A DNA stretch of 64,000 nucleotides, taken from positions 1 to 64,000 of the forward strand of contig JAIQFT010000005.1 of assembly GCA_020073185.1 (NCBI GenBank), in the 5' to 3' direction. This DNA comes from Terriglobia bacterium (GTDB lineage: Bacteria > Acidobacteriota > Terriglobia > Terriglobales > Acidobacteriaceae). Below, one piece after another: positions 1 through 64,000 of the stretch; positions within the stretch are counted from its first letter, which is position 1; every line of letters begins with the position of its first letter. The notes beneath the pieces were generated by a model. That model ran no database searches. It was not told where the DNA came from and saw nothing but the letters and a program-made list of their open reading frames with translations. Position numbers and translations under genes: made by a program.

Positions 1-179
1 TCCAGTGCACGCAGCCTCCGCGCCTCGCTCACCTCCATGCCGCCGTACTTCGCCTTCCAGCGGTACAGGCTGCCACGCGTGATCCCGTGCCGCCGGCACA
101 GTTCGCCGGGCTCTACCCCCGCTTCGGACTCCTTCAGCAAGGCGATGATCTGTTCTTCGCTGAATCGACTCTTGCGCAC
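1..179 (-). mobile_element. IS3-family transposase OrfA, 5' part (runs off left edge)
   Basis: A minus-strand reading frame starts at GTG 179 and is open to the window edge (59 codons seen). It begins with the residues RKSRFSEEQIIALLKESEAG, then a helix-turn-helix of the form LCRRHGITRGSLYRWKAKYGG followed by MEVSEARRLRAL. That is the classic N-terminus of IS3-family OrfA, the DNA-binding half of a transposase whose catalytic OrfB is made by frameshifting. A strong ribosome site (GGAGGAGG, 4-8 bases upstream) supports the GTG start. The element end is probably at about 235-242, where the unrelated truncated gene on the plus strand begins. The terminal inverted repeat partner lies outside the window, so the IS group cannot be settled. 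Confidence 0.9.
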
Positions 180-241
180 GACTCCTCCTCCTTGCCCCGA
201 GCGGGGCATCGTAAATGGAGAAGTCACATTTCCAATGGACT

Positions 242-821
242 AATTCTTGGGGAGCAGGTCAGCGAAGTCCACACATCTACGACCGGTGTCTCCTCTGGTA
301 CTACGCAACAGCAGCAGGACGACGAGCGACAGAAGCAGATACAACAGCAGAATTACGAAGCTGGTGCGGCCATTGGGCCAGGAATTGGCTCTGCCATCGC
401 CGGGAGCATAGAGAATCACCGTATCAACTCTTATTGCAAAACCAATTCAACATCCACCTATCACACCAGTAATGGCCTTGCGATAGACTGCCCCAATGCA
501 CCGCTGGACGCCTGGAAGGAGGCGCAGATTGATAATTATTGCGCGGATAATCCTGGCAGTTGGATGGCATTCGGCAAGCATCGTGTTGATTGCTTGACAC
601 CACCGAATCCCCCGAATTTGAAGTGGGCAAAATGGGAGTTGAACGCTTGGCACAGGGACTATAAGAATCAAGCAAGGACGAAGTCATCACTGTCGGGTGA
701 ACAGATGCGGTCGAATTGGAATTACTGGAGAGGGGTTTATTGCAGCTTGGCAGAATCGGGCGCAGCATACAAAGACTTAAACGGCAAGAAGCAACGCTGC
801 TACCTAGGAGCCGACCCCTAG
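242..821 (+). pseudogene. 5'-truncated glycine-zipper protein, cut by the IS element
   Basis: An open frame runs to the TAG at 819-821 and encodes about 193 residues after the presumed IS end. It contains a Gln-rich stretch (TTQQQQDDERQKQIQQQN), then a glycine-zipper-like segment (AGAAIGPGIGSAIAG) of the sort seen in small envelope proteins, then a Cys/Trp-rich C-terminal half. The frame continues upstream only as the antisense of the transposase gene, so its real start has been lost. I do not recognise the C-terminal half. Best read as a host gene interrupted by IS insertion, with the N-terminus lost or left at the other side of the element. Confidence 0.5.
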
Positions 822-972
822 CGGAGTCGTGTCAGCGAGTGGCCCTCAGCGGAGGAAGGCGGGTGGCCCGTCCCTTCCGCCCGGTTTGGCGAGGCTGGGA
901 GCTGTCAAGTGCGGAAGATAGGTTTTTCGCGGCTTAGAGTGGAACTGCGAAACGCGGTGATTTCGCGATTGA

Positions 973-1179
973 TCTACGGCCAGCTTCAGCCGGTTCGTTT
1001 TCTTCCGCCGCGCTTCCGCGCGAATCGCGGCAAGCACACCGCCGGTGAAGCGCATCGATAGCGCCTTGCGCGAGCTTCTGCCTCGGGTTTACGAGGGCGA
1101 CGAACTTCCCCCCACCGGCTGGGTGGTCCACCAGGGACGCCTCCGGGTCAACGAACGTCCGCGCAAACAACCCGACTAA
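973..1179 (+). pseudogene. Possible C-terminal gene remnant
   Basis: Between the truncated gene and the membrane-protein gene there is about 385 bp without a clear gene. The stretch holds one plus-strand frame open from 973 to a TAA at 1177-1179 without a plausible start. Its end reads like real protein (LRELLPRVYEGDELPPTGWV, then a basic tail NERPRKQPD). I cannot name a family. The first part of the gap (about 840-900) has a GC-rich repeat-like stretch. Confidence 0.25.
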
Positions 1180-1207
1180 AATCCAGTAATGATCGTCCAG
1201 GCGTCGG

Positions 1208-2734
1208 TTAATCCCGTGCGCGCAAGTCCAGCACGCACGTGCCTTCGGCGGGGTTGCGATAGAGCACGGGAAGCGCAGGAGCGGCGCAGCGCTCGCCCAA
1301 GCCCAGATAATAATCGGCGGGATAAGGCAGCGGGGTGGGATGCGCCGGATCGAATTGCTCGGCCGTGTCGCGCCGCCGCTCAAGTTCGTCGTCGGAGATG
1401 ACGTGCTGCGATGCGTAATACGCGAAGTACAGCTTGTTGGCCGCATACATGGGGAACGCATTGCCATAGTCGCGCAGCAGCAGGATGGATCGCGGCGGCG
1501 TGTTGGCGTTCAGCCAGGCGAGCGTGCCGGGAATCTGCCGGTCGATACGCCAGTCGAGCGGATCGCGCCGGGCTTCGTCTTCCCAGATGAAATAGGCGCC
1601 GGCGTGCGAGGCGATGCCCGCAACGACAATCACGATCGCAGCCGCGTACAACAACCTTGGACGGCACCAGCGCGTGCCCTCGATCAGTACGGCGACGGCG
1701 AGTGCCCCCACGGGTATGAGGCACTCGACCCAGTGATAGCTCTGCGCGTGGCGGTTGGTGACGGCGTTCTGCACCAGCAGTACAGTTCCGGGCACCAGAA
1801 ATGCGAGCAGGAAATTGGCGCGCGTGCCAATGCGCCGCCGTTGCGTCCACAGCACGGCGCAGAACACGACGGCGGCCACGAAGCGCGGCAGAACGAACAC
1901 GTCGGGACCGCGGCCCGGCGTCAGCAGGTTGAAGCGATGCAGCGTCTGCTGGACGGCGGTAATGCGCGCCACCACGGCAGCGTTCCAAAGCGCGGGAGCG
2001 CCGACCAGGATGGAAACTCCGAGCGCGGCGAAGATCCAGCGCCGCGAAGATGCGGGCGTCAACGCTAACACCAGTGCGCCGATCGCGGCGAAGCTCCAGT
2101 AGTACATCGCCACATAGAAGAGAGCGCCGCCGGCGATGCCGGCGAACAGCGCCGCCTTCAGAGACGGCTTCTTCCACACCCGCAGCCAGCCCTGTAACGC
2201 GATCAGCAGGAGGAGCGCGTAGGTGGCGGGGCTGACGAGGCGCAAGTAGCGCAGGAAATGCGGTCCGCCGGCATGGGTCGAGAGCCCGAGAACCGCGATC
2301 AGCGCGGCTAGCAGAGCCAGCGCCGGCGCAAGGTCGAGCCCGCGCGCCAGCCGCCAGAGGGCCAGGAAGATCAGCAGTGGAACCATGACACGAGAGAGCG
2401 CAAGGATGGTCAGCGGCGGAGTGCGCGTGAGCTGCGCGATCAAGGCGAGTGCGCGCTCGGAGATTTCCGGCATGTAGCGCGGCGCATCGTCGTGGCCGGC
2501 CAGATAGGGACTGGCCAGCGTCCCGCCGCGATAGGCGTCGAGCACGCGCGCGGCGTAGATGGTTTCGTCGCTGAAGAGCAGGTTGGGCACGTGACCGGAG
2601 CGCGCCCAGCCGAGTAACAGCGGCAGCGAGTATGCGATCAGCACGGCAAGGGCCCCGGTTGCGAAGAGGCGGCGCGAAGATGGAACAACAGCGGTCGCCG
2701 ACTTGGGCGCGCCGGCGATGGAGGTCGGGCACAT
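1208..2734 (-). CDS. Multi-spanning membrane protein, GT-C glycosyltransferase-like (paralogue 1)
   Basis: A 508-residue protein with about ten to twelve hydrophobic segments, a first external loop containing NLLFSDETIYAARVLDAYRG, and a soluble C-terminal domain of roughly 130 residues. An acidic pair in the first loop followed by many membrane spans and a C-terminal soluble domain is the layout of GT-C enzymes that use polyprenyl-phosphate sugars; that assignment is inference. The ATG at 2734 is chosen over a TTG at 2758 because nothing supports the longer form. The downstream neighbour in genome order, 2769-4328, is a clear paralogue with the same architecture, so the pair arose by tandem duplication. 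Substrate unknown. Confidence 0.7.
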   Translation of the reverse strand: MCPTSIAGAPKSATAVVPSSRRLFATGALAVLIAYSLPLLLGWARSGHVPNLLFSDETIYAARVLDAYRGGTLASPYLAGHDDAPRYMPEISERALALIAQLTRTPPLTILALSRVMVPLLIFLALWRLARGLDLAPALALLAALIAVLGLSTHAGGPHFLRYLRLVSPATYALLLLIALQGWLRVWKKPSLKAALFAGIAGGALFYVAMYYWSFAAIGALVLALTPASSRRWIFAALGVSILVGAPALWNAAVVARITAVQQTLHRFNLLTPGRGPDVFVLPRFVAAVVFCAVLWTQRRRIGTRANFLLAFLVPGTVLLVQNAVTNRHAQSYHWVECLIPVGALAVAVLIEGTRWCRPRLLYAAAIVIVVAGIASHAGAYFIWEDEARRDPLDWRIDRQIPGTLAWLNANTPPRSILLLRDYGNAFPMYAANKLYFAYYASQHVISDDELERRRDTAEQFDPAHPTPLPYPADYYLGLGERCAAPALPVLYRNPAEGTCVLDLRARD

Positions 2735-2768
2735 GCGGAGTTCAGGTGAGCATATCAAATGGCGCTAG

Positions 2769-4328
2769 TCAGCGTGCGACCGCGGAGCGTATGTCGAGCA
2801 CGCAGGTGTGTTCTGCGGGATTGCGATAGAGCGGGGCAAAACGGGAAGGCGCGCATTGCGCGTCGAGGCCGAGGAAGTAGTCGGCGGGATAAAGAAGCGG
2901 TGTCGCACGCGCGGGGTCCCAGAAGAGGCCGCGATCGCGCGCCGCGAACTCGGAATCGGAGATGACGTGCTGCGCGCCGAAGGCGGCGAAATATACCGCG
3001 TTGTGAGTGAACAGTGGCAGGACGTCGCCGAATTGCGTGACCACGATGGAGCGCGGTGGCGTGTGCGTGTCGAGCCAGGCAAGCGTTTGCGGCATGCGCT
3101 GCCCGCGCCGCCAGGCGACGGCGCCGTAGAGAGGATCGCGTTCCGCCACCGTTTTCCATCGGAAGTAGGAGACGGTTTGTGCAGCCATGGCGACCGCAAT
3201 GACCACGCCGATGGCGGCGTACGTGGGGCGCGGCGATCTGAAGGCGTCGACGCTCCCGTGCAGCAGCGCGGCAAGGGCGAGCGCGGCGACGGGAATCAGG
3301 CACTCGATCCAGTGGTCGCTCTGCAGCCGGCGATTGGTGACCACATTCTGCAGCAGCAACAGCGTGCCGGGAACGAAAAACGCAATCAGAAAGGTGGCAT
3401 TGGTCGCGAGACGCCGGCGCCCGAGCCAGAGGACGGAGGCGAAGACGATAGCCATCGCGAAGTGACGCAGAACGAACGAGTCAGGTTCTCGGCCCGGGGT
3501 CATCAGGCCCATGCGATGGAGCGTCTGCTGCACTTCGGGAAGACGCGACAGGCTGAGGGAAGTGCAGAGAGCAGGCGCGCCGAGGAGAACTGCGATGACC
3601 AGCGAAATCAGGAAGCAACGTCGCGCCGGCGCGGGGGAAGCGAGAGTCAGCACCAGCGCGCCGGCGAGGACAAAACTCCAGTAGTAAGGCGGAGTGTAGA
3701 AGAGCGCGGCCGTGAGTATGCCCGCAAGAACGGCCGCCGCCGCCGTCGGCTTCTTGTAGGCGCGCATCCAAAAATAGAGCGCAAGGGCCAGCAGCAGCAC
3801 GTTAGCGCCGGGGCTGACGACGCGGAGATAGCGCAGGAAATGGAGATTGCCGGCGCGCGTGGAGAGCGCGAAGACGGAGAGAAGCCCCGCCAGCAACGCT
3901 CCCAGCGGCGCCAAGCCCATGACGCGGGCGAGCAGCCACATCATGGTGAAGATAAGCAGCGGAATTACGACCCGCGAAAGGGCGATCGCAGTCAGCGGCG
4001 GAATGTGTGCCGTGCGGGCGGCCAATGCGATGGCGCGTTCGGCAAAACCAGGCATGAAGCGCGGCGCATGCTCGTGGCCGGCGAGATAGGGATTAGCGAG
4101 ATTGCCGCCGCGATACGCGTCAACAACGCGGACCGCGTACATGGCTTCGTCTTCGAAGAGCAGGCTGGGAACACGGCCGCCCTGCACCAGCCCGAGTGCC
4201 AGCGGGATGGAATAAGCCACGAGTACAGCAACCAGTCCGAGAACGCAGGTCAGACGCGCCGAACTGCGGGCAACGAGCGGGCCGTCAGTGGCGGGTTGGG
4301 TCGCGGCGCCGATGGTGGCCGAAGGCAT
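2769..4328 (-). CDS. Multi-spanning membrane protein, GT-C glycosyltransferase-like (paralogue 2)
   Basis: 519 residues, colinear with the 1208-2734 product. Shared landmarks include SLLFEDEAMYAVRVVDAYRG in the first loop, LHFLRYLRVVSPGAN, YYWSFVLAGALVL, LLLQNVVTNRRLQSDHWIEC, and a C-terminal domain with TPPRSIVV, QHVISD and YPADYFLGL. This points to integral membrane location with catalysis or binding on the outside. The ATG at 4328 follows a leader that contains TTTTGATATGCTCA, nearly the same leader as the other copy. The gene is transcribed ahead of its paralogue with a short gap, so the two may share a transcript. Function beyond GT-C-like is not established. Confidence 0.7.
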   Translation of the reverse strand: MPSATIGAATQPATDGPLVARSSARLTCVLGLVAVLVAYSIPLALGLVQGGRVPSLLFEDEAMYAVRVVDAYRGGNLANPYLAGHEHAPRFMPGFAERAIALAARTAHIPPLTAIALSRVVIPLLIFTMMWLLARVMGLAPLGALLAGLLSVFALSTRAGNLHFLRYLRVVSPGANVLLLALALYFWMRAYKKPTAAAAVLAGILTAALFYTPPYYWSFVLAGALVLTLASPAPARRCFLISLVIAVLLGAPALCTSLSLSRLPEVQQTLHRMGLMTPGREPDSFVLRHFAMAIVFASVLWLGRRRLATNATFLIAFFVPGTLLLLQNVVTNRRLQSDHWIECLIPVAALALAALLHGSVDAFRSPRPTYAAIGVVIAVAMAAQTVSYFRWKTVAERDPLYGAVAWRRGQRMPQTLAWLDTHTPPRSIVVTQFGDVLPLFTHNAVYFAAFGAQHVISDSEFAARDRGLFWDPARATPLLYPADYFLGLDAQCAPSRFAPLYRNPAEHTCVLDIRSAVAR

Positions 4329-4406
4329 GGAGAGAATGGAATGAGCATATCAAAACAGGCTCCGCGCTTCCGGCGTCCGTGGACGGCGAGACTGGGAAGG
4401 AGTGGA

Positions 4407-5141
4407 CTAAGTTTTGCCGATGTAGGCCTCGATCACATATTTGTTGGCGGCGACAGAGCGGCTGGGGCCGGAGAGGGTGATGCGGCCGGTTTCCATCAAG
4501 TACGCGGTCTCCGACATTTGCAGAGCGTAGCTGACATTCTGCGCCACCAGCAGAATGGTGACCCCCTGTTTGCAGATCTGCTCGACGTGGGCAAAGATTT
4601 CGTCCACCAGCTTGGGGGCGAGGCCCAGTGAGGGCTCATCAAGCATGAGCAGTTCGGGTTCGGCCATCAGTCCGCGGCCCAGCGCGCACATCTGCTGCTC
4701 GCCGCCGGAAAGAGTGCCGGCCAGCTGGCTGCGGCGTTCCTTCAGGCGGGGGAACAGATCGTATACGCGGGAAAGGCTGCGGCGAGCGTCGCGGCGCAGG
4801 CTGGGTTGATAGGCGCCCATGAGCAGGGTGTCCTCGACCGACATGCGAGGCCAGAGCTGGCGGCCCTCGGGAACCAGGCTGATGTGGCGCTTGACGCGCT
4901 CGTGCGGTGGCAGGGCGCCGATATCTTCGCCCTTGAAAAGGATGCGCCCGGCACGGAGTTTCATGGCGCCGATAATGGTGTTCAGCGTTGTGGTTTTGCC
5001 GGCGCCGTTGGAGCCGATGATGGTAACGATCTGGCCGCGGCATACGTTGAAGGAGACGCCCCAAAGCACCTGCACGGCACCATAGGCGCTCTCCATAGCC
5101 TCGACGGCAAGCAGCGGCGGAGGTGTGAGGTCATTCGCCAT
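4407..5141 (-). CDS. livF: Branched-chain amino-acid-type ABC importer, ATPase LivF
   Basis: A 244-residue ABC ATPase. Visible motifs are the Walker A IIGSNGAGKTT near residue 45, the signature LSGGEQQM, Walker B ELLMLDEPSLGL, and the LivF-type switch region LLVAQN (most LivF proteins have VEQN). The start at ATG 5141 overlaps the end of livG (stop at 5131), which indicates translational coupling. The reading frame extends upstream but only as an out-of-frame shadow of livG. It is the last gene of a five-gene minus-strand operon and pairs with LivG to energise uptake through LivH and LivM at the inner membrane. Confidence 0.93.
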   Translation of the reverse strand: MANDLTPPPLLAVEAMESAYGAVQVLWGVSFNVCRGQIVTIIGSNGAGKTTTLNTIIGAMKLRAGRILFKGEDIGALPPHERVKRHISLVPEGRQLWPRMSVEDTLLMGAYQPSLRRDARRSLSRVYDLFPRLKERRSQLAGTLSGGEQQMCALGRGLMAEPELLMLDEPSLGLAPKLVDEIFAHVEQICKQGVTILLVAQNVSYALQMSETAYLMETGRITLSGPSRSVAANKYVIEAYIGKT

Positions 5142-5907
5142 TGGTGCCTGTCCTGACGCGGGGAGCGGAAGTACCAAGGTAAGCTTCGATGACGGCGGGA
5201 TCATGCTGGATCTTCTCTGGCGTGCCCTCGGAAAGTTTCTTGCCGTAGTTGAGGACGAGGATGCGGTCGCAAACCGCGGTGATCGCCCTGACGTCGTGTT
5301 CGACGTACATGATGGTGGTGCCGCGGGCACGAATTTGGCGCAGCAGGTCGAGCATGGCATCGGTCTCGGCGCGCGTGAGGCCGCCACAAATTTCGTCACA
5401 GAGGAGAAGCTCGGGGTTAGTAGCGAGGGCGCGCGCGACCTCCAGTTTTTTCTGGTTGCCGACGGACAGGACGTGCGCCGAGCTGTCGGTGAGGTGGTGC
5501 AAGCCGACCTCGCGCAGGGCATCCATAGCGCGATCGGCGGCGGACTTGCGATCATCGCCGTTACGGCCGAAATGAGCGCCGACGCGCACGTTTTCGAGCA
5601 CGGTCATGGCGCGGAAGGGGCGCACCACCTGGTGAGTGCGGGCAATGCCTTCATGCACGAGGCGAAAAGACGGAAACCCGGTGATGTTCCTGCCGCAGCT
5701 CAGCACCTGTCCGGAGGTCGGCTTATAGGCGCCGGCGATCATGTTGAACAGCGTGGTCTTCCCGGCGCCGTTGGGGCCGATGAAACCGAAAATCTGACCG
5801 CGACGGACTTCGAAGCTAACGTCCCGGACCGCTGCCAGCCCCCCAAAGAACTTCGTCAGGTTTTTTACTTCGAGAATCGGCCGATCGTTTGTCTGTTTGA
5901 CGGTCAC
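5131..5907 (-). CDS. livG: Branched-chain amino-acid-type ABC importer, ATPase LivG
   Basis: A 258-residue ATPase with Walker A GPNGAGKTTLFNMI, the LivG-like AHFGRNGDD helical stretch, a degenerate signature (LSVGNQKKLEVARAL) and Walker B LLLCDEICGGL, where the usual proline and alanine after DE are replaced. GTG at 5907 is preferred because AGGAGG lies just before it; a longer frame to 5982 would be inside livM coding sequence. The gene overlaps the 3' end of livM by about 90 bp and livF by 11 bp, so expression is probably tightly coupled. Role: one of the two nucleotide-binding subunits of the importer. Confidence 0.93.
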   Translation of the reverse strand: MTVKQTNDRPILEVKNLTKFFGGLAAVRDVSFEVRRGQIFGFIGPNGAGKTTLFNMIAGAYKPTSGQVLSCGRNITGFPSFRLVHEGIARTHQVVRPFRAMTVLENVRVGAHFGRNGDDRKSAADRAMDALREVGLHHLTDSSAHVLSVGNQKKLEVARALATNPELLLCDEICGGLTRAETDAMLDLLRQIRARGTTIMYVEHDVRAITAVCDRILVLNYGKKLSEGTPEKIQHDPAVIEAYLGTSAPRVRTGTNGE

Positions 5908-6841
5908 GGATCCTCCTGACCCAGCGTTGCAGCCGGCGAATAGCACCCAGGACGCCACCCGGCTCGAACAGCACGATGACAATCAGCAGCAAGCCGTAGA
6001 TGAGCAAATGGACCTGGGGAAAATAAGCCACGATTTCTTCTTCAATGACACCGATGACGACGCCGCCGATGACCGGTCCCCACACCGTGCCCAGCCCGCC
6101 AATCACGGGCATGAGCAGGATCTGGACGCTGATGGGAAAGCCAAAGACGCCGTTGGGATGTATGAAAGCGGCGTAGCGCGCGAAGACACCACCGGCAACG
6201 CCGGTAAGGAAGGCGGCGACCGCATGGGCCTTGAGTTTGTAGGCAAAGGGATTGACGCCGGTATCGGCGGCGGCTTCCTCGTCCTGGTTGATGGCGATGA
6301 GCCCGAGACCGAACTTGTGGCGAGAGATGAACAGGGAAACGGCAAACGCGAGTGCGGCGACGATGAGCGCAGTGTAGTAATGCTCGGCCTGATTGAAAGG
6401 ACGCGGCTCGGTGATCCGGTAGCCGCTGGCGCCGCCGGTGAACTCCAAGTTGGTGGCGACGACGCGGACGGTTTCGCTGACGCCGATGGTGGCGATGGCG
6501 AAATAAGGACCGCGCAGGCGAAACGTCGGCAGACCGATCAGCACCGAGGCGATAGCGGCGGCCATGCCGGCGGCGACGAATGCCAGATACGGGTGCATGC
6601 GGCCGCCGTCAATCAAGATGGCGGCGGTGTAGGCGCCCACCCCGTAGAAAACGGCGAAGCCGAAGGAGACCTGGCCCGCAAATCCTCCCAGCAGATTCCA
6701 GGCAATGCTGGCGGTCATCCAGACGAAGGTGACGAACAGGAGGCGGACGGCATTGGGCTGAATGCCAAAGGTAGGCAGCAGCAGTAATGCGCCCAGCAAC
6801 ACGATGGGCGGGAGAAAGCTCCAGAGCCGGGCGCGGGTCAT
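5816..6841 (-). CDS. livM: Branched-chain amino-acid-type ABC importer, permease LivM
   Basis: 341 residues with about ten hydrophobic segments. Family hallmarks include WNLLGGFAGQVSFGFAVFYG near the N-terminus, TFRLRGPYFAIATIGVSE, and the EAA-like loop INQDEEAAADTGVNPFAYK that docks on the ATPases. The C-terminal 40 residues, rich in Arg/Lys/Ser, lie in the overlap with livG and may be a poorly conserved tail. ATG 6841 overlaps the livH stop by four bases (ATGA), typical of a coupled operon. It forms the transmembrane channel together with LivH. Confidence 0.93.
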   Translation of the reverse strand: MTRARLWSFLPPIVLLGALLLLPTFGIQPNAVRLLFVTFVWMTASIAWNLLGGFAGQVSFGFAVFYGVGAYTAAILIDGGRMHPYLAFVAAGMAAAIASVLIGLPTFRLRGPYFAIATIGVSETVRVVATNLEFTGGASGYRITEPRPFNQAEHYYTALIVAALAFAVSLFISRHKFGLGLIAINQDEEAAADTGVNPFAYKLKAHAVAAFLTGVAGGVFARYAAFIHPNGVFGFPISVQILLMPVIGGLGTVWGPVIGGVVIGVIEEEIVAYFPQVHLLIYGLLLIVIVLFEPGGVLGAIRRLQRWVRRIRDRQTDKRSADSRSKKPDEVLWGAGSGPGR

Positions 6842-7731
6842 GCCAGCCGCCTGACCCGTCCGATCAAACTGGCGATCCCGCCGGGCAGGACAATCAGCAC
6901 GACCACCAGCATGCCGAAGGAAACTGCGAGCTGGTAGCCGGCGGGAAGCCAGATGATGGCAAAGCTCTCCACCAGCGCGAGGACGAGCGCGCCGATGGCG
7001 ACGCCGGAAACCGACTCCAGACCGCCGAGCACAATGATGACGAAAGCGCGGATCAGGAAAGGCCGGCCGAAATCGGGATTAAAAGAATAGAGGCTGGCGA
7101 GCAAGGCGCCGGCTAGCCCGGCGAATCCGATGCCCAGGCCAAAGGTCAGTGCGGCGATTTTTTGGTCGTCCACACCCACGATCTGGCCGGCGTAGCGGTT
7201 CTGCACGAGAGCACGCAGCGCGCGGCCAAACCATGTCCAGTTCAGCAGCCCTTCCAGCAGCAGGACACATCCTGCGCCAGCCGCGAATACGTAAACGCGA
7301 ATGGTGGGAAGGATGATGGGACCGGCGTGGATCACGTCGAAGGTTCGCGGCGTGAAGATCGACCGGTCCTCGTTGCCCCAGAAGACGTAGCCGAGGTTTT
7401 GCAGCACAAGCCACAGGCCGAACATGAGCAGGAGCGAGGGCAGCGTGGGTTTGTCCGATTGCGGCAGCCAGCGCACCAGGAGGTAGTACACGGCGATGCC
7501 GACCACGACCATGATGGGAAAAACGGCGAGCGCCGCCACGATTGGGTCGAGGTGGAGGCGCTCGAACAGTTCCATGGCGAAGTAGGCGCCCAGCATCATG
7601 AACCCAGCGTGCGCGAGGTTCACGATCTTCATCACGCCATAGATGACGGTCATGCCGACCGACATCACAGCGTAGATGCCCGCCAGCAGCACAGCGGCGA
7701 CGAGCAAGTTGGCGAAGTCCACCAGGGTCAT
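6838..7731 (-). CDS. livH: Branched-chain amino-acid-type ABC importer, permease LivH
   Basis: 297 residues and about eight membrane segments. The N-terminus carries GIYAVMSVGMTVIYGVMKIVN, the coupling loop is RALVQNRYAGQIVGVDD, and the C-terminal half has LGGLESVSGVAIGA, all characteristic of LivH. Seven bases separate it from the binding-protein gene upstream and it overlaps livM by ATGA. It makes up half of the membrane channel of the importer encoded by this operon. Substrate specificity cannot be read from the sequence; related systems take up leucine/isoleucine/valine, urea or aromatic compounds. Confidence 0.93.
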   Translation of the reverse strand: MTLVDFANLLVAAVLLAGIYAVMSVGMTVIYGVMKIVNLAHAGFMMLGAYFAMELFERLHLDPIVAALAVFPIMVVVGIAVYYLLVRWLPQSDKPTLPSLLLMFGLWLVLQNLGYVFWGNEDRSIFTPRTFDVIHAGPIILPTIRVYVFAAGAGCVLLLEGLLNWTWFGRALRALVQNRYAGQIVGVDDQKIAALTFGLGIGFAGLAGALLASLYSFNPDFGRPFLIRAFVIIVLGGLESVSGVAIGALVLALVESFAIIWLPAGYQLAVSFGMLVVVLIVLPGGIASLIGRVRRLA

Positions 7732-7738
7732 GAGCGTG

Positions 7739-8977
7739 TCATCTCTTCGGCATGGGGGCTACGGATTCGCCCGTTGCCGCGTCTTTGGGATAAACGATGT
7801 CGGTCTTGCCGCCGGGCTTGGTCTGCACGATCACGAAGGGCAGATTGGCCTGGCCGTTGGCACCGAACTTCAACAATTGGCCGGGCAGGATGGAATCTTT
7901 GAGCTGCACGGTTTTGAGCTGGTAACGGATAGCGTCCTTATTGAGTGAGCCGGCCTTTTCGATGGCGGCCACCAGAATCCGCGCGGCGTCGTAGGCGGTG
8001 GCGGCGTACCAGGAGTCGGGATTGCGGCCGGTGGCCTGCTTGTAGTCCTGGATGAACTTCTTCGCCTGCGGGTAGGGCAGGTCCGAGGACCACCAGACGC
8101 CGGCGAAGATGTAGTTGGTGCCGTCACCGAGCGCTTTGCGAGCGTCGGATTCCGGTCCGCGGGCGCCGTAGCTGACCATCTGATGGTACATGCCGCCTTG
8201 CAGGTACTGGCGCTGCATGGTGATGTAATCCTGCAAGTGCGCGTCGGAGAGGAACATGTCGGCGTGAGCGTTCTTCACCTTCTGCAGCAGGGCGGTGAAG
8301 TCGGGCGAGCCGAGATCAAAGCGCTCATTGAAAACGACGGTGTAGTAGCCGGGGTGCTTGCTCGCCCACTCCTGAATGCCCTTGACGTAGTCCACGCCGT
8401 GGTCGGTGTTCTCCACCGCAAGGGCAACCTTCAAGCCTTTCTTCAGCTTGCCGGAATCCATCAGCGAGCCCAGGTATTCACCGGTGGTAACGCCCAGTGA
8501 GTCCACCGGGCTGAGAGTGCCGAAGGTGTACTTGTAGCCCTTGGCGAAGATGGAGGAAGCGGCGGCGCCGGGAGTGATCCAGGGGGTCTTGTAGCGGTCC
8601 GGCATCACCGATTCAGCTTCCCCGAGCACCGTGGAATAGCCGCCGAGCACGGCCGTCACGCCATCGGAGCTGATGGCGCGCTCGACCAGCGAAGTGGACT
8701 TGGCCTGATCGGAGCCGTCATCGTAAAACACTTCCTTGATGGGCAGCTTTTTCTTCAAGCTCTTCACGAACACGCCACCCTGATCGTTAATTTGCTTGAA
8801 GGCGAGTTCGAGGCCCTCCTTCTGGAATTGGCCGGGCTTGGCTTCGCGGCCGGTGATGGGCATGATCACGCCGATCTTGATTTCCGTCTGGCTCCACGCG
8901 GTGGAGACAAAGGTAGCGGGGACGAGGATGCAACTGGCGACAGCTAGGCAGAGTGATCGAACGAGGCGAGTGTTCAC
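7739..8977 (-). CDS. livK: Periplasmic substrate-binding protein of the Liv-type importer
   Basis: 412 residues starting at GTG 8977, which follows an AGAGAGGGAA ribosome site; the frame runs 28 codons further upstream but without support. The N-terminus is a signal peptide (LVRSLCLAVASCILVPATFV, cleavage near AWSQ) and the mature part starts TEIKIGVIMPITG, the normal opening of family 1-like amino-acid binding proteins. Later landmarks are YKTPWITPGAA, DHGVDYVKGIQEW and YAATAYDAARIL. First gene of the operon livK-livH-livM-livG-livF. The deviation GREAKPGQF in the ligand-binding loop suggests a ligand other than a simple branched-chain amino acid, but this is a guess. Confidence 0.9.
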   Translation of the reverse strand: MNTRLVRSLCLAVASCILVPATFVSTAWSQTEIKIGVIMPITGREAKPGQFQKEGLELAFKQINDQGGVFVKSLKKKLPIKEVFYDDGSDQAKSTSLVERAISSDGVTAVLGGYSTVLGEAESVMPDRYKTPWITPGAAASSIFAKGYKYTFGTLSPVDSLGVTTGEYLGSLMDSGKLKKGLKVALAVENTDHGVDYVKGIQEWASKHPGYYTVVFNERFDLGSPDFTALLQKVKNAHADMFLSDAHLQDYITMQRQYLQGGMYHQMVSYGARGPESDARKALGDGTNYIFAGVWWSSDLPYPQAKKFIQDYKQATGRNPDSWYAATAYDAARILVAAIEKAGSLNKDAIRYQLKTVQLKDSILPGQLLKFGANGQANLPFVIVQTKPGGKTDIVYPKDAATGESVAPMPKR

Positions 8978-9077
8978 GATTCCCTCTCTTGGAGCTTTGG
9001 AAGTAGATACACACAAAAGTGGGCCGCGGACTTGGTGCAGTGGCGGATGATATGACGCCAAGCCGAAAGCTGCAAGC

Positions 9078-11402
9078 TCAGGCGAGGCAGGCAGCTGGTT
9101 TTCGGTTTTGGGATTCCGGCTTTGGGACTAGCGCGGCCAACAGCTCGGTGGGGTAGAGGACGTCACGCTTCAGTCCTGCGGCGAGTTGCTCGTGGCAGGA
9201 GGTTCCGGTGGCGACCAGGACACGGGAACCGTCAGCCTCCGCTTCGGCGACTTGCTGAAACAGGTCCTGGCCGACCGCCATGCTGAGGTCGTAATACTCC
9301 TTCTTATAGCCGAAGCTGCCAGCCATGCCGCAGCACTCGACACGCGAGGTGGCGACGTCAAAACCCGCGGCGCGGAGCAGGGCTTCGGTTGCGAGCGCGC
9401 TGCCGACTGTCTTCTGCTGGCAATGGGAGTGATAGAAGAGGCGCGTGCCCAGCGGATGGCGTGAGGCGGGAAACAGCTGGGCGGCGTCCAGGCCGACGCC
9501 CTGGATGAAGCTCCAGAGGTATTCGACGGCGTCGAAGCTGTGGTCGCGGAGCATCTGGAAGAGGAGCTGACCCTCGCCATCGGTCAGCAGGCGGCGGTAA
9601 TCGAGGCGGAACATGGCCAGTACGCTGGGTTCGATCACGACAATGTCGCGGTCGTCCTTGATGTACTGGCGCAACCGCTCGGCGGTGCGGCGGGCCTGCT
9701 CGGCGGCGATGGCGATCAGGCCCTGCGAGAGCGGGGCGCGACCGTCGGCGCAGGTTTCGCTGACCACCAGGTCAATGCCGAGCGATTGGAACACTTCTAG
9801 TGTCGCCAGGCCACGTGAGGGAGAGCCGTAGTTGGTGAAGATGTCGGCGAAGAGGACGGCGCGGGCGGCTGGTTCCGCCACCCCCGCTAACGCCTGGGAC
9901 CCCGGCCGCTGCCCCCACGCTTCCACCAGCGTGGGCTTGACAAACGGCGGCAACTCGCGGCGGCGATCAAGACCGACGAATTTTTCCATCACGGAGCGGG
10001 TCAGCGGAACCGCGTTAATCCAGTTGGAGAACGGCGCCAACAGCGAACCCCACTTGCCGAATAAATCGTAGTGGCCGAAGAAGAGCTTTTGCAACGGGGC
10101 GACGTCTACCGGCTCTCGATGGCCGCTGCTCAGCGCGGTGGAGAAGAGTTGCGCGATTTTCCCGGCGTCACGCTGGTTGAGCCGCTGGCGCAGGGTCGAG
10201 TTGAGGAACGGGATATCAATACGCACGGGACACTGCGAAACGCAGCGTGAGCAGCCGGTGCAAAGTTCATTGAAGCGGGCAGCGTCGAGCGAGCGCGTGC
10301 CGGCTTCCCAAGAGCCGCCGATGCCGCCGGAATAAGTTTCGCCGCCGAAAGCGTGTCCGCCGACGGTCTGGAAATTGGCGCAGGAATTCAGGCAGGCGCT
10401 GCAACGGATGCAGTAGAGCGCCTCGTGCAACACGGGGTCTTGGCGCATCGTCATGCGGCCGTTGTCCAGCAGCACGAGATGGAACTCGCGGCGCGGCGCA
10501 ACGTCGCTGTTGGTGAGGACGGGCGCGGCATCGAGTGGCGGCGTGATGATGCTGGTATAAGAGGAGAGCTTTTGCCCGGTAGCGCTGGCGGCGAGCAGTT
10601 CAAGGAAGGGCGCGAAGTCGGCGCGCGAGGGCAGAACTTTCTCCACGCCGGCAATGGCGATGTGCAGCGGCGGGAGCAGCGAGGTCATGCGAATGTTACC
10701 CTCGCTCTCGACCAGAACGATGGAGCCGGAGTCGGCGGCGATGAGATTGGCGCCCGAAATACCGGCGTCGGCAGCCAGGAACTTCTGCCGCAGATGCTCG
10801 CGGGCAAAACGGGTCAGTTCCTCACCTGAATCGAGCGGTAGATCGGTCTTAAGGCGGCTTTTGAAGAGCGCGGTAATGCGCTCGCGGCTGAAGTGGATGG
10901 CGGGCGCGATGATGTGCGAGGGCTGCTCGTCGGCGACCTGGAGAATAAATTCCGCGAGGTCGGTCTCCGCGACTTCGATTCCGCGCGCCTGCAGGACATG
11001 GTTCACCCCAGCCTCTTCCGAGGTCATGCTCTTGCCTTTGACGACGAGGCGAACTCCGGCGCGGCCGCAGACGTCGGCGATGTAGCGGGTAGCGTCAGCC
11101 GCATCCTTCGCCAGATAAAAGTGTCCGCCGTTGTGCTTCACACTCGCATCGAGCGTCGCCAGCAGTTCAGGGGTGCTGGCGATGGCGCGTTCCTTGATGG
11201 CGCGGGCTCGGTCCTTGAGCTGCTCGTAATCGCTCAGGGCGCCGGTGGCGGCGTAGCGGTTGCGATTGAAAGTTTGCGTGTTGTGGCGCACCGCGGAGCT
11301 TTCGATGCGCAGCGCCATGCGGATGGCAGCCAGCAGCGTGCGCTTGGAGCTCTTGTTGGCGACCACGCGCGGCGACTCGGGTGCTTGTGCCGGTGCAGGC
11401 AT
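9078..11402 (-). CDS. LutB/LutA-type fused iron-sulfur protein (lactate or glycolate oxidation)
   Basis: 774 residues. The N-terminal 300 are a LUD domain (LutB type: YFHL-like GHFYLAKDAADATRYI, VVKGKSMTSEEAGVNHVL). Two ferredoxin-like clusters follow, CIRCSACLNSC near residue 330 and CTGCSRCVSQCP near 380. The C-terminal 270 residues form the LutA/GlpC CCG domain with ETCADG, HSHCQQKT, ECCGMAGSFGY and TGTSCHEQL. In Bacillus LutA and LutB are separate proteins; here both activities are one chain. It starts three bases after the lutC stop. Role: electron-transferring subunit of a cytosolic L-lactate-type dehydrogenase. The last residues (PKPESQNRKPAA) look repeat-derived. Confidence 0.85.
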   Translation of the reverse strand: MPAPAQAPESPRVVANKSSKRTLLAAIRMALRIESSAVRHNTQTFNRNRYAATGALSDYEQLKDRARAIKERAIASTPELLATLDASVKHNGGHFYLAKDAADATRYIADVCGRAGVRLVVKGKSMTSEEAGVNHVLQARGIEVAETDLAEFILQVADEQPSHIIAPAIHFSRERITALFKSRLKTDLPLDSGEELTRFAREHLRQKFLAADAGISGANLIAADSGSIVLVESEGNIRMTSLLPPLHIAIAGVEKVLPSRADFAPFLELLAASATGQKLSSYTSIITPPLDAAPVLTNSDVAPRREFHLVLLDNGRMTMRQDPVLHEALYCIRCSACLNSCANFQTVGGHAFGGETYSGGIGGSWEAGTRSLDAARFNELCTGCSRCVSQCPVRIDIPFLNSTLRQRLNQRDAGKIAQLFSTALSSGHREPVDVAPLQKLFFGHYDLFGKWGSLLAPFSNWINAVPLTRSVMEKFVGLDRRRELPPFVKPTLVEAWGQRPGSQALAGVAEPAARAVLFADIFTNYGSPSRGLATLEVFQSLGIDLVVSETCADGRAPLSQGLIAIAAEQARRTAERLRQYIKDDRDIVVIEPSVLAMFRLDYRRLLTDGEGQLLFQMLRDHSFDAVEYLWSFIQGVGLDAAQLFPASRHPLGTRLFYHSHCQQKTVGSALATEALLRAAGFDVATSRVECCGMAGSFGYKKEYYDLSMAVGQDLFQQVAEAEADGSRVLVATGTSCHEQLAAGLKRDVLYPTELLAALVPKPESQNRKPAACLA

Positions 11403-11405
11403 AGG

Positions 11406-11942
11406 CTATACCACGATTACGTGCAGACGATGCGGCCCGTGCACGCCTCGGACCAGCGGTCCCATGTCGGCAGTGGCGCTGGGCCCGGTAATAAAGACAA
11501 AGTTGTGCCGCAGGCCGTCGCCGTTAAGGCAGTCGGGACGAAACAGGTCGCCGGGACGCTCGACGATGTTCTCCGCCGCCAGCACAGCCACGTGGAAACG
11601 CGAGAGCAGGCTGACGTAGCCGGCGTATTCGTGATCAATGCAGACACAGATGGAACCGCTGTGCGCCACACCGGCGAAGGCATCGGTAATGCCAACCGCG
11701 CAGTCGTCCATCGCCTTGCGGCTGCGGGCATCGAAGGCGCCGGGAAGACGGCGGCAGGCGTCGAACAAACTCGACGGCAGACAAAGAGGTTCAGCGACGG
11801 CCAGGGGGCCGGCGGGAGCAATGCGAGCGACCGCGACCGCGATCTGTTCCGCATCGCGGGCGACACATTCAACGGTAGCAGCAGCAGCGGTGACCGATTT
11901 TTCGAAGGCATCCACTAGCGACATGCAGGCAGATTGTGACAT
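11406..11942 (-). CDS. lutC: LutC-type LUD-domain protein
   Basis: 178 residues with the LUD-domain C-terminal pattern: AVGITDAFAGVAHSGSICVC, then AAENIVERPGDLF, then FITGPSATADMGPLVRGVHG and a C-terminal LHVIVV. That end is typical of LutC/YkgG, the third member of the lactate-utilisation complex. It lies immediately upstream of the fused LutB/LutA gene on the same strand. The N-terminal half is short for the family (usually 220-240 residues), but the recognisable core is complete. No regulator gene lies next to it. Confidence 0.85.
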   Translation of the reverse strand: MSQSACMSLVDAFEKSVTAAAATVECVARDAEQIAVAVARIAPAGPLAVAEPLCLPSSLFDACRRLPGAFDARSRKAMDDCAVGITDAFAGVAHSGSICVCIDHEYAGYVSLLSRFHVAVLAAENIVERPGDLFRPDCLNGDGLRHNFVFITGPSATADMGPLVRGVHGPHRLHVIVV

Positions 11943-12054
11943 AGAAACGGTTGTCGGTTATCGCTTGAGACCCGCGGCACGCACACTCGCGAGGTTGCTG
12001 CGCCAAAACCCGCGCCCCATGTGTGTTCTTCCCGAGATGACTATGTAGTTTCGA

Positions 12055-12084
12055 TTGACAAATCGTTTGCAAACAGCATATACC
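12055..12084 (+). promoter_or_regulatory. Promoter with an embedded palindrome upstream of the sugar importer
   Basis: TTGACA at 12055-12060 and a TATACC-like -10 at 12079-12084 (18 bp spacer). The spacer contains the perfect palindrome GTTTGCAAAC at 12065-12074, a plausible operator for a LacI-type or similar regulator. It lies 125 bases before the ATG of the binding-protein gene. The rest of the 11943-12208 gap shows nothing else I can name. Confidence 0.45.
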
Positions 12085-12208
12085 ATGCCGCACAGAACGC
12101 CTTCAGTGGGTGAGGGCTTGAAATGTCCGGCCCATAACTCTGTCTCGTACATTGATCAGTGCAGATGAAGGCGTCCAAGGGCTCCTTGGGCTCACAAGGA
12201 GGAATGTG

Positions 12209-13537
12209 ATGGCGAAGAAAAAAGCAAACCGTAATCGAGGAATCACGCGCCGCGACTTTGTCAAAATCGCCGGCATGGCGGGAGCGTCCGTGGTGGGCGC
12301 CGGAGTATTAGGGAAGGCTCCAGCCTTCGCGCAGGAGAGGTCGCTCCATTTCCTGCTATGGAAGAATTTCTCGCCGCCGGCCGATGTCGAAATCCTGCGC
12401 CAGGGCGACGAGTGGAGCAAGCAAAGCAAAGTCAAGGTCAAGATCGAACAGATCAACGCCAATGACATTCCCGCCCGAGCTGCCGCCGCCATCGAGAGCA
12501 AACAAGGGGCGGATATCATTCAGTTCTTCCACAACTGGCAAAACCAGTATGGGGATTCGCTGGTTGACGTCACCGACATCTGCACCGCGCTGGAGTCCAA
12601 GTATGGCGGATACATCCCCTACGCCAAGGCGGATGCGATGCTGAACGGAAAGTTCAACGCGGTCCCGCACACCATCGTTCCCAACATTTTCGTGGTGCGC
12701 TCTTCGTACATGAAGGCCGCGGGGACGACGCAGTGGCCCAAGACCTGGGAGGAGCTGCGGCGCGAAGGGAAAAAGTGGAAGGCGGCCGGGCACCCCATCG
12801 GCCAAACGGTCGGCCACACCTTCGGCGATGCAGTCGACTTCGCATATCCGTACTTGTGGAGCTACGGGGTTGCGGAACGCGACGAAAAGGGTCGAGTCAC
12901 CATCAACAGCAAGCAGACGCTGGAGGCACTAAAGTTTTTCAAGGCGTTCTGGGACGATGCCATGGATCCGGCGGGCGCGGGGTGGGACGATTCCGCTAAC
13001 AATCGCGCGTTTCTCGCGGGATCGGTCACCGCGACCAATAATGCGCCCAGCATCTACCTGACGGCGTCGAACCAGGTGATCCTGGACGACAAAGGCACAC
13101 CGCTGGTCAACGACATCCTGCACGTGGCGAACCCTGCCGGTCCCGCGGGCATCTTCCACTACCATTACAGCCAGCAACTGGCGATTCCCAAATACTCCAA
13201 GAACGCGGACATCGCCAAGGAATTCATCCGCTGGCTGATGGACAAGGAGCAGTTTACGAAGTACCTGCGGCGCGGCCAGGCCTACCAGGCGGCTGCTCTG
13301 AAGGACTACATGAAGGACGCGATGTGGGACATGTTCCCGGCGCTGAAGCCTTACCGGGACCATCTCCTGGAAGCTCAGCACGTCGGCTGGAAAGGCGCCG
13401 CCGACGCCAGCGCAGCGCGGGTGGTACAGAATTACGTGCTCATTGACATGCTGGCGAATGTGGCGACCGGGAAGATGACGCCGGAGGAATCGCTGAAGTG
13501 GGCCGATGGTCAGCTCAAGACGATCTATGGAGCATGA
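12209..13537 (+). CDS. Sugar-type ABC importer, Tat-exported substrate-binding protein
   Basis: 442 residues starting at ATG 12209, seven bases after AAGGAGG. The N-terminus carries a twin-arginine signal (ITRRDFVKIAGMAGASVVGAG) with cleavage near AFAQE, so the folded protein is exported by the Tat pathway. The rest is a family-1 extracellular solute-binding protein, with landmarks IIQFFHNWQNQYGDSLVDVT, WPKTWEELRREGKKW, FLAGSVTATNNAPSIY and a C-terminal helical cap. It overlaps the first permease gene by 11 bp. Substrate probably a saccharide or glycerol-phosphate type molecule, from family membership only. Confidence 0.88.
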   Translation: MAKKKANRNRGITRRDFVKIAGMAGASVVGAGVLGKAPAFAQERSLHFLLWKNFSPPADVEILRQGDEWSKQSKVKVKIEQINANDIPARAAAAIESKQGADIIQFFHNWQNQYGDSLVDVTDICTALESKYGGYIPYAKADAMLNGKFNAVPHTIVPNIFVVRSSYMKAAGTTQWPKTWEELRREGKKWKAAGHPIGQTVGHTFGDAVDFAYPYLWSYGVAERDEKGRVTINSKQTLEALKFFKAFWDDAMDPAGAGWDDSANNRAFLAGSVTATNNAPSIYLTASNQVILDDKGTPLVNDILHVANPAGPAGIFHYHYSQQLAIPKYSKNADIAKEFIRWLMDKEQFTKYLRRGQAYQAAALKDYMKDAMWDMFPALKPYRDHLLEAQHVGWKGAADASAARVVQNYVLIDMLANVATGKMTPEESLKWADGQLKTIYGA

Positions 13538-14531
13538 CGCGGCGACAACCGTGCCCCAGGCCGGCAGGGAAAAATCGCATCCCGAGCAAGGACCAGGGAA
13601 GCCAGGAAGAGGCAGGAACAAGGCCGCTCTAGAAATGCTGGAGCGGCCTGATGTGCTTGGCTACCTGCTGATGATGCCAGCCGGGTTTATCATCCTGTTC
13701 TTCATCGCCTATCCGTTCGCCTGGGGCGTCTGGATGAGCCTCACCAACAAGCAGATCGGCATGGCGTGGTCGCAGGTGAAGTTCGTCGGGTTGGGCAATT
13801 ACGTAGACCTGGTGACGAAGGATGCGATTTTCCGGACCACAGTGTGGAACAGCTTCGCCTATACGGGCGTCGCGACGGTAGTCAAGTGGGCCCTGGGTAT
13901 GTGGCTGGCTGTCCTGCTCAACCGGATGGTCCGCCTGCAGCGGATCGTGCGTGCCGCCGTACTGCTGCCGTGGATCGTGCCCACCGTGCTGAGCACGATC
14001 GCCTTCCTGTGGATCTTTGACCCCGACTTCAGCGTGATCAATTGGACGCTGCGGCATGTTTACGGCTGGATGGGGTGGGGATCCGTCAGGGGACCGCTCT
14101 GGCTGGCCGATCCCACGCTGGCGCTGGCATCGGTTACGTTCGTGAATATCTGGCGCGGCACGCCGTTCTTCGCCATCTCTTTTCTCGCCGGCCTGCAGAC
14201 GATCAGCCCGGAGCTTTACGAGGCGGCGATGATCGACGGCGCCAGCGGCTGGCAGCGCTTCTGGCATGTGACGCTGCCGGGCATCAAGCCCATCATGATC
14301 GTCGTCCTGGTCTTTTCCGTGATTGTGACCTTCTCCGACTTCCAGATCGTCTACGTGCTTACGCGCGGGGGACCGGCGAACAGCACGCACCTGTTTGCCA
14401 CCTACGCGTACCAGGTGGCCATGGTCGGGTCGCGGCTGGGACTGGGGGCGGCCATTTCGCTCTTCATGCTTCCGTTCCTGGCCGTCGTGATCATCTTCCA
14501 GCTCGTATACCTGCGGCGGGAGAAGGCATAG
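13527..14531 (+). CDS. Sugar-type ABC importer permease, UgpA/MalF-like
   Basis: 334 residues. A charged N-terminal 40-residue stretch precedes six hydrophobic segments (first: YLLMMPAGFIILFFIAYPFA). The cytoplasmic coupling loop EAAMIDGASGWQRFWHVTLP near residue 230 is the EAA motif that contacts the ATPase. ATG 13527 is used because an earlier start lies further inside the binding-protein gene; a weak ribosome site means translation probably depends on coupling to that gene. It forms the channel with the product of 14533-15462. No ATPase gene is present in this cluster. Confidence 0.88.
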   Translation: MEHDAATTVPQAGREKSHPEQGPGKPGRGRNKAALEMLERPDVLGYLLMMPAGFIILFFIAYPFAWGVWMSLTNKQIGMAWSQVKFVGLGNYVDLVTKDAIFRTTVWNSFAYTGVATVVKWALGMWLAVLLNRMVRLQRIVRAAVLLPWIVPTVLSTIAFLWIFDPDFSVINWTLRHVYGWMGWGSVRGPLWLADPTLALASVTFVNIWRGTPFFAISFLAGLQTISPELYEAAMIDGASGWQRFWHVTLPGIKPIMIVVLVFSVIVTFSDFQIVYVLTRGGPANSTHLFATYAYQVAMVGSRLGLGAAISLFMLPFLAVVIIFQLVYLRREKA

Positions 14532-14532
14532 C

Positions 14533-15462
14533 ATGGCGAGCAAAGTGGTCGGCGAAACCTTTGCCAAGCGGCTGGCGTTTTTTCATCTGCCGCTTTTCTT
14601 TTTTGTTCTCTTCGCCCTGTTCCCCTTCTACTGGATGTTTGTAACGTCGATCAAGTCAACGCAAGAAACCTACAAACGCGAGGTCAATCCGTACATCCCG
14701 GTGACCTGCACGGCGACGGTGGTCGAACAAGTGCGCACGCGGCACTTCGACGGAGCGGCGCTGATGGACAACTGCGCCTACCATTGGCGGGTCCTGCTGC
14801 GGGACACGCTGTTCGTCCGCTGGCTGGAGAACACGCTGCTGGTGGCATTCGTTTCCACGGCCATCTCGCTGTTCGCGGGGATTACGTCCGCCTATGCGCT
14901 GGCGCGCCTCAATTTCCGAGGCGCAAACACTCTGGGCATTCTTATCTTCATCACCTACCTGGTGCCGCCCACGCTGCTCTTCATCCCGCTCTCCGACGTG
15001 ATCGGCAATCTGCCCCTGCTGCACACCAACCTGCTGAACTCGCCGTGGGCGCTGATTGTTGCCTATCCCACCTTCCAGGTTCCCTTCTGCACATGGCTGC
15101 TGACGGGCTATTTCCGGACGATACCAAAGGAGCTGGAAGAGGCAGCGATGGTAGACGGAGCGACGCGGATCCAGGCGATGTTCAAGATTGTGCTTCCGCT
15201 GGCGTTGCCGGGTGTGCTGTCGGCCGGGATGTTCGCGTTTACGCTGTCGGCGAATGAGTTCCTGTATGCGCTGATCATGATCTATGATGCCAGCAACAAG
15301 ACGGTGCCAGTAGGAGTGGTCAGCGAGTTGATCAAGGGCGATGTCTTTTACTGGGGAGAGCTGATGTCCGGCGCCCTGCTGGGCTCGGTACCGGTGGCCC
15401 TGATCTATTCGTTCTTCGTCGAGCATTATGTGGCGGGTATGACCGGCGCGGTCAAGGGTTAA
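14533..15462 (+). CDS. Sugar-type ABC importer permease, UgpE/MalG-like
   Basis: 309 residues and six predicted membrane spans. The EAA loop reads EEAAMVDGATRIQAMFKIVL, followed by PLALPG. One base separates it from the previous permease gene. The first periplasmic loop is unusually long (about residues 45-95) and contains cysteines 59 and 81, which could form a disulphide; most MalG-type proteins have a short loop there. Partner of the MalF-like permease at 13527-14531. Confidence 0.88.
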   Translation: MASKVVGETFAKRLAFFHLPLFFFVLFALFPFYWMFVTSIKSTQETYKREVNPYIPVTCTATVVEQVRTRHFDGAALMDNCAYHWRVLLRDTLFVRWLENTLLVAFVSTAISLFAGITSAYALARLNFRGANTLGILIFITYLVPPTLLFIPLSDVIGNLPLLHTNLLNSPWALIVAYPTFQVPFCTWLLTGYFRTIPKELEEAAMVDGATRIQAMFKIVLPLALPGVLSAGMFAFTLSANEFLYALIMIYDASNKTVPVGVVSELIKGDVFYWGELMSGALLGSVPVALIYSFFVEHYVAGMTGAVKG

Positions 15463-15473
15463 AGGAGGTCCAA

Positions 15474-15950
15474 GTGGGAGCGCGGAGGAGTCGCAGGCGA
15501 AACCTGATGATGGCCGTCATACTTTTTGCCCTGGTGGCCGGGCTGATCGGCTGCAGCAAGAAGCCTGAGCAGAACACTTCAACGGCGGCAGCCGGCGCCG
15601 GAGGTGGCGCGATCTCGGGAACGATCACCATCAGTCCGGAATTAAAGGACAAAGTGGGGCCGGCGCCCCTGCTGATGATTACTGCTTCGACCACGCCCGA
15701 TCCGACAAGGCCTGCGCTGGTGGTCAAGCGGGAAGCCGGAGCGACATTTCCCTACCCGTACAAGCTCACAGCCGACGACATCACTCTCGTGGGCTCATCG
15801 TTCGAGGGGAGAATGTACGTTGTCGCGCGCATTGATCCTGCCGGCATGGTAGGGCCGCCGCGCCCCGGCACGTTCGGCGGCTCCTATGCGAGTAACCCCG
15901 TCCCCGTAGGCTCGAGCAAGATTGATGTCGTGATCGATAAAGCCTATTGA
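15474..15950 (+). CDS. Lipoprotein with CcmI C-terminal-like domain
   Basis: 158 residues from GTG 15474, which has GGAGGT six bases upstream. Residues 11-27 are a lipoprotein signal ending in LIGC (lipidation at Cys27). After an Ala/Gly linker comes ISGTITISPELKDKVGPAPL, ending in a beta-rich domain with FEGRMYVVARID and KIDVVIDKAY. This resembles the C-terminal domain of the cytochrome c biogenesis protein CcmI/CycH, found alone here. It is the last gene of the sugar-importer operon (11 bp after the permease), an unexpected partner. Whether it is part of the transporter or only co-transcribed is unknown. Confidence 0.65.
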   Translation: MGARRSRRRNLMMAVILFALVAGLIGCSKKPEQNTSTAAAGAGGGAISGTITISPELKDKVGPAPLLMITASTTPDPTRPALVVKREAGATFPYPYKLTADDITLVGSSFEGRMYVVARIDPAGMVGPPRPGTFGGSYASNPVPVGSSKIDVVIDKAY

Positions 15951-16420
15951 GCCAACGCCGGTGTTCGCACTGCGCGAGCACGCTTTCCAACCCAATTGCG
16001 ACTCAACGGGTGCGGCCAAGCTTAACTTCGCAGGTAATAACGCCGCTCGCCGGGTGTTTACCCACCCCCCTCCCCCATCAGGCTCAGGGCATAAGGAGCA
16101 AGGCTCACGGCAAGAAGCAGTTGCGGGCGAAACGACATTCACGGATACCGTCGCGATACCGACCGGTAACCGAGGGTTACCTAGAGCGGTGGTGTGTACC
16201 GTTGAGGTAACTTTGGCGGCTGCCGGCGCGTAGTGCATATTGTCAAAGAACTAAACAGTGGTCGTGAACGACACAACCACATCCGGCGCATTGTGCGCAG
16301 AAACAGGTTAGCGGGTTGGGAGAGAGAAGTCTGTGACAAGCAAGAAAAATTTGCTGCGCGTTTTGTGCGGCTTGCAGAACTGGGCATGGGTTGTCGGTTA
16401 ATCGGCGTCCTCTCTGTCGG
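15951..16420. other. Intergenic gap, no gene found
   Basis: 470 bp between the lipoprotein gene and the convergent restriction-modification gene. Short frames exist on both strands but none has a ribosome site or a recognisable product. The minus strand has a TTGACA inside TTCTTTGACAATATGCAC near 16233-16250 that could be a promoter with no gene to serve. Possibly decayed sequence. Confidence 0.4.
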
Positions 16421-19400
16421 CTAGCTGCCACTGCTCACTGCACCTGCTTTGTCGGCGAGGATAAATTCGGGAAGTGATTTGACGATCTGGACGGTTTCGA
16501 GCGAGACGGTGATGACCTGGCCGATAAGGCGGAGGATGTATTCGCGGTCGTCGGGGCGGTTGGGGTCGTTGGTGATGCCGGAGCGCTTGTCGGTGGAGAC
16601 CTGGTACTGGTCAATGATCCATTCCAGGGCGGAGCGGTTGCCGAGGCGGTAGTCGTAGGTTTCGAGAGGAATGCCTTTGAGGGTGAGGGCGTCGTTGTAG
16701 AAGAGGGTGGATTTGTCTTTGTTCGAGAGGCGCATTTTGGTGACGCGGTAGTCGAGCTTGGCGGTGGGTTTCCAGAGTTTTTCCAGTGGGTATTCGGGTT
16801 GTTGTTCGTAGTGGACGTGGATGTCGGCGAGGCGTTGGCCGGCGGCGACGAACGAGCGAAAAACATTAACCACAGAGGGCACAGAGGCCGAAGAGGACGT
16901 TCCCTCAGCGGCTGAAGCCGGAGGAGTGGGAGCGGTCTTTTCGGCACGACTAAAGTCGTGCCCCTTCAAAGAAGCATCTGCGGGTGCGGCGGCGGCGGCG
17001 AGGAAGGGGATGCGGGGGAGTTCGCGCTTGAGGTTGGCGGCGTAGCGGGAGCGGTACTCGGGGTGGTGGAGGACGGCGTAAATGTAGTGGAAGATGTCCC
17101 ACTTGGAGATGGAGGGGTCGTGGTAGTGGGAGCGGAACTGTTCGAGGGCCCAGTCGGTGATGTTCTCGCGGCGGTTGGGGCCGTCTTCGGAGTAGGTGTA
17201 GAAGGGGAAGCACTGGAAACCATCTGTGCTGCAACCGAAATGCAGTTCGGGGATCCTAGAAGTCGCGAACGTTGTGAAGGGAGCCCTGAAGCCTATGACG
17301 CTGGCGACTATGGCAACATTTTCAGTTTCCGATTGCGGGGTTGGGAATATCGTTGGAATCCGGTACTGCTCTTCATTCCAGAAATCGTCGAAATACAGGA
17401 AACAGCTGGTAAATGGCCTGTAGAGCGCGTTCCGGAAACACTCCCGTCGTATCGCGGTTTGTTTCAGGTTCCCCAAAGCGGCCTTCGTCTGGCGCGTCCA
17501 CTTGATGCGCTTGTCATTCGTGTCAACCAACGCTTCGACTGGTCGCTGCGGGTCCAGTGTCTTGATGGCTACAGCCTCTTCGTAAGCCTGCAACATCCCG
17601 CTTACAGCAGAAGCTAATTGTTCGAATTGGAAGTTGAACGCATAAACATCTCTGTTTGTCGCAACCCCCAGCGAATACAGTGAAAAAACTGAGTCGAGAG
17701 AGCCGCCGTGCTTCGCTGTTTTGCCAGCGAATGGAATGAGAGCCTTGAATTCATCCACACCTTTGTTGATCCAGTTGTGGTGCTCATCAGGCGCTACAGG
17801 TTGCAGCGCGATACGAGTGAAGCTCCGTTGTGCGATGAGGAGATCGCGCTTCTGTTCCGAGGTCCAAAAGTCGTCAACGGAATACACCTGTATTGTTGCA
17901 GGCCTAGTGTGGGGCGATTTTCTGACGAGAACGGTGATGCCGACGCCGACACGGATTTGATCATCGAAAATGTTTCCGGCTTCAGCTTTTCGCCGGGTAC
18001 CCGAGGTGTGAGCATTGCCCTTCAGATTCAAATGGTAGACCGCGTCGAAATCAGTTTCGAGGCACGCTCGCATCCCATCAAACGCCACGTTGTCAAGAAA
18101 GCTGTTGTTGGAGACAAAGCAGACAACGCCTTCTTCGCGAACCCTGTCGCTTGCCCACCGAAAAGCTTTCACGTATGGGTCGAGCAATTTATTTCGGAGT
18201 GTAGCTAGCGAACGCGCGGTGTACGTATCTGCAACCCGGGCGTCAAGTGTCGGGTAGGACCGGTTCTTATTCTCGTCGTTCTCGTTCACTTGGCCCATGT
18301 TATACGGCGGATTGCCGATGATCACGAAGATCGGCGCTTGCTTCTGGCGTTTGACGCGCTCGGTGTTCTCCTCGGTCATGAACTCCAGGCCGCCCTGTTC
18401 GGGTTCGGCCAGTTCGAACGTGTCCACCAGGCAGATGCCATCAAAAGGCTTGTACTCGCCGGTTTGGGCGAGGTACTCGTGCTCGATATTCATGCTGGCG
18501 ATGTAGTAAGGCAGCAGCATGACCTCGTTGCAGTGGAGTTCGTTTTCGTACTTGTAGGGGAGAGCGCCCTTGTCGGTTTCGGCGATCTGGCGCATGACGC
18601 GCGTGATGAAATTGCCGGTGCCGACGAAGGGGTCGAGGATGTGGACGTTGCGGTCGGCGAGCGAGCGGCCGAACTCCTTCTTGAGGATGTCCTCGACGGA
18701 GCGGACCATGAAGTCCACGATGGGCTGCGGAGTGTAGACGATGCCGTGGGTGTCGGCTTCCTTGGGGGAGTAGCCTTGGAAGAAGCGCTCGTAAACGGTG
18801 TTGAGGAAGGCCTGCTTTTCGGAGTAGTCGTCCTTGTCTTCGGCGGCGCGCTCGATGGCTTTATAGAAGCGGTCGAGGTCGGAGAGGAACTGGTCGCGCG
18901 AGAATTGGCGAGAGGTCATGGAGGTGATGACCTTCTCGATCTCGGCGGCGATGACGTTGCGGCTGCGGAATTCCTCGGCGTGGAAGACGCGGCGGAAGAT
19001 GCGCTCGGTGAGCAGGTGCTGGATGAGCATCTTCTCGACCGCATCCCGAGTAAGGTTGGGATTGATGGCCTGACGGCAGAGGGCGTAGAAGGCCTCGAAG
19101 CTGTCGCGGAAAGCGCGGTTGGATTTGTGCTCGGCGTCAATGAGCTGCTTGGCGCGCTCGGCGAGTTCGGGAATGCGGAGCTTGAACTCGGCGACGGCAG
19201 CGTCCCATTCCTCGTGGTCGGGCTCGCGGTACTCGAAAAAGTTCCTTAGCAGTTCGACAAGGTTCTTGGCATCGCGTATGTCTTCGTTGAGCCCTATCGG
19301 TACACCCTTCTGGTAGAGGATGGCGCGCTCGGGCATTTGGAAGATGGTGTTGGTGGTTGGATATCCCTGCTCGATCTTCTTGCGGATCTCGCGTTCGAGT

Positions 19401-19672
19401 TGGTCGTGGATGTCCTTGGCTTCCCAGAAGCCGTGGCGCTGTTTCCATTCGTCGAGGAGGGCGCCGTCAATGGCGATCCGGCCCTGGCGGCCCTTCATCG
19501 GGTACTCGTCAACGAGCGTCCAATGCAATTTCTTGCCGTAGCCGGCTAGCACGTCATGGAAGGCGGTGCGCACGGCGCCTTCGTGGTCGAAATGGAGCTG
19601 ACCGAGGCCGCCGAGAACGTCGTAATAGCCCTTGATGAGCTTATCGGCGGGCTTGATGGCAATGTGGAGCAA
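16421..19672 (-). CDS. Single-chain restriction-modification enzyme, type IIG/ISP-like N6-adenine methyltransferase with nuclease motif
   Basis: 1083 residues. The N-terminal 130 residues contain a PD-(D/E)xK-like pattern (Glu31, Asp69 in RIAIDGALL, Glu84 and Lys86 in GFWEAKD), so a nuclease is likely. A helical coupler follows, then the methyltransferase core with motif I DPFVGTGNF (347-355) and the catalytic NPPY (454-457) typical of gamma-class N6-adenine enzymes, then a target-recognition region. No helicase domain is present, unlike true type ISP enzymes. The start is a TTG with GAAGGA upstream; the sequence just before it looks like a dispersed repeat, so the original start may have been replaced. 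About 42 residues (893-937) are repeat-derived and absent from what I recall of the family. No other restriction gene is adjacent. Confidence 0.8.
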   Translation of the reverse strand: MLHIAIKPADKLIKGYYDVLGGLGQLHFDHEGAVRTAFHDVLAGYGKKLHWTLVDEYPMKGRQGRIAIDGALLDEWKQRHGFWEAKDIHDQLEREIRKKIEQGYPTTNTIFQMPERAILYQKGVPIGLNEDIRDAKNLVELLRNFFEYREPDHEEWDAAVAEFKLRIPELAERAKQLIDAEHKSNRAFRDSFEAFYALCRQAINPNLTRDAVEKMLIQHLLTERIFRRVFHAEEFRSRNVIAAEIEKVITSMTSRQFSRDQFLSDLDRFYKAIERAAEDKDDYSEKQAFLNTVYERFFQGYSPKEADTHGIVYTPQPIVDFMVRSVEDILKKEFGRSLADRNVHILDPFVGTGNFITRVMRQIAETDKGALPYKYENELHCNEVMLLPYYIASMNIEHEYLAQTGEYKPFDGICLVDTFELAEPEQGGLEFMTEENTERVKRQKQAPIFVIIGNPPYNMGQVNENDENKNRSYPTLDARVADTYTARSLATLRNKLLDPYVKAFRWASDRVREEGVVCFVSNNSFLDNVAFDGMRACLETDFDAVYHLNLKGNAHTSGTRRKAEAGNIFDDQIRVGVGITVLVRKSPHTRPATIQVYSVDDFWTSEQKRDLLIAQRSFTRIALQPVAPDEHHNWINKGVDEFKALIPFAGKTAKHGGSLDSVFSLYSLGVATNRDVYAFNFQFEQLASAVSGMLQAYEEAVAIKTLDPQRPVEALVDTNDKRIKWTRQTKAALGNLKQTAIRRECFRNALYRPFTSCFLYFDDFWNEEQYRIPTIFPTPQSETENVAIVASVIGFRAPFTTFATSRIPELHFGCSTDGFQCFPFYTYSEDGPNRRENITDWALEQFRSHYHDPSISKWDIFHYIYAVLHHPEYRSRYAANLKRELPRIPFLAAAAAPADASLKGHDFSRAEKTAPTPPASAAEGTSSSASVPSVVNVFRSFVAAGQRLADIHVHYEQQPEYPLEKLWKPTAKLDYRVTKMRLSNKDKSTLFYNDALTLKGIPLETYDYRLGNRSALEWIIDQYQVSTDKRSGITNDPNRPDDREYILRLIGQVITVSLETVQIVKSLPEFILADKAGAVSSGS
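16866..16998 (-). repeat. Composite intergenic-type repeat inside the restriction-modification gene
   Basis: Within the reading frame lie, in plus-strand order, a CCACAGAGGGCACAGAGG stretch (16870-16887), a CAGCGGCTGAAGCC word (about 16905-16919) and the palindrome GGCACGACTAAAGTCGTGCC (16943-16962). The first word recurs in gaps at 54016 and 55785 and the second at 19951 and 20040, all non-coding. Here they are translated without a stop. Confidence 0.7.
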
Positions 19673-19847
19673 CAGGTCCTTCGCTTCGCTCAGGATTTCG
19701 GCGCGCGGCTCAGACGCCGCGCAAGCGCCTCAACATGCTTGGGGCGGAGTTTAGCATCGAGTAACGCGGGTGGCGGAGAGGTTTTTCCGTGCGGGTTGTG
19801 AGTTGTGAGTCAGGCCTTTGGTGTTTTGGTCCACTGCGGGGTGAATA

Positions 19848-20086
19848 GATTTAGGTGCCGTCCCTACGGGACTCCGGTCGTAAGTTGGACCTGTCCCCGG
19901 GACTGACGTCCCGGGCTGTGAACTGCCGTCCCTGGCGGGACTTCACTTCTGCGGCTGAAGCCACAGGATCCCAAGCGGCCTTATTCGCCGGGCTCCCTCG
20001 CTGCGCATCGGGACAGGTTGCGCTCGGCACTTCCACCTCAGCGGCTGAAGCCCGGCACACGCGAGGGCGCGTGTGCCACAAACGCG
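19848..20086. repeat. Cluster of REP-like hairpins
   Basis: The 414 bp between the restriction-modification gene and the BON-domain gene are filled with palindromes: GTCCC-TAC-GGGAC (19860-19872), CCCGGGACTGACGTCCCGGG (19896-19915), GTCCC-TGGC-GGGAC (19928-19941) and a 10-bp-arm hairpin GGCACACGCG/CGCGTGTGCC (20054-20077). The word GCGGCTGAAGCC occurs twice (19951, 20041). No gene is visible in 19673-20086. Partial copies of the last hairpin occur at 37461 and, translated, at 48631. Confidence 0.75.
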
Positions 20087-21337
20087 CTACTGCGGCGGAT
20101 TGTTGCCGCTCTGATCGGTCGTGCCGGGCCGGCGCTTCAGCACCGGCCGGTTCGAGTTGCTGTTGCTATTGGAATTGTCGGAGTAATCGATGATGTCGTC
20201 GTCGTTGTTGTCCGGCGGCGGAGGCGCATTATAGGTGCCACTGTAATTGTTGCGCGGCCGCTGGAGGTTGGACACCGGCATCAAGGTCAGCGGGCTCTCC
20301 AGGCGGAAACTGAGCAGCGCTTCCGAATCCACCCGCACCTCCTCCGGCTTGGTGACGGCCTGCGCCCCGCCGCCGACGCCGGCCCCGGTGGCCGCGCCGA
20401 TGGCAGCGCCCTTGCCTCCGCCGGCAATCCCGCCGATGATGGCGCCGATAGCCGCCCCGGCGCCTACTTTCTTGGCGGTACTGGCGCCGCGGGACTTCCC
20501 CTGGCGCGAGTACTGGTTGGTGTGCAGCGTGTACTTGCGGCCATTCACCGACAGACTGCTTAGCTCGAGTGCCAACTCCGGCTGGCCGGCAAAATGTCCC
20601 GCATCTTTAAGGTCGGCGATCCGGCCGACCACGTCAGCTCCTTCCGGAATCACGACCTTATCGCCGACCGTAATCGGCGAATCCAGGGTGGCGCGGAAGC
20701 TGTCGCCGGCGTGGTTCTTGCCAGTGTCCACCGGGTCAATCATACGTATGTTGAGCACGGTGCCGCTTTCGATCGTAACCGGCGTCGGCGGTGGCGGAGG
20801 CGGCGGAACTGCGGGAGCGCTCGACGTAGGCATGGGAGCCATGGCAACCATGGGGGTGTTCACGCTGGGGCCGGATGAGATGATCGGCATGTCGTTGGCC
20901 GCGTTGCGCGCCGAAGCACTTTCCTGGCGACGCTCGCGATAGGCCGAGGGCTTCTTGCCGGGGCGTGAAGGCGACGCCGTCCGCGCGGCCGGCTTCTCCA
21001 CCTTTTCATCCACCGCGGGCGGCAGCGCGCTGGCCTGCATCGAGGGCGGCGCGTCCAGCAGGAGGTTGTTGACAACGGTCTTCACTCCCTCGACCTGCGC
21101 GGCGTCATTGGCGGCCTGGGCGCGTTCCTCCTCTGTCACGGCCGAGCCGCTCAGCGTCACCACGCCGTTGCTGGACATGACCGAGACATGCTTCTCGGAA
21201 ATCTTGGGATCGGCGTTGATCTTGGTTACGACCTCGCCGATGATCTGCGCGTCGCTGCGTGCACGGCTGCAACCCACCGCCAGGGCCAGCACCACCGCGG
21301 CCAGAAAAAGAAGAATGGATACCCGCTTCATCGTCAT
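20087..21337 (-). CDS. BON-domain lipoprotein with glycine-zipper segment
   Basis: 416 residues from ATG 21337 (AGGGGTGA upstream). A lipoprotein signal ends at LAVGC (Cys23). Residues 24-95 form a BON domain (VVTLSGSAVTEEERAQAAND, VEGVKTVVNNL), a module that binds membranes or other envelope parts. A Pro/Ala-rich linker precedes a beta-rich domain (LNIRMIDPVDTGKNHAGDSF), a glycine-zipper segment (GAGAAIGAIIGGIAGGGKG) and an Asp/Asn/Ser-rich tail. Likely an outer-membrane or periplasmic envelope protein. The gene stands alone; the next gene upstream lies 163 bp away. Confidence 0.7.
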   Translation of the reverse strand: MTMKRVSILLFLAAVVLALAVGCSRARSDAQIIGEVVTKINADPKISEKHVSVMSSNGVVTLSGSAVTEEERAQAANDAAQVEGVKTVVNNLLLDAPPSMQASALPPAVDEKVEKPAARTASPSRPGKKPSAYRERRQESASARNAANDMPIISSGPSVNTPMVAMAPMPTSSAPAVPPPPPPPTPVTIESGTVLNIRMIDPVDTGKNHAGDSFRATLDSPITVGDKVVIPEGADVVGRIADLKDAGHFAGQPELALELSSLSVNGRKYTLHTNQYSRQGKSRGASTAKKVGAGAAIGAIIGGIAGGGKGAAIGAATGAGVGGGAQAVTKPEEVRVDSEALLSFRLESPLTLMPVSNLQRPRNNYSGTYNAPPPPDNNDDDIIDYSDNSNSNSNSNRPVLKRRPGTTDQSGNNPPQ

Positions 21338-21499
21338 AACGTCACCCCTGACTGGCCCCGGCGCGGCACCGAAACCCTCTGCCACAAGCCTACAACACCA
21401 CCGGAGCCCGGAAAACGGTTGCTACGAACTTTTAACCCCGGCAAGACACAAAAGTTCCTTGCCTGCCGGCTTAAGGGGTTCAACCCAGGCCGTACACCG

Positions 21500-22033
21500 C
21501 TACTTGCCCGCCTGCAAAAGTGCCACAATATCGTGCTCCAGCCGGGCGAAATCGGTCACGCCGGCATACTTCTGTTGGATGCGGCCGTCGCGCCCGACGA
21601 GAAACGATGTCGGCAGCCCCAAGATGCCGCCGTAATCCTGCGCGATCCGTTGGTTCCCGATCACCACCGGATAATTCATCTTGTATGTTGCGTAAAACCG
21701 GCGCAGCGCGCTCTCCTGGTCCTCCATGGAAATGCCGAGGATCTGAAATCCCTGCCCGCGGTACCTGTCCTGGAAGGCTACAAACTGCGGAATCTCCTGC
21801 GCGCACGGGGTGCACCACGCCGCCCAGAAATTAATGAGCACGACATTGCCCCGGTAGCTCGCGGTCTCGATTTTGTTTCCACCAAGGTCCACCAGGGACA
21901 GCGCGGGCGCCATCGCGGACGCGGAGTTGGGCTCGGCAACAGCTTTGCGGTCCCCGGCGTGGCGGCGCGTCCCAACGTAGAGAGCAATGATGAAGCCGAC
22001 GGCAGCGACGATGATAGCGGCCTTCCTCATCAC
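21500..22033 (-). CDS. TlpA/ResA-like thioredoxin-fold protein
   Basis: 177 residues with an N-terminal membrane anchor (AAIIVAAVGFIIALYVG) and a TlpA-like redoxin domain. The active site is WCTPC in NFWAAWCTPCAQE, and the cis-proline region is GLPTSFLVGRDG. It acts outside the cytoplasmic membrane as a thiol-disulphide reductant. The GTG/ATG start follows the TAG of the rhodanese-like gene directly, so the two are translationally linked and may act together on sulphur or thiol chemistry. Confidence 0.88.
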   Translation of the reverse strand: MMRKAAIIVAAVGFIIALYVGTRRHAGDRKAVAEPNSASAMAPALSLVDLGGNKIETASYRGNVVLINFWAAWCTPCAQEIPQFVAFQDRYRGQGFQILGISMEDQESALRRFYATYKMNYPVVIGNQRIAQDYGGILGLPTSFLVGRDGRIQQKYAGVTDFARLEHDIVALLQAGK

Positions 22034-22549
22034 CTATCGCGCTTCACCCTTCTCCACCGGATACCCCTTCTCCGCCCAGTTGGCGCCGAAGCTGTTCGCC
22101 AAATACAACGCCTTCACATTCCTAAACCCCATCTTCTGAAGTTCTTGGAACGCTGGCCGGATATTGGGACAGTGTTCCCACGGGCAACATCCGCAGTACA
22201 GCACGATGCGCGCATTTTTCGGCAGTGCCGCAGCCCGTTTTCGCAGACGATCAAGCGCTTGCGGGTCTGAGGCCGGCCCGATAAATTCCGCACCGGGTAT
22301 ATGCGCTTGCGCGTAAAGGAAGCGCGGGCCAACATACAGAACCAGCGATTTGGCACCGCGCGACGAAAGCGTCTTGAGCAGCTCTTCGGGCTGGATCAAC
22401 TCCGCGCTGCCCGATGGCAATTCGGAAGACGGTATCGCCTTCCCCCCGCTCTGGGCCGCGGCGATCAGCGCCAGGCAGGTGACAAGGAAAACGATCAGCG
22501 CGGCCGCAACACCGCCGCGCCCAGGCAGGCGATTTTCTATTCCCTTCAT
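22034..22549 (-). CDS. Exported rhodanese-like protein
   Basis: 171 residues. A signal peptide or anchor (GGVAAALIVFLVTCLALIAAAQ) precedes a rhodanese domain: HIPGAEFIGPA, then IVLYCGCCPWEHCPNIRPAF holding the active-site loop with unusually many cysteines, then MGFRNVKALYLA. Likely a periplasmic sulphur-transfer or thiol-handling protein. It sits directly before the TlpA-like gene. The extra cysteines in the loop are uncommon for single-domain rhodaneses, although a similar CPxxxC-rich loop is known in acidobacterial homologues. Confidence 0.8.
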   Translation of the reverse strand: MKGIENRLPGRGGVAAALIVFLVTCLALIAAAQSGGKAIPSSELPSGSAELIQPEELLKTLSSRGAKSLVLYVGPRFLYAQAHIPGAEFIGPASDPQALDRLRKRAAALPKNARIVLYCGCCPWEHCPNIRPAFQELQKMGFRNVKALYLANSFGANWAEKGYPVEKGEAR

Positions 22550-22573
22550 AGCACCATCTAGTGTAAGCGAGGA

Positions 22574-23662
22574 CTACGGCTGCGCGTAATAGCCGTCTCG
22601 CGCCTGCACGATCAGGTCTTTCTGCTTGGTCGCAAGATGAATCTTGTGATAGCCGCCTTCGATGCGATCGGGAGTGTATCCGAGGCTGTATTGGTTGCGC
22701 AGTTCTTCTTGAATGCGGGCGTAGATTTCGTTGATCGGCAGCTTCTTGGAAACCTCGAACAAGTGGGCGCCGGTTTCCCTGGATATCCTTTCCAGCACCT
22801 TCTTGCCGTCCGCCGTGGACGATTGAGGTTGGGGATATCTGGGATAGCCGCCGCCGCGCCTGCCCATCCCCCCGCCTATCCTGCCCCAGCCTCCTCCGTA
22901 CCCCTCCTCATCGGCAAACAGGATGGAGTACACCATGGTGTCGGCGCGCTGCGCCGATTCAATCGCCCGTTCCAGCGAGACTCGACTGGCGTTGTCCACG
23001 CCATCGGAGAGGATGATGAGCGCCTTCCTGCCCTCCTGTTTTCTGATCACCTCATCGGAAGCCAGGAATACCGCGTCATAGAGCGCGGTCCCACCGGTCC
23101 CATGTGCGGCGCCCCTGCGCCCCGATCCCGGCCACCCGCCGCCTCCTCCTCTTCGGACCTGCTGGGGCGTCTCCAGCGCGTTCAGGGCCGACTCTAGTTT
23201 TTGCCGGGACGAGGTCAGGTCCTGGAGCAGTTCCACCTCGCCTTCGAAGTGAATGACGAAGGCCCGGTCCTTATCCTCCCGCAGCATTTGACGTAGAAAC
23301 GAGAAGCTGGCGCTGCGCTCCTGGTCAATCAGCCGCCTCTGGCTCAGGCTGGTGTCGACCAGCAAGCCAATCGAAAGCGGAAGATCGCTTTCCTTGGCAA
23401 AATACTTGATCGTTTGTGGACGCCCATCTTCCGACACCGTGAAATCATCCTTGGTGAGGTCTCGGACAATCTCCCCCTTCTTGGTTCGCACCGTCGCTGG
23501 AACGTTCACTACCTTGACGTTGGAGGAGAACGTGGGAATTTGCTGGGCGCGGACCGGGCTTGCAGGCAGGCCGAGAGACAGCAGTGCAACCAGCGCGCTA
23601 ACCGTTCGGCGTAGCGTCGGCGCGCCGGCTCGCTCGTGTCTTGGTGGTGGCGACCCGCTCAT
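22574..23662 (-). CDS. VWFA-domain exported protein (acidobacterial type)
   Basis: 362 residues from ATG 23662. A signal peptide (VSALVALLSLGLPASPVRAQ) is followed by an Ig-like N-terminal module (VKVVNVPATVRTKKGEIVRD, with the typical LTKDDFTVSEDG) and a von Willebrand factor A domain. The MIDAS motif DTSLS is present (LLVDTSLSQR), with the later D in ILSDGVDNAS. A Gly-rich loop (GGGWGRIGGGMGRRGGG) interrupts the domain near residue 265. The end, NQYSLGYTP, is characteristic of the VWFA-related family of Acidobacteria. Likely a periplasmic or surface binding protein. Confidence 0.85.
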   Translation of the reverse strand: MSGSPPPRHERAGAPTLRRTVSALVALLSLGLPASPVRAQQIPTFSSNVKVVNVPATVRTKKGEIVRDLTKDDFTVSEDGRPQTIKYFAKESDLPLSIGLLVDTSLSQRRLIDQERSASFSFLRQMLREDKDRAFVIHFEGEVELLQDLTSSRQKLESALNALETPQQVRRGGGGGWPGSGRRGAAHGTGGTALYDAVFLASDEVIRKQEGRKALIILSDGVDNASRVSLERAIESAQRADTMVYSILFADEEGYGGGWGRIGGGMGRRGGGYPRYPQPQSSTADGKKVLERISRETGAHLFEVSKKLPINEIYARIQEELRNQYSLGYTPDRIEGGYHKIHLATKQKDLIVQARDGYYAQP

Positions 23663-23835
23663 GGCAATGTGACAGGCTGGCGTGGCAAGCACCCTACCCA
23701 CAGTTCATAACCCGAGTTGCGCAAAAAAGTTTGGCTGGTTAGCAGGTTCGCATGTTCGAGCGATGGCTTGACGATTCTTATTTGCTTCACCGGCCCGCCG
23801 GTTTCACAACGCGCGGCAGCCTGGGGCGATGGTTT

Positions 23836-25719
23836 TCATTGCAGAGCCGCCTGAGTCAGTTTCACGGCGCACCCGCCGGTGTTCGTCAATACCGTAGGGG
23901 GAGTGTTGTTATTGCAGGCTGCATTCTGCTGCAGAGAATTGAAATAGATGCTGGCAGCCTGCGGGAAGGTCGCTGTGCTGGCGTTGTTATCCACAATCAT
24001 TCCGCTGGGGCCCGCGCCGTATTCGACAAACGGGCCAAATGCTCCGAAAGCGCTCGTGGTGATGTTCACCGCAGCCATGTTCGTTTGGCTGCTTTGGAGA
24101 GCAGCGACGAACAGCCAATCGGTGGCCGTGGTCGCGTTATAAAATTCAAGCAGAGGAGCCCATTCGGCGCCGGGGCCACCACCAGCATTAAGACTGTTCG
24201 CCGGTGCTCCCGAGGTCATCACTCCTCCCGCACCAAACGTGACACCATAAATAAAGACATTTCCGCTCGTCGTCGAGCTAGCCGAGCAAGGTTGGCTAAC
24301 CGCGCCGGCGACTCCTCCGACATAAAGCATGGCGCCAGCCGCGGTTGGACTGGTGTAGTAGGCGTTATTGAAGACAGGGGCGTGCACGTTGCACTGATTG
24401 CCTGCGCCAATGGGTACGGCGACCGAGGAACTGAAGGTCACGGTGGCTTGGACCATCACGCCATTTGCGCCGCCGTTTGCCGAACCGCTGGCGGCGTAGA
24501 CGAAGCCGTTGACGCTATCCACGACTGGCGCATCGACGATGGCGCCATATGTCATGCTGGCGATGCCATCGCCGACCACGATCGACTGGATGGTTCCGGA
24601 CTGCGAAATCGAATAGAGCTTGCCGTCGGAGCAGCCGACGTACACATTAAGCGTGACGGAGTCGAGGACGGGGGCGGTGAGTGCTCCGCTGCAAACTGTT
24701 ACGGCGCCTCCGATGCCCCAGGTTGCATCCAGACTCGGCGCTGGATTCGTACCCGAACAAGTGACCGAGGTACAGAAGACATCCTTGATCCGGTATAAAA
24801 CTCCCAGGTCATTGCCGACGTAAGCGACATCGCGGTCGTAGTCCACGAACGGCGAAGAGTGTGTGTCAGTGCCGCTGGTGGAGACGCCGAGCGCCAGGTC
24901 GGTCGCTGTGCCGCTGCCCGCGACGGGCGCCGTCGTAGAAAAAGTGCTAATCGTCGCGGGTGTCAGAACGCTTTGCACGTCGCCGGCATTTTGCCCATCG
25001 CCGGATTTCCAGGCGAGCACGTGAAAGTGAGCCGGGCTGCCTGTGACCGACTCGACGAAGGCTATCTTCGTTCCGGAGTTCGCGTTAATGTGGTCGTAGG
25101 AAAGCACGGGTGAGGTCGGCACAGCGCCGCCACCGGCGATTCCCTGGATGTTGTACGACCAGAGAACCGTCGCGGAGGTGCCGACGTCGGACGCACTCGC
25201 GGTACGATTGCAGACGCCCGTGCCCCCGGCAGTGCCGCTGTAAAGGTTGTTGAAGGCCACCAGATTCGGCTGGGTTGCGCTGCCCCTCGCGGCGATCGGG
25301 TAGACGACATAGTCGTTAGCGCAACTGGGAGCTTGCGTCACGTCAAAGGTGAATTTCGCGGGGAACATGCCCGGCGCGGTACCCGCGGTACCAAGATTGA
25401 TGCTCCAATCACGGTGCATGGTCGTTCTCGGTCGACGTTTAGGCCGAGGCCGGGAAATTGGACTCCCGCGAGGGCGTCTGTCGTCGAGCGCACGCCTGCG
25501 CCAACTGAAGGAGGCGCGCGGATCTAAACCTGCCAGATTCAGATCAGGGAGGAATCCCTGGCTCGAGTAGACGACGTGGCGCGTGCTCCAATCGTGGAAC
25601 TCCGGAACGGCACGGTGGGAGACATCCCTTCCCCCTCCAGACATTGGAATGCTGAACAACATCGCAACCGCACATACCGCGAGAAGAACAACAATATGAA
25701 CAGATCCTCGGCGCCGCAT
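23836..25719 (-). CDS. Exported repetitive beta-propeller-like protein
   Basis: 627 residues from ATG 25719 (GAGGCAAG upstream). The signal or anchor is GSVHIVVLLAVCAVAMLFSI. The mature protein has repeated blades with patterns such as VLDSVTLNVYVGCSDGKLYSI, VVDSVNGFVYAASG and VDYDRDVAYVGNDLGVLYRI, which resemble PQQ-like or outer-membrane-assembly propellers. It is rich in Thr, Ser, Ala and Gly and has several cysteine pairs. Predicted surface or periplasmic; function unknown. A decayed partial copy lies upstream at 26180-26470. Confidence 0.65.
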   Translation of the reverse strand: MRRRGSVHIVVLLAVCAVAMLFSIPMSGGGRDVSHRAVPEFHDWSTRHVVYSSQGFLPDLNLAGLDPRASFSWRRRALDDRRPRGSPISRPRPKRRPRTTMHRDWSINLGTAGTAPGMFPAKFTFDVTQAPSCANDYVVYPIAARGSATQPNLVAFNNLYSGTAGGTGVCNRTASASDVGTSATVLWSYNIQGIAGGGAVPTSPVLSYDHINANSGTKIAFVESVTGSPAHFHVLAWKSGDGQNAGDVQSVLTPATISTFSTTAPVAGSGTATDLALGVSTSGTDTHSSPFVDYDRDVAYVGNDLGVLYRIKDVFCTSVTCSGTNPAPSLDATWGIGGAVTVCSGALTAPVLDSVTLNVYVGCSDGKLYSISQSGTIQSIVVGDGIASMTYGAIVDAPVVDSVNGFVYAASGSANGGANGVMVQATVTFSSSVAVPIGAGNQCNVHAPVFNNAYYTSPTAAGAMLYVGGVAGAVSQPCSASSTTSGNVFIYGVTFGAGGVMTSGAPANSLNAGGGPGAEWAPLLEFYNATTATDWLFVAALQSSQTNMAAVNITTSAFGAFGPFVEYGAGPSGMIVDNNASTATFPQAASIYFNSLQQNAACNNNTPPTVLTNTGGCAVKLTQAALQ

Positions 25720-26179
25720 CACTTGCCTCGATCCAACATCTGTAGTTGCCACACTCTCTGCTCAGGCGCCAAACGCCGACCGGTCATCAAACCGAAAATG
25801 TCCTCAACGCGAATGGTGCAGAGCCGTCGAGAAACGCATGAACGCGGGCAAATCCCGGGCGAGGACAAGCCTAACCACCCGTTTTATGCGCTCTTCTTAA
25901 CCGTTAAGGTTATCCGGAATTTCCTTCTTGATCTCGAAAATGGCGCTATTGTACGGCCATCTCGCCTGTTCGCGAAACGATTCTTTTTCGGAGGACTCCC
26001 GACGGTTTGCCATCAGCACCGGCACGGCCGGAATCGGCCGATTTTTTCGATTTTTTGCAACACTCCTCCTCTCCCAGCCTCTGGTAAGACCATTCAGGCA
26101 ACTGGGTGCCTGGTTTATCTCGGAGACATCCTGCGCAGGAACCCCGAATTGCGCGAAAAAGTTTGGCTGGTCTGCCGGT
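25720..26179. other. Intergenic gap upstream of the propeller gene
   Basis: 460 bp with no convincing gene. It is locally AT-richer than its surroundings (for example CGATTTTTTCGATTTTTTGC near 26038-26058) and should contain the promoter of the minus-strand propeller gene. From about 26148 it shows a sequence, GCGCGAAAAAGTTTGGCTGG, that is also present downstream of the intact propeller gene at about 23719. Confidence 0.4.
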
Positions 26180-26470
26180 TCACTGCAGCGTGCCCTGGGC
26201 GAGCTTCACCGCGCAATAGAGGTTGGCGCCACAGGGCGAAGCGGCGCTCGGCTGCAGTGTCCCAAAGTAGATGCTGGAAGCCTGGCCTTGGCCGCTGTTG
26301 CTGTCCACGACGATGCCGCTGGTGCCGCCAATTTCGTTGGTGGCGGTGGCAGTGGGAGTTGCCCGCGTCGACGAAGAGGCGGTCGTTGGTGCCGTCGCAT
26401 TGGTGCCCTGGCCGGCCACCCAGGTGAGAACGTGGAAATGCGCTACGCCAGCATCTCGCTCAGCCAGAAG
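26180..26470 (-). pseudogene. Decayed duplicate of the propeller gene (internal deletion)
   Basis: The minus strand reads AHFHVLTWVAGQGTN and then SIYFGTLQPSAASPCGANLY followed by CAVKLAQGTLQ. These match two distant parts of the 627-residue protein: AHFHVLAWKSGDGQN near its residue 235 and the C-terminal ASIYFNSLQQNAACNN and CAVKLTQAALQ. The whole middle is missing, so this is a duplicate that lost its core by deletion. The region just after its stop shares the AAAAAGTTTGGCTGG tract with the end of the intact gene, consistent with a past tandem duplication. Confidence 0.7.
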
Positions 26471-26497
26471 CGAAGCGTCGTCGAAGGTACGGAAACA

Positions 26498-27034
26498 CTA
26501 TGCTTCAGCAATTGTCTCCGGGAACCGGAGCCTTGACTTAGCCAGAGTCTTGGAGAGGAGCTGCTCAATCTGGGCTTCATCCCAGTTCTTGGCCATGGCG
26601 AGTTCGCTTACCAGCAGGTAGCGAGCGCGCTCCAGCATCTTCTTCTCGCGAAATGAAAGTGGCTTGCTTTGGGCCAGGAGGAGTAACCCTTTCAGCACTG
26701 CGGCGACCTCCAGGAGCGATCCGGTGCGCATCTTTTCCGAGTTTTCCTTGAACCGGTACTTCCAATCGCTGTGGTTGCAGCACTTTCCGTCGGTAAGGAA
26801 GTCAATGACTTTCTGCGCTTCGCCGTTGCGGATAACCCGGCGCAGGCCGACGTTGGCTACGTTGTTGAACGGAACCATGACTTTCAAACTGCTGGACTTG
26901 ATTTTCAGGAGATAAAAACGCTCGACGCTGGCGCCGATGGTGCGGCTGCTGATCTGTTCGATGGTTCCTACGCCGTGGTTGGGATAGACAACTTTGTCAC
27001 CGATGTCGAAGCTCAGGTTCGAGTTGCTACTCAT
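26498..27034 (-). CDS. carD: CarD-family transcription regulator
   Basis: 178 residues from ATG 27034. The N-terminal RNA-polymerase-interacting Tudor-like domain is clear (FDIGDKVVYPNHGVGTIEQI, FYLLKIKSSSLKVMVPFNN, GLRRVI). The C-terminal helical domain continues to residue 178 (NWDEAQIEQLLSKTLAKS). CarD binds the beta subunit and stabilises open promoter complexes, acting especially on rRNA promoters. It is transcribed away from greA, another RNA-polymerase-associated factor. A well-formed promoter is present 60 bases upstream. Confidence 0.92.
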   Translation of the reverse strand: MSSNSNLSFDIGDKVVYPNHGVGTIEQISSRTIGASVERFYLLKIKSSSLKVMVPFNNVANVGLRRVIRNGEAQKVIDFLTDGKCCNHSDWKYRFKENSEKMRTGSLLEVAAVLKGLLLLAQSKPLSFREKKMLERARYLLVSELAMAKNWDEAQIEQLLSKTLAKSRLRFPETIAEA

Positions 27035-27088
27035 GAAGGGCACCTGCGAAATGTGGTAGGCAGTCCGAGCTGGAGGTAAGCAGTTGTT

Positions 27089-27117
27089 AATATATCGTAA
27101 ATCTCCAAAAACGTCAA
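27089..27117 (-). promoter_or_regulatory. Promoter of carD
   Basis: Read on the minus strand: TTGACG (27117-27112), a 17-bp spacer, and TATATT (27094-27089). Good match to the vegetative consensus, about 55 bp before the carD start. Confidence 0.6.
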
Positions 27118-27234
27118 ATCAGCCTATAACTTAGAGGTTTTCGGTGGAGTTATGCTTTAGAATCAATTTGCCGGAGGGGTGGCGCATCTTGGCGCAGAGT
27201 GGCCGAGGGGAGGTACCCGCCGGGAAGAACGATT

Positions 27235-27240
27235 TATAAT
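27235..27240 (+). promoter_or_regulatory. Probable -10 element for greA
   Basis: TATAAT at 27235-27240, 82 bp before the greA ATG, in a GC-rich setting. No convincing -35 box sits at the right distance. Confidence 0.35.
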
Positions 27241-27321
27241 CACAGCGGGTTAGCCGCCGAGGATGCGGCGGACTGACCATCCCAGGCCGCGGGCCGGAGC
27301 GGCGGAGACCGTCTACTCCAC

Positions 27322-27807
27322 ATGCCAGAACACATTAAGAAGAAGCTTGCCGAGGAAATCCAGGCGCTGGAATACGAGCTGAACCACGAGCTCCCCAAGG
27401 AACTGAAGAAGGCGGTGGCCATGGGGGACCTGAGCGAAAACGCCGAGTACCACATGGCGAAGCAGCGCCAGGAATACGTGCGCGCCAGGCTGGGGCAGCT
27501 CAAGAAGAGAATGGGCGACCTTTCGCTGGTGAACATGAACAATATCCCAAGGGACCGGGCGGCACTGGGATCGACGGTGAAGGTTTATGACTCCACGAAG
27601 GACGAGAAGATCGAATACAAGCTGGTGACCAGCGAGGAATCCGACGTCAGCAAGGGTCTGATCTCGACGACGTCGCCGATCGGCAAAGCTTTGATGGGAA
27701 AAAAGGTGGGAGACACGGCCACGGTGGTGAGCCCGACCGGCAACCGGGAGATGGAAGTGCTCTCGCTGGTGACGATCCACGATGCGGAGCAGCAAGGGTT
27801 GCCATGA
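27322..27807 (+). CDS. greA: Transcription elongation factor GreA
   Basis: 161 residues. The N-terminal coiled coil carries the GreA tip motif DLSENAEYHMAKQRQ (acidic residues that enter the polymerase secondary channel), and the C-terminal FKBP-like domain ends TVVSPTGNREMEVLSLVTIH. It rescues backtracked RNA polymerase by stimulating transcript cleavage. The stop overlaps the start of the downstream phosphatidyltransferase gene by four bases (ATGA), so the two are co-translated. Confidence 0.95.
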   Translation: MPEHIKKKLAEEIQALEYELNHELPKELKKAVAMGDLSENAEYHMAKQRQEYVRARLGQLKKRMGDLSLVNMNNIPRDRAALGSTVKVYDSTKDEKIEYKLVTSEESDVSKGLISTTSPIGKALMGKKVGDTATVVSPTGNREMEVLSLVTIHDAEQQGLP

Positions 27808-28463
27808 CCTGGACTAGCGCATTCGGCCGGGGGTGCAAAGTCATTCTGCACAAGATCGTGCACGGGCTGGCGCTTACCCGGGTGAATCCCAACTACCTGA
27901 CGTTCCTGGGATTCGTGATCAACCTGGGGGCGGGGGTGCTGTTCGGATACGGCAATGCCGATAACCAGGCGCGGCTGTTCCGCTACGCCGGCCTGGTGAT
28001 CATCGGGGCAGGGATCTTCGACATGGTGGACGGTCGGGTAGCACGGGCCACGGGGCAGGTCACCGACTTCGGAGGCTTCTTCGATTCCGTCATTGATCGC
28101 TACAGCGACGTGGCGCTGTATTTCGGCCTGCTGGTGTACTACGCGCGCGCCAACCGCTTCTTCTACGTGGTGCTGACGGCGGTAGTGATGGTGACGTCGG
28201 TGATGATCAGCTACACGCGGGCGCGAGCGGAATCGCTGATCGGCAAATGCAAGGTCGGATTCATGGAGCGGCCGGAGCGCATTGTGCTGGTGATCATCGG
28301 CGCGCTGTTCGACCGCATGGCACCGGTGCTGTGGGTGATTGCGGTGCTCGGGCAGATCACGGTGATTCATCGCATCGCACACACCTATCTGGAGACGCGC
28401 CAACGCGACCTGTCCCGGCCGCGTGAGCCCGAACCGATCGAGCAGGAGTGGGCGCCGAAGTAA
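27804..28463 (+). CDS. CDP-alcohol phosphatidyltransferase
   Basis: 219 residues. The family signature is complete from residue 73: DMVDGRVARATGQVTDFGGF followed by FDSVIDRYSD, i.e. the DGxxAR-x8-GxxxD-xxxD metal- and CMP-binding motif in the membrane. About six hydrophobic segments. Such enzymes transfer a phosphatidyl group from CDP-diacylglycerol to an alcohol (glycerol-phosphate, serine or inositol-phosphate). Which one cannot be told here. Coupled to greA by overlap. Confidence 0.88.
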   Translation: MTWTSAFGRGCKVILHKIVHGLALTRVNPNYLTFLGFVINLGAGVLFGYGNADNQARLFRYAGLVIIGAGIFDMVDGRVARATGQVTDFGGFFDSVIDRYSDVALYFGLLVYYARANRFFYVVLTAVVMVTSVMISYTRARAESLIGKCKVGFMERPERIVLVIIGALFDRMAPVLWVIAVLGQITVIHRIAHTYLETRQRDLSRPREPEPIEQEWAPK

Positions 28464-28571
28464 CCTGTCTACCTTTTTCCTTCGCAAATGTTGGGTGGTC
28501 TCGGAGCGTGATCGCGCTATGATGAGGCGTTCCATGGCAACCGAGTGGGGCGAGCCAGCGGAGGAACCTGT

Positions 28572-29519
28572 TTGCCGAGCCAGCCGATCCTTTTAGTCCA
28601 CGGCGGAGCGTGGGCCATCCCCGACGACATGGTGGAAGCGCATCTGAATGGCGTCCGCAACGCTGCGGAGGCGGGATGGCGCGTGCTGGAATGCGGCGGC
28701 TCGGCGCTGGACGCAATCGAGGCCGCCGTCCTCGTCATGGAAGATGACGAAACTTTCGACGCGGGGCGCGGCAGCTTCTTAACCCGCGATGGGCGGGTGC
28801 AACTAGACGCGCTGATGATGGACGGACGCACACTGCGCGCCGGCGGCGTCGGATGCGTGGAGCACATTCGTAACCCTATCTGCGCCGCGCGCAAGGTCCT
28901 GGAGGAAAGCCCGCATGTGTACCTAGTCGCGCAAGGCGCGGAAGCTTTTGCGCAGGAGCACGGGATCGAGCTGTGCAGCAACGCGGAGCTGATCATCCCA
29001 CGCGAGATTGAGCGCCTGACGCAGGCGCAGCAAAAAGAAAGCGCCGGCGAAAAACACGAGATCTTCGCTTCGCCAGCGGTCTCCCACGACACAGTAGGTG
29101 CGGTCGCGCTCGACCGGAAAGGCAGCATTGCAGCGGCGACCTCGACCGGCGGTACGCTCAATAAAACTCCGGGGCGGGTTGGCGATTCATCCCTCCTCGG
29201 CTGCGGCTGTTATGCCGACAACGAAAGCGCTGCCTGCTCGACCACCGGGTGGGGCGAGCCGATGATGAAGCTGGTGCTGGCTAAGTGGGCGGCCGACCAG
29301 GTGCTGGCGAGAGGCGATCCGGCACGCGTAGCACGGGACGCGATTCACTACCTGCACCGCCGCTTGCACGGCCACGGCGGCCTGATTCTGCTGGACGCGA
29401 AGGGACGCTTCGGCCTGGCGCACAACACCCCACGCATGGCATGGGCGCTGCGCACACCCGAAAAGCAGGATCGCGGGATCAAGATTGAACCCATCCCAGC
29501 TGTGCAGCCTCTTCCGTAG
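28572..29519 (+). CDS. Isoaspartyl peptidase / plant-type L-asparaginase (Ntn hydrolase)
   Basis: 315 residues. The TTG at 28572 has GGAGGA eight bases upstream and gives an N-terminus PSQPILLVHGGAWAIPDDM typical of the family, whereas a GTG at 28545 adds an unsupported extension. GGSALDAIEAAVLVMEDDE and FDAGRGSFLTRDG form the alpha-subunit. The autocleavage nucleophile is the Thr in HDTVGAVALD (about residue 174), followed by ATSTGGTLNKTPGRVGDSSL. It matures by self-cleavage and hydrolyses isoaspartyl dipeptides and asparagine in the cytoplasm. Confidence 0.9.
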   Translation: MPSQPILLVHGGAWAIPDDMVEAHLNGVRNAAEAGWRVLECGGSALDAIEAAVLVMEDDETFDAGRGSFLTRDGRVQLDALMMDGRTLRAGGVGCVEHIRNPICAARKVLEESPHVYLVAQGAEAFAQEHGIELCSNAELIIPREIERLTQAQQKESAGEKHEIFASPAVSHDTVGAVALDRKGSIAAATSTGGTLNKTPGRVGDSSLLGCGCYADNESAACSTTGWGEPMMKLVLAKWAADQVLARGDPARVARDAIHYLHRRLHGHGGLILLDAKGRFGLAHNTPRMAWALRTPEKQDRGIKIEPIPAVQPLP

Positions 29520-29725
29520 TCCCTAATTGGGCCAGGATAACCATGCGCCAAGACGCTTCGGCCGAGGGCTGCGCTTGCCTTCCGAGTACTTTTGTTATAC
29601 AAGCCTGCTCCATTGCCCGCATTGACATAGGCTGTCTTCATTCCTGGCCAGGATGTGAATCCGGATGGTGCAAGTTCGCGTCCTCGGTCTTTCGGAAACG
29701 TCAGCGGGTGAAAGGTGGTAGGACG

Positions 29726-32700
29726 ATGACGCGATTGATGAAGGTGTGGCTGACATGGGTTGCAATCATACTGATCAGCGGCAGCGCCGCCGCGCAGTCC
29801 GCCGCAACCGCCGAGTTGGATGTCTCGGTGAAAGATCCTAATGGTCTGGTGGTCCGGAACGCCACCGTCACCGCTTCGAACGCAGCCCGAAACATTCAGC
29901 GCACCGCCGTTCAGAATTCGGAAGGCGCATACCAGTTCCTGTCGCTGCCGCCGGGACAGTACAACGTTTCCGTACAGGCGCCCGGATTCGCCAAGACGAT
30001 GGCCACGAATGTGACCGTCACTGTTGGACAGAGAGCGGAATTGCCCATCGCCCTGCAACTGGCCGCGGTGGAATCGGTGGTTAACGTCACCGGCGAACTG
30101 GAGTTGATCGAGACGCAGCGTTCGGCGGTGGCCAGCACGGTGGACCAGCAACGCATCGAAAACCTGCCGATCAATGAGAGGAATTACCTCTCCTTCGCGG
30201 AGACCAGTTCCACGGTGACCCGCGACAATGGCCGACCCATAGGGCCTGCTCCCACCTCGGGGCTGAACATCGGGGGTCAGCGTGGCCGGTCCACGCTGGT
30301 GCAGGTGGACGGCGCCGATAATACCGACACCTCGGTCAATGCCGCGCGTTCCACGCTGAGCCAGGAAGCAGTGCAGGAATTTCAGGTCATCACAAATTCC
30401 TACGCGGCGGAATACGGCCGCGCCTCCGGTGGGGTGGTCAACGTCGTGTCCAAAAGCGGGACCAACGCGTTGCACGGCGATATGTTCGGTTTCCTGCGCC
30501 ATCGCAGCTTCCAGGCGAAAAATGCGTTCGCACCCATCCCCGATCCGCCCTTCACGCGCACGCAGTACGGCGCCAGCCTCGGCGGGCCGATTAAGAAGGA
30601 CAAGACCTGGTTCTTCGCTGCCTTCGAGCAGCGCCGCCGCCAGGAGTCGGGCTTCTTCACCTCGGACGTGACGGCGGGACTGCAAGGGTCAGTCAGCATA
30701 CCGGTTATTCCAGGACTGAACCCGGTGGCGCGGACATTCAATAATCTGACCACCGACCAAGTAAGTTACGTCAACGCGCTTTTGGCCACAGGGACGCCGA
30801 ATGGGATTTGTGGAGCCCGCGGCTATGCCTTCCTGGCCGCCAGCGGAGGCGCAACTGCTCTCAACGGTACCAATCCTCTGAGTAGCCCGAACGATGGCAG
30901 CGGGTGCCCGGCCATCAGCCCCATTCTTCCGGGCGTGGTCGGCTCTCGGTTTTTGCTTTCCGGAGCTCCTGTACCTTTGACGACCACGGATGCGCAGGGA
31001 AATCCTATCGCTTTCCGCGCGCTCACGCAGTTGCAGAAAATCTTCCCTGTGTCGGAGGGAACGACCTTCTCTTCGGTGCGCTTGGACCATCAGATCAACA
31101 ACAACCACCAGTTGGTCGCGCGCGCCGGGTTCAATCCCAGCCGCATCACGGGCATCCAGGTGGAATCGCAGAATCAGTCGCTGGGTCAGAACGACTTTTC
31201 CAGAACCGGCATACAGGAGTTTCATGACTGGTCGGGCATGGTCGGGCTGACTTCGACTCTGTCGCAGCGGCTGGTCAATGACGCGCGTTTCAACTACGGA
31301 CGTCGGGCTGCCAGCTTTCGTTCCGGGGTAGGCGACGCGGTGGCATCCAACATCTCCGGCGCCGCGTTTTTCGGCCGCGAGTTGTTCTCTCCGGTGCGCC
31401 GCACCGAAACTCGCTATGAGTTCACCGACAGCCTGAGCTGGAACAAAGGCCACCACACCTTCAAGTTCGGCGGGGACGTCAACTGGATCTCTGTGGCCGC
31501 GACTTTCGAACTGAACTTTGCCGGCCTGTTCAATTTCGGCGGTTTGGATGCTTCCACCTTGAACTCGGCGTTCGTGAACGTGCCCGGCTGTACTCCCGGC
31601 GCGGTGAACTGCGCTCCAGCTTTCACGGCGGTGCAACAGTATGGACTGGGATTCCCCGCCAACTACATCCAGGGGTTCGGCAATCCGGCCAGCGCGCTCA
31701 GCAATAAGCCGATTGCATTCTTCGCGCAAGATTCCTGGCAGATCCGCCCGAACCTGACCATCAACTACGGCGTGCGCTACGACATCGAGTTCACGCAGAA
31801 GATCAACCCGGTCGGCGTCAAGGACCCGCTCACCGGAATTACGCTCAGCCCGTCTGACATAATTGCCGCGCAGGACGCGCTCAACGTGCAGCAGGGCATT
31901 CCCATCGACAAGAACAACGTCGCCCCGCGGCTGGCTATCGCCTGGGACCCGTTCAATAGCGGCAAGACGGTTGTCCGCGCCGCGTACGGGCTCTTTTACG
32001 ACCATCCGCTGCAGGCCATCGCCTTCAATTCCGACATCGCGGATGCGGCGCAACAGCAGCAGTTGGTGGAACTGCCGGGCAGCCCCTCGCCGACGGCCTC
32101 GCTGAATGCGACGCAGATCTTCCAGGGCACAGTGTGCGTTCCCGGAGCTGCCCTGACCCCAGTCTGTGCCCCTGGCGTGGTGACCCCCGGCGTGGCCGTC
32201 GGATCGCAGTACCAGTTCCTACGCCAGCGCTTCAACGACCAGACGTTCCCCGGCTTCGGGCCAGTGCTGCCCTTCACCCTGCCGATCTCCAAGAACTTCC
32301 AATACTCCTACGCCAACCAGGCTAGCTTCTCGATGGAACACCAGTTCACCAGCAGCCTGTCAGTCTCCCTTGGGTACGTGTTCGTGGGCAATCGTCACCT
32401 CCCGCGGCCGATTGACGTAAACGCTCCCAACACGAACCTGCTGGTTCAGAACTTCACCGATTTCGCCGGGCGCGCGCCGGCCAATACCACCGAGGCCCAG
32501 GCGTTCTCGCTTCCTACCGTCAGCAGCGCGGCATTCACGGTGGTCATCCCGGGGCTGGTAGTGGTGAACAATGCCACCGGCAAGAAAATCGTGAACCCGG
32601 CGGCGGCCGGTTTCTTCCGTCCCAGCGCGCCTAACTACCTGCTGGTGGCGGCCCTCACTGGTGGAGCGGTGACGCCCGCCGCTTTCAACGCCGCGATCGC

Positions 32701-33451
32701 CGGTTCATTGCGAACGCCTGGAGTCATCAGCCCGTTCAGCTCGATGAACGCCCAGTTGTCCACCGGCACGTCGGACTACAACGCGTTCAACGCCGAATTG
32801 AAGAAGCGGTTCAGCCGTAACTTCCAGTTCATGGCGTCGTACACCTGGTCGCATTCCATCGACGACTCTTCCGACCTGCAGACCCTGCTCCTGCCCCAGG
32901 ACAACCTCAACCTGAGGGCAGAGCGTTCCAATTCACTGTTTGACCAGCGGCACCGGTTCGTGTTCAGTGGGCTCCTAAGCTCACCTCCTGCGTGGCGTTC
33001 GGCAGGCCGATTCACTCGTGTGCTTGCAGATTTTTCGGTGGCGCCGATCATCGAAATTTCCTCCGGACGGCCGTTCAACATTCTCACCGGGGTGGATACC
33101 AATGCCGATCAGTCCAGTCAGACAGATCGTCCCGGTGTTGGCGCCAATGGTGTGCTTACCTTGCCGGCGCCATTTTCCGACGGCACCCTCGGCCGCAACG
33201 CCGGGGTCACGACCAGCTTCGCTTCGTTCGATATGCGAATCAGCCGTGCGATTCCGATCACCGAACGGCTCAAGCTGAACGTGATTGCTGAAGGGTTTAA
33301 CCTGTTCAACCGCTTCAACGAGGCCGCGGTGTCGCCGCAGTTCACCGACGTGAATGCATTCAACAAGAGGGAGGGCAACAGGTACCTGAGCCGGGCCACA
33401 GCGGCTTTTGATCCCCGTCAGTTCCAGTTCGGCCTAAAGCTGGCCTGGTAA
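29726..33451 (+). CDS. Oar-like TonB-dependent receptor with carboxypeptidase-regulatory-like domain
   Basis: 1241 residues from ATG 29726; an in-frame upstream extension to 29543 has no ribosome site. A signal peptide (VWLTWVAIILISGSAAAQ) is followed by a carboxypeptidase-regulatory-like beta-sandwich (ELDVSVKDPNGLVVRNATVT to about residue 107), a plug domain (QRIENLPINERNYLSFAETS, YAAEYGRASGGVVNVVSKSG) and a 22-strand-type outer-membrane barrel ending PRQFQFGLKLAW, with the terminal aromatic residue expected for BAM insertion. The layout is that of the Oar/SusC-like receptors that are greatly expanded in Acidobacteriota. Ligand unknown. The gene is monocistronic: a terminator follows at 33476. 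The 206-bp gap before it shows no clear promoter. Confidence 0.9.
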   Translation: MTRLMKVWLTWVAIILISGSAAAQSAATAELDVSVKDPNGLVVRNATVTASNAARNIQRTAVQNSEGAYQFLSLPPGQYNVSVQAPGFAKTMATNVTVTVGQRAELPIALQLAAVESVVNVTGELELIETQRSAVASTVDQQRIENLPINERNYLSFAETSSTVTRDNGRPIGPAPTSGLNIGGQRGRSTLVQVDGADNTDTSVNAARSTLSQEAVQEFQVITNSYAAEYGRASGGVVNVVSKSGTNALHGDMFGFLRHRSFQAKNAFAPIPDPPFTRTQYGASLGGPIKKDKTWFFAAFEQRRRQESGFFTSDVTAGLQGSVSIPVIPGLNPVARTFNNLTTDQVSYVNALLATGTPNGICGARGYAFLAASGGATALNGTNPLSSPNDGSGCPAISPILPGVVGSRFLLSGAPVPLTTTDAQGNPIAFRALTQLQKIFPVSEGTTFSSVRLDHQINNNHQLVARAGFNPSRITGIQVESQNQSLGQNDFSRTGIQEFHDWSGMVGLTSTLSQRLVNDARFNYGRRAASFRSGVGDAVASNISGAAFFGRELFSPVRRTETRYEFTDSLSWNKGHHTFKFGGDVNWISVAATFELNFAGLFNFGGLDASTLNSAFVNVPGCTPGAVNCAPAFTAVQQYGLGFPANYIQGFGNPASALSNKPIAFFAQDSWQIRPNLTINYGVRYDIEFTQKINPVGVKDPLTGITLSPSDIIAAQDALNVQQGIPIDKNNVAPRLAIAWDPFNSGKTVVRAAYGLFYDHPLQAIAFNSDIADAAQQQQLVELPGSPSPTASLNATQIFQGTVCVPGAALTPVCAPGVVTPGVAVGSQYQFLRQRFNDQTFPGFGPVLPFTLPISKNFQYSYANQASFSMEHQFTSSLSVSLGYVFVGNRHLPRPIDVNAPNTNLLVQNFTDFAGRAPANTTEAQAFSLPTVSSAAFTVVIPGLVVVNNATGKKIVNPAAAGFFRPSAPNYLLVAALTGGAVTPAAFNAAIAGSLRTPGVISPFSSMNAQLSTGTSDYNAFNAELKKRFSRNFQFMASYTWSHSIDDSSDLQTLLLPQDNLNLRAERSNSLFDQRHRFVFSGLLSSPPAWRSAGRFTRVLADFSVAPIIEISSGRPFNILTGVDTNADQSSQTDRPGVGANGVLTLPAPFSDGTLGRNAGVTTSFASFDMRISRAIPITERLKLNVIAEGFNLFNRFNEAAVSPQFTDVNAFNKREGNRYLSRATAAFDPRQFQFGLKLAW

Positions 33452-33475
33452 GAACCGGCTCCAGGCTCCACGAAC

Positions 33476-33509
33476 AAAGCTCCAGGCTGCACGGCTTGGA
33501 GCTTTTTTC
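33476..33509 (+). terminator. Intrinsic terminator after the Oar-like gene
   Basis: AAGCTCCA (33477-33484) pairs with TGGAGCTT, followed by a T-run (33503-33508), 25 bp after the stop codon. Confidence 0.8.
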
Positions 33510-33569
33510 TTGGCGTAGTGAGTGTTGGGCCTTTGTGGTTCCCTCGCTTGCGTTTACCATTTCAGTCTT

Positions 33570-34760
33570 ATGTCGGAACCCGCAAAGGCGTCTGTAGCCG
33601 ATGCCACTCATTGCGTCCATGCCGGCGAGGAGCGCCACGGCACCAACGCCAGCCTGACCACTGACATCGCACAGACTTCCGTGTTCGTCATGCCCAGCCT
33701 CGACGAGCTCCGGCGCTATGCCGAAGGCAAGTCGAAAGCCTACATGTATTCGCGCTACGCCAACCCGACCACCACGGTGGCGGAGCAGAAGATCGCCGCG
33801 CTGGAAGGCGCCGAAGCCTGCGTGGTCACCGCGAGCGGCATGGCGGCGGAACTGGCGATATTCATGGCATTGTGCGAATCCGGCGATGAAATCGTCTCCA
33901 TGCTCGATCTCTACGGCGGCACCACCAAGCTGTTCCAGAGCGTGCTGCCGCGCTTCGGCATCCGCACCCGCCTGGTGCCGTTTACCGAGCTCGATGAGAT
34001 CGAGCGCTATTTCTCCGAGCGGACGCGCCTGTTGTTTCTGGAAACGCCGACGAACCCGACGCTGCGTTGCGCCGATATCCGCAAGCTCGCTGCAATCGGG
34101 CAGCGACACAACGCGGTGGTCGTGGTGGACAATACCTTCGCCACGCCCATCCTGCAGAAGCCCCTCGCGCTCGGCGCCGACATCACCATCCATTCGGCGA
34201 CCAAATATCTCGGGGGGCATAACGACCTGACCGCAGGCGCCGTCGCCGGGTCGCGCCAGAGGTTGGACACGATTCGCGAAATGGTGAAGTTCACCGGCGG
34301 TTGCCTGGATCCGCTGGGCTCGTTCTTGCTTATCCGAGGCCTTAAGACGCTGGAGATCCGCGTCGAGCGCGCCTGCGCGAACGCGCGCCTCATCGCCGAA
34401 GCGCTGCGCAAGCACGAGCAAGTAGGGCGCGTGCTTTATCCCGGCTTCGCCGACGATCCCGGCCACGACATAGCTCGCCGCCAGATGGGCGATTTTGGCA
34501 TGATGGTTTCGTTTGAAACCAGGGGCGGCGGACCGGCAGCCGAGAAATTCATTGATTCGCTCCAGCTGTGGTACCTGGCGACCAGCCTGGGCGGTGTTGA
34601 GTCCACCGTTTCTTATCCGCTCCTTTCGTCTCACGTGGGGCTCACAGACGAGCAACTGAAGCTGCTCGATGTCTCGGCGGCAACGGTGAGGCTCTCGGTG
34701 GGCATCGAACATCCAGCCGATCTAGTGGCCGACATTGAGCAGGCCTTGGACCGCGCTTGA
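33570..34760 (+). CDS. Trans-sulfuration-family PLP enzyme (cystathionine gamma-synthase / methionine gamma-lyase-like)
   Basis: 396 residues from ATG 33570. Landmarks are YMYSRYANPTTTVAEQKIAA (substrate-side Tyr/Arg), the phosphate-binding VVTASGMAA, LETPTNPTLRCADI, VVVDNTFATPILQKPLALGA and the PLP lysine in HSATKYLGGHND. Near the end, SLGGVESTVSYPLLSSH and VRLSVGIEH are typical. The family cleaves or builds C-S bonds of cystathionine, homocysteine and methionine in the cytosol; the exact reaction cannot be assigned by eye. Monocistronic. Confidence 0.9.
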   Translation: MSEPAKASVADATHCVHAGEERHGTNASLTTDIAQTSVFVMPSLDELRRYAEGKSKAYMYSRYANPTTTVAEQKIAALEGAEACVVTASGMAAELAIFMALCESGDEIVSMLDLYGGTTKLFQSVLPRFGIRTRLVPFTELDEIERYFSERTRLLFLETPTNPTLRCADIRKLAAIGQRHNAVVVVDNTFATPILQKPLALGADITIHSATKYLGGHNDLTAGAVAGSRQRLDTIREMVKFTGGCLDPLGSFLLIRGLKTLEIRVERACANARLIAEALRKHEQVGRVLYPGFADDPGHDIARRQMGDFGMMVSFETRGGGPAAEKFIDSLQLWYLATSLGGVESTVSYPLLSSHVGLTDEQLKLLDVSAATVRLSVGIEHPADLVADIEQALDRA

Positions 34761-34821
34761 GCATCGTCGTTCCGGGATCCGCAGGCCGTGTCCTTCCGGG
34801 CACCACGAGGACGATCCGCGA

Positions 34822-34851
34822 TTGACCCGCCAATCAACAGCACGGTACGAT
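34822..34851 (+). promoter_or_regulatory. Candidate promoter of the lytic transglycosylase gene
   Basis: TTGACC (34822-34827), an 18-bp spacer, and TACGAT (34846-34851), 77 bp before the ATG at 34928. Confidence 0.4.
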
Positions 34852-34927
34852 CTTGTGGGTGAGGGGCATTATTTCAGCGTATCGGACGGAGGGATCTACG
34901 CGAACCGAAGTTGTTCGACGAGGTTGA

Positions 34928-36811
34928 ATGCATAGGTACTGGTCCTTTCCCATTGTTGGCGCGCTGCTGCTGACGCTGCTTTCGTGCAAGACCACGGAGA
35001 CGAAGGACGCGTCAGGCGATCCGCCCGCGCAAGCCACGGCGCCCACCTTGACTGCCGTGGCGCCCCCTCCGCCGAAAATTGAAGAAAAGATCCAGCCCAA
35101 GGTCGATCCGGTTGAGGCCGTCATCGTCAAGGCCGACAAGGAATACCAGGCGGGCCTCGCCAACTACAGCGCCGGCCACCTCGAAGCCGCCAAGGAAAAT
35201 TTCGACCGCGCCTTCGACCTGCTGCTCCAGTCGGGGCTCGACGTGCGCGGCAACGACCGCCTGCAGCAGGAATTCGACAAGCTGGTGGAGGGCGTCAACA
35301 ACCTGGAAATAATCGCCCTGCAGGCGGGAGACGGTTTCACGGAACAGAAACCCGAGCCCGCGCCCATCGACGAAGCCAACGAGGTCACGTTTCCGGTTGA
35401 TCCCAACATTCGCGCCAAGGCCGAAGCGGAGATGAAGGATATCCACTCCGACTTGCCGCTGGTGATCAACGACGAGGTCGCGCGCTACATCAGCTATTTC
35501 TCCAGCCGCGGACGCGGCACACTGGAGCACGCGCTCACCCGCGCCGGGCGGTACCGCGAGATGATCCTGCGCATCCTGAAACAAGAAGGTGTGCCGCAGG
35601 ATCTAATCTATCTGGCGCAGGCCGAGTCGGGCTTCCACCCACTGGCCCTATCGCGCGCGGGAGCCCGCGGCATGTGGCAGTTCATGGCCGGACGCGCTTC
35701 GGGATACGGATTGCAGCGAAACTGGTGGCTGGACGACCGCCAGGACCCGGAGAAGGCCACGCGCGCCGCCGCCCGCCACTTGAAGGATCTCTACAACCAG
35801 TTCGGCGACTGGTATCTGGCCATGGCCGCTTACAACTCCGGCCCGGGCACGGTGCAATCGGCGGTGCAGCGTACCGGGTACGCTGACTTTTGGCAGTTGT
35901 ACCGCCGTGGCGTGCTCCCCAACGAAACTCGCAACTACGTGCCCATCATCCTGGCCGTTACCATCATGGCGAAGAACCCGGCGCAGTACGGGCTTGACCA
36001 TCTCACACCGGAACCCCCGCTGAAGGCCGACCGCGTCGAGATCAATTACCCGCTAGACCTGCGCCTGGTGGCTGAGTGCGCGGACACCAGCGTGGCCACC
36101 CTCCAGGAACTCAATCCCAGCCTGCTGCGCATGACCACACCCAAAGATAGCTCGTTCTCACTGGCGCTGCCCGCCGGCAGTGCGGAAAAATTCCAGCAGG
36201 CCATCGCCGCCATTCCCAAAAACATGCGTGTCTGGTGGCGCTATCACAAGGTGAACCGGGGCGAGACCCTGACCGCAATCGCGCGCCAGTACCACACCAC
36301 GTCTGCCGCGATCGCCGAAGTCAACAACTTGCGTGAAGGCGACCTTGAAGCCGAGTCCAAGTTGATCATTCCCGTCGCTCCGGGAAGGCGCGGGGCAGGG
36401 GAGATGGGAGGGGTCGTCTACTCCAAGCGCCCGACCATTTACAAGGCACGGAAGGGCGACACCGTGCTTTCCATTGCCGACGATTTTGGTGTGCCAGCCG
36501 CGAAGGTCCGCCAATGGAACCATCTACGTGGCAATCAGGTGCGCGCCGGGCACTCGCTGCGTATCTACCGGCCGGTCGCGGCAGAAGCCGCCGTGGGGCG
36601 GACGCTGGCGGCAAGAAGGAATGGAAAGTCTAGTAAATCCAGCAGCTTACGGGCGTCCAACGGGCGTAAATTGCTGCACCACAAGGTCAAGAAGGGTGAG
36701 ACTTTGGTGAGCATCGCCAGCCGCTACAACACCAGCGTCGCCACCCTCCGCCGCGACAACAGGGTATCCAGCCTGAAGGCCGGCGACGTACTCGTCATAC
36801 GCACGCCATAG
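34928..36811 (+). CDS. MltD-like lytic transglycosylase with three LysM domains
   Basis: 627 residues. The lipoprotein signal ends LLTLLSC (Cys20). A helical region (residues 55-140) precedes the SLT catalytic domain, whose acid is the Glu in LIYLAQAESGFHPLALSRAG (about residue 233), followed by GMWQFMAGRASGYGL and MAAYNSGPGTV. The C-terminal third has three LysM peptidoglycan-binding modules, beginning YHKVNRGETLTAIARQY, YKARKGDTVLSIADDF and HHKVKKGETLVSIASRY. It cuts the glycan chain with anhydro-muramic acid formation in the periplasm, anchored to the outer membrane. Normal length for the family. Confidence 0.92.
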   Translation: MHRYWSFPIVGALLLTLLSCKTTETKDASGDPPAQATAPTLTAVAPPPPKIEEKIQPKVDPVEAVIVKADKEYQAGLANYSAGHLEAAKENFDRAFDLLLQSGLDVRGNDRLQQEFDKLVEGVNNLEIIALQAGDGFTEQKPEPAPIDEANEVTFPVDPNIRAKAEAEMKDIHSDLPLVINDEVARYISYFSSRGRGTLEHALTRAGRYREMILRILKQEGVPQDLIYLAQAESGFHPLALSRAGARGMWQFMAGRASGYGLQRNWWLDDRQDPEKATRAAARHLKDLYNQFGDWYLAMAAYNSGPGTVQSAVQRTGYADFWQLYRRGVLPNETRNYVPIILAVTIMAKNPAQYGLDHLTPEPPLKADRVEINYPLDLRLVAECADTSVATLQELNPSLLRMTTPKDSSFSLALPAGSAEKFQQAIAAIPKNMRVWWRYHKVNRGETLTAIARQYHTTSAAIAEVNNLREGDLEAESKLIIPVAPGRRGAGEMGGVVYSKRPTIYKARKGDTVLSIADDFGVPAAKVRQWNHLRGNQVRAGHSLRIYRPVAAEAAVGRTLAARRNGKSSKSSSLRASNGRKLLHHKVKKGETLVSIASRYNTSVATLRRDNRVSSLKAGDVLVIRTP

Positions 36812-36868
36812 CAGATTCCCCCGCGCACATCTCCCACTTTGGGCGGCATCCATCTCTGAGCTTGGTCC

Positions 36869-36895
36869 TTGACAAGAAAATTGCTGTGCTATAAT
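36869..36895 (+). promoter_or_regulatory. Near-perfect vegetative promoter
   Basis: TTGACA at 36869-36874 and TATAAT at 36890-36895 are exact consensus boxes, with a short 15-bp spacer. They lie 109 bp upstream of the H1-like gene, which is therefore expected to be well expressed. Confidence 0.7.
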
Positions 36896-37003
36896 CCGCC
36901 GCGGTTTTTGCTTGCATTCATCGGTTCTGTTGTCTGTTTTTACCGGGCACAACGCGAGCTGCCTGGGTGCGATGACGCCCCGCTCGCCAAACTTGGAGGA
37001 AAC

Positions 37004-37450
37004 ATGTTCGACGACATCACCCTTTACGGACGGGATGACGAAATGGATGAATTCGGCGAGGCCGGCTCCTACGGCGAGAACTTGGAAGAGGATTTCGAGG
37101 AAGAAGAGGAAGAGGAGGAAGAGCCGGCGGGCGCCCTGACCTCAACTCCGAGCGGCGCAGGCATCGCGACCGGCGGCGCCCCGTCGGGGGGGGAGGCTGC
37201 CGCCGTTGGCGGCGGGAAACCTACAAAAGCGGCCCGCAAGAAAGCCGGCGAGAAAAAGAAGGCCGCCGCCGCGCCGAAGAAGAGCGTCGCGAAAAAGAAA
37301 GCCGCCGCCGCGCCGAAGAAGAGCGTCGCGAAAAAGAAAGCCGCCAGTGCGAAAAAGAGAGGCGCCGCCGCGCCCAAGAAGGGCGGAGGCAAGAAGAAAG
37401 GCGCTGCCCGCAAGAAAAGTGGCGCGAAGAAGAAGGGCGGGCGCCGCTAG
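37004..37450 (+). CDS. Bipolar acidic / Lys-Ala-rich histone-H1-like protein
   Basis: 148 residues from ATG 37004 with TTGGAGGAAAC directly upstream. Residues 5-45 are strongly acidic (DDEMDEF, then about ten consecutive glutamates), residues 46-75 are a Gly/Ala/Ser linker, and residues 76-148 are made almost only of Lys, Ala, Pro, Ser, Gly and Arg in H1-like runs (KKAAAAPKKSVAK). Two exact tandem copies of a 39-bp unit (37262-37300, 37301-37339) encode that motif. Basic tails of this type bind DNA and compact nucleoids. The acidic head is unusual and may shield the tail or recruit a partner. Confidence 0.75.
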   Translation: MFDDITLYGRDDEMDEFGEAGSYGENLEEDFEEEEEEEEEPAGALTSTPSGAGIATGGAPSGGEAAAVGGGKPTKAARKKAGEKKKAAAAPKKSVAKKKAAAAPKKSVAKKKAASAKKRGAAAPKKGGGKKKGAARKKSGAKKKGGRR

Positions 37451-37456
37451 ACGCAA

Positions 37457-37490
37457 GGTGTGGCACACGCACCCTCGCGTGTTCAGCCTC
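37457..37490. repeat. Degenerate REP-like hairpin
   Basis: TGTGGCACACGCACCCTCGC followed by GTGTTC is a partial copy of the 10-bp-arm hairpin at 20054-20077, placed directly after the stop of the H1-like gene. Confidence 0.55.
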
Positions 37491-37522
37491 GCGATCTGAG
37501 ATCCATTGCAGGTTATATAGCC

Positions 37523-37547
37523 AAGCCGCGAATAGTTCGCGGCTTTT
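37523..37547 (+). terminator. Intrinsic terminator after the H1-like gene
   Basis: AAGCCGCGAA (37523-37532), loop TAG, TTCGCGGCTT (37536-37545), then TT: ten-base-pair perfect arms. Confidence 0.8.
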
Positions 37548-37630
37548 GTAGTTCCGCGCAAACCCTCCGCTCAAGCCCGCCCGGGCGCCAGCGCGCTGAT
37601 CGCAGCTCAGAACTCGACATTTGCAACCCG

Positions 37631-37852
37631 CTACTTCTTCCCCTGCACCGCATTCAAACACCGGCCGTAGAGATCCAGCAGATGGTCGACATATTCGGAC
37701 GGCTTCACCGGTTGGCCGCCTTGGAATCCGGTGACTCCCGATGCGGATCCCGTCTTGCCGTAGCCGGTGGTCATGGCGATGAACTTCATCATGTCCAGCG
37801 CGATGTCCTCGTTGCGCCGCGAACCGACGGTGGCGCCTGGCGTTTCGTCCAT
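37631..37852 (-). CDS. Small conserved-looking protein of unknown function
   Basis: 73 residues (MDETPGATVGSRRNEDIALD and so on, ending YGRCLNAVQGKK). The ATG at 37852 has an excellent ribosome site (GGGAGGAG, six bases upstream), so this is very likely a real gene despite its size. No membrane segment or known motif; a central helix (DIALDMMKFIAMTTGYG) and a C-terminal helix (YVDHLLDLYGRCL) are predicted. I do not recognise the family. It is transcribed towards the H1-like gene. Confidence 0.65.
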   Translation of the reverse strand: MDETPGATVGSRRNEDIALDMMKFIAMTTGYGKTGSASGVTGFQGGQPVKPSEYVDHLLDLYGRCLNAVQGKK

Positions 37853-37973
37853 GAAAACTCCTCCCTGTGAGATAAGGATGAAGGGCTGGTCTGCGCGGGT
37901 GTGCGCGGCTCCGCGCCAAGATCAATGCCTGACGATCATACCAAAGGGCATGCGAACAGCCCCGCAGTCACTC

Positions 37974-38000
37974 GAAACTCGCAACTCGCAACTCGTTACG
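37974..38000. repeat. Short-period repeat, ACTCGCA type
   Basis: CACTCGAAACTCGCAACTCG followed by another CAACTCG: an eight-base word repeated four times, just beyond the repressor stop codon. Same style as the gap repeats of the phage-like module. Confidence 0.6.
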
Positions 38001-38712
38001 TCTCGATCCCCACATGGCAAACCCGGCCCACGATGTAATCCGACAACCGTTTTCCTTCCTCGATCGGCAGCACACACACCGGGTACGCCGGGTTGTGGGG
38101 GCGCAGCACCAGGTTGCGGCCCGCCAACTCAACGTACTTCACCGTGCAGCCGCCGCAGGCGCGCACCGCGTACATGTTCTGCTCGTGGCGGCGATACGGC
38201 TTCAACGAATTGTAATGGCGGTCGATGAGCAACAGCGATCCGGGCAGCATCCGCGGGTACATGCTCATCCCGTCGTGGGCGTCCACCTTCACCAGCACGA
38301 AGCGGCGCCAGCCCTGGCGCGGGCTGGCCAGCTCGGCCCGCAGCCGCCGCAGGAACGCCTTCTTGAACTTCAGGATGTCGCGCACCGCCTCGCTGGTGAT
38401 CACCGGCTCGCCGGCGGCGATCGTCCCCTCCACCAGCAGCACGTTTTCGAACTCGTCTTCGCTGGGCGGCAGGATGGTGGCGCGCTTGCCGAGTTCGGCC
38501 GGGTCCAGCAGGTCCAGCACCGAGAGGCGCAGTGCCACCAACACCCGGTCCATCGCCCCCAGGCTGAGCGCCCGCTTGCGGTTCAGAAAGTTGGAGACGT
38601 GCGCCTGCTGGAAACCCGCCAGCCGCGCCACTTTCAAGCCGGTCAACTCTCCCGCCGCGATACGCGCCAGCAGCAGTCGCCGGAGCCTCTCCTGCAAGGT
38701 GCGGAATTTCAT
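37996..38712 (-). CDS. CI/LexA-like repressor (HTH plus S24 peptidase domain)
   Basis: 238 residues. Residues 25-60 form a helix-turn-helix (LKVARLAGFQQAHVSNFLNR). The C-terminal half is an S24 autopeptidase: a cleavage site like that of LexA (IAAGEPV, Ala100-Gly101), the catalytic Ser150 in GMSMYPRMLPGSLLLID and the catalytic Lys192 in TVKYVELAG. All three key elements are present, so RecA-stimulated self-cleavage on DNA damage is plausible. It is divergent from the 38850 gene and the shared gap has operator-like repeats, as expected for the switch of a prophage or integrative element. Confidence 0.8.
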   Translation of the reverse strand: MKFRTLQERLRRLLLARIAAGELTGLKVARLAGFQQAHVSNFLNRKRALSLGAMDRVLVALRLSVLDLLDPAELGKRATILPPSEDEFENVLLVEGTIAAGEPVITSEAVRDILKFKKAFLRRLRAELASPRQGWRRFVLVKVDAHDGMSMYPRMLPGSLLLIDRHYNSLKPYRRHEQNMYAVRACGGCTVKYVELAGRNLVLRPHNPAYPVCVLPIEEGKRLSDYIVGRVCHVGIET

Positions 38713-38737
38713 GGAGATTTATCACCGCAATATCATG

Positions 38738-38832
38738 CAGCTATACATCGCGCAAGTTACCAAAGACAAAAGGAATAGAAATCTTGACAAGGAACTGCAG
38801 CAAGCTATATCTTGCAATTCTTCGTATAGCTG
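38738..38832. promoter_or_regulatory. Divergent promoter region with operator-like inverted repeats
   Basis: On the plus strand TTGACA (38784-38789), 16 bp, TATATC (38806-38811). The -10 box lies inside GCAAG-CTATAT-CTTGC (38800-38815). Outer inverted copies CAGCTATAC (38738-38746) and GTATAGCTG (38824-38832) flank the promoter region. These are likely binding sites of the adjacent repressor. Confidence 0.55.
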
Positions 38833-38849
38833 ACCGAAAAGGTGCAGCG

Positions 38850-39125
38850 ATGTCCGAAATTCCGAGTCCACTTGCGGAAACCGGTTCCATTTCGAGGACG
38901 CCGGCCCGCACCGGATCCAACATCTGTTCCGCCGACGAAAATATGTTTCTCGAAATGCGCCGCAAAGTGCAAGAGTCCGAACTACTCTCCTCTGCCACCG
39001 AGCGGCTGCTGCTCAAGACGCACTTCAACGGCCGTCTCACCGTCGTCATCCATAACGGTCGCGTTATCAAGTCCGCTTATGAAGAGGGATATTTCCGGAG
39101 AAATAACGACCTCGGCAGCGGATAG
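38850..39125 (+). CDS. Small protein divergent from the repressor, unknown function
   Basis: 91 residues from ATG 38850 (AAAGGTG upstream). It has a Ser/Thr/Pro-rich N-terminal third, a helix with MFLEMRRKVQESELLSSATE and a beta-like segment LTVVIHNGRVIKSAYEEGYF. No family recognised. Its promoter carries the operator-like repeats described above, so it should be repressed by the CI/LexA-like protein and switched on when that is cleaved. Confidence 0.5.
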   Translation: MSEIPSPLAETGSISRTPARTGSNICSADENMFLEMRRKVQESELLSSATERLLLKTHFNGRLTVVIHNGRVIKSAYEEGYFRRNNDLGSG

Positions 39126-39207
39126 CGATGCTGGCCGCCGCCGGTCGAGCCGGCAAGACGCCGTTTCCAACTAAATAGCCCAGCAGGTCCACGGTACGAT
39201 CAACCAG

Positions 39208-39250
39208 CCCTGCTCCGTCCGGCCCGCGCCGCACGGCAGCAGGGTTTCTT
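39208..39250 (+). terminator. Terminator or attenuator before the zinc-ribbon gene
   Basis: CCCTGCT (39208-39214) pairs with AGCAGGG (39238-39244), followed by TTTCTT. It lies 18 bp before the zinc-ribbon start. Confidence 0.5.
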
Positions 39251-39267
39251 ATTATCCAGGAGAACTC

Positions 39268-39495
39268 ATGCATTCCCTTACTACCCTCCCCCACCTCCAA
39301 CTCAAGTACTGCGAGCGCTGTGGCGGCCTCTGGCTGCGCCCCGATGGGGCCACGATTCCCTACTGTCCCGCTTGCGAGCCCTTCATGGCCGTGCTGCCGC
39401 TGCGAAACCCGCGCAACCAGCGCAAGCCGGTGCGTCGCGCCTTGGTTCCTGCCATGGTCTCCATGCTCACGGTGATTTCGGGATGGTGGGTATGA
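39268..39495 (+). CDS. Small zinc-ribbon protein
   Basis: 75 residues with AGGAGA eight bases before the ATG. Two CxxC pairs, YCERCGGLW (Cys15, Cys18) and YCPACEPF (Cys33, Cys36), form a zinc ribbon. A basic patch (RNPRNQRKPVRR) and a hydrophobic C-terminus (VPAMVSMLTVISGWWV) follow. Its stop overlaps the start of the sigma-like gene by four bases, so the two products are probably made together. Role unknown; regulation or nucleic-acid binding is a guess. Confidence 0.65.
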   Translation: MHSLTTLPHLQLKYCERCGGLWLRPDGATIPYCPACEPFMAVLPLRNPRNQRKPVRRALVPAMVSMLTVISGWWV

Positions 39496-40151
39496 CTGAC
39501 GGTGAGCCTCTGCCAGTCCCTCGCCCTGAAGTTTCCGTCTACCGCGACCACTGCATTGCCCTATTGCGCCGCTATTTTTACATGGCGGTCGAGATCGGAC
39601 GTCTGCCCGCCCTGCTCGGCCGCGAGTACTTCCGCACGAACGCTCAGGATTATCACGTGCACTCCTTCGAGAACATCGCCATCTTCGTTATTGATGTCGA
39701 ACGCTGCCTGGACCGCCTCCAACCCTTCGATCAGGATCTGGTGGCGCGTATCGTTTTGCAGGAATACGAAGAAGAGGAGGCGGCCAAGCTGCTGCACTGT
39801 GGCCTGCGCACCATCGAGCGCCGTCTGCCCGAAGCGCTCGATGCGCTCACCGAGATGTTTCTGAACAATTCCATGCTCAACACCGCGCAGCGCGTTCCTC
39901 ACCATGCCATTCTGCCCGCCGAAAAGCAGGTCCATTGTCGCAAGCGCGTTCCTCAACGGGCACGCATCCAGGCTCAAGCCACCGCATCCAGAATCCGCCC
40001 CACAGCCGACATTCCCCAACCGCAGAAATTGCTTGTCAAGCCCCCAAATCCGGACAATCCTCTCTATCCTCCCCAAGAGAAAGAAAATATAATTCTTCCG
40101 GATGTGGCGGGTTTACCCTCTCGAGTGTGCTATGCTGAATTTATAAGTTGA
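39492..40151 (+). CDS. Sigma-like helix-turn-helix protein
   Basis: 219 residues from ATG 39492 (coupled to the zinc-ribbon gene by ATGA). Residues 18-95 are helical and residues 70-125 resemble a sigma region-4 fold: DQDLVARIVLQEYEEEEAAK, then LLHCGLRTIERRLPEALDAL. The C-terminal 80 residues are a Pro/Arg-rich unordered tail. No clear region 2 was seen, so it may act as a late-gene activator rather than a full sigma factor. It lies between the repressor and the phage-like genes, a fitting place for such a role. Confidence 0.6.
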   Translation: MTDGEPLPVPRPEVSVYRDHCIALLRRYFYMAVEIGRLPALLGREYFRTNAQDYHVHSFENIAIFVIDVERCLDRLQPFDQDLVARIVLQEYEEEEAAKLLHCGLRTIERRLPEALDALTEMFLNNSMLNTAQRVPHHAILPAEKQVHCRKRVPQRARIQAQATASRIRPTADIPQPQKLLVKPPNPDNPLYPPQEKENIILPDVAGLPSRVCYAEFIS

Positions 40152-40173
40152 TTAGAAGCAATCTTTCTGAGAG

Positions 40174-40203
40174 GCGCGCCGGGCAACCGACGCGCTTTTC
40201 CTT
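40174..40203 (+). terminator. Probable terminator after the sigma-like gene
   Basis: GCGCG (40174-40178) and CGCGC (40191-40195) flank a GC-rich loop and are followed by TTTTCCTT, 23 bp after the stop. Confidence 0.5.
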
Positions 40204-40207
40204 ATTT

Positions 40208-40481
40208 ATGATGAAATTAAAGCAAAGCCTGGCCGACCCGACCCTGGAACTAGAGCCCGGCGGCCCATTGCAGGACGCCCTCACCCAGATTCGGGAAGCG
40301 AAGGACAAGATCGTCCATGCCGTCATGCAGAAGGCCGTTGACGACGGCTGCTATCAGCGCGCCAAATGGCCTCTTTGAGTTCGGCGACATTACCCGGGCG
40401 GGCCATACTTCGCCGTTGGACCAGATCGCGGACCTGCGTTTGCTTTTGGACCAATTGCAGATTCCGGAATCGCAGGAATGA
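40208..40481 (+). pseudogene. Small gene with a +1 frameshift
   Basis: The first frame reads MKLKQSLADPTLELEPGGPL and on to DDGCYQRAKW, then stops. The next frame continues directly as LFEFGDITRAGHTSPLDQIA, then DLRLLLDQLQIPESQE, and ends at TGA 40479-40481. Removing one C from the GGCC at 40369-40371 joins both into one coherent product of about 90 residues. Either a recent frameshift, a sequence error or programmed slippage. No ribosome site is seen at the start. Confidence 0.5.
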
Positions 40482-40562
40482 GTTGCCACCGAATTTTCAG
40501 CCAACGTCGTGCCGTAGAATGAATCTATAAAACCTACGTGCTGCACGGGAGCGGCTGATCGC

Positions 40563-41021
40563 ATGGACATGACCTGGGTAACCGACCGCATCGCGGTCGG
40601 CGGCGGTATCTGGACGAAGGACAAGATGGAGCAGGTGGCGCGCAGCGGCGTCACTCACATCATTGATATGCAGGTCGAGTTCGACGACACTGCCCTGGCC
40701 CAGCCCCACGGCATCCAGGTGCTGTGGAACCCGACCGACGACGATTTCCAGCTGAAGGGCGCGGAAGTGTTTCGGCGCGGCGTCGAGTTCGCGCTCGGCG
40801 CCCTGAATGGCGGCCATGGTAATCGGCTGTTCGTCCATTGCGCCGCCGGCGTGCACCGCGCGCCCATGATGACCCTCGGCATCCTTCGAGTCCTCGGTTT
40901 TCCGTTGCCCGAGGCCATGGAAATGATCGAGGGCCGCCGCCCGGTGGTAGACTTTGCGGCGGTTTACGTGCGCAGCGTGGAGAACTTCATCCGCGCCTAC
41001 GAATCCGCTCCGGCCAAATAG
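40563..41021 (+). CDS. Dual-specificity protein phosphatase
   Basis: 152 residues. The catalytic P-loop is VHCAAGVHRAP (HCx5R, about residues 93-102), with the general acid region NPTDDDFQLKG upstream and the WTKDKMEQVARSGVTHIIDM strand-helix at the N-terminus. It removes phosphate from tyrosine and serine/threonine residues in the cytoplasm. It lies alone between the regulatory genes and the fibre-like gene. Normal length for the small bacterial members of the family. Confidence 0.88.
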   Translation: MDMTWVTDRIAVGGGIWTKDKMEQVARSGVTHIIDMQVEFDDTALAQPHGIQVLWNPTDDDFQLKGAEVFRRGVEFALGALNGGHGNRLFVHCAAGVHRAPMMTLGILRVLGFPLPEAMEMIEGRRPVVDFAAVYVRSVENFIRAYESAPAK

Positions 41022-41089
41022 GAAACGACCGTGCCCGACGCGCCCGCGCGTGTCCTTAGCCAACGACCAACAACTAGCGACGAATCATT

Positions 41090-44000
41090 ATGACTATGGA
41101 TACCCGCCGCTTCGTGCGGCTTTTTTGTTGCCTGCTGCTGTTCGGCCATGCTGCCTGGGCCGCCGATCCCGCCAAGACTCTCATCCAGGATACCCTCTAT
41201 CGCGCGGATGGTTCGCCGGCCGCGGGCACATTGGTGGTCTCTTGGCCGGCCTTTGTCACCGCCGATGGCAAGTCGGTCGCCGCCGGTTCGTTAAGCGTGA
41301 AGATCCGTGACGGCGCGGTCAACCTTCCGCTGGTGCCCACCCAGGGCGCCACGCCCGCCGGCACCTATTACAAGGTGATCTTCACCCTCGACAACGGCGC
41401 CAGCTCGCAAGAATACTGGTCCGTCCCCAGCAACTCGCCGACCTCCATCTCCGCCATTCGATCTTCGGTTGTGCCCGCCACAGTGGCCCTGCAGGTCGTC
41501 TCGCGCGAGTACGTGGATAGCGCCATCGCCGCCGCCGCAGGCACGCCGAGCAACCCGCTGGCGCTGAACAAGGGCGGCACTGGCCAGAGTTCGTGGACCT
41601 CGGGGCGCTGCGTGCGCGTCGCCGAAGGCGGCACCCGCCTGGAAACGGCACCCTCCGACTGCAGCGTGGCGACCAGCAATGCCGACATGGTCGATGGGCA
41701 GCACGCCAGCAGCTTCCAGGCGACCCTCGCCAACGCTGCCAGCTTGTCCAAGATCGGGGAGGACGGCGGCAATCCGCTGTGGAATGGAGGCGCGTGGCCA
41801 GGTGGCGGATCATCAAACGCCACGCAGATTCAGGGCAAGGCGGTGGACAACCCCAACGCGGCCGGGCAGCAGTTAACCTACAACGGCACCAAGTTCGCCG
41901 CGCAGGCGCCGGTGTTTATTGACCCGCGCAACTTCACAGTTGGGGGCGTGAATTACACCATCGACTGCACCGGCACGACCGATTCTTATGCCGCCCTGAA
42001 CGCGCTCTTCAACAACATGTCCGGGCGCAAGGTGATGCTTCCGCTCGGCTCGGATTGCACCGCCCGAACCAACTCCCAGATCGTCGTCTTCGGTCAGACG
42101 AGTTTCTACATTGATGGCGGATCACCCACGGGAGGGGTGGGATTCACGCTCTGGGGCTGTCTGGCCGCGGGCACGAGCGTGCTCAAGTTCAACCGATCCG
42201 GCAACGGGGTGATCAAAGGGCTGATGATTCGCAATGTCGGTCCCTATTGCTCCTCCACCGCGACCACCGGGATCGAGGTGACGAACACGGGAGGCGGAGG
42301 CTACACCGGAACCAGCCTTACTTTCCAGGACAATTCGTTTTTTGGCTATGGCGTCGCCGCCAACTATATCGGCCTCTCCATCGCGGGTATACCGAACTTG
42401 GAGGACATGAAGATCCGCGGCAATCACTTCAGCTGTTACGGTTCGAACAGCACCGGCCTCTACATCAGCGGCGGCAACAGCGAAGGAAACATCGTCGAGG
42501 AAAACAACATCGGGAACTGCTATTACGGCATCTGGCAGTCCGCCGGTTCCAAGATTCGCAACAATACGTTCGGATATAACGGCTCCTACTCGACCTTCGG
42601 CGCGGGCGGCGCAGCCATCCACATTCAGTCGTGCCTCACCAGTCAGTACATCGGCTGGAACAAGGGCACGGAAGGCACCGGCGTATTTCTGGATGTCGCG
42701 GCGGCGGCAGGTTGCTATCTGACGTTTGAAGGCAATGATTTTGCCACCAACGACATCGCGCCGAGTACCAGCGCCATCTATGTGTCAGGCCCCATGACGA
42801 CGCTGCGCAACAACCGCTTCAACACCTACGCCGCGCCCAACCTGCCCAGCAACGCCCCGTTGATCGGCACCCACGACAGCTTGAGCAGTCACGGCGCTCT
42901 GATGTCCCTCATGGACGACGGCACCAACCGTTGGGCATGGACATCGGGAACGTTTACCGGATTATTCGACAGCAGGGCTTTCCAGTACGCATCGAAGTAC
43001 CCCGCACTTGCCGAGACGCAGCCCACGGAAGAGCGCAACTACGATCTGCGATTGGCGCCTCCAGACACTTCGTATGGGCAGCCGTCGCGACTGATTTTCA
43101 GGTCGTGGGCCGGCGCCTGGGACGACTACGTGCTCGCGAATATGCCGGAAGGCTTTGGTGCCAGCGACTTCTCATCGTTGCTTCTCTACCACCCCACCGG
43201 TGTCTCCAACTCCAATATCGGAGTCACCGCGCAACCGCCATTCATGGGTGGCTTAGCAACCAAGGTCGCAGCCATGAGCAGCAACCTGACATACGCTTGG
43301 CACGGCACGGCAGGCTCGACTCACTATACCTACCAACTTGTCGGGCTATCCGGCGCCGGGACGGTCGCACTCGGGCCATCGGTAACGGTCACCAACGGCG
43401 CGGCGGTGTTGAACTCGACCGACTACCCCGCTTTAGCGAGTACCTATAGTCCGGGCTTCTATGCCTATTACGTCTGCCGCACAGCCTCCAGCGGTACGCC
43501 CTCCAGCACCGGAATCATTGGCACAGTCTACGTCACGGATAAGACCAATTGGGCCTTCGCGGGCGTTCCCCAGATGCAATTCAGCGACACGGGTCTAGCG
43601 GCGAACGGAGCGTGCCCAACGGTGGGCACCGCTGACGGCTCCATCAATCTAGCGCTGGGCGCGAAACTGAAGATGAATGGCGTTCCCATCACCAACTCCA
43701 CTTTAGTGCGCTGGCCGTGGACGGCAAGCTCAACTGCGGTCACCGGCGGCGGCTCAGTTGCCAACGTGATTGACGGCGATACGACTACCTACTGGAACGC
43801 CATTGGTACGACTGCCGATCTCGTGATCGACACCGGGCGGGTACAGCCCATCGCGGGACTGACTTATACGCCCTACAGCGTTGGCTACCGCGTCTTGAAT
43901 TATTCCGTGGCGCTCTCCAGCGATGGCACGACCTACGGCTCTGCGGTCGCAACGGGCACTTTTGCTAACGACAACACCGCCAAGGTCGTGACCTGGGCCG

Positions 44001-46213
44001 CCACCAACTCCCGCTACGTGAAGTTCAGCATCCTGAGTTCGGGCGATGGCAACGCCAATCCGGCGGTCGCCGAAATGTCCATTGACGTGGTACAGAACAT
44101 CGACGCGGACGAGGTCGACGGACGCCACGCCAGTGACTTTCTCGCCGCGACCACTGTTCTACCCGCCACCAAAACGAGCGCATCGCAAAAGTGGCTGGCG
44201 TCCTACGATGCCACCACCGGCGCCTTCGCGCAGACGCGGCCCGCGTTCACCGACATCAGCGGCTCGGTCGCGGCTTCGCAGTTACCCACACCTACCGCAT
44301 CCGCGCTCGGCGGCGTGAAGTCGCTCACCTGCACCGGCACCGACAAAGTTTCCGCCATCGGCACGGACGGCGTTCCGGTGTGCTCCGCCGATCAAATCGG
44401 CGGTGCCGGCGGCGGCATCACCGCGCTTAACACGCTGAGCGCCGCCACGCAGACGTTTGCCAAAGTGGATGACACCAACGTCACGCTTTCCATCGGCTCG
44501 GCTACGAGCACGCACACTTTCACACTCGGCTGGACGGGCACGCTCGGCAAAGCGCGCGGCGGCACCGGTGCGGACATGTCGGGCGTGACCTTCCCTAGTT
44601 CGGGCACGCTGGCGGTGACCACTGACCTTCCGGGCAATGAACCGGGCGCGACCAACAACTTCCTCACCGGCTACAACTCGGCGACCCACGCGTTCAGCAA
44701 AACGCAGCCGATTTGGGCGAATATCGACAAGACCACATCGAGCCTGGCGGACCTGGCGACGCGAAGTGCCGGCGATCTCAGCAGCGGTACACTGCCAGCC
44801 GCCCGGCTGCCCAAGCCCACCACCAGCGCGCTGGGTGGCGTCTACATGTCGGCTGACTGCTCCGCCGGCCAGCACGTGAGCAGTGTCAATACTTCGACCG
44901 GCGCGCTGACCTGTTCGGCAGATTCCGGCGGCGGCGGTTCAGGCGCCATCAGCAACGGTGCGACCAATGCCATCCCGAAATACACCGCTGCGACAACACT
45001 TGACGATTCGTTGCTCTCCGACGATGGCACCACTCTGAGTTACTCGGGGACTGGTGGAATCGCGGTTCCGCAGCTTGCGACCAGTGGCACCGGCGCGGGC
45101 ACTGTGTACTTGAAACAAGGCACCGCAGCCTCACTCGGCACGACGTCAGTCGGATTCACCGCTCCACCTAGCGTCAGCAGTTACAACCTGCTGTTCCCGG
45201 GCGCTGCGGGAAGTGGCTTGTTGACCTGGAGCAATGCCGCCAACGTAGTGACTGGGACGTTTACCAGCGTCTTAGGATCGGCTCTGGGCGGGACCGCGAA
45301 CGGGTTCACCAAGTTCAGCGGCCCGACGACAGCCGAGAAAACCTTCACGTTGCCGGATGCCAGCGCGACGATTCTCACCAGCAACGCTGCAGTGACGGTC
45401 GCGCAAGGCGGCACCGGGCTGGGCACTTTGACGACGCACGCGCTTTACGCGGGCAACGCCACAACTTCTCCCTCGGCCATCACGGTGCCGTCGGCCGATT
45501 CGTTGCTTTACGGCACCACCGGCGCCGATCCCTTATTTAAAGCGCTGCCGACGACCGGAACCAATGGCTGCTCCGGCAGTGGCGATGCGCTGCAATGGAA
45601 CAACTCGACCCACGCCTTCGCCTGTATCACCGGACTGGGTGCGGGCGGCTCCGGCACGGTCAACTCCGGCACGGCTAGCCATATTGCCTATTACGCGACA
45701 TCAACGGGCGCAGTTAGCGATATGGGCGCCGACTTCACGTTCGGCACGCATACGTTGAGTGGAGGGGCTTCAAGCATTCTCGACCTCAGCGCGTCGGCGG
45801 CGACGGCGGGACTGAAGATTCCGACTACGGCGGGTGGAGCCCCAACCGTGGATGGCCAGATTGCGGTGAATTCTACAACTCACAACTTGGTATTCGGCTC
45901 GAACGGCGCCACGGCAGTAGCGAGCCGGACCATCGCCGCCGGCTCCTCGGCAATGGGAACGAGTTCAATTGCATCCGCCGCTTGCGCCACCGCGGTAACC
46001 ACTTCGGCGACCGGAACCGCGACCACCGACGTTGTATGGTGGGGCTTCAACGGCGACCCGACCGGGGTGACCGGCTACGCTCCGGCGACGACGGGAATGT
46101 TGACGATCATTGCTTACCCGACCGCCGACAACGTGAACTTCAAGGTCTGCAATAACACTTCGGCTGCAATTACGCCGGGAGCGATTACGCTGAACTGGAG
46201 GATCGTGCGATGA
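41090..46213 (+). CDS. Very large exported fibre-like protein (beta-helix plus F5/8-type C domain)
   Basis: 1707 residues. The N-terminus is a clear signal peptide (FVRLFCCLLLFGHAAWA, cut before ADPAK). Residues about 270-640 look like a right-handed parallel beta-helix (pectate-lyase fold: NFTVGGVNYTIDCTGTTDSY, then IRGNHFSCYGSNSTGLYISG and IVEENNIGNCYYG). Residues about 870-1000 are a discoidin/F5-8 type C-like carbohydrate-binding domain (VIDGDTTTYWNAIG, SRYVKFSILSSGDGN). The C-terminal 700 residues are Gly/Thr/Ser-rich, with recurring GGTG and LGGV words as in phage tail fibres. A fibre with a signal peptide is unusual. It overlaps the next gene by ATGA. Confidence 0.65.
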   Translation: MTMDTRRFVRLFCCLLLFGHAAWAADPAKTLIQDTLYRADGSPAAGTLVVSWPAFVTADGKSVAAGSLSVKIRDGAVNLPLVPTQGATPAGTYYKVIFTLDNGASSQEYWSVPSNSPTSISAIRSSVVPATVALQVVSREYVDSAIAAAAGTPSNPLALNKGGTGQSSWTSGRCVRVAEGGTRLETAPSDCSVATSNADMVDGQHASSFQATLANAASLSKIGEDGGNPLWNGGAWPGGGSSNATQIQGKAVDNPNAAGQQLTYNGTKFAAQAPVFIDPRNFTVGGVNYTIDCTGTTDSYAALNALFNNMSGRKVMLPLGSDCTARTNSQIVVFGQTSFYIDGGSPTGGVGFTLWGCLAAGTSVLKFNRSGNGVIKGLMIRNVGPYCSSTATTGIEVTNTGGGGYTGTSLTFQDNSFFGYGVAANYIGLSIAGIPNLEDMKIRGNHFSCYGSNSTGLYISGGNSEGNIVEENNIGNCYYGIWQSAGSKIRNNTFGYNGSYSTFGAGGAAIHIQSCLTSQYIGWNKGTEGTGVFLDVAAAAGCYLTFEGNDFATNDIAPSTSAIYVSGPMTTLRNNRFNTYAAPNLPSNAPLIGTHDSLSSHGALMSLMDDGTNRWAWTSGTFTGLFDSRAFQYASKYPALAETQPTEERNYDLRLAPPDTSYGQPSRLIFRSWAGAWDDYVLANMPEGFGASDFSSLLLYHPTGVSNSNIGVTAQPPFMGGLATKVAAMSSNLTYAWHGTAGSTHYTYQLVGLSGAGTVALGPSVTVTNGAAVLNSTDYPALASTYSPGFYAYYVCRTASSGTPSSTGIIGTVYVTDKTNWAFAGVPQMQFSDTGLAANGACPTVGTADGSINLALGAKLKMNGVPITNSTLVRWPWTASSTAVTGGGSVANVIDGDTTTYWNAIGTTADLVIDTGRVQPIAGLTYTPYSVGYRVLNYSVALSSDGTTYGSAVATGTFANDNTAKVVTWAATNSRYVKFSILSSGDGNANPAVAEMSIDVVQNIDADEVDGRHASDFLAATTVLPATKTSASQKWLASYDATTGAFAQTRPAFTDISGSVAASQLPTPTASALGGVKSLTCTGTDKVSAIGTDGVPVCSADQIGGAGGGITALNTLSAATQTFAKVDDTNVTLSIGSATSTHTFTLGWTGTLGKARGGTGADMSGVTFPSSGTLAVTTDLPGNEPGATNNFLTGYNSATHAFSKTQPIWANIDKTTSSLADLATRSAGDLSSGTLPAARLPKPTTSALGGVYMSADCSAGQHVSSVNTSTGALTCSADSGGGGSGAISNGATNAIPKYTAATTLDDSLLSDDGTTLSYSGTGGIAVPQLATSGTGAGTVYLKQGTAASLGTTSVGFTAPPSVSSYNLLFPGAAGSGLLTWSNAANVVTGTFTSVLGSALGGTANGFTKFSGPTTAEKTFTLPDASATILTSNAAVTVAQGGTGLGTLTTHALYAGNATTSPSAITVPSADSLLYGTTGADPLFKALPTTGTNGCSGSGDALQWNNSTHAFACITGLGAGGSGTVNSGTASHIAYYATSTGAVSDMGADFTFGTHTLSGGASSILDLSASAATAGLKIPTTAGGAPTVDGQIAVNSTTHNLVFGSNGATAVASRTIAAGSSAMGTSSIASAACATAVTTSATGTATTDVVWWGFNGDPTGVTGYAPATTGMLTIIAYPTADNVNFKVCNNTSAAITPGAITLNWRIVR

Positions 46214-46929
46214 GGCGGTTGATCTGGCTGGCGCTGACGGCTGCGGCCTTTGCTCAAGGTGGGATGATGCCTGGGCCGGGCACGCCACATTCGGCAGGAG
46301 CCACGGCCACAATCACCTGGTCGTCAACCCAGACAACTTCCTGCTATCCGGCAACCTCCTGCGCTTTTCCGGGAAACGTGACCGCCGGCAATCTGATCGG
46401 GGTCTTTGCGGGATGGAATGACAGCACTTCCAACCCGACCGCCGCCATCACCGCGAGCCGTTGTGCCAGCGGTTCCATGACACAGGTCGGCGCCGTACTG
46501 AATACGCCCGCCGGCTCGATCAAGGGATTCTACTGCGTGGTTACGGGAACGGGCGCGGCGACGGTGACGCTGACCAGTTGCGGTTCTGACTGCGGGCTCA
46601 CAACGTTCGAGGTTACGTCCTCGACAGGATTCGTGGGAACGGTTGACGGAGTGGGGACGCACACACCGGCAGTTGCCGAAACCACCGTCACGACGAGCAC
46701 CTTCAACACCACGCACGTGACCGCGATTGTGGCCTTTGTGCTGAATGAAAATGCCGATCCGACGTGGACACAGGGCACGGGCTTCACGCTGAGCACCTAC
46801 CAGCACAGCCACGTGGACGTGATCGAGTACCGGCTTAATGTCGCCGCCGGCACTGGATTAAGCGCCAGCTTCGGGCAGAGTAACGTGAGCACGAGCCTGG
46901 CCTACGCAGCCGCCTTTGGAGCGAACTGA
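46210..46929 (+). CDS. Exported beta-rich protein of unknown function
   Basis: 239 residues, starting four bases before the fibre stop (ATGA). Signal peptide LIWLALTAAAFAQG. The mature part is Thr/Ser/Gly-rich with cysteine pairs (SCYPATSCAF, TSCGSDCGL) and a beta-sandwich-like ending (VIEYRLNVAAGTGLSASFGQ). It resembles adhesion or carbohydrate-binding modules of phage fibres in composition only. It overlaps the peptidase gene by one base, so the three genes at 41090-47933 form one translation unit. Confidence 0.5.
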   Translation: MRRLIWLALTAAAFAQGGMMPGPGTPHSAGATATITWSSTQTTSCYPATSCAFPGNVTAGNLIGVFAGWNDSTSNPTAAITASRCASGSMTQVGAVLNTPAGSIKGFYCVVTGTGAATVTLTSCGSDCGLTTFEVTSSTGFVGTVDGVGTHTPAVAETTVTTSTFNTTHVTAIVAFVLNENADPTWTQGTGFTLSTYQHSHVDVIEYRLNVAAGTGLSASFGQSNVSTSLAYAAAFGAN

Positions 46930-47933
46930 TGCGGAGACTGTCGGCAATTGCGCTTGCGCTGATGATGGCCCTGCCCGCGATGGCGCAGGTTACGTACTCC
47001 GCCACCGTTGCCAGCATGATCGGGCAGGTCTCGCAAACCGCGCTCACCAGCGACCTGAACGGGCTGACCGGCGTGACGGCAATCACCGTCGGCGGCAGCA
47101 GCTACACCATCACCAGTCGCGCCACCGATTCCGGCACACCAATAACCAAGGCTACGCAGTGGATGTACGAACGCTGTCAGGCTGCGGGGCTAACCGCCAG
47201 TTATCAGAACTGGAGTGACCGCGGCTACAGCAGCCGTAATGTGATCTGCACCAAGGCCGGCACTACCAAGGCGACCGAGATCATCACCCTGACGGCGCAC
47301 ATCGATGCCACGCCGCCGGGCGCCGACGATAACGCTTCCGGCAGCGTACTGGTCATCAATCTGGCCGAGATCATGGCGTCGCACACCTTCGAGCGCACCC
47401 TCCGATACATCCTGGTCACCGGCGAAGAGCAGGCCGAACTCGGTTCCACCGCCTACGTCGCCAGCCTCGGCTCCGACAACATTTACGCGGACATCAATTT
47501 CGATGTGGTCGCCTACGATGCCAACGCCGACAATAAGTTCAGCGTCATCACCGGGGGCGGGCTCAGCGAGCACACGGGAACGGCAACGGAAATTGCCATT
47601 GCGACCTTGGTGGGCAACGTGGTTTCGACCTACAGTCTCGGGTTGACCGAGGTTTCCGGCGACATCATGGTCACGCCCGGTGCGCTCGATACTTGGCCCT
47701 TCTGGAATGCCGGCAAGACGGCGGTGAGCTTCCTTGAGGACGTGAATGAATTGTCACCGTACATGAACGGCAGCGGCGATTCGGTTTCCACGCTCAACCT
47801 GCCTTACTACACCAAGGTCGTGAAAACCGCGCTGGGTACGGCGGCGCATCTGGCCCTGCCCGCCGATGCCGCCACGAACCGCAACACGATCAGCGGCTCA
47901 GTAAGGATAGGTGGTGGGGTCACGATGCAATGA
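46929..47933 (+). CDS. Exported M28-type metallopeptidase, one zinc ligand missing
   Basis: 334 residues with signal peptide LSAIALALMMALPAMAQ. The M28 core shows the first ligand and helper (His124, Asp126 in LTAHIDATPP), the bridging Asp in GADDNASG (133), the catalytic Glu and ligand Glu (166, 167 in VTGEEQAELGS) and Asp192 (INFDVVAYD). The last ligand is normally His in a YHT-like context; here the matching place reads SPYMNGSGDSVSTLN (residues 277-290), so that histidine is absent. The protein may be inactive, or bind only one metal. Located between fibre and terminase genes. Confidence 0.7.
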   Translation: MRRLSAIALALMMALPAMAQVTYSATVASMIGQVSQTALTSDLNGLTGVTAITVGGSSYTITSRATDSGTPITKATQWMYERCQAAGLTASYQNWSDRGYSSRNVICTKAGTTKATEIITLTAHIDATPPGADDNASGSVLVINLAEIMASHTFERTLRYILVTGEEQAELGSTAYVASLGSDNIYADINFDVVAYDANADNKFSVITGGGLSEHTGTATEIAIATLVGNVVSTYSLGLTEVSGDIMVTPGALDTWPFWNAGKTAVSFLEDVNELSPYMNGSGDSVSTLNLPYYTKVVKTALGTAAHLALPADAATNRNTISGSVRIGGGVTMQ

Positions 47934-48006
47934 CCGGCCTAGCCTGTAGAGGGGAGTGGCGCCATGAGCAGGCGTGTCAATCCATTTTGGCGCTAAGGAA
48001 GCAATT

Positions 48007-49566
48007 ATGTTCACGTTCTCCGGCCTGCTCAAGATTCGCGACAAGCACGGAAACCTGGAGCCGCTCGTGCCCAATCGCGCCCAGGCCGAGTTTGCAAGCC
48101 GGGCCACCGGTCGCGACATCGTGCTCAAGGCGCGACAGCTCGGGATCACCACCTGGGTCGCGGCGCGGTTTTTTGTCTCGACCGTCACCCGGCCCGGGAC
48201 GCTGAGCGTGCAGGTGGCGCACGACCAGCGCTCCGCCGAAGAAATCTTCCGTATCGTGCACCGCTTCCTGGATAACCTACCGGAGCGGTTGCTTGGGAGC
48301 CTGCTGGTCACCTCGCGCGCCAACGTCAGCCAATTGGTCTTTCCGCGTCTCGACAGTGAGTACCGCGTGGAGACCGCCGCTGACCCCAACGCCGGCCGTG
48401 GGCTCACGATCAACAACTTGCATTGCTCGGAGGTGGCCCGCTGGCCGCGCGATTCCGCCGCCACCCTGGCCTCACTGCGCGCCGCCGTCCCACCCGGCGG
48501 AATGATCGTGCTCGAGTCCACGCCCAACGGCGCCGGTGGCTGCTTCTACGACGAGTGGCAGCAAGCCGAGCGCACCGGCTACCGCCGGCACTTCTTTCCC
48601 TGGTGGTACGCGGAGGAATACGCCATTGATCGTGTGGCACAGGCGCCCTCGTGTGTACAGGGTTCTACCGAGAACCCGCTAGCCGCTGACGATTTCACGG
48701 TTGAAGAACTGGACCTAATCGCCAAGCACCGCCTGACAGCGGAACAGATCGCCTACCGCCGCGATGTCCGCGCCACCTTCCGGGGCTTGGCGCGCCAGGA
48801 GTTCGCCGAAGACCCGGTCTCCTGCTTCATCGCCTCCGGGGAGTGCGTCTTCGACCTCGACATCGTCCAGCGCCGCCTCGCCGAATGCGGCGGTGATGGT
48901 GTGGCACAGGTCTCTGACCTATGTTCTCGGGGGTCCGAGAGCAGCGCCACGCCCGTGGTCCGACCGATCGAGGTTCGCGACAACGGCCGCCTGCTGATCT
49001 TCTGGCCGCCGCGTCCCGGCGCCTCGTACATTATCGGCGTGGATCCCGCCGGCGGCGGCTGCGCCGGCGACTACGCCTGCGCGCAGGTCGTTGATCGCCT
49101 CACGGGACTGCAATGCGCCGAACTGCAGGACCACGTGCCGCCTCGCGAGCTGGCCGCGCGCGTCGCCGCGCTCGGCCGGGAATACAACGACGCGCTCATT
49201 GCGGTCGAGCGCAACAACCACGGCCACGCCGTGCTCGCGCACCTCGACGCCAGCGAGCACTACGACGGCTCGAAAATTTACGAGCAGCACCGGCAACCCG
49301 GGTGGTTGACCTCTTCGATCAGCCGTCCGCGCATGATCGAACAGTTCGCCGCGCTGCTATCGCGTCACCCGGACCTGTTTAGCAGTCCGCGCCTGCTCAG
49401 CGAGTGCCGGACATTTGTTCGTCACGAGGACGGCGCCGCCGGTGCGGCCAATGGCACGCACGATGACTCTGTCATGGCCATGGCCATCGCCGAGGCGGTC
49501 CGCTTCGAACAGGCCGGCCGCCCGCAGTTTCGCGAGGAATTGGAATTCGCCAGCCTGGCGAGATGA
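48007..49566 (+). CDS. terL: Phage terminase, large subunit
   Basis: 519 residues from ATG 48007 (TAAGGAAG upstream). The ATPase has a Walker-A-like loop KARQLGITTW (41-50) and a Walker-B strand GMIVLESTPNG near residue 166. The nuclease domain has VDPAGGG near 345 and the late Asp in THDDSVMAM near 485, the RNase-H-like triad of terminases. It packages DNA into procapsids. Two stretches, about residues 208-228 and 297-314, are translated REP-like hairpins. No small-terminase gene precedes it. Confidence 0.85.
   Translation: MFTFSGLLKIRDKHGNLEPLVPNRAQAEFASRATGRDIVLKARQLGITTWVAARFFVSTVTRPGTLSVQVAHDQRSAEEIFRIVHRFLDNLPERLLGSLLVTSRANVSQLVFPRLDSEYRVETAADPNAGRGLTINNLHCSEVARWPRDSAATLASLRAAVPPGGMIVLESTPNGAGGCFYDEWQQAERTGYRRHFFPWWYAEEYAIDRVAQAPSCVQGSTENPLAADDFTVEELDLIAKHRLTAEQIAYRRDVRATFRGLARQEFAEDPVSCFIASGECVFDLDIVQRRLAECGGDGVAQVSDLCSRGSESSATPVVRPIEVRDNGRLLIFWPPRPGASYIIGVDPAGGGCAGDYACAQVVDRLTGLQCAELQDHVPPRELAARVAALGREYNDALIAVERNNHGHAVLAHLDASEHYDGSKIYEQHRQPGWLTSSISRPRMIEQFAALLSRHPDLFSSPRLLSECRTFVRHEDGAAGAANGTHDDSVMAMAIAEAVRFEQAGRPQFREELEFASLAR
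48631..48690. repeat. REP-like repeat inside the terminase gene, copy 1
   Basis: CGTGTGGCACAGGCGCCCTC followed by GTGTGTACAGGG is a degenerate form of the hairpin at 20054-20077 (minus strand). It is followed by a hairpin GGTTCT-ACCG-AGAACC (48661-48676) and by GCCGCTGA, the same word that ends the intergenic copy at 20040-20048. Confidence 0.65.
48899..48950. repeat. REP-like repeat inside the terminase gene, copy 2
   Basis: Starts again with GGTGTGGCACAG, followed by two perfect small hairpins, AGGTC-TCT-GACCT (48908-48920) and TCTCGG-GGGT-CCGAGA (48925-48940). Translated as VAQVSDLCSRGSESSATP. Confidence 0.6.
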
Positions 49567-49650
49567 GTACCCAGCTATCGAGTATCGGGCCTTTCCCCCA
49601 CCCCCTCGGTGCTCGGTAGTGGGTACTCGGCGCTCAAGCGGCAATCGGCC
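49567..49650. repeat. Short-period repeat, TACTCGG type
   Basis: Degenerate eight-base words (GTATCGGG, GTGCTCGG, GGGTACTCGG) fill the gap between terminase and kinase genes. The whole 159-bp gap holds no gene. Confidence 0.6.
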
Positions 49651-49725
49651 ATCCACGGTCGGAAATGGTTTCGGGTTCCATCACGGAAATGGGTTGGCCT
49701 ACAGGCGTACAATTCGGCGTTCTCC

Positions 49726-50550
49726 ATGGCCCTTTTCGCGGTACAACACGTGCGAAGGATGCGTGGCGGCGCGCAGGCGCACCTGATGCGCGCCAGCGAC
49801 AGCAACTTCTACGTGGTGAAGTTTCAGAATAACCCGCAGCACAGGCGCGTGCTGGCCAACGACTTCATCGTCAGCCGCCTGGCCGAGCGCGTCGGCCTGC
49901 CGGTGCCGCAAACGGAGGTGATCGAGGTCGAAGACTGGCTGGTCAAGCACACGCCGGAGCTGACGATTCAACTGGCGCGCCAGACTATCCCGTGCCAGCC
50001 GGGACTGCAGTTCGGATCGCGCTTCGTGGTGGATCCGGCGGAAGGCCAGGTGTTCGATTATTTGCCGGAGGGGTCGCTGGCGCAGGTGAAAAACCTGACT
50101 GCCTTCGCCGGCATGCTTGCGCTCGACAAGTGGACTTGCAACGCCAACGGCCGCCAGGCGGCGTTCTGGAGAAAAATGCGCGAGCGCAAGTATCACGCAA
50201 CGTTTATTGACCAGGGCTACTGCTTTAACGCCGGTGAGTGGACGTTTCCAGACGCTCCCTTGCGCGGCGTGTATCTTCGCAACGAAGTTTACGAATGGGT
50301 GCGCGGCTGGGATTCGTTCGAGCCCTGGCTGTCGCGCCTGGAGCAACTCAACGCGCAACAGATCTGGCAATGCGCCGAGGCCGTGCCGCCGGAGTGGTAC
50401 GGCAGCGACTTCGAGGCTTTGGAGCGCCTAATCGAATCGCTCGTCATGCGCCGCGCGCGTGTGCGGGCGCTGATTACGGAGTTTCGCCACTCCTCCCGCC
50501 AGCCGTTCCCGCACTGGACGGCGGCAGAAGTGGTGATCGGACATGCCTAG
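49726..50550 (+). CDS. HipA-like kinase
   Basis: 274 residues from ATG 49726; the longer frame to 49609 runs through repeat DNA. The core resembles HipA C-terminal kinases: MRASDSNFYVVKFQNNPQHR (ATP-binding Lys), LDKWTCNANGRQAAFWRK (catalytic loop, here DKWTCN in place of DRHxxN) and FIDQGYCFNAGEW (metal-binding Asp). HipA family members phosphorylate target proteins and act as toxins or regulators. It sits between terminase and portal with a DUF3037-like gene behind it, so this looks like a two-gene accessory insertion in the packaging module. No HipB-type antitoxin is next to it. Confidence 0.7.
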   Translation: MALFAVQHVRRMRGGAQAHLMRASDSNFYVVKFQNNPQHRRVLANDFIVSRLAERVGLPVPQTEVIEVEDWLVKHTPELTIQLARQTIPCQPGLQFGSRFVVDPAEGQVFDYLPEGSLAQVKNLTAFAGMLALDKWTCNANGRQAAFWRKMRERKYHATFIDQGYCFNAGEWTFPDAPLRGVYLRNEVYEWVRGWDSFEPWLSRLEQLNAQQIWQCAEAVPPEWYGSDFEALERLIESLVMRRARVRALITEFRHSSRQPFPHWTAAEVVIGHA

Positions 50551-50581
50551 CTGAAAGCTGAGCTGATGGCTGATAGCTTGA
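50549..50581. repeat. Short-period repeat, AGCTGA type
   Basis: AGCTGAAAGCTGAGCTGATG followed by GCTGATAGCT. It fills the gap between the kinase and DUF3037-like genes and contains the start codon of the latter. Confidence 0.65.
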
Positions 50582-51366
50582 AACAATGCGAGTTCATGCT
50601 CATCCGCTACGTTCCCGATGCGGTCAAGGATGAATTCGTCAATATCGGCGTGCTGCTGCTCAGCGGCGACAGCGCTGATCTGCGCTTTACCCGCGACTGG
50701 CGCCGCGTCCGCTGCTTCGATCCAGCGGCCGATGTCGAAATGCTGGAAGCGCTCGAAGCCGACCTGCGCCGACAACTCACACAAGGTGTTGTCGACCGAC
50801 AAACGCTCCTGACGAAGTTGCAGGACTACCTTTCGAACGGCCTGCAGTTCACCGCGCCCAAGGGCTGCCTGACCGCTGACCCGGCCCAGGAGTTGCAAGC
50901 GCTGGCGCAGATGTATCTGGAGCGGCGACGTGCCGGCGCCCGCGAGACCAGCGGTCGACAGATGATCTTCGGCCAAATGAAAGACGCCTTCGAGCAGGCT
51001 GGCGTCTGGGCACTGATGAAGAAGAAGATTGCGGCCGCGCAGTACACGCACAAAGGCGACCCGCTCAAGATCGACTGCGGCTATCGCCCCAACGGTGTCA
51101 TCAAGATGTTCCACGCGGTCTCGCTCGACTCGGATGTGGACGCCGTCAAGGTGCTCGCGTTCACTTATCCCGACATTCGCGACGGCATCGCGCGCGTGGA
51201 GAAAGCGAAATCCGAGCTGACGGCCATCATCGAACCCGACCTCGACCGCAGCGACGAAGCCATTCTGTTCGCATTGGCAACCCTGGAGCGCAGCGCGATC
51301 GCTGTGGCGACCACGAATGAGCTACCGCGCCTCGCCGAAGCGGCGCGACTTGACCTGCGAATCTAA
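50566..51366 (+). CDS. DUF3037-like protein
   Basis: 266 residues. The N-terminus CEFMLIRYVPDAVKDEFVNI and then GVLLLSGDSADLRF is the typical opening of DUF3037 proteins, which often sit beside HipA-like kinases. The rest is mainly helical (AQELQALAQMYLERRRAGAR), with a beta-rich segment IDCGYRPNGVIKMFHAVSLD. The ATG lies inside an AGCTGA-type repeat, so the first residues (MADSL) are repeat-encoded. Possibly the partner or neutraliser of the HipA-like kinase; function unproven. Confidence 0.7.
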   Translation: MADSLKQCEFMLIRYVPDAVKDEFVNIGVLLLSGDSADLRFTRDWRRVRCFDPAADVEMLEALEADLRRQLTQGVVDRQTLLTKLQDYLSNGLQFTAPKGCLTADPAQELQALAQMYLERRRAGARETSGRQMIFGQMKDAFEQAGVWALMKKKIAAAQYTHKGDPLKIDCGYRPNGVIKMFHAVSLDSDVDAVKVLAFTYPDIRDGIARVEKAKSELTAIIEPDLDRSDEAILFALATLERSAIAVATTNELPRLAEAARLDLRI

Positions 51367-51398
51367 GCGCATCTTAACTAGCCGAACCGACCGCCTCG

Positions 51399-51433
51399 CG
51401 TAGCCGGACTACCGACTACGGATTACGGACTGC
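51399..51433. repeat. Short-period repeat, CGGACTAC type
   Basis: CGGACTACCGACTACGGATT followed by ACGGACTGCC: four degenerate copies of an eight-base word just before the portal gene. Confidence 0.65.
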
Positions 51434-51440
51434 CAAAACC

Positions 51441-52634
51441 ATGAACATTCGAGAATCGCTTCGCGGCCTCATGGGCCGCATCGCAGGAGTACGTGCGCCG
51501 GAAAAACGGCGCACGCAACCGTTGCCCTCGATCCTCTCCACTTACTCGCCGCGTACCGACGCCTTGCCGAAGCCGACGCCCGCCAACCTGCGTCGCTTCG
51601 CCGAGACGCCGGTCGCGCGCAAAGCGATCAACACCATCAAGGACCGCATCGCCGGCATGCGCTGGCGGGTGCAGGCGCGCAAGGGTCGCGCCGTCGAAGA
51701 ACTGGCGCTCGGCGCCGAGCGCATCGCCGCCCTTGCCGACAACTTCGACTCGCCCAACTCCGACGACAGCTTCCGTTCCTTCGCGGAACAGGTGCTCGAG
51801 GACGTTATCGTCGGCGGCTTCGGCGCCATCGAGTTGCAGGCCACCGGCGACGCCTCACAGCCGCTGGTGATGTGGCCGGTGGACGGCGCCAGCATCCGCA
51901 TGAAAGCTGACTGGGACGGCCAGCCCACGTCACCGCGTTATGTTCAGGCCACCGGGCGCTACGGGCCGCAGGGGCAGATCGTGCTCAACGACGACGAGCT
52001 CTGCTACATCCGCCTCAACCCGCGCACGCACACGCCTTTTGGCCTGGGCCGGCTGGAGGTGGCGTTCGAAACCATCAACGAGTTCCTCAGCGCGCACCGT
52101 TACGCCGCGCGGCTGGCCTCGAATTCGGTGGTGCAGTACGCGCTCTGGCTGCAGGACCTGGGCCCAGCGCAGCACGAGCGCTTGATCCACTGGTGGCAGG
52201 ACGAGATTGAGGGAACAGGTCGTGTGCCGATACTTTCGGTGGAATCCAAGCCTGAGGTACTGCGCTTCGGCCAGGGCAACGACAGCGACCTGCGGCTGGC
52301 CTGGCAGGAGTTCCTGCTGAGGGTCATCGCCGACGCCTTCGATCTGCCACCGTTCTTCCTCGGCGTGGAGCACGACGTAAACCGCTCCACCGCCGCCGAA
52401 CTGAGCGACTTGGCCTTCCGCCAGGCAATCGTGCCCACGGCGCGCCTCTTTGCCGAGCACCTGACGCGCGATGCGCTCCACAAGAAACTCGGCTGGAGCG
52501 ATCTGGAATTTGTCTTCACCGACGTGGACGCGAAGAACGAGCGCGACGAAGCCGAGATCCAGGAAATCCTGCTGCGCTCCGGCGTGCTGACGGTGAACGA
52601 AGTGCGGCAAATGCGGGGATTGGCGCCGCTGTAG
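51441..52634 (+). CDS. Phage portal protein
   Basis: 397 residues. Early part: PTPANLRRFAETPVARKAIN, then KDRIAGMRWRVQAR; middle part: LEDVIVGGFGAIELQ, ELCYIRLNPRTHTPFGLGRL, VAFETINEFLSAHRYAARLA; late part: DAFDLPPFFLGVEHDVNRST. These are the hallmarks of HK97-type portals that form the dodecameric ring through which the terminase packs DNA. Placed in the normal order, two accessory genes after the terminase. Shorter than many portals (about 400-500) but complete. Confidence 0.8.
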   Translation: MNIRESLRGLMGRIAGVRAPEKRRTQPLPSILSTYSPRTDALPKPTPANLRRFAETPVARKAINTIKDRIAGMRWRVQARKGRAVEELALGAERIAALADNFDSPNSDDSFRSFAEQVLEDVIVGGFGAIELQATGDASQPLVMWPVDGASIRMKADWDGQPTSPRYVQATGRYGPQGQIVLNDDELCYIRLNPRTHTPFGLGRLEVAFETINEFLSAHRYAARLASNSVVQYALWLQDLGPAQHERLIHWWQDEIEGTGRVPILSVESKPEVLRFGQGNDSDLRLAWQEFLLRVIADAFDLPPFFLGVEHDVNRSTAAELSDLAFRQAIVPTARLFAEHLTRDALHKKLGWSDLEFVFTDVDAKNERDEAEIQEILLRSGVLTVNEVRQMRGLAPL

Positions 52635-52869
52635 CTAGAACAGAGCAGTGCGAGATTGGGAGAGTACGGGCTACGCTTTGCAGAGCGCCCACGTCAGGTA
52701 TCCCAGGGTTAGTAGTGCTATTGCGAAGAGGAGCACCGCCGTTACGCATGTAGCGAAGGTAAGTACCTTGATTTCGGGAGTCGGGTTGTTAACACCTCTG
52801 CGTCCGGTGTTCGTCCTTCGCCGTTCGCCATCGTCTCGAATTAGACCATTACCGCGTCCGAACAACAAC
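52635..52869. other. Gap between portal and protease-like gene
   Basis: 235 bp without a clear gene. The minus strand has a hydrophobic frame ending AIALLTLGYLTWALCKA that could be a tiny membrane protein, but no start or ribosome site supports it. Confidence 0.3.
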
Positions 52870-53469
52870 ATGAACATCGAACTGCAATCCATGGCCATTG
52901 ACCTGCCGCCGATCGCGGCGCACCCGAACCGCGCGCCGTTTTGCGGCGTGCTCACCCTATTGGACACACCATCCGACCGTGCGCCTTCGGGCGCGCGCGG
53001 ACATCGCGTGGTGCTCACCCATTCCGCCGCCGAGCAGGCGCTGCCCTCGCTGCTCGGCATGGGGCTGGATTACGCGCCCTCGCTCGACCGCCACGACACC
53101 CGCCACAAGGTGGGGATCATCACCGAGGCCAACATTGTTAGTGGCCAGTGTTCCGTGATCAGTGGTCAGCCAAAACCAAAGACTGGCAACTGGCCACCGA
53201 CCACTGACCACTCTCGCATCGAAATTGCCGGCTACCTCTACGCCCGCGACTTCCCCGAGGTCATGCGTGAGCTGCGCCGGCAAACAATCGCGGGCGAGGG
53301 CGCCCGCGCCACCCAGAAACTCGGCATGTCCTACGAGATCACCGACGCGCGCATTGACGACCTCCGCGCCGCCATCTGGACGGTCAGCGAGTGTACCTTC
53401 ACCGGCGCCGCCGTCCTCCGCCGCGACAAAGCGGCGTACCGCGACACGTGGATTGAACTCATCGGGTGA
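52870..53469 (+). CDS. Prohead-protease-like protein (tentative)
   Basis: 199 residues between portal and scaffold-like genes, the usual place of the prohead protease. A possible catalytic His is in DRHDTRHKVGII, a possible Ser in KLGMSYEITDA, and the end WTVSECTFTGAAVLRR resembles the final strand of S78-type proteases. The match is by pattern only. Residues about 91-115 are encoded by an AGTGGTCA-type repeat (53139-53216), an in-frame insertion between two otherwise continuous strands. No ribosome site is seen. Confidence 0.45.
   Translation: MNIELQSMAIDLPPIAAHPNRAPFCGVLTLLDTPSDRAPSGARGHRVVLTHSAAEQALPSLLGMGLDYAPSLDRHDTRHKVGIITEANIVSGQCSVISGQPKPKTGNWPPTTDHSRIEIAGYLYARDFPEVMRELRRQTIAGEGARATQKLGMSYEITDARIDDLRAAIWTVSECTFTGAAVLRRDKAAYRDTWIELIG
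53139..53216. repeat. Short-period repeat inside the protease-like gene
   Basis: Words of the form AGTGGCCAGTG, GATCAGTGGTCAG, GGCAACTGGCCACC and GACCACTGACCACT lie in one 78-bp block. They are repeated and inverted versions of an AGTGGTCA unit, all within the open frame. Confidence 0.7.
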
Positions 53470-53545
53470 TCCGGTGATCGGAAGAACATCCGCCACAGTT
53501 CAGATCGCCCGATCACCAGATCACCCGATCACCCGATTTCAACAG
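53466..53545. repeat. Short-period repeat, GATCACCC type
   Basis: GATCGCCCGATCACCAGATC followed by ACCCGATCACCCGATTT in the gap before the scaffold-like gene. The same word family recurs at 60628-60652. Confidence 0.7.
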
Positions 53546-53552
53546 GAGAAAC

Positions 53553-53990
53553 ATGGACGAACTCAACGAACAACTCACCACTGCCGCCACCCGGCTCGCC
53601 GCCGCCGCTGAAGCGCTGGAGAACGCCCTCACCCGCTTCGATGCGCAGCACCAGGAACTCAACGCCAAGGTGGAACGCATCGTCGCCGCTATTGACGACA
53701 CCATCGCGGTGCGCATTGAACAAGCCCCCGGCGACCAGACCGATCCCGCCGAAGCCGCGGAACTGAAGTCCCGCGTCGCCGAACTGGAGCACGCCAACCA
53801 GGAGCTGAAAGCGCAGGCAGCGCGCCTGTTGCGCAAAACGCTTCCGCCGCTGGTCTCGGCGTTGCTCTCCAAGAACAACGCCGACGACTCGCTCGACTCC
53901 GCCGCGCTCGACAAGGCTCTGGGCTCTCTCTCGCTCGAACAGCGCATCGCCGTCAAGGCGGAAATGGCGCGTGCGGGGCTGCTGGAGTAA
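53553..53990 (+). CDS. Coiled-coil protein, scaffold-like
   Basis: 145 residues, nearly all helical and charged (LEQRIAVKAEMARAGLLE at the end; LEHANQELKAQAARLL in the middle), with AGGAGA before the ATG. A small coiled-coil protein directly before the major capsid gene is typical of head scaffolding proteins. No sequence family recognised. Function inferred from position and composition only. Confidence 0.5.
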   Translation: MDELNEQLTTAATRLAAAAEALENALTRFDAQHQELNAKVERIVAAIDDTIAVRIEQAPGDQTDPAEAAELKSRVAELEHANQELKAQAARLLRKTLPPLVSALLSKNNADDSLDSAALDKALGSLSLEQRIAVKAEMARAGLLE

Positions 53991-54015
53991 TCCCAGACCC
54001 GAGCTATCAAACCAG

Positions 54016-54085
54016 CACCACAGAGGCACAGAGACACAGAGACCAAGAAGCCTCTGTGTTGCTCTGTGCCTCTGTGTCTCTGGGG
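54016..54085. repeat. Short-period inverted repeat, CACAGAGG type
   Basis: CCACAGAGGCACAGAGACAC followed, 20 bp later, by the reverse complement series CTCTGTGCCTCTGTGTCTCT. It can fold into a long hairpin just ahead of the major capsid gene. Confidence 0.75.
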
Positions 54086-54109
54086 TGGATTTCACGAAAC
54101 GGAGAAAAA

Positions 54110-55069
54110 ATGAACGCACAATTCCTCGATCTGCACGCGGCGGCCGATTTCCTCGGTCCGGGCGCGTTGGAGGTCAACCGCTACCAATCCGAGATCACCG
54201 ACATCGTGCGCCGGCGCGGCGTGTTCGGGCAGATGCCCGCCACCGGGCATCCGTCGCGCTTCTTCGAGCAGACGGCGATCACCTCGCCCGCTGCCGCCAA
54301 CGCATTCGTTGACCCGCGCAACATCGTCGCCACCGTCGGCTCGCCCACGCGCGTCGAGCGCAGCGTGCCGCTGAAGGCGTTGGTCTCGCAAATCAACTAC
54401 AACCTGTTCGACCTCGAGGTCGGCCAGCAGCAATCGCAGTTCGCGTTCCTGCAGGCCAAGGATTTGGCGGACGCGGTGGACGGCCTGATGCGCACCCACG
54501 ACGTCGCGCTGTGGAACGGCAACGATACTTCCCTGTCGGCGCCCACCACCAATCAGTACTTCGGCGCTGCCGGCCAGATCGCCGGCGGCGGCAATGTGGG
54601 CTTGGTTCATCGCGCCGATCCCAGCATCGTCGATGGACTGAAGGCGATCATCGCCGGTATGGTCGCGAACTCCTCCTACGAAGTTCGCCCCAGCGCCATC
54701 TACGCCAACCCGGTGCTGCTCGACTTGGTCGACCGCGAGATGAAGTCGCAGTTCAATGTTGTGCTCTCCACCACGGAGATTGCGGCCGGCCTGCGCGTGA
54801 AGACGCTCTCCACGCAGGCGGGCGAACTGCCGCTCATCCCCGAGTGGTCGCTCCCTTACACCGGCACGCCCGGCACCGATGCCGTGTTCCCCGCCTACAT
54901 CGTGAGCGAGGACATGATCGAGTATCACTGGCTCACCGACCCCAACCCGCGCGTCTTCCAGTTGGGACTGAGCGGCTCGCTGGCACAGCAGATGGTGGTG
55001 GTGAAGTTCGGCGCCGTCGTCGTCAAGGGCGCCGGCTACTCGCACTACAAAGTGAACGTGGAGCGGTAA
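54110..55069 (+). CDS. Phage major capsid protein (probable)
   Basis: 319 residues from ATG 54110 (CGGAGAAA upstream). The sequence FLGPGALEVNRYQSEITDIV, MRTHDVALWNGNDTSLSAP and YVSED-like VSEDMIEYHWLTDPNPRVFQ suits the mixed alpha/beta HK97-fold coat proteins of this size class. Its position after a scaffold-like gene and before connector genes, together with a good ribosome site, makes a major coat protein the best call. No strict motif exists to prove it. Confidence 0.65.
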   Translation: MNAQFLDLHAAADFLGPGALEVNRYQSEITDIVRRRGVFGQMPATGHPSRFFEQTAITSPAAANAFVDPRNIVATVGSPTRVERSVPLKALVSQINYNLFDLEVGQQQSQFAFLQAKDLADAVDGLMRTHDVALWNGNDTSLSAPTTNQYFGAAGQIAGGGNVGLVHRADPSIVDGLKAIIAGMVANSSYEVRPSAIYANPVLLDLVDREMKSQFNVVLSTTEIAAGLRVKTLSTQAGELPLIPEWSLPYTGTPGTDAVFPAYIVSEDMIEYHWLTDPNPRVFQLGLSGSLAQQMVVVKFGAVVVKGAGYSHYKVNVER

Positions 55070-55073
55070 ACAC

Positions 55074-55148
55074 ACTAGGCATCAGGCTTCAGGCGTCAGG
55101 CTCCGGGCCGGCTTTCCTGAAGCCTGCAGCCTGAAGCCTGGAGCCTTA
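55074..55148. repeat. Short-period inverted repeat, CAGGCTT type
   Basis: GGCATCAGGCTTCAGGCGTC in one half and CTGAAGCCTGCAGCCTGAAG in the other: seven-base words and their reverse complements fill the gap. Confidence 0.75.
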
Positions 55149-55152
55149 CTTC

Positions 55153-55773
55153 ATGAACTATCTGACTCCCGACGAATACGAGGCGTACGGGCTGGAGGCG
55201 ACCACTTCCGCCGCGTGGATCGCCGCCGCCTCGGCGCTCATCGACGCCCACTGCCGACGTCCCACACTCGAAGTGGCGCAGTATCGCGAGCGCCCGCGCC
55301 TCGACTGCGGGCGCAATACGGTCCGCCTGAGCTACCTCCCTCTGGCGCCGGTTGCGCCCGCCCCAACTCCGTTTGTCACCGTGCAAGCTCGCTACGGCGT
55401 GCCGCGTCGCGGTGACGGCCTCGGCGACGCGGCCAACGAGATCGCGCAGGCATTCTCGCTGCCGGGCTCGTGGACCGCACTCGACCCGGCGACCATCGAA
55501 TGGAGCGCCGACACCGGCGAAATAACGCTGCCCGCCAACGCGCTCGGCCTGACCTTCAACGAGCTGGATGTGACCTATAACGCAGGGTTCGGTGATCTGC
55601 CTGGGGCGGTGAAGGTCGCTTGCGCGCAGATCGTGCGCAACGCCCAGGCCACGCCCGCGCTCAACGTCCGCGCCGGCTCGCTCGCCACCATGCACCTGGA
55701 ATATTTCGCCGACACGCTCCTGGACCCCACCGTCCGCAAGCTGCTGGCGCCCTACGTCGCGCAGAAACTCTGA
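55153..55773 (+). CDS. Head-tail connector (gp6-like, tentative)
   Basis: 206 residues. The N-terminus YLTPDEYEAYGLEATTSAAW followed by ASALIDAHCRRPTL is the helical start of head-tail adaptor proteins. The middle is beta-like (VRLSYLPLAPVAPAPTPF) and the C-terminus helical (LRAGSLATMHLEYF-like region). Placed directly after the coat gene as in siphovirus-type clusters. Assignment rests on the N-terminal pattern and order. Confidence 0.6.
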   Translation: MNYLTPDEYEAYGLEATTSAAWIAAASALIDAHCRRPTLEVAQYRERPRLDCGRNTVRLSYLPLAPVAPAPTPFVTVQARYGVPRRGDGLGDAANEIAQAFSLPGSWTALDPATIEWSADTGEITLPANALGLTFNELDVTYNAGFGDLPGAVKVACAQIVRNAQATPALNVRAGSLATMHLEYFADTLLDPTVRKLLAPYVAQKL

Positions 55774-55784
55774 CGCCGGGCATT

Positions 55785-55890
55785 TAGCCACAGAAGACAC
55801 AGAGGAATTGGTTCACCAGCCGATGTGCGCGGCGCACGAGAAACCGGAAATGCTTTGCCTGCTGTTCTCCGTGTCCTCTGCGGCTAACGG
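55785..55890. repeat. Short-period repeat, CACAGAGG type (second copy)
   Basis: GCCACAGAAGACACAGAGG at about 55788-55806 and the inverted CTCCGTGTCCTCTGCGG at 55867-55883 in the gap before the next head-tail gene. Confidence 0.6.
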
Positions 55891-55911
55891 CCCCGTTCAA
55901 GGACTAGACAA

Positions 55912-56331
55912 ATGCCCGATATCACCATGAACTCTCGCACCGCCGCCCTGGCCCGCGCCGCCGAAGCCATGCTGCGCGCGCTCGGCGGCGGCGATGTTGT
56001 AATCCGCTGTCCCGTCGCGCCCGCCGGCAATGCGGCTAATGCCGAACTCGGCATCGAAGGCCCGGTTACCGTGGACCTCACGGTCACGCCCGCGGTCGCG
56101 CGCTCCAGTGTGGCGCGGGCGTCGGACCCGGGATTGCGTCTGGAATTCCTCTTCGCGCCTGCCTCGCTCGCGCGTTATCTCGCCGATCGCGGTGAATCGG
56201 CGGAAGACTTCTTCACCGGCGCCCTTGGCATCGTTTACGGACACAAACTTCTGCACGTGGAGAGCATGACTGCCGATTCGTTCGCCGGGACACCGTACCT
56301 CTACCGCGTCGTTGCCGGTGAAAGCTGCTAG
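55912..56331 (+). CDS. Head-tail joining protein (tentative)
   Basis: 139 residues, beta-rich (VTVDLTVTPAVARSSVARAS, LRLEFLFAPASLARYL, YGHKLLHVESMTAD). Small beta-rich proteins between connector and tail-terminator genes usually close the head or join it to the tail. Position is the main evidence. No known motif. Confidence 0.45.
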   Translation: MPDITMNSRTAALARAAEAMLRALGGGDVVIRCPVAPAGNAANAELGIEGPVTVDLTVTPAVARSSVARASDPGLRLEFLFAPASLARYLADRGESAEDFFTGALGIVYGHKLLHVESMTADSFAGTPYLYRVVAGESC

Positions 56332-56350
56332 CTCACAGGTGAGATGCCTT

Positions 56351-56848
56351 ATGCAATTTGCCAAAGACAGCTTCTACATCGCCCTGCGCGATCGCCTCGC
56401 GGCACTCGATCCGGCGCGAACCGTGGTGGTCGAGGGCCGCATGCGGCCGGCCGTACTGGCGGACGAAAACGAGCCCGCAAATTCCGCACCGCCTCTGCCC
56501 AACGCCTTCCACCTGACCTGGGGAATCCCCGCGTTCGTGAAGGGCACTGAGTCCGCACGCCGCCCGCTGATGAAGATCGACTGCCGCTTCTTCTATTGTG
56601 CCAGCGGCGCGCAGCCCGGAGCCGTGGACCGCGGACGCGCCCTGGCTGCGCTCGACTCCGAGCTGTTGCGCCTCGTCTCGCCACCGCGCACACCCAAATT
56701 TGACTGCGCTCCCACGCCGCCGGTCAGCCTCGGCACCACCGTGTTTTGGGGCCTGCCGGAATTCGGCGACATCGAGAGCGCCCACGATGAGCTGAAGCGC
56801 CAGGCGCGCCTCACCGTCTTCTTCTTTCCCGAGGTGGACCAGGCATGA
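56351..56848 (+). CDS. Tail terminator / tail completion protein (tentative)
   Basis: 165 residues from ATG 56351, where AGGTGAG precedes it; an earlier start overlaps the upstream gene. N-terminal helix FAKDSFYIALRDRLAALDPA, then a beta-sheet core (HLTWGIPAFVKGTESARRPL) and RLTVFFFPEVDQ at the end. It overlaps the next gene by ATGA. Placement between head-tail joining and tail-tube genes suits a tail terminator. Confidence 0.5.
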   Translation: MQFAKDSFYIALRDRLAALDPARTVVVEGRMRPAVLADENEPANSAPPLPNAFHLTWGIPAFVKGTESARRPLMKIDCRFFYCASGAQPGAVDRGRALAALDSELLRLVSPPRTPKFDCAPTPPVSLGTTVFWGLPEFGDIESAHDELKRQARLTVFFFPEVDQA

Positions 56849-57822
56849 GCAGCTTCGCACCCCGTGGTCCCATGGCCGCCATCTCCCGGCGCACGCGCGC
56901 CTACTTCGCCCCGGTGAATCGCGAAACCGGCGCACCGGCGATCTACGATCCGTCCAAGCACGGCGCTTTCGAGCTGGACACGCCGCCCGCGCCGTGGATC
57001 GACCTCGGCTGGCTCGAAAGCCTGAAACGCATTCCCGCGACGTCGTTCGCCACCGTGCGCGCGGGCGCAAAAGGGGCGCCGACCGCACAGTTGCGCCGGA
57101 AGCTGGAGGCGCGCGTGGAGTGCGAATTTCGTGAGTGGGGTAAATTGCAGATGGCGCTCGCCGGCGGATCACAGCACATGAACGTTCTCGCCGCCGACGT
57201 TAACGCCGACGCCATGCCCTCCGGCGGAAGCCCGCTCTCGGCCACCGCCGTGCTGCCCGGCTCCACCGCGCAGGAACTCATCTTCGGCGCCGGCGCGGTG
57301 GAGGCGTTCGCAGACGGCGACCTGCTTGCCGTGGACGTGGATTATCAGCAGCAGACCGGCTACGTCGGCACCGGCGTCGCGGGCGCGTACGTCAACAACC
57401 CCGTGGACGTGTTGCGCGACCGGCACTACGTGCGCCGCGTCACCTTCAACGTCGGCCGCGTAGCCCTGAAAACCGTCACCACCGTTACCCTCGCGCAACC
57501 TCTGATCGGCGGCGTGCCGCCCGCGGGCGCGGCGGCACAGAAGGTGGTCGCGTTCGTGGACCGCGAAGGGGGCAGCTTCTTCCAAGAGTGGTCGGCGCTG
57601 TTCGTGCTGGAGCAGGAGAGCGGCGCGCGCGTCTGCTTCCACTACCCGCGCCTACAGCCGGCCGCGCCCGCCGGGGAGATGCGCTTCGAACTGCCCGCAT
57701 CACTGAGCGGCTGGGCGCTGCACGCGTCGTTCCTCGCTCTGCCGCTCACCGACTTCAACGACGGCGAGCAGGTAGTCTGCTACCGCAGCTTTTTCCCCGC
57801 GCCCTCCTCGGCGCTGTACTGA
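56845..57822 (+). CDS. Major tail (tube-like) protein (tentative)
   Basis: 325 residues. Features: APWIDLGWLESLKRIPATSF, a possible tube-protein core with VDVDYQQQTGYVGTG, DRHYVRRVTFNVGRVALKTV, and LSGWALHASFLALPLTDFND near the end. It follows the tail-terminator gene by overlap and precedes the hub-like gene. The size is normal for tube proteins with an extra domain. No tape-measure gene follows, which is odd if a long tail is made. Confidence 0.5.
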   Translation: MSSFAPRGPMAAISRRTRAYFAPVNRETGAPAIYDPSKHGAFELDTPPAPWIDLGWLESLKRIPATSFATVRAGAKGAPTAQLRRKLEARVECEFREWGKLQMALAGGSQHMNVLAADVNADAMPSGGSPLSATAVLPGSTAQELIFGAGAVEAFADGDLLAVDVDYQQQTGYVGTGVAGAYVNNPVDVLRDRHYVRRVTFNVGRVALKTVTTVTLAQPLIGGVPPAGAAAQKVVAFVDREGGSFFQEWSALFVLEQESGARVCFHYPRLQPAAPAGEMRFELPASLSGWALHASFLALPLTDFNDGEQVVCYRSFFPAPSSALY

Positions 57823-57827
57823 GCAAG

Positions 57828-57905
57828 TCTTCGGCCGTCGGCCATCGGCCGCCAGGAGAAACTGCCTGGAACCGCTGGCTGACGGCTGGAGACTGCCAGC
57901 TGAGC
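57828..57905. repeat. Short-period repeat, TCGGCCA type
   Basis: CTTCGGCCGTCGGCCATCGG followed by CCGCC, then CTGGCTGACGGCTGGAG, in the gap before the hub-like gene. Related words recur at 60935-61021. Confidence 0.65.
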
Positions 57906-57910
57906 AACCC

Positions 57911-60223
57911 ATGAAACTGACGATTGATAATTTCGACGGCGCCGGCGCACGCGACTACACCGCGGCGCTCGACGTCGATTGCCCGCCGCGCGTGCGTCGG
58001 CGCCTGAATCGGCCGGCCGAGCTGCGGGCGTCGCTCGTCGCTGGCGATGCGCAGTTTGTCGTGCCGACCCGCGGCGCTGGTGTGGTTCTGGCGCGCAACG
58101 ACGGCGAAAAGATCTTCACCGGCTACCTCACGAGCACACCGGAGTACGAATACCTCGGCTGGGGCGCGCGCGGCCCCGTTTATCGCTACGCACTGCGTGC
58201 CGCTGGCGACGAGTTCCTGCTCGACAACAAAACGCTCCCGCAGCGCGCCCCGTTCACCCATCGCGCCGCCGGGAACGCGCTGAAACAGCTCGCGGAAGAC
58301 CTCCAACCCGGAGCGTTCGACGGTACCGGCGTCGAGGACCTCGCCGTCATTCCCAGCTATTTTGTGGATTCGCGCAAACCGTGGTCCGAGCACGCGGCCG
58401 GACTCGCCTTGCTCAGCCGCGCCTCCTATCGCGCCCACGACGGGCAGTTGTTTTTTCGTCCCATCGGCGCGACCGAGCACGCGCTCGATGAAGCCGCGCC
58501 CCTCTTTTGTCCCGACGCGCTGCGGCTCAGCTCGTCACAGCATCCTGTGAACGACGTCACCGTGGTCGGGTACGTCGAACCGCGCGCCTACGTGAAAGAC
58601 TACTTCCTCGGCGACGGCTACACGCTGCACTTCTACTTGTCCGAAGTGCCGTACGGGCGCAGCTCATCGCTTGTGCTCGATGAGGAATACGCGGGCAGCG
58701 TGCTGCGCCCGACAGCGTGGCTCCTCAATGATCCTGCGCATGCGGTCGCCGTTACCGGCGGCGAGCTGCGCATCGAGGGCAACGCGACCGTCCGCTTCGC
58801 CGAAGCGATCGAACTCGGAGGCGCGCTCCTCTTGCGGCACGGCGACATCAGCTTTACCGCCCCGTCTGATGGCGCGGTGGGCGGACTGTACACCGGCGCG
58901 GTGTCGCTCGCCGACTGCTTCGCCGGATTCCGCGTTACTCCCTCGGGCGCGCAGTCAGTGATCGCCCCCATCGTCAACGGCTCGCCCGCCGGTACCACCA
59001 TGACCACCATTGCCGGGCATCGCTACGTGCTGACCACTCGCATCTACGCGTCGGAAATCTTTCGGCGCACCCAAACCTTTCATTCGTCGTTGCACCCGGT
59101 GGGCAGCGGGCGCGGCGGCGCGGCGATCGCGGCGGCGGTGCGCGTCATCCTGGAAGCGCATGATCTTGATCCCAACAATCCGTCGACCATTGTCTCCGCT
59201 TCCACCGTGCTCTTCGACGCCTACCTGCCCGCCGCGCCCGACTTCTGCACCTATGCGCTGCTCGACGGCGCCAGCCTGCATGCCTCGCTGGCCTTCACGA
59301 GCATCCTGCGCGCGGTGGACGCCGAAGTGCGCAGTTGCCCCCTGGGCGGCAGTTACCGCGGCCGTTTGGTCGGCGCGCTTTCTGACGGCGCCGAGAGCCA
59401 CATTTCCAGCGCCCCCGAGCTCTCGTTCTATCCGACATATGTGCCGGCGGCCAGCGAAAAAATCGTGGTCAGCTACCGCTCCGCCGGTCGCGCCATCGCA
59501 CGACTGTGCGATACGGCGAGCATCGCCGCCAACGCGACCGACAATGACGATGGTATGCGTGGCGCCGTGGTGTCGCTCACCGCCCCGCCCGCCCGCACTA
59601 CCGACGATTGTGAGCAGGCCGCGCTCGCCTTTCTCGACGATAGCACGCAACCGGCGTGGTCGGGCGAATACGCCGTGTGGAGCAACTTCCTTCCCGGCGC
59701 GGCAGCGGACGTCCTGCCCGGCGATGCGCTCGCCGTCAACGTGCCCTCGCGCGGCGCCGCTTTCCGCGCCATTGTCCGCGAAGTAGAGATCGAAGCCGCC
59801 GACCTCGCCGGCGATGCCGCACAATACACCATCAAGTTCTCCACCGATTTTGCCGAGCCGTTCGCTTTCCAACTTGGGCCGGCCGCCAACGCCGCCGTGC
59901 CCGCACAAGCTGCAACCGCCCCCGCCACCGGCGCCCCGCTAACGCCACTGACCGAGGCCGAGGTGATTGACGTCACCTCGACCTCGGTCATGATCGACAC
60001 GCACGGCGATCCGCCAGCCGGCGGCGGCCTCGAAGTTCGGCGCAGCGACACCGCCTGGGGGGCGGACAATGATCGCAACCTAATCGGCCGTTACACCGAA
60101 CCGGTGTTGTTCCTGTCCCGCCTCTCGCGCGTGCAGGACTTTTATATTCGCCAGTACGACGCCTCGGTGCCGCCGCGCTACTCGCAATACTCCGTGCTGT
60201 TGCACGTTGATTATCCCTGGTAG
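57911..60223 (+). CDS. Phage tail hub / baseplate-like protein (tentative)
   Basis: 770 residues. The N-terminal third (VDCPPRVRRRLNRPAELRAS, GEKIFTGYLTSTPEYEY, YRYALRAAGDEFLLDNKTLP) resembles the split-barrel domains of tail hub proteins (gp27 type). The middle is beta-rich with carbohydrate-binding-like modules (LRIEGNATVRFAEAIELGGA). The end has a fibronectin-III-like segment (VIDVTSTSVMIDTHGDPPAG, YIRQYDASVPPRYS). Likely the distal tail organiser and receptor binder. Directly after the tail-tube gene, with no tape measure between. Confidence 0.5.
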   Translation: MKLTIDNFDGAGARDYTAALDVDCPPRVRRRLNRPAELRASLVAGDAQFVVPTRGAGVVLARNDGEKIFTGYLTSTPEYEYLGWGARGPVYRYALRAAGDEFLLDNKTLPQRAPFTHRAAGNALKQLAEDLQPGAFDGTGVEDLAVIPSYFVDSRKPWSEHAAGLALLSRASYRAHDGQLFFRPIGATEHALDEAAPLFCPDALRLSSSQHPVNDVTVVGYVEPRAYVKDYFLGDGYTLHFYLSEVPYGRSSSLVLDEEYAGSVLRPTAWLLNDPAHAVAVTGGELRIEGNATVRFAEAIELGGALLLRHGDISFTAPSDGAVGGLYTGAVSLADCFAGFRVTPSGAQSVIAPIVNGSPAGTTMTTIAGHRYVLTTRIYASEIFRRTQTFHSSLHPVGSGRGGAAIAAAVRVILEAHDLDPNNPSTIVSASTVLFDAYLPAAPDFCTYALLDGASLHASLAFTSILRAVDAEVRSCPLGGSYRGRLVGALSDGAESHISSAPELSFYPTYVPAASEKIVVSYRSAGRAIARLCDTASIAANATDNDDGMRGAVVSLTAPPARTTDDCEQAALAFLDDSTQPAWSGEYAVWSNFLPGAAADVLPGDALAVNVPSRGAAFRAIVREVEIEAADLAGDAAQYTIKFSTDFAEPFAFQLGPAANAAVPAQAATAPATGAPLTPLTEAEVIDVTSTSVMIDTHGDPPAGGGLEVRRSDTAWGADNDRNLIGRYTEPVLFLSRLSRVQDFYIRQYDASVPPRYSQYSVLLHVDYPW

Positions 60224-60257
60224 CGCTGGGGCCGGTTCTCTCCAAGGAACGCACATC

Positions 60258-60494
60258 ATGCATGAAATCGCCGTCGCTGACTTCGAGCGCCAGGTGCTGG
60301 AAGACCTTGCCGAGATCAAGACCAACATGCGCTGGCTCCTCGGGAATGGAAAACCTGGCTTCATCCAGGAACTGACGGAGCGCGTCGATCGCCATGAGCG
60401 GGTTGTGCAGCGCTTCGCCGGCGTTGGCTGCGTCTTCGCCGCACTGATGACCGTCGCCCACGTCGTGCTCCAATTCCTCCGCGTGAGCCGCTGA
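60258..60494 (+). CDS. Small coiled-coil / single-membrane-span protein (holin-accessory-like)
   Basis: 78 residues from ATG 60258 with AAGGA upstream. An N-terminal amphipathic helix (FERQVLEDLAEIKTNMRWLL), a second charged helix (IQELTERVDRHERVVQRFAG) and a single membrane span (VGCVFAALMTVAHVVLQFL). This layout, after the tail genes, is that of XhlA-like holin accessory proteins. Tentative. Confidence 0.5.
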   Translation: MHEIAVADFERQVLEDLAEIKTNMRWLLGNGKPGFIQELTERVDRHERVVQRFAGVGCVFAALMTVAHVVLQFLRVSR

Positions 60495-60499
60495 CCAGC

Positions 60500-60627
60500 G
60501 TGACCAAGCCTGAATTTCTTGCGGCCGCTACGCGCGCGCGCCCTCGGCGCTCACTGGGCCACCGATCCGCAGCACGCGGAGAGGCCCCTGCGCGTCTCTC
60601 GCGAGAACCGCCTCGACACGCTGGATT
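60500..60627 (+). pseudogene. Possible endolysin remnant
   Basis: A GTG at 60500, six bases after the holin-like stop, opens VTKPEFLAAATRA, which looks like the first helix of glucosaminidase-type phage lysins. The frame then turns into low-meaning sequence, while the next frame reads GAHWATDPQHAERPLRVSRE. The gap 60495-60669 contains no intact lysin gene. Weak evidence. Confidence 0.3.
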
Positions 60628-60655
60628 CCGATCACCAGATCACCCGATCTTTAAT
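60628..60655. repeat. Short-period repeat, GATCACCC type (second copy)
   Basis: CCGATCACCAGATCACCCGA followed by TCTTTAATAATAAGG; same word family as 53466-53545. Confidence 0.65.
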
Positions 60656-60669
60656 AATAAGGAGCAGCT

Positions 60670-60930
60670 ATGAATTTCCTGGCAAAACTACTTCGTGGCA
60701 TCGCCTTCGTCCCCGCCGTCGTGCAGGGCGTCGAATCCGTCTTCGGAAGCAAGAGCGGAACGGACAAGAAGGAGGCGGCGTTGAACTTCGTGGCCTCGGC
60801 GCTCTCCATCACCCAGGCCGTGACCGAGAAAGAGATCGTGGACCCGGAAACGTTCCGCAACGGCCTCGGCCAGATCATCGACGGCACCGTGCAGTGCCTG
60901 AACGCCTCCGCCTGGGCGAAGGCGAAATAG
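60670..60930 (+). CDS. Small helical protein at the end of the phage-like module
   Basis: 86 residues with AAGGAG seven bases before the ATG. N-terminal amphipathic or hydrophobic helix (FLAKLLRGIAFVPAVVQGVE), then EAALNFVASALSITQAVTEK and a C-terminal helix. Similar small proteins are found near phage lysis genes; I cannot assign a role. Last gene of the plus-strand module. Confidence 0.5.
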   Translation: MNFLAKLLRGIAFVPAVVQGVESVFGSKSGTDKKEAALNFVASALSITQAVTEKEIVDPETFRNGLGQIIDGTVQCLNASAWAKAK

Positions 60931-60934
60931 GCCG

Positions 60935-61021
60935 TCGTCTTTCGGCATCGGCGATCGGCCGAAGCGACCACCAGAAAAAGGCCGCCGGCCCGAAAGCCGA
61001 CGGCCGATAGCCGATGGCCGC
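60935..61021. repeat. Short-period repeat, CGGCCGAT type
   Basis: TTTCGGCATCGGCGATCGGC, then GCCGACGGCCGATAGCCGAT: degenerate inverted eight-base words between the phage-like module and the convergent E2 gene. No attachment-site-like direct repeat or tRNA is visible here. Confidence 0.65.
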
Positions 61022-61022
61022 G

Positions 61023-62453
61023 TCATCCCAGCGGCTCGTTCCAGTTCTCCAGGTATTTCGCCGCGTCGCGCAGGTACTGGTCGCCCACGGCGCCGTCAAT
61101 CACGCGATGGTCGTAGCCGAGGATCAGGTGGCAAATGGATCGTATGGCGATAGAATCTCCGCCGCTCTCGGCCGTGATCACCACCGGCTCTTTCTTAATC
61201 GACCCCACACCCAGGATCGCCACCTGCGGCTGCATGATGATCGGCAGGCCGAACATCTGGCCGTAGCTGCCCGGGTTTGTGATGGTAAAGGTGCCGCCCG
61301 CGACTTCGTCGGGAAGCAGCTTCTTGCTGCGCGCACGCTCCGCCAGATCGAGGATGGCGCGCTGGACGCCGAGGAAATTCAGCTCCTCGGCGTGCTTGAT
61401 CACCGGCACGATCAGTCCCCAGTCCAGCGCCACCGCGATGCCAAGATTGATATTGCGATGGTAACGGATGTTGTCGCCTTCGACCGACGCGTTGACGATC
61501 GGCCAGTTGCGCATCGCTTCGATGGCCGCGCGACAAAAGAACGTCATCATGGTCAGCCGCGAGCCGGTGCGCTGCTCAAAGCTTGCTTTCTCGCGCTGCC
61601 GCATGGCCATCACGCGCGACAGGTCCACTTCAAAGACGCTGTGCACGTGCGCGCTGGTGCGCTTCGACTCCACCATGCGCTCGGCGATCTTCTTGCGCAT
61701 CGGAGACATCGCCACCAGCTCGCCCGGAATCGCAATCGGCTGCTGGCTGGGCATGGCCGGCGCCGCCGTCCCGGGCTGATACGCCGCGCGCTGCGCCGCG
61801 GGCGCCGGCGCTCCTGCGCTCGCCGCCGCTGCCGGTTGTTGCCCCGGCGCCGGACGGTGCTCAATGAACTGCAGGATGTCTTCCTTCGTGATGCGTCCGC
61901 CCAAGCCGGTGCCCGCAACCCGGTTGAGTTCGACGTTGTTCTCGCGGGCAATGCGGCGCACCAGCGGCGAAGACCGGATGCGCTCCCCCTGCTGTGGCTC
62001 GGTGACATTCGGGAACTCAAGCACCGTCTCGCGCTTCTCTGTCGCTGCTTCCCGAACTTTTGCCTTGGCCACCGGCGCGGGCTGCATTGCGGGGCCCTCG
62101 GTGGAAACTGTGCCTGCCCCAGTTTTCGGTGTGACCTTGGCTGGCGCCGGCGCGCGCAACGACGCTTCTTCCTTGGCAGGCGCGAGCGCGGCGGCCGGTG
62201 CTCCCGCGGCTTCGCCCTCGGCGGCGATCGTCCCCACCACCGTGTTCACTTGCACGGTCGTGCCTTCGGGAACCTTGATCTCCTTCAACACGCCCGCCGT
62301 CGGCGACGGAATCTCGGCATCAACCTTATCGGTGGAGATTTCGAATAGCGGCTCATCGCGATTGATTTTGTCGCCCGGCTTTTTCAGCCACTTGGTGATG
62401 GTGCCTTCGAAGATCGATTCCCCCATCTGGGGCATGACCACGTCAGTCGGCAT
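61023..62453 (-). CDS. 2-oxo-acid dehydrogenase E2 (dihydrolipoamide acyltransferase)
   Basis: 476 residues from ATG 62453 (AGAAGGA upstream). Residues 1-80 are a lipoyl domain with the lipoylated lysine in STDKVDAEI (Lys43). An Ala/Pro linker follows, then the E1/E3-binding domain SSPLVRRIARENNVELNRVA, then the catalytic domain ending in DHRVIDGAVGDQYL (His and Asp of the HxxxDG motif). It transfers the acyl group to CoA. Together with the E1-beta gene upstream it belongs to a pyruvate or branched-chain/2-oxoglutarate-type complex; the E1-alpha gene is not in the window. TEXT-pattern alone does not separate SucB from branched-chain forms. Confidence 0.93.
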   Translation of the reverse strand: MPTDVVMPQMGESIFEGTITKWLKKPGDKINRDEPLFEISTDKVDAEIPSPTAGVLKEIKVPEGTTVQVNTVVGTIAAEGEAAGAPAAALAPAKEEASLRAPAPAKVTPKTGAGTVSTEGPAMQPAPVAKAKVREAATEKRETVLEFPNVTEPQQGERIRSSPLVRRIARENNVELNRVAGTGLGGRITKEDILQFIEHRPAPGQQPAAAASAGAPAPAAQRAAYQPGTAAPAMPSQQPIAIPGELVAMSPMRKKIAERMVESKRTSAHVHSVFEVDLSRVMAMRQREKASFEQRTGSRLTMMTFFCRAAIEAMRNWPIVNASVEGDNIRYHRNINLGIAVALDWGLIVPVIKHAEELNFLGVQRAILDLAERARSKKLLPDEVAGGTFTITNPGSYGQMFGLPIIMQPQVAILGVGSIKKEPVVITAESGGDSIAIRSICHLILGYDHRVIDGAVGDQYLRDAAKYLENWNEPLG

Positions 62454-62608
62454 CGTCGTCCTTCTTTCGCGAAACCAGAGCGGAACCAAGTACCGGTGAT
62501 GCGGACACCTCATCCGCAACCGAATATTATAAGCTGCCAGCATTTCAGCCGGCCGAGGTTCCCAGCAAGCCCTGCGCGGCACAATGCCGACCGCTGAGTG
62601 CAGAACGC

Positions 62609-63583
62609 TCAGTAAAGCATCAAACTTCGCGCCTGTGCGACGACATCCTCCGCCTTAGGCAAGAACCATTCCTCCAGCGGCGGCGAGAATGGCACTGGGG
62701 TATCTTTCGCGGTGATGCGCATGATCGGCGCGTCCAGCCAGTCAAACGCCTCTTCATTAATGATGGCCGAAACCTCGCCCGCGATGCCGCCGGTCCGCAC
62801 ATCTTCGTGCAGGATGATCACGCGGTTCGTCTTCTTCACTGTCGCCGCGATCGCCTCGCGATCCAGCGGCAGCAGCGTACGCAGGTCCACCACTTCCAGA
62901 TCGATCCCTTCCTTCGCCAGTGTTTCCGCGGCTTCCAGTGCCGCGTGCACCATGGCGGCGTAAGTGATCACGGAAACATGGCGTCCCTCGCGCGCTACCC
63001 GAGCCTGGCCGAGCGGAACCGTGTAATCGCCCTCGGGCAGCTCTTCCTTGATGCGCCGGTAGAGAAACTTGTGCTCGAAAAACACCACCGGATTGTTATC
63101 GCGGATCGCCGACTTGATCAGCCCCTTGGCGTCGTACGCCGTCGCCGGGCAGACCACCTTCAGCCCCGGCACGTGCACAAACCACGCCTCGGGATTCTGC
63201 GAATGAAACGGCCCGCCGTGCACGCCGCCTCCGCCGGGCCCGCGTAAGACGAGAGGCGCCGGCGCGCCCCAGCGGAAATGAGCCTTGGCGACCATGTTGA
63301 CGATCTGGTTGAAGGCGCATCCGATGAAATCCATGAACTGGAACTCGGCCACCGGACGCATGCCGGTGAGCGAGGCGCCGAACGCCGCGCCTACGATCGC
63401 CGACTCGGCTATCGGCGTGTCAATGATGCGCTCCGGCCCGAAGCGGTCCACAAAGCCCTCGGTGACCTTGAACGCGCCGCCGTAGATGCCGATATCCTCG
63501 CCAATGCAGAAGACGCTGGGATCGCGCTCCATCTCTTCCCAGATTCCCTGGCGAATGGCTTCGAGATAAGTGACTAGTGCCAT
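62609..63583 (-). CDS. 2-oxo-acid dehydrogenase E1, beta subunit
   Basis: 324 residues from ATG 63583, giving MALVTYLEAIRQGIWEEMER, the normal opening; a frame extends 23 codons further up without good support. Landmarks: IGEDIGIYGGAFKVTEGFVD, IDTPIAESAIVGAAFGASLT, GGVHGGPFHSQNPEAWF and VVDLRTLLPLDREAIAATVK. It binds thiamine diphosphate with the alpha subunit and performs the decarboxylation and reductive acylation. A 155-bp gap separates it from the E2 gene; the pair is likely co-transcribed. Confidence 0.93.
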   Translation of the reverse strand: MALVTYLEAIRQGIWEEMERDPSVFCIGEDIGIYGGAFKVTEGFVDRFGPERIIDTPIAESAIVGAAFGASLTGMRPVAEFQFMDFIGCAFNQIVNMVAKAHFRWGAPAPLVLRGPGGGGVHGGPFHSQNPEAWFVHVPGLKVVCPATAYDAKGLIKSAIRDNNPVVFFEHKFLYRRIKEELPEGDYTVPLGQARVAREGRHVSVITYAAMVHAALEAAETLAKEGIDLEVVDLRTLLPLDREAIAATVKKTNRVIILHEDVRTGGIAGEVSAIINEEAFDWLDAPIMRITAKDTPVPFSPPLEEWFLPKAEDVVAQARSLMLY

Positions 63584-63699
63584 TTTGGTACCGTAGGTTC
63601 CGGGTAAACTATTGATAGCACGGCCGCTGTTTTCGTTGACTTTTTGGTGCATGCCGCATCTAATTTAGGTAGCTCATCCACCACTGTGGAAGGAGTAAC

Positions 63700-63732
63700 G
63701 GGGCCGTCACTATGTGGCGGCCCCAGTATTTT
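63700..63732. terminator. Hairpin between the E1-beta start and the edge gene
   Basis: GGGGCCG (63700-63706) pairs with CGGCCCC (63718-63724), and TTTTTT follows on the plus strand. The stop codon of the minus-strand edge gene lies in its loop. Confidence 0.6.
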
Positions 63733-64000
63733 TTCGCTGGTACTCTTCCCACTCTTTCCGCAGCTTGGCGCGTCTATGCTTTCGCTCAACCGGATACGCC
63801 GTCCAAGGTAAGAAGTAGCCGCTACGTTTTGCTAGGACGACGACATAGCTGTAATCGTCAAAAGCGATAACAACCCTCGTTTCGCTACCGCGCTTTGATT
63901 CCCAGCGTTTCAGTTCCGTGCACGGGACTTTTTCGATCACTGCCTTTGGCCAGCGGATACGTTCGCACCTCATTTCGTCAGGAACGCGCGACCTTTCATC
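63710..64000 (-). CDS. BECR/PBECR-like small protein (may start outside the window)
   Basis: 87 residues from ATG 63973, but the frame is open to the window edge, so the start may lie further out. The pattern RIRWPKAVIEKVPCTELKRW, then VVIAFDDYSYVVVLAKRSGY and FLPWTAYPVERKHRRAKLRK, ending EEYQRK, resembles phage-associated RNases of the BECR fold (PBECR), with the late YPV and basic helix. Function as a nuclease toxin is inference. No antitoxin is seen within the window. Confidence 0.45.
   Translation of the reverse strand, partial: DERSRVPDEMRCERIRWPKAVIEKVPCTELKRWESKRGSETRVVIAFDDYSYVVVLAKRSGYFLPWTAYPVERKHRRAKLRKEWEEYQRKNTGAAT

What the first reader, a model, noticed from the sequence alone, without database searches (positions are those of the whole stretch)
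16866..16998. Intergenic repeats translated inside a restriction-modification enzyme
A block of about 130 bp in the 1083-residue enzyme consists of three words typical of intergenic DNA in this window (CACAGAGG-type, GCGGCTGAAGCC and a perfect palindrome). It keeps the frame and adds about 42 residues rich in Ala, Ser, Pro and Thr. On both sides the protein looks continuous (LPRIPFL before, FRSFVAAGQRLADIHVHYEQ after). This is like the palindromic elements known to be translated in Rickettsia, and could be a route by which repeats create new protein linkers.
Basis: partly seen in the sequence, partly recalled or inferred. Interest (0 to 1): 0.75.

Follow-up and report, generated by a model that had tools for sequence, protein, structure and literature searches.

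The report
Mobile repeats translated inside restriction enzyme
A short mobile DNA repeat that normally sits between genes has landed inside a restriction enzyme gene of an acidobacterium and is read as about 45 extra amino acids in a loop; relatives in several phyla have filled that same loop with repeats of their own, so the site looks like a recurrent landing spot where selfish repeats become protein linkers.

Summary
Residues 892-937 of a DrdV-like restriction-methylation enzyme are an insertion: the solved homologue DrdV has 2 residues there and most relatives have 1-3. The third word (CACAGAGG) is a separate repeat: 65 hits against 2 in a control. R1 brackets RAYT transposase genes on both sides in three genomes, which points to the probable mobiliser. 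R1 is also read in frame elsewhere, giving the peptide GHDFSRAEK: in RNase R of this genome and in DNA gyrase A of a relative. This is the Rickettsia-RPE pattern with a different element. The site is a hotspot: a truncated second copy in the same genome carries about 150 residues of R1 and Acido-Lenti-1 repeats there, G051 carries three R1 copies, and other lineages carry their own dispersed repeats (copy number confirmed in three genomes). Insert content turns over while the flanking protein stays under purifying selection; the predicted insert is disordered. Translated REP-type repeats are known; recurrent use of one protein loop across phyla looks new. Expression and effect on the enzyme are untested.

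The parts
16421..19672 (-). DrdV-like single-chain restriction-methylation enzyme (Type IIL / ISP-like), 1083 aa; N-terminal D69...E84-A-K86 nuclease-type motif, NPPY methylase motif, coupler, C-terminal PF18135 specificity domain
   Evidence: PF18135, PF22240, PF02384; PADLOC REase_MTase_IIG; 7lo5 DrdV E=5e-208; LlaGI, LlaBIII; invariant D69, E84, K86, NPPY
16862..16999 (-). In-frame insertion, residues 892-937, between two helices of the specificity domain; predicted disordered
   Evidence: DrdV 879 to 882; family linker 1-3 aa; AF2: 895-930 pLDDT<50, no secondary structure
16900..16972 (+). R1 element: two-hairpin, RAYT-associated repeat; translated on the opposite strand as SLKGHDFSRAEKTAPTPPASAAEG
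   Evidence: 128 CM hits in the genome; covariation score 0.376 against shuffled 0.086
16909..16920 (+).
16943..16962 (+).
16871..16887 (+). CACAGAGGGCACAGAGG, one arm of a second repeat family; a related CGTCCTCTGCGTCC word is at the same place in G002 and L041
   Evidence: (65 vs 2 control)
16973..16999 (-). Low-complexity GCC-rich stretch coding the alanine-rich head of the insert
19896..19942 (+). Acido-Lenti-1 (RF01687) element in the repeat array upstream of the gene

Best explanation
The block is an in-frame insertion of host mobile repeats into a tolerant loop of a DrdV-like restriction-modification enzyme. The main piece is R1, a roughly 73-bp two-hairpin element that is probably mobilised in trans by REP-associated tyrosine transposases (RAYTs). 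R1 lies next to one arm of a second, CACAGAGG-type repeat and a GCC-rich stretch. Because the inserted stretch keeps the frame and R1 has an open frame in this orientation, it is translated as a disordered 46-residue linker between two helices of the specificity domain. The loop is a recurrent landing site: repeats have been gained, exchanged and lost there in many lineages, and only frame-keeping copies survive because the flanking protein is under selection. SHOWN: insertion, repeat identity, intergenic preference, RAYT bracketing, recurrence, purifying selection on the flanks. INFERRED: transposition as the entry route, actual translation, near-neutral effect on the enzyme.
For: DrdV and most homologues lack these residues. 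R1 has at least 128 copies, covarying stems and intergenic preference. R1 copies bracket RAYT genes in inverted orientation at C40 and C6 here (NF047646 above cut-off), at G001 C186, and around a homologous gene in G006; chance of both-side bracketing at 2 of 11 Y1 genes is about 1.6e-8 under uniform placement. R1 is in frame in RNase R, a C87 membrane protein, HyuB, and gyrase A of G006. Same site: the C3 paralogue holds two R1 and three Acido-Lenti-1 copies, G051 three R1 copies. Different repeats sit there in L042/L044 (28 and 15 genomic matches) and L085 (106 matches, both strands of a palindrome counted). Flank dN/dS is 0.18-0.25 against G002. The insert is disordered in the model.
Against: R1 lacks the canonical GT[AG]G foot of RAYT-cleaved REPs, so mobilisation by RAYT rests on gene proximity. 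No target-site duplication was found and no strain pair with an exact empty site was seen. No proteomic or activity data exist. The C3 insert looks like a whole chunk of intergenic array, which recombination would also explain. The structure model is moderate (mean pLDDT 72.9, 30 sequences).
Confidence: 0.82

Rival explanations
1. The repeats entered by recombination (ectopic gene conversion or double-strand-break repair copying a chunk of an intergenic repeat array), not by transposase action; once one hairpin word sits in the loop, others are added by the same route. This changes the entry route, not the finding that repeats are translated.
For: The C3 copy holds a mixed array of R1, Acido-Lenti-1 and GGCTTCAGCC words like intergenic arrays nearby. 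Upstream flanks of the two paralogues are nearly identical (dS 0.034 over 45 codons) while downstream dS is 0.178, suggesting gene conversion. The window insert combines two different repeat families.
Against: R1 has defined ends and brackets RAYT genes; many copies elsewhere are single units.
Confidence: 0.35
2. The hotspot reflects DNA-level target preference of the mobile elements rather than protein tolerance.
For: Different lineages hit the same few codons.
Against: The repeats are of different families (R1, Acido-Lenti-1, L042 type, L085 type), so a shared DNA target is unlikely; many homologues in cyanobacteria and Poribacteria have no insert. The site is a loop between helices in the model.
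Confidence: 0.12
3. The inserted linker is useful: lengthening this loop in the specificity domain tunes DNA recognition or a partner interface, and repeats are the raw material.
For: The loop lies in PF18135; all eight members of one starred clade keep an insert although its content changes.
Against: No conserved residue or length among inserts (11-153 aa); empty forms are common and intact.
Confidence: 0.15
4. The gene is a decaying pseudogene and the open frame over the repeats is chance.
For: The C3 copy is a 3' fragment; R1 is often stop-containing (30% of frames open against 50% random).
Against: The window gene is full length with its motifs; flank dN/dS is 0.18-0.25 against G002; independent in-frame cases exist, including gyrase A.
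Confidence: 0.06

Closest known systems
Rickettsia palindromic elements (RPE) in protein-coding genes (Ogata 2000; discussed in PMC3733652, PMC2759123)
   Same: Palindromic mobile repeats read in frame inside unrelated proteins and tolerated there
   Different: Acidobacteriota; two-hairpin layout; associated with RAYT genes; recurrent use of one site in one protein family by several kinds of repeat. Sequence homology not tested
Intragenic REPs (GTAG and CGTC families; PMC3733652) and REPs inside tnpA_REP genes (PMC6006769)
   Same: High-copy, mainly intergenic hairpins, RAYT association, some inside ORFs without breaking the frame; REPs of two Xanthomonas recB genes lie at about the same site
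   Different: No GTAG/GTGG foot in R1; the hotspot spans several phyla and several repeat families; the word 'restriction' does not occur in the main text of PMC3733652 (its supplements were not readable)
TIRYT/TIR and class 3 TnpA_Y1 atypical hairpins of Acidobacteria (PMC3733652, PMC6006769)
   Same: Y1 transposase genes of Acidobacteria bracketed by copies of a high-copy repeat
   Different: Correspondence of R1 to any listed TIR or to the CnGA-foot hairpins could not be tested (figures and supplements not held)
Enterobacterial ERIC/RU elements carrying ORFs (PMC2759123)
   Same: Small mobile repeats found intragenically and proposed as a source of new peptides
   Different: Other elements (103-168 bp), enterobacterial hosts; no shared hotspot described there
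Acido-Lenti-1 RNA (RF01687)
   Same: Three copies are read in frame in the C3 paralogue; many intergenic copies
   Different: Filed in Rfam as an sRNA gene; here it lies beside IS200/IS605-type transposase genes, so it behaves as a DNA repeat

Membership tests
RAYT-associated REP element (R1) | High-copy short hairpin repeat, mainly intergenic | tested here: met
   128 hits; 2 of 33 genic in an 82% coding sample; covariation
RAYT-associated REP element (R1) | Association with a RAYT gene | tested here: met
   Both-side bracketing at C40, C6, G001 C186 and around the G006 gene; NF047646 above cut-off for the C40 and C6 genes
RAYT-associated REP element (R1) | GT[AG]G tetranucleotide at the 5' foot of the hairpin | tested here: not met
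   Alignment A2 shows no conserved GTAG or GTGG at either hairpin foot; so it is REP-like, not a canonical REP
RAYT-associated REP element (R1) | Cleavage or mobilisation by the RAYT | not testable with these tools
   needs biochemistry
Rickettsia palindromic element | Same element in frame in unrelated protein genes, same peptide | tested here: met
   GHDFSRAEK in the RM enzyme and RNase R, GHDFSRAEKTAP in the RM enzyme and gyrase A
Rickettsia palindromic element | Sequence homology to RPE families | not tested
   RPE sequences were not fetched; only a functional analogy is claimed
Type ISP restriction-modification enzyme | Coupler, N6 methylase and ISP C-terminal specificity domain | tested here: met
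   PF22240, PF02384, PF18135
Type ISP restriction-modification enzyme | SF2 helicase/translocase domain as in LlaGI and LlaBIII | tested here: not met
   No helicase family in Pfam; LlaGI/LlaBIII align only from residue 190; the near full-length match is DrdV, so it is called DrdV-like Type IIL

The most novel reading that the evidence does not exclude
One loop in the specificity domain of DrdV-like restriction enzymes is a cross-phylum hotspot where each genome's own mobile repeats are repeatedly domesticated as translated linkers, with fast turnover that may diversify DNA recognition or regulation of a defence enzyme.
Probability: 0.25. Interest if true: 0.8.

Novelty: new variant of a known kind. 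Interest (0 to 1): 0.62.

Why it matters
Translated mobile repeats have been known since the Rickettsia work, but whether they make useful protein parts has been hard to test because most insertions looked like one-offs. Here one protein loop carries natural variants from 1 to about 150 residues, made from different repeats, in enzymes with an easy read-out (cleavage, methylation, phage restriction) and a solved homologue. That makes 'junk repeat becomes protein linker' directly testable. The survey also ties an Rfam 'RNA' family (Acido-Lenti-1) to IS200/IS605 transposase genes and finds the same repeat peptide inside gyrase A.

Tried and rejected
Acido-Lenti-1 as the window insert itself: rejected, no Rfam match at 16900-16972 even at E<=1. 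Frame bias as proof of selection: weakened, since the common frame of the four sense-oriented genic copies is mostly the one left open by stop codons. Acido-Lenti-1 copies 'inside' PheS (L175) and an aminopeptidase-like ORF (L191): rejected as over-extended gene starts. G027 insert as a repeat: looks like the widespread GAATGACA palindrome but no second copy was found in 75 kb. A literature search for the peptide string HDFSRAE found nothing. Searches failed on size limits.

Full report
WHAT IS THERE. The window lies on contig C5 of a 4.66-Mb genome. Repeat families, nearest relatives and Rfam hits point to Acidobacteriota, probably Terriglobia; this placement is inferred. The ORF 16421-19672 (-) encodes 1083 aa with ISP coupler, N6 methylase and Type ISP C-terminal specificity domains and a near full-length match to the solved enzyme DrdV (7lo5, E=5e-208; LlaGI and LlaBIII only from residue 190) (fold match). 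DrdV aligns to residue 891 and again from 938, with two residues between, so residues 892-937 are extra. Among 90 homologues the usual linker is 1 to 3 residues.

THE INSERT IS MADE OF REPEATS. Eighteen copies align as CCCTCAG-CGGCTNAAGCCG, about 22 nt, CGGCACGACTNAAGTCGTGCC-CCTTCAAAG, with strong compensatory change in the stems (98% of cells paired, covariation 0.376 against 0.086 shuffled, 0 of 500). A covariance model, R1, finds 128 copies in the genome (lower bound); the window copy scores best at 82.1 bits, though it was among the model's 18 source sequences. In 451 kb sampled around known copies, 2 of 33 R1 copies fall in predicted genes although 82% is coding (the sample is not random and the gene calls are from a simple codon-usage script). 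The CACAGAGG word is a separate family, 65 matches against 2 for a reversed control, often in facing pairs.

WHO MOVES IT. The genome has 11 Y1 transposase genes (12 hits, two being pieces of one gene). Two, at C40 and C6, match NCBI's REP-associated tyrosine transposase model and each lies between R1 copies in inverted orientation. A relative in G001 (C186) has the same layout and a homologous gene in G006 sits among five R1 copies. Chance of the double bracketing is about 1.6e-8 under uniform placement. R1 lacks the GTAG/GTGG foot of canonical REPs, so the mobiliser is inferred from association.

THE SAME ELEMENT IN OTHER PROTEINS. In this genome R1 is read in frame in RNase R (VSGHDFSRAEKRHDKDAASAAEH), in a C87 membrane protein with no Pfam family (LKGRGFSRAEQ) and, in the other orientation, in a hydantoinase B. 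In G006 it is read inside DNA gyrase A (GGHDFSRAEKTAPEEGASAPEG). The shared frame is largely dictated by stop codons in the other frames. This matches the Rickettsia pattern in kind; sequence homology was not tested.

THE SITE IS A HOTSPOT. A 3' fragment of the gene on C3 has at the same place about 150 residues of repeats: two R1 and three tandem Acido-Lenti-1 elements with 69-bp (23-codon) spacing. The same spacing occurs in an array on G001 C186, so the period need not be an adaptation to the frame. G002 and L041 carry CGTCCTCTGCGTCC words there; G051 carries three R1 copies in about 123 residues. L042 and L044 carry a repeat with 28 and 15 matches in their genomes, L085 a palindrome with 106 matches counting both strands. 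L108, L058, L103, L211 and L209 have inserts with repeat-like words not verified genome-wide. In the full-length alignment this is the most often expanded internal site. A tree of the flanks needs at least 8 changes of insert state, 3 forced by well-supported branches. Some source contigs are MAGs and may be mis-binned.

TURNOVER AND CONSTRAINT. The window gene and the C3 copy are about 90% identical over the flanks yet their inserts share only repeat families; downstream dS is 0.178, upstream 0.034, suggesting gene conversion. The flanking protein evolves under purifying selection (dN/dS 0.18-0.25 against G002). AlphaFold2 places residues 895-930 as an unstructured segment between helices 871-878 and 934-953 (moderate model).

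INTERPRETATION. Best reading: mobile repeats land in a tolerant loop, survive only if the frame stays open, and are replaced over time. Whether the linker does anything is open. Recombination with intergenic arrays is a serious alternative entry route.

COMPARISON. RPEs, intragenic REPs (including REPs inside tnpA_REP genes and at about one site in two Xanthomonas recB genes) and ERIC-type fusions are prior art (PMC3733652, PMC6006769, PMC2759123). What appears new is the repeated use of one loop of one enzyme family by several kinds of repeat in several phyla, plus the R1 family and its peptide (no literature hit for HDFSRAE in the open-access library).

Noticed in passing
G000 C86:4597-5185, C8:79728-80718, C60:12349-12978, C12:76745-77240, C96:2390-3030, C23:56151-56416: Acido-Lenti-1 (RF01687, filed as an sRNA) lies within 300 bp of 6 of 11 Y1 transposase genes (binomial about 3e-8); the C86 and C60 genes match the IS200/IS605 transposase model. 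It looks like a transposase-associated DNA repeat rather than an sRNA gene.
   Followed up: partly
L025:1036-3003 (-) in G006: DNA gyrase subunit A with an in-frame R1 insertion in its C-terminal beta-propeller region, peptide GHDFSRAEKTAP.
   Followed up: partly
L004:521-2498 (-), G000 C10: RNase R with an in-frame R1 and further extra residues between the RNB and S1 domains.
   Followed up: partly
L282:929-2563 (+), G000 C7:49851-49968: A 545-aa ORF (weak PMT_2 match) contains a complete facing pair of CACAGAGG arms in frame, a second type of translated repeat.
   Followed up: no
G000 C6 and C40 RAYT genes (L205, L201): The flanking R1 copies overlap the transposase ORFs, so their C-termini are partly repeat-encoded.
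   Followed up: no
window 19850-20082: Intergenic repeat array upstream of the restriction gene: one Acido-Lenti-1 and two weak R1 matches.
   Followed up: no
window 17120-17122 (residue 851 of the protein): Second most frequent insertion site in the enzyme family (5 of 54 full-length sequences, up to 153 aa in L114).
   Followed up: no
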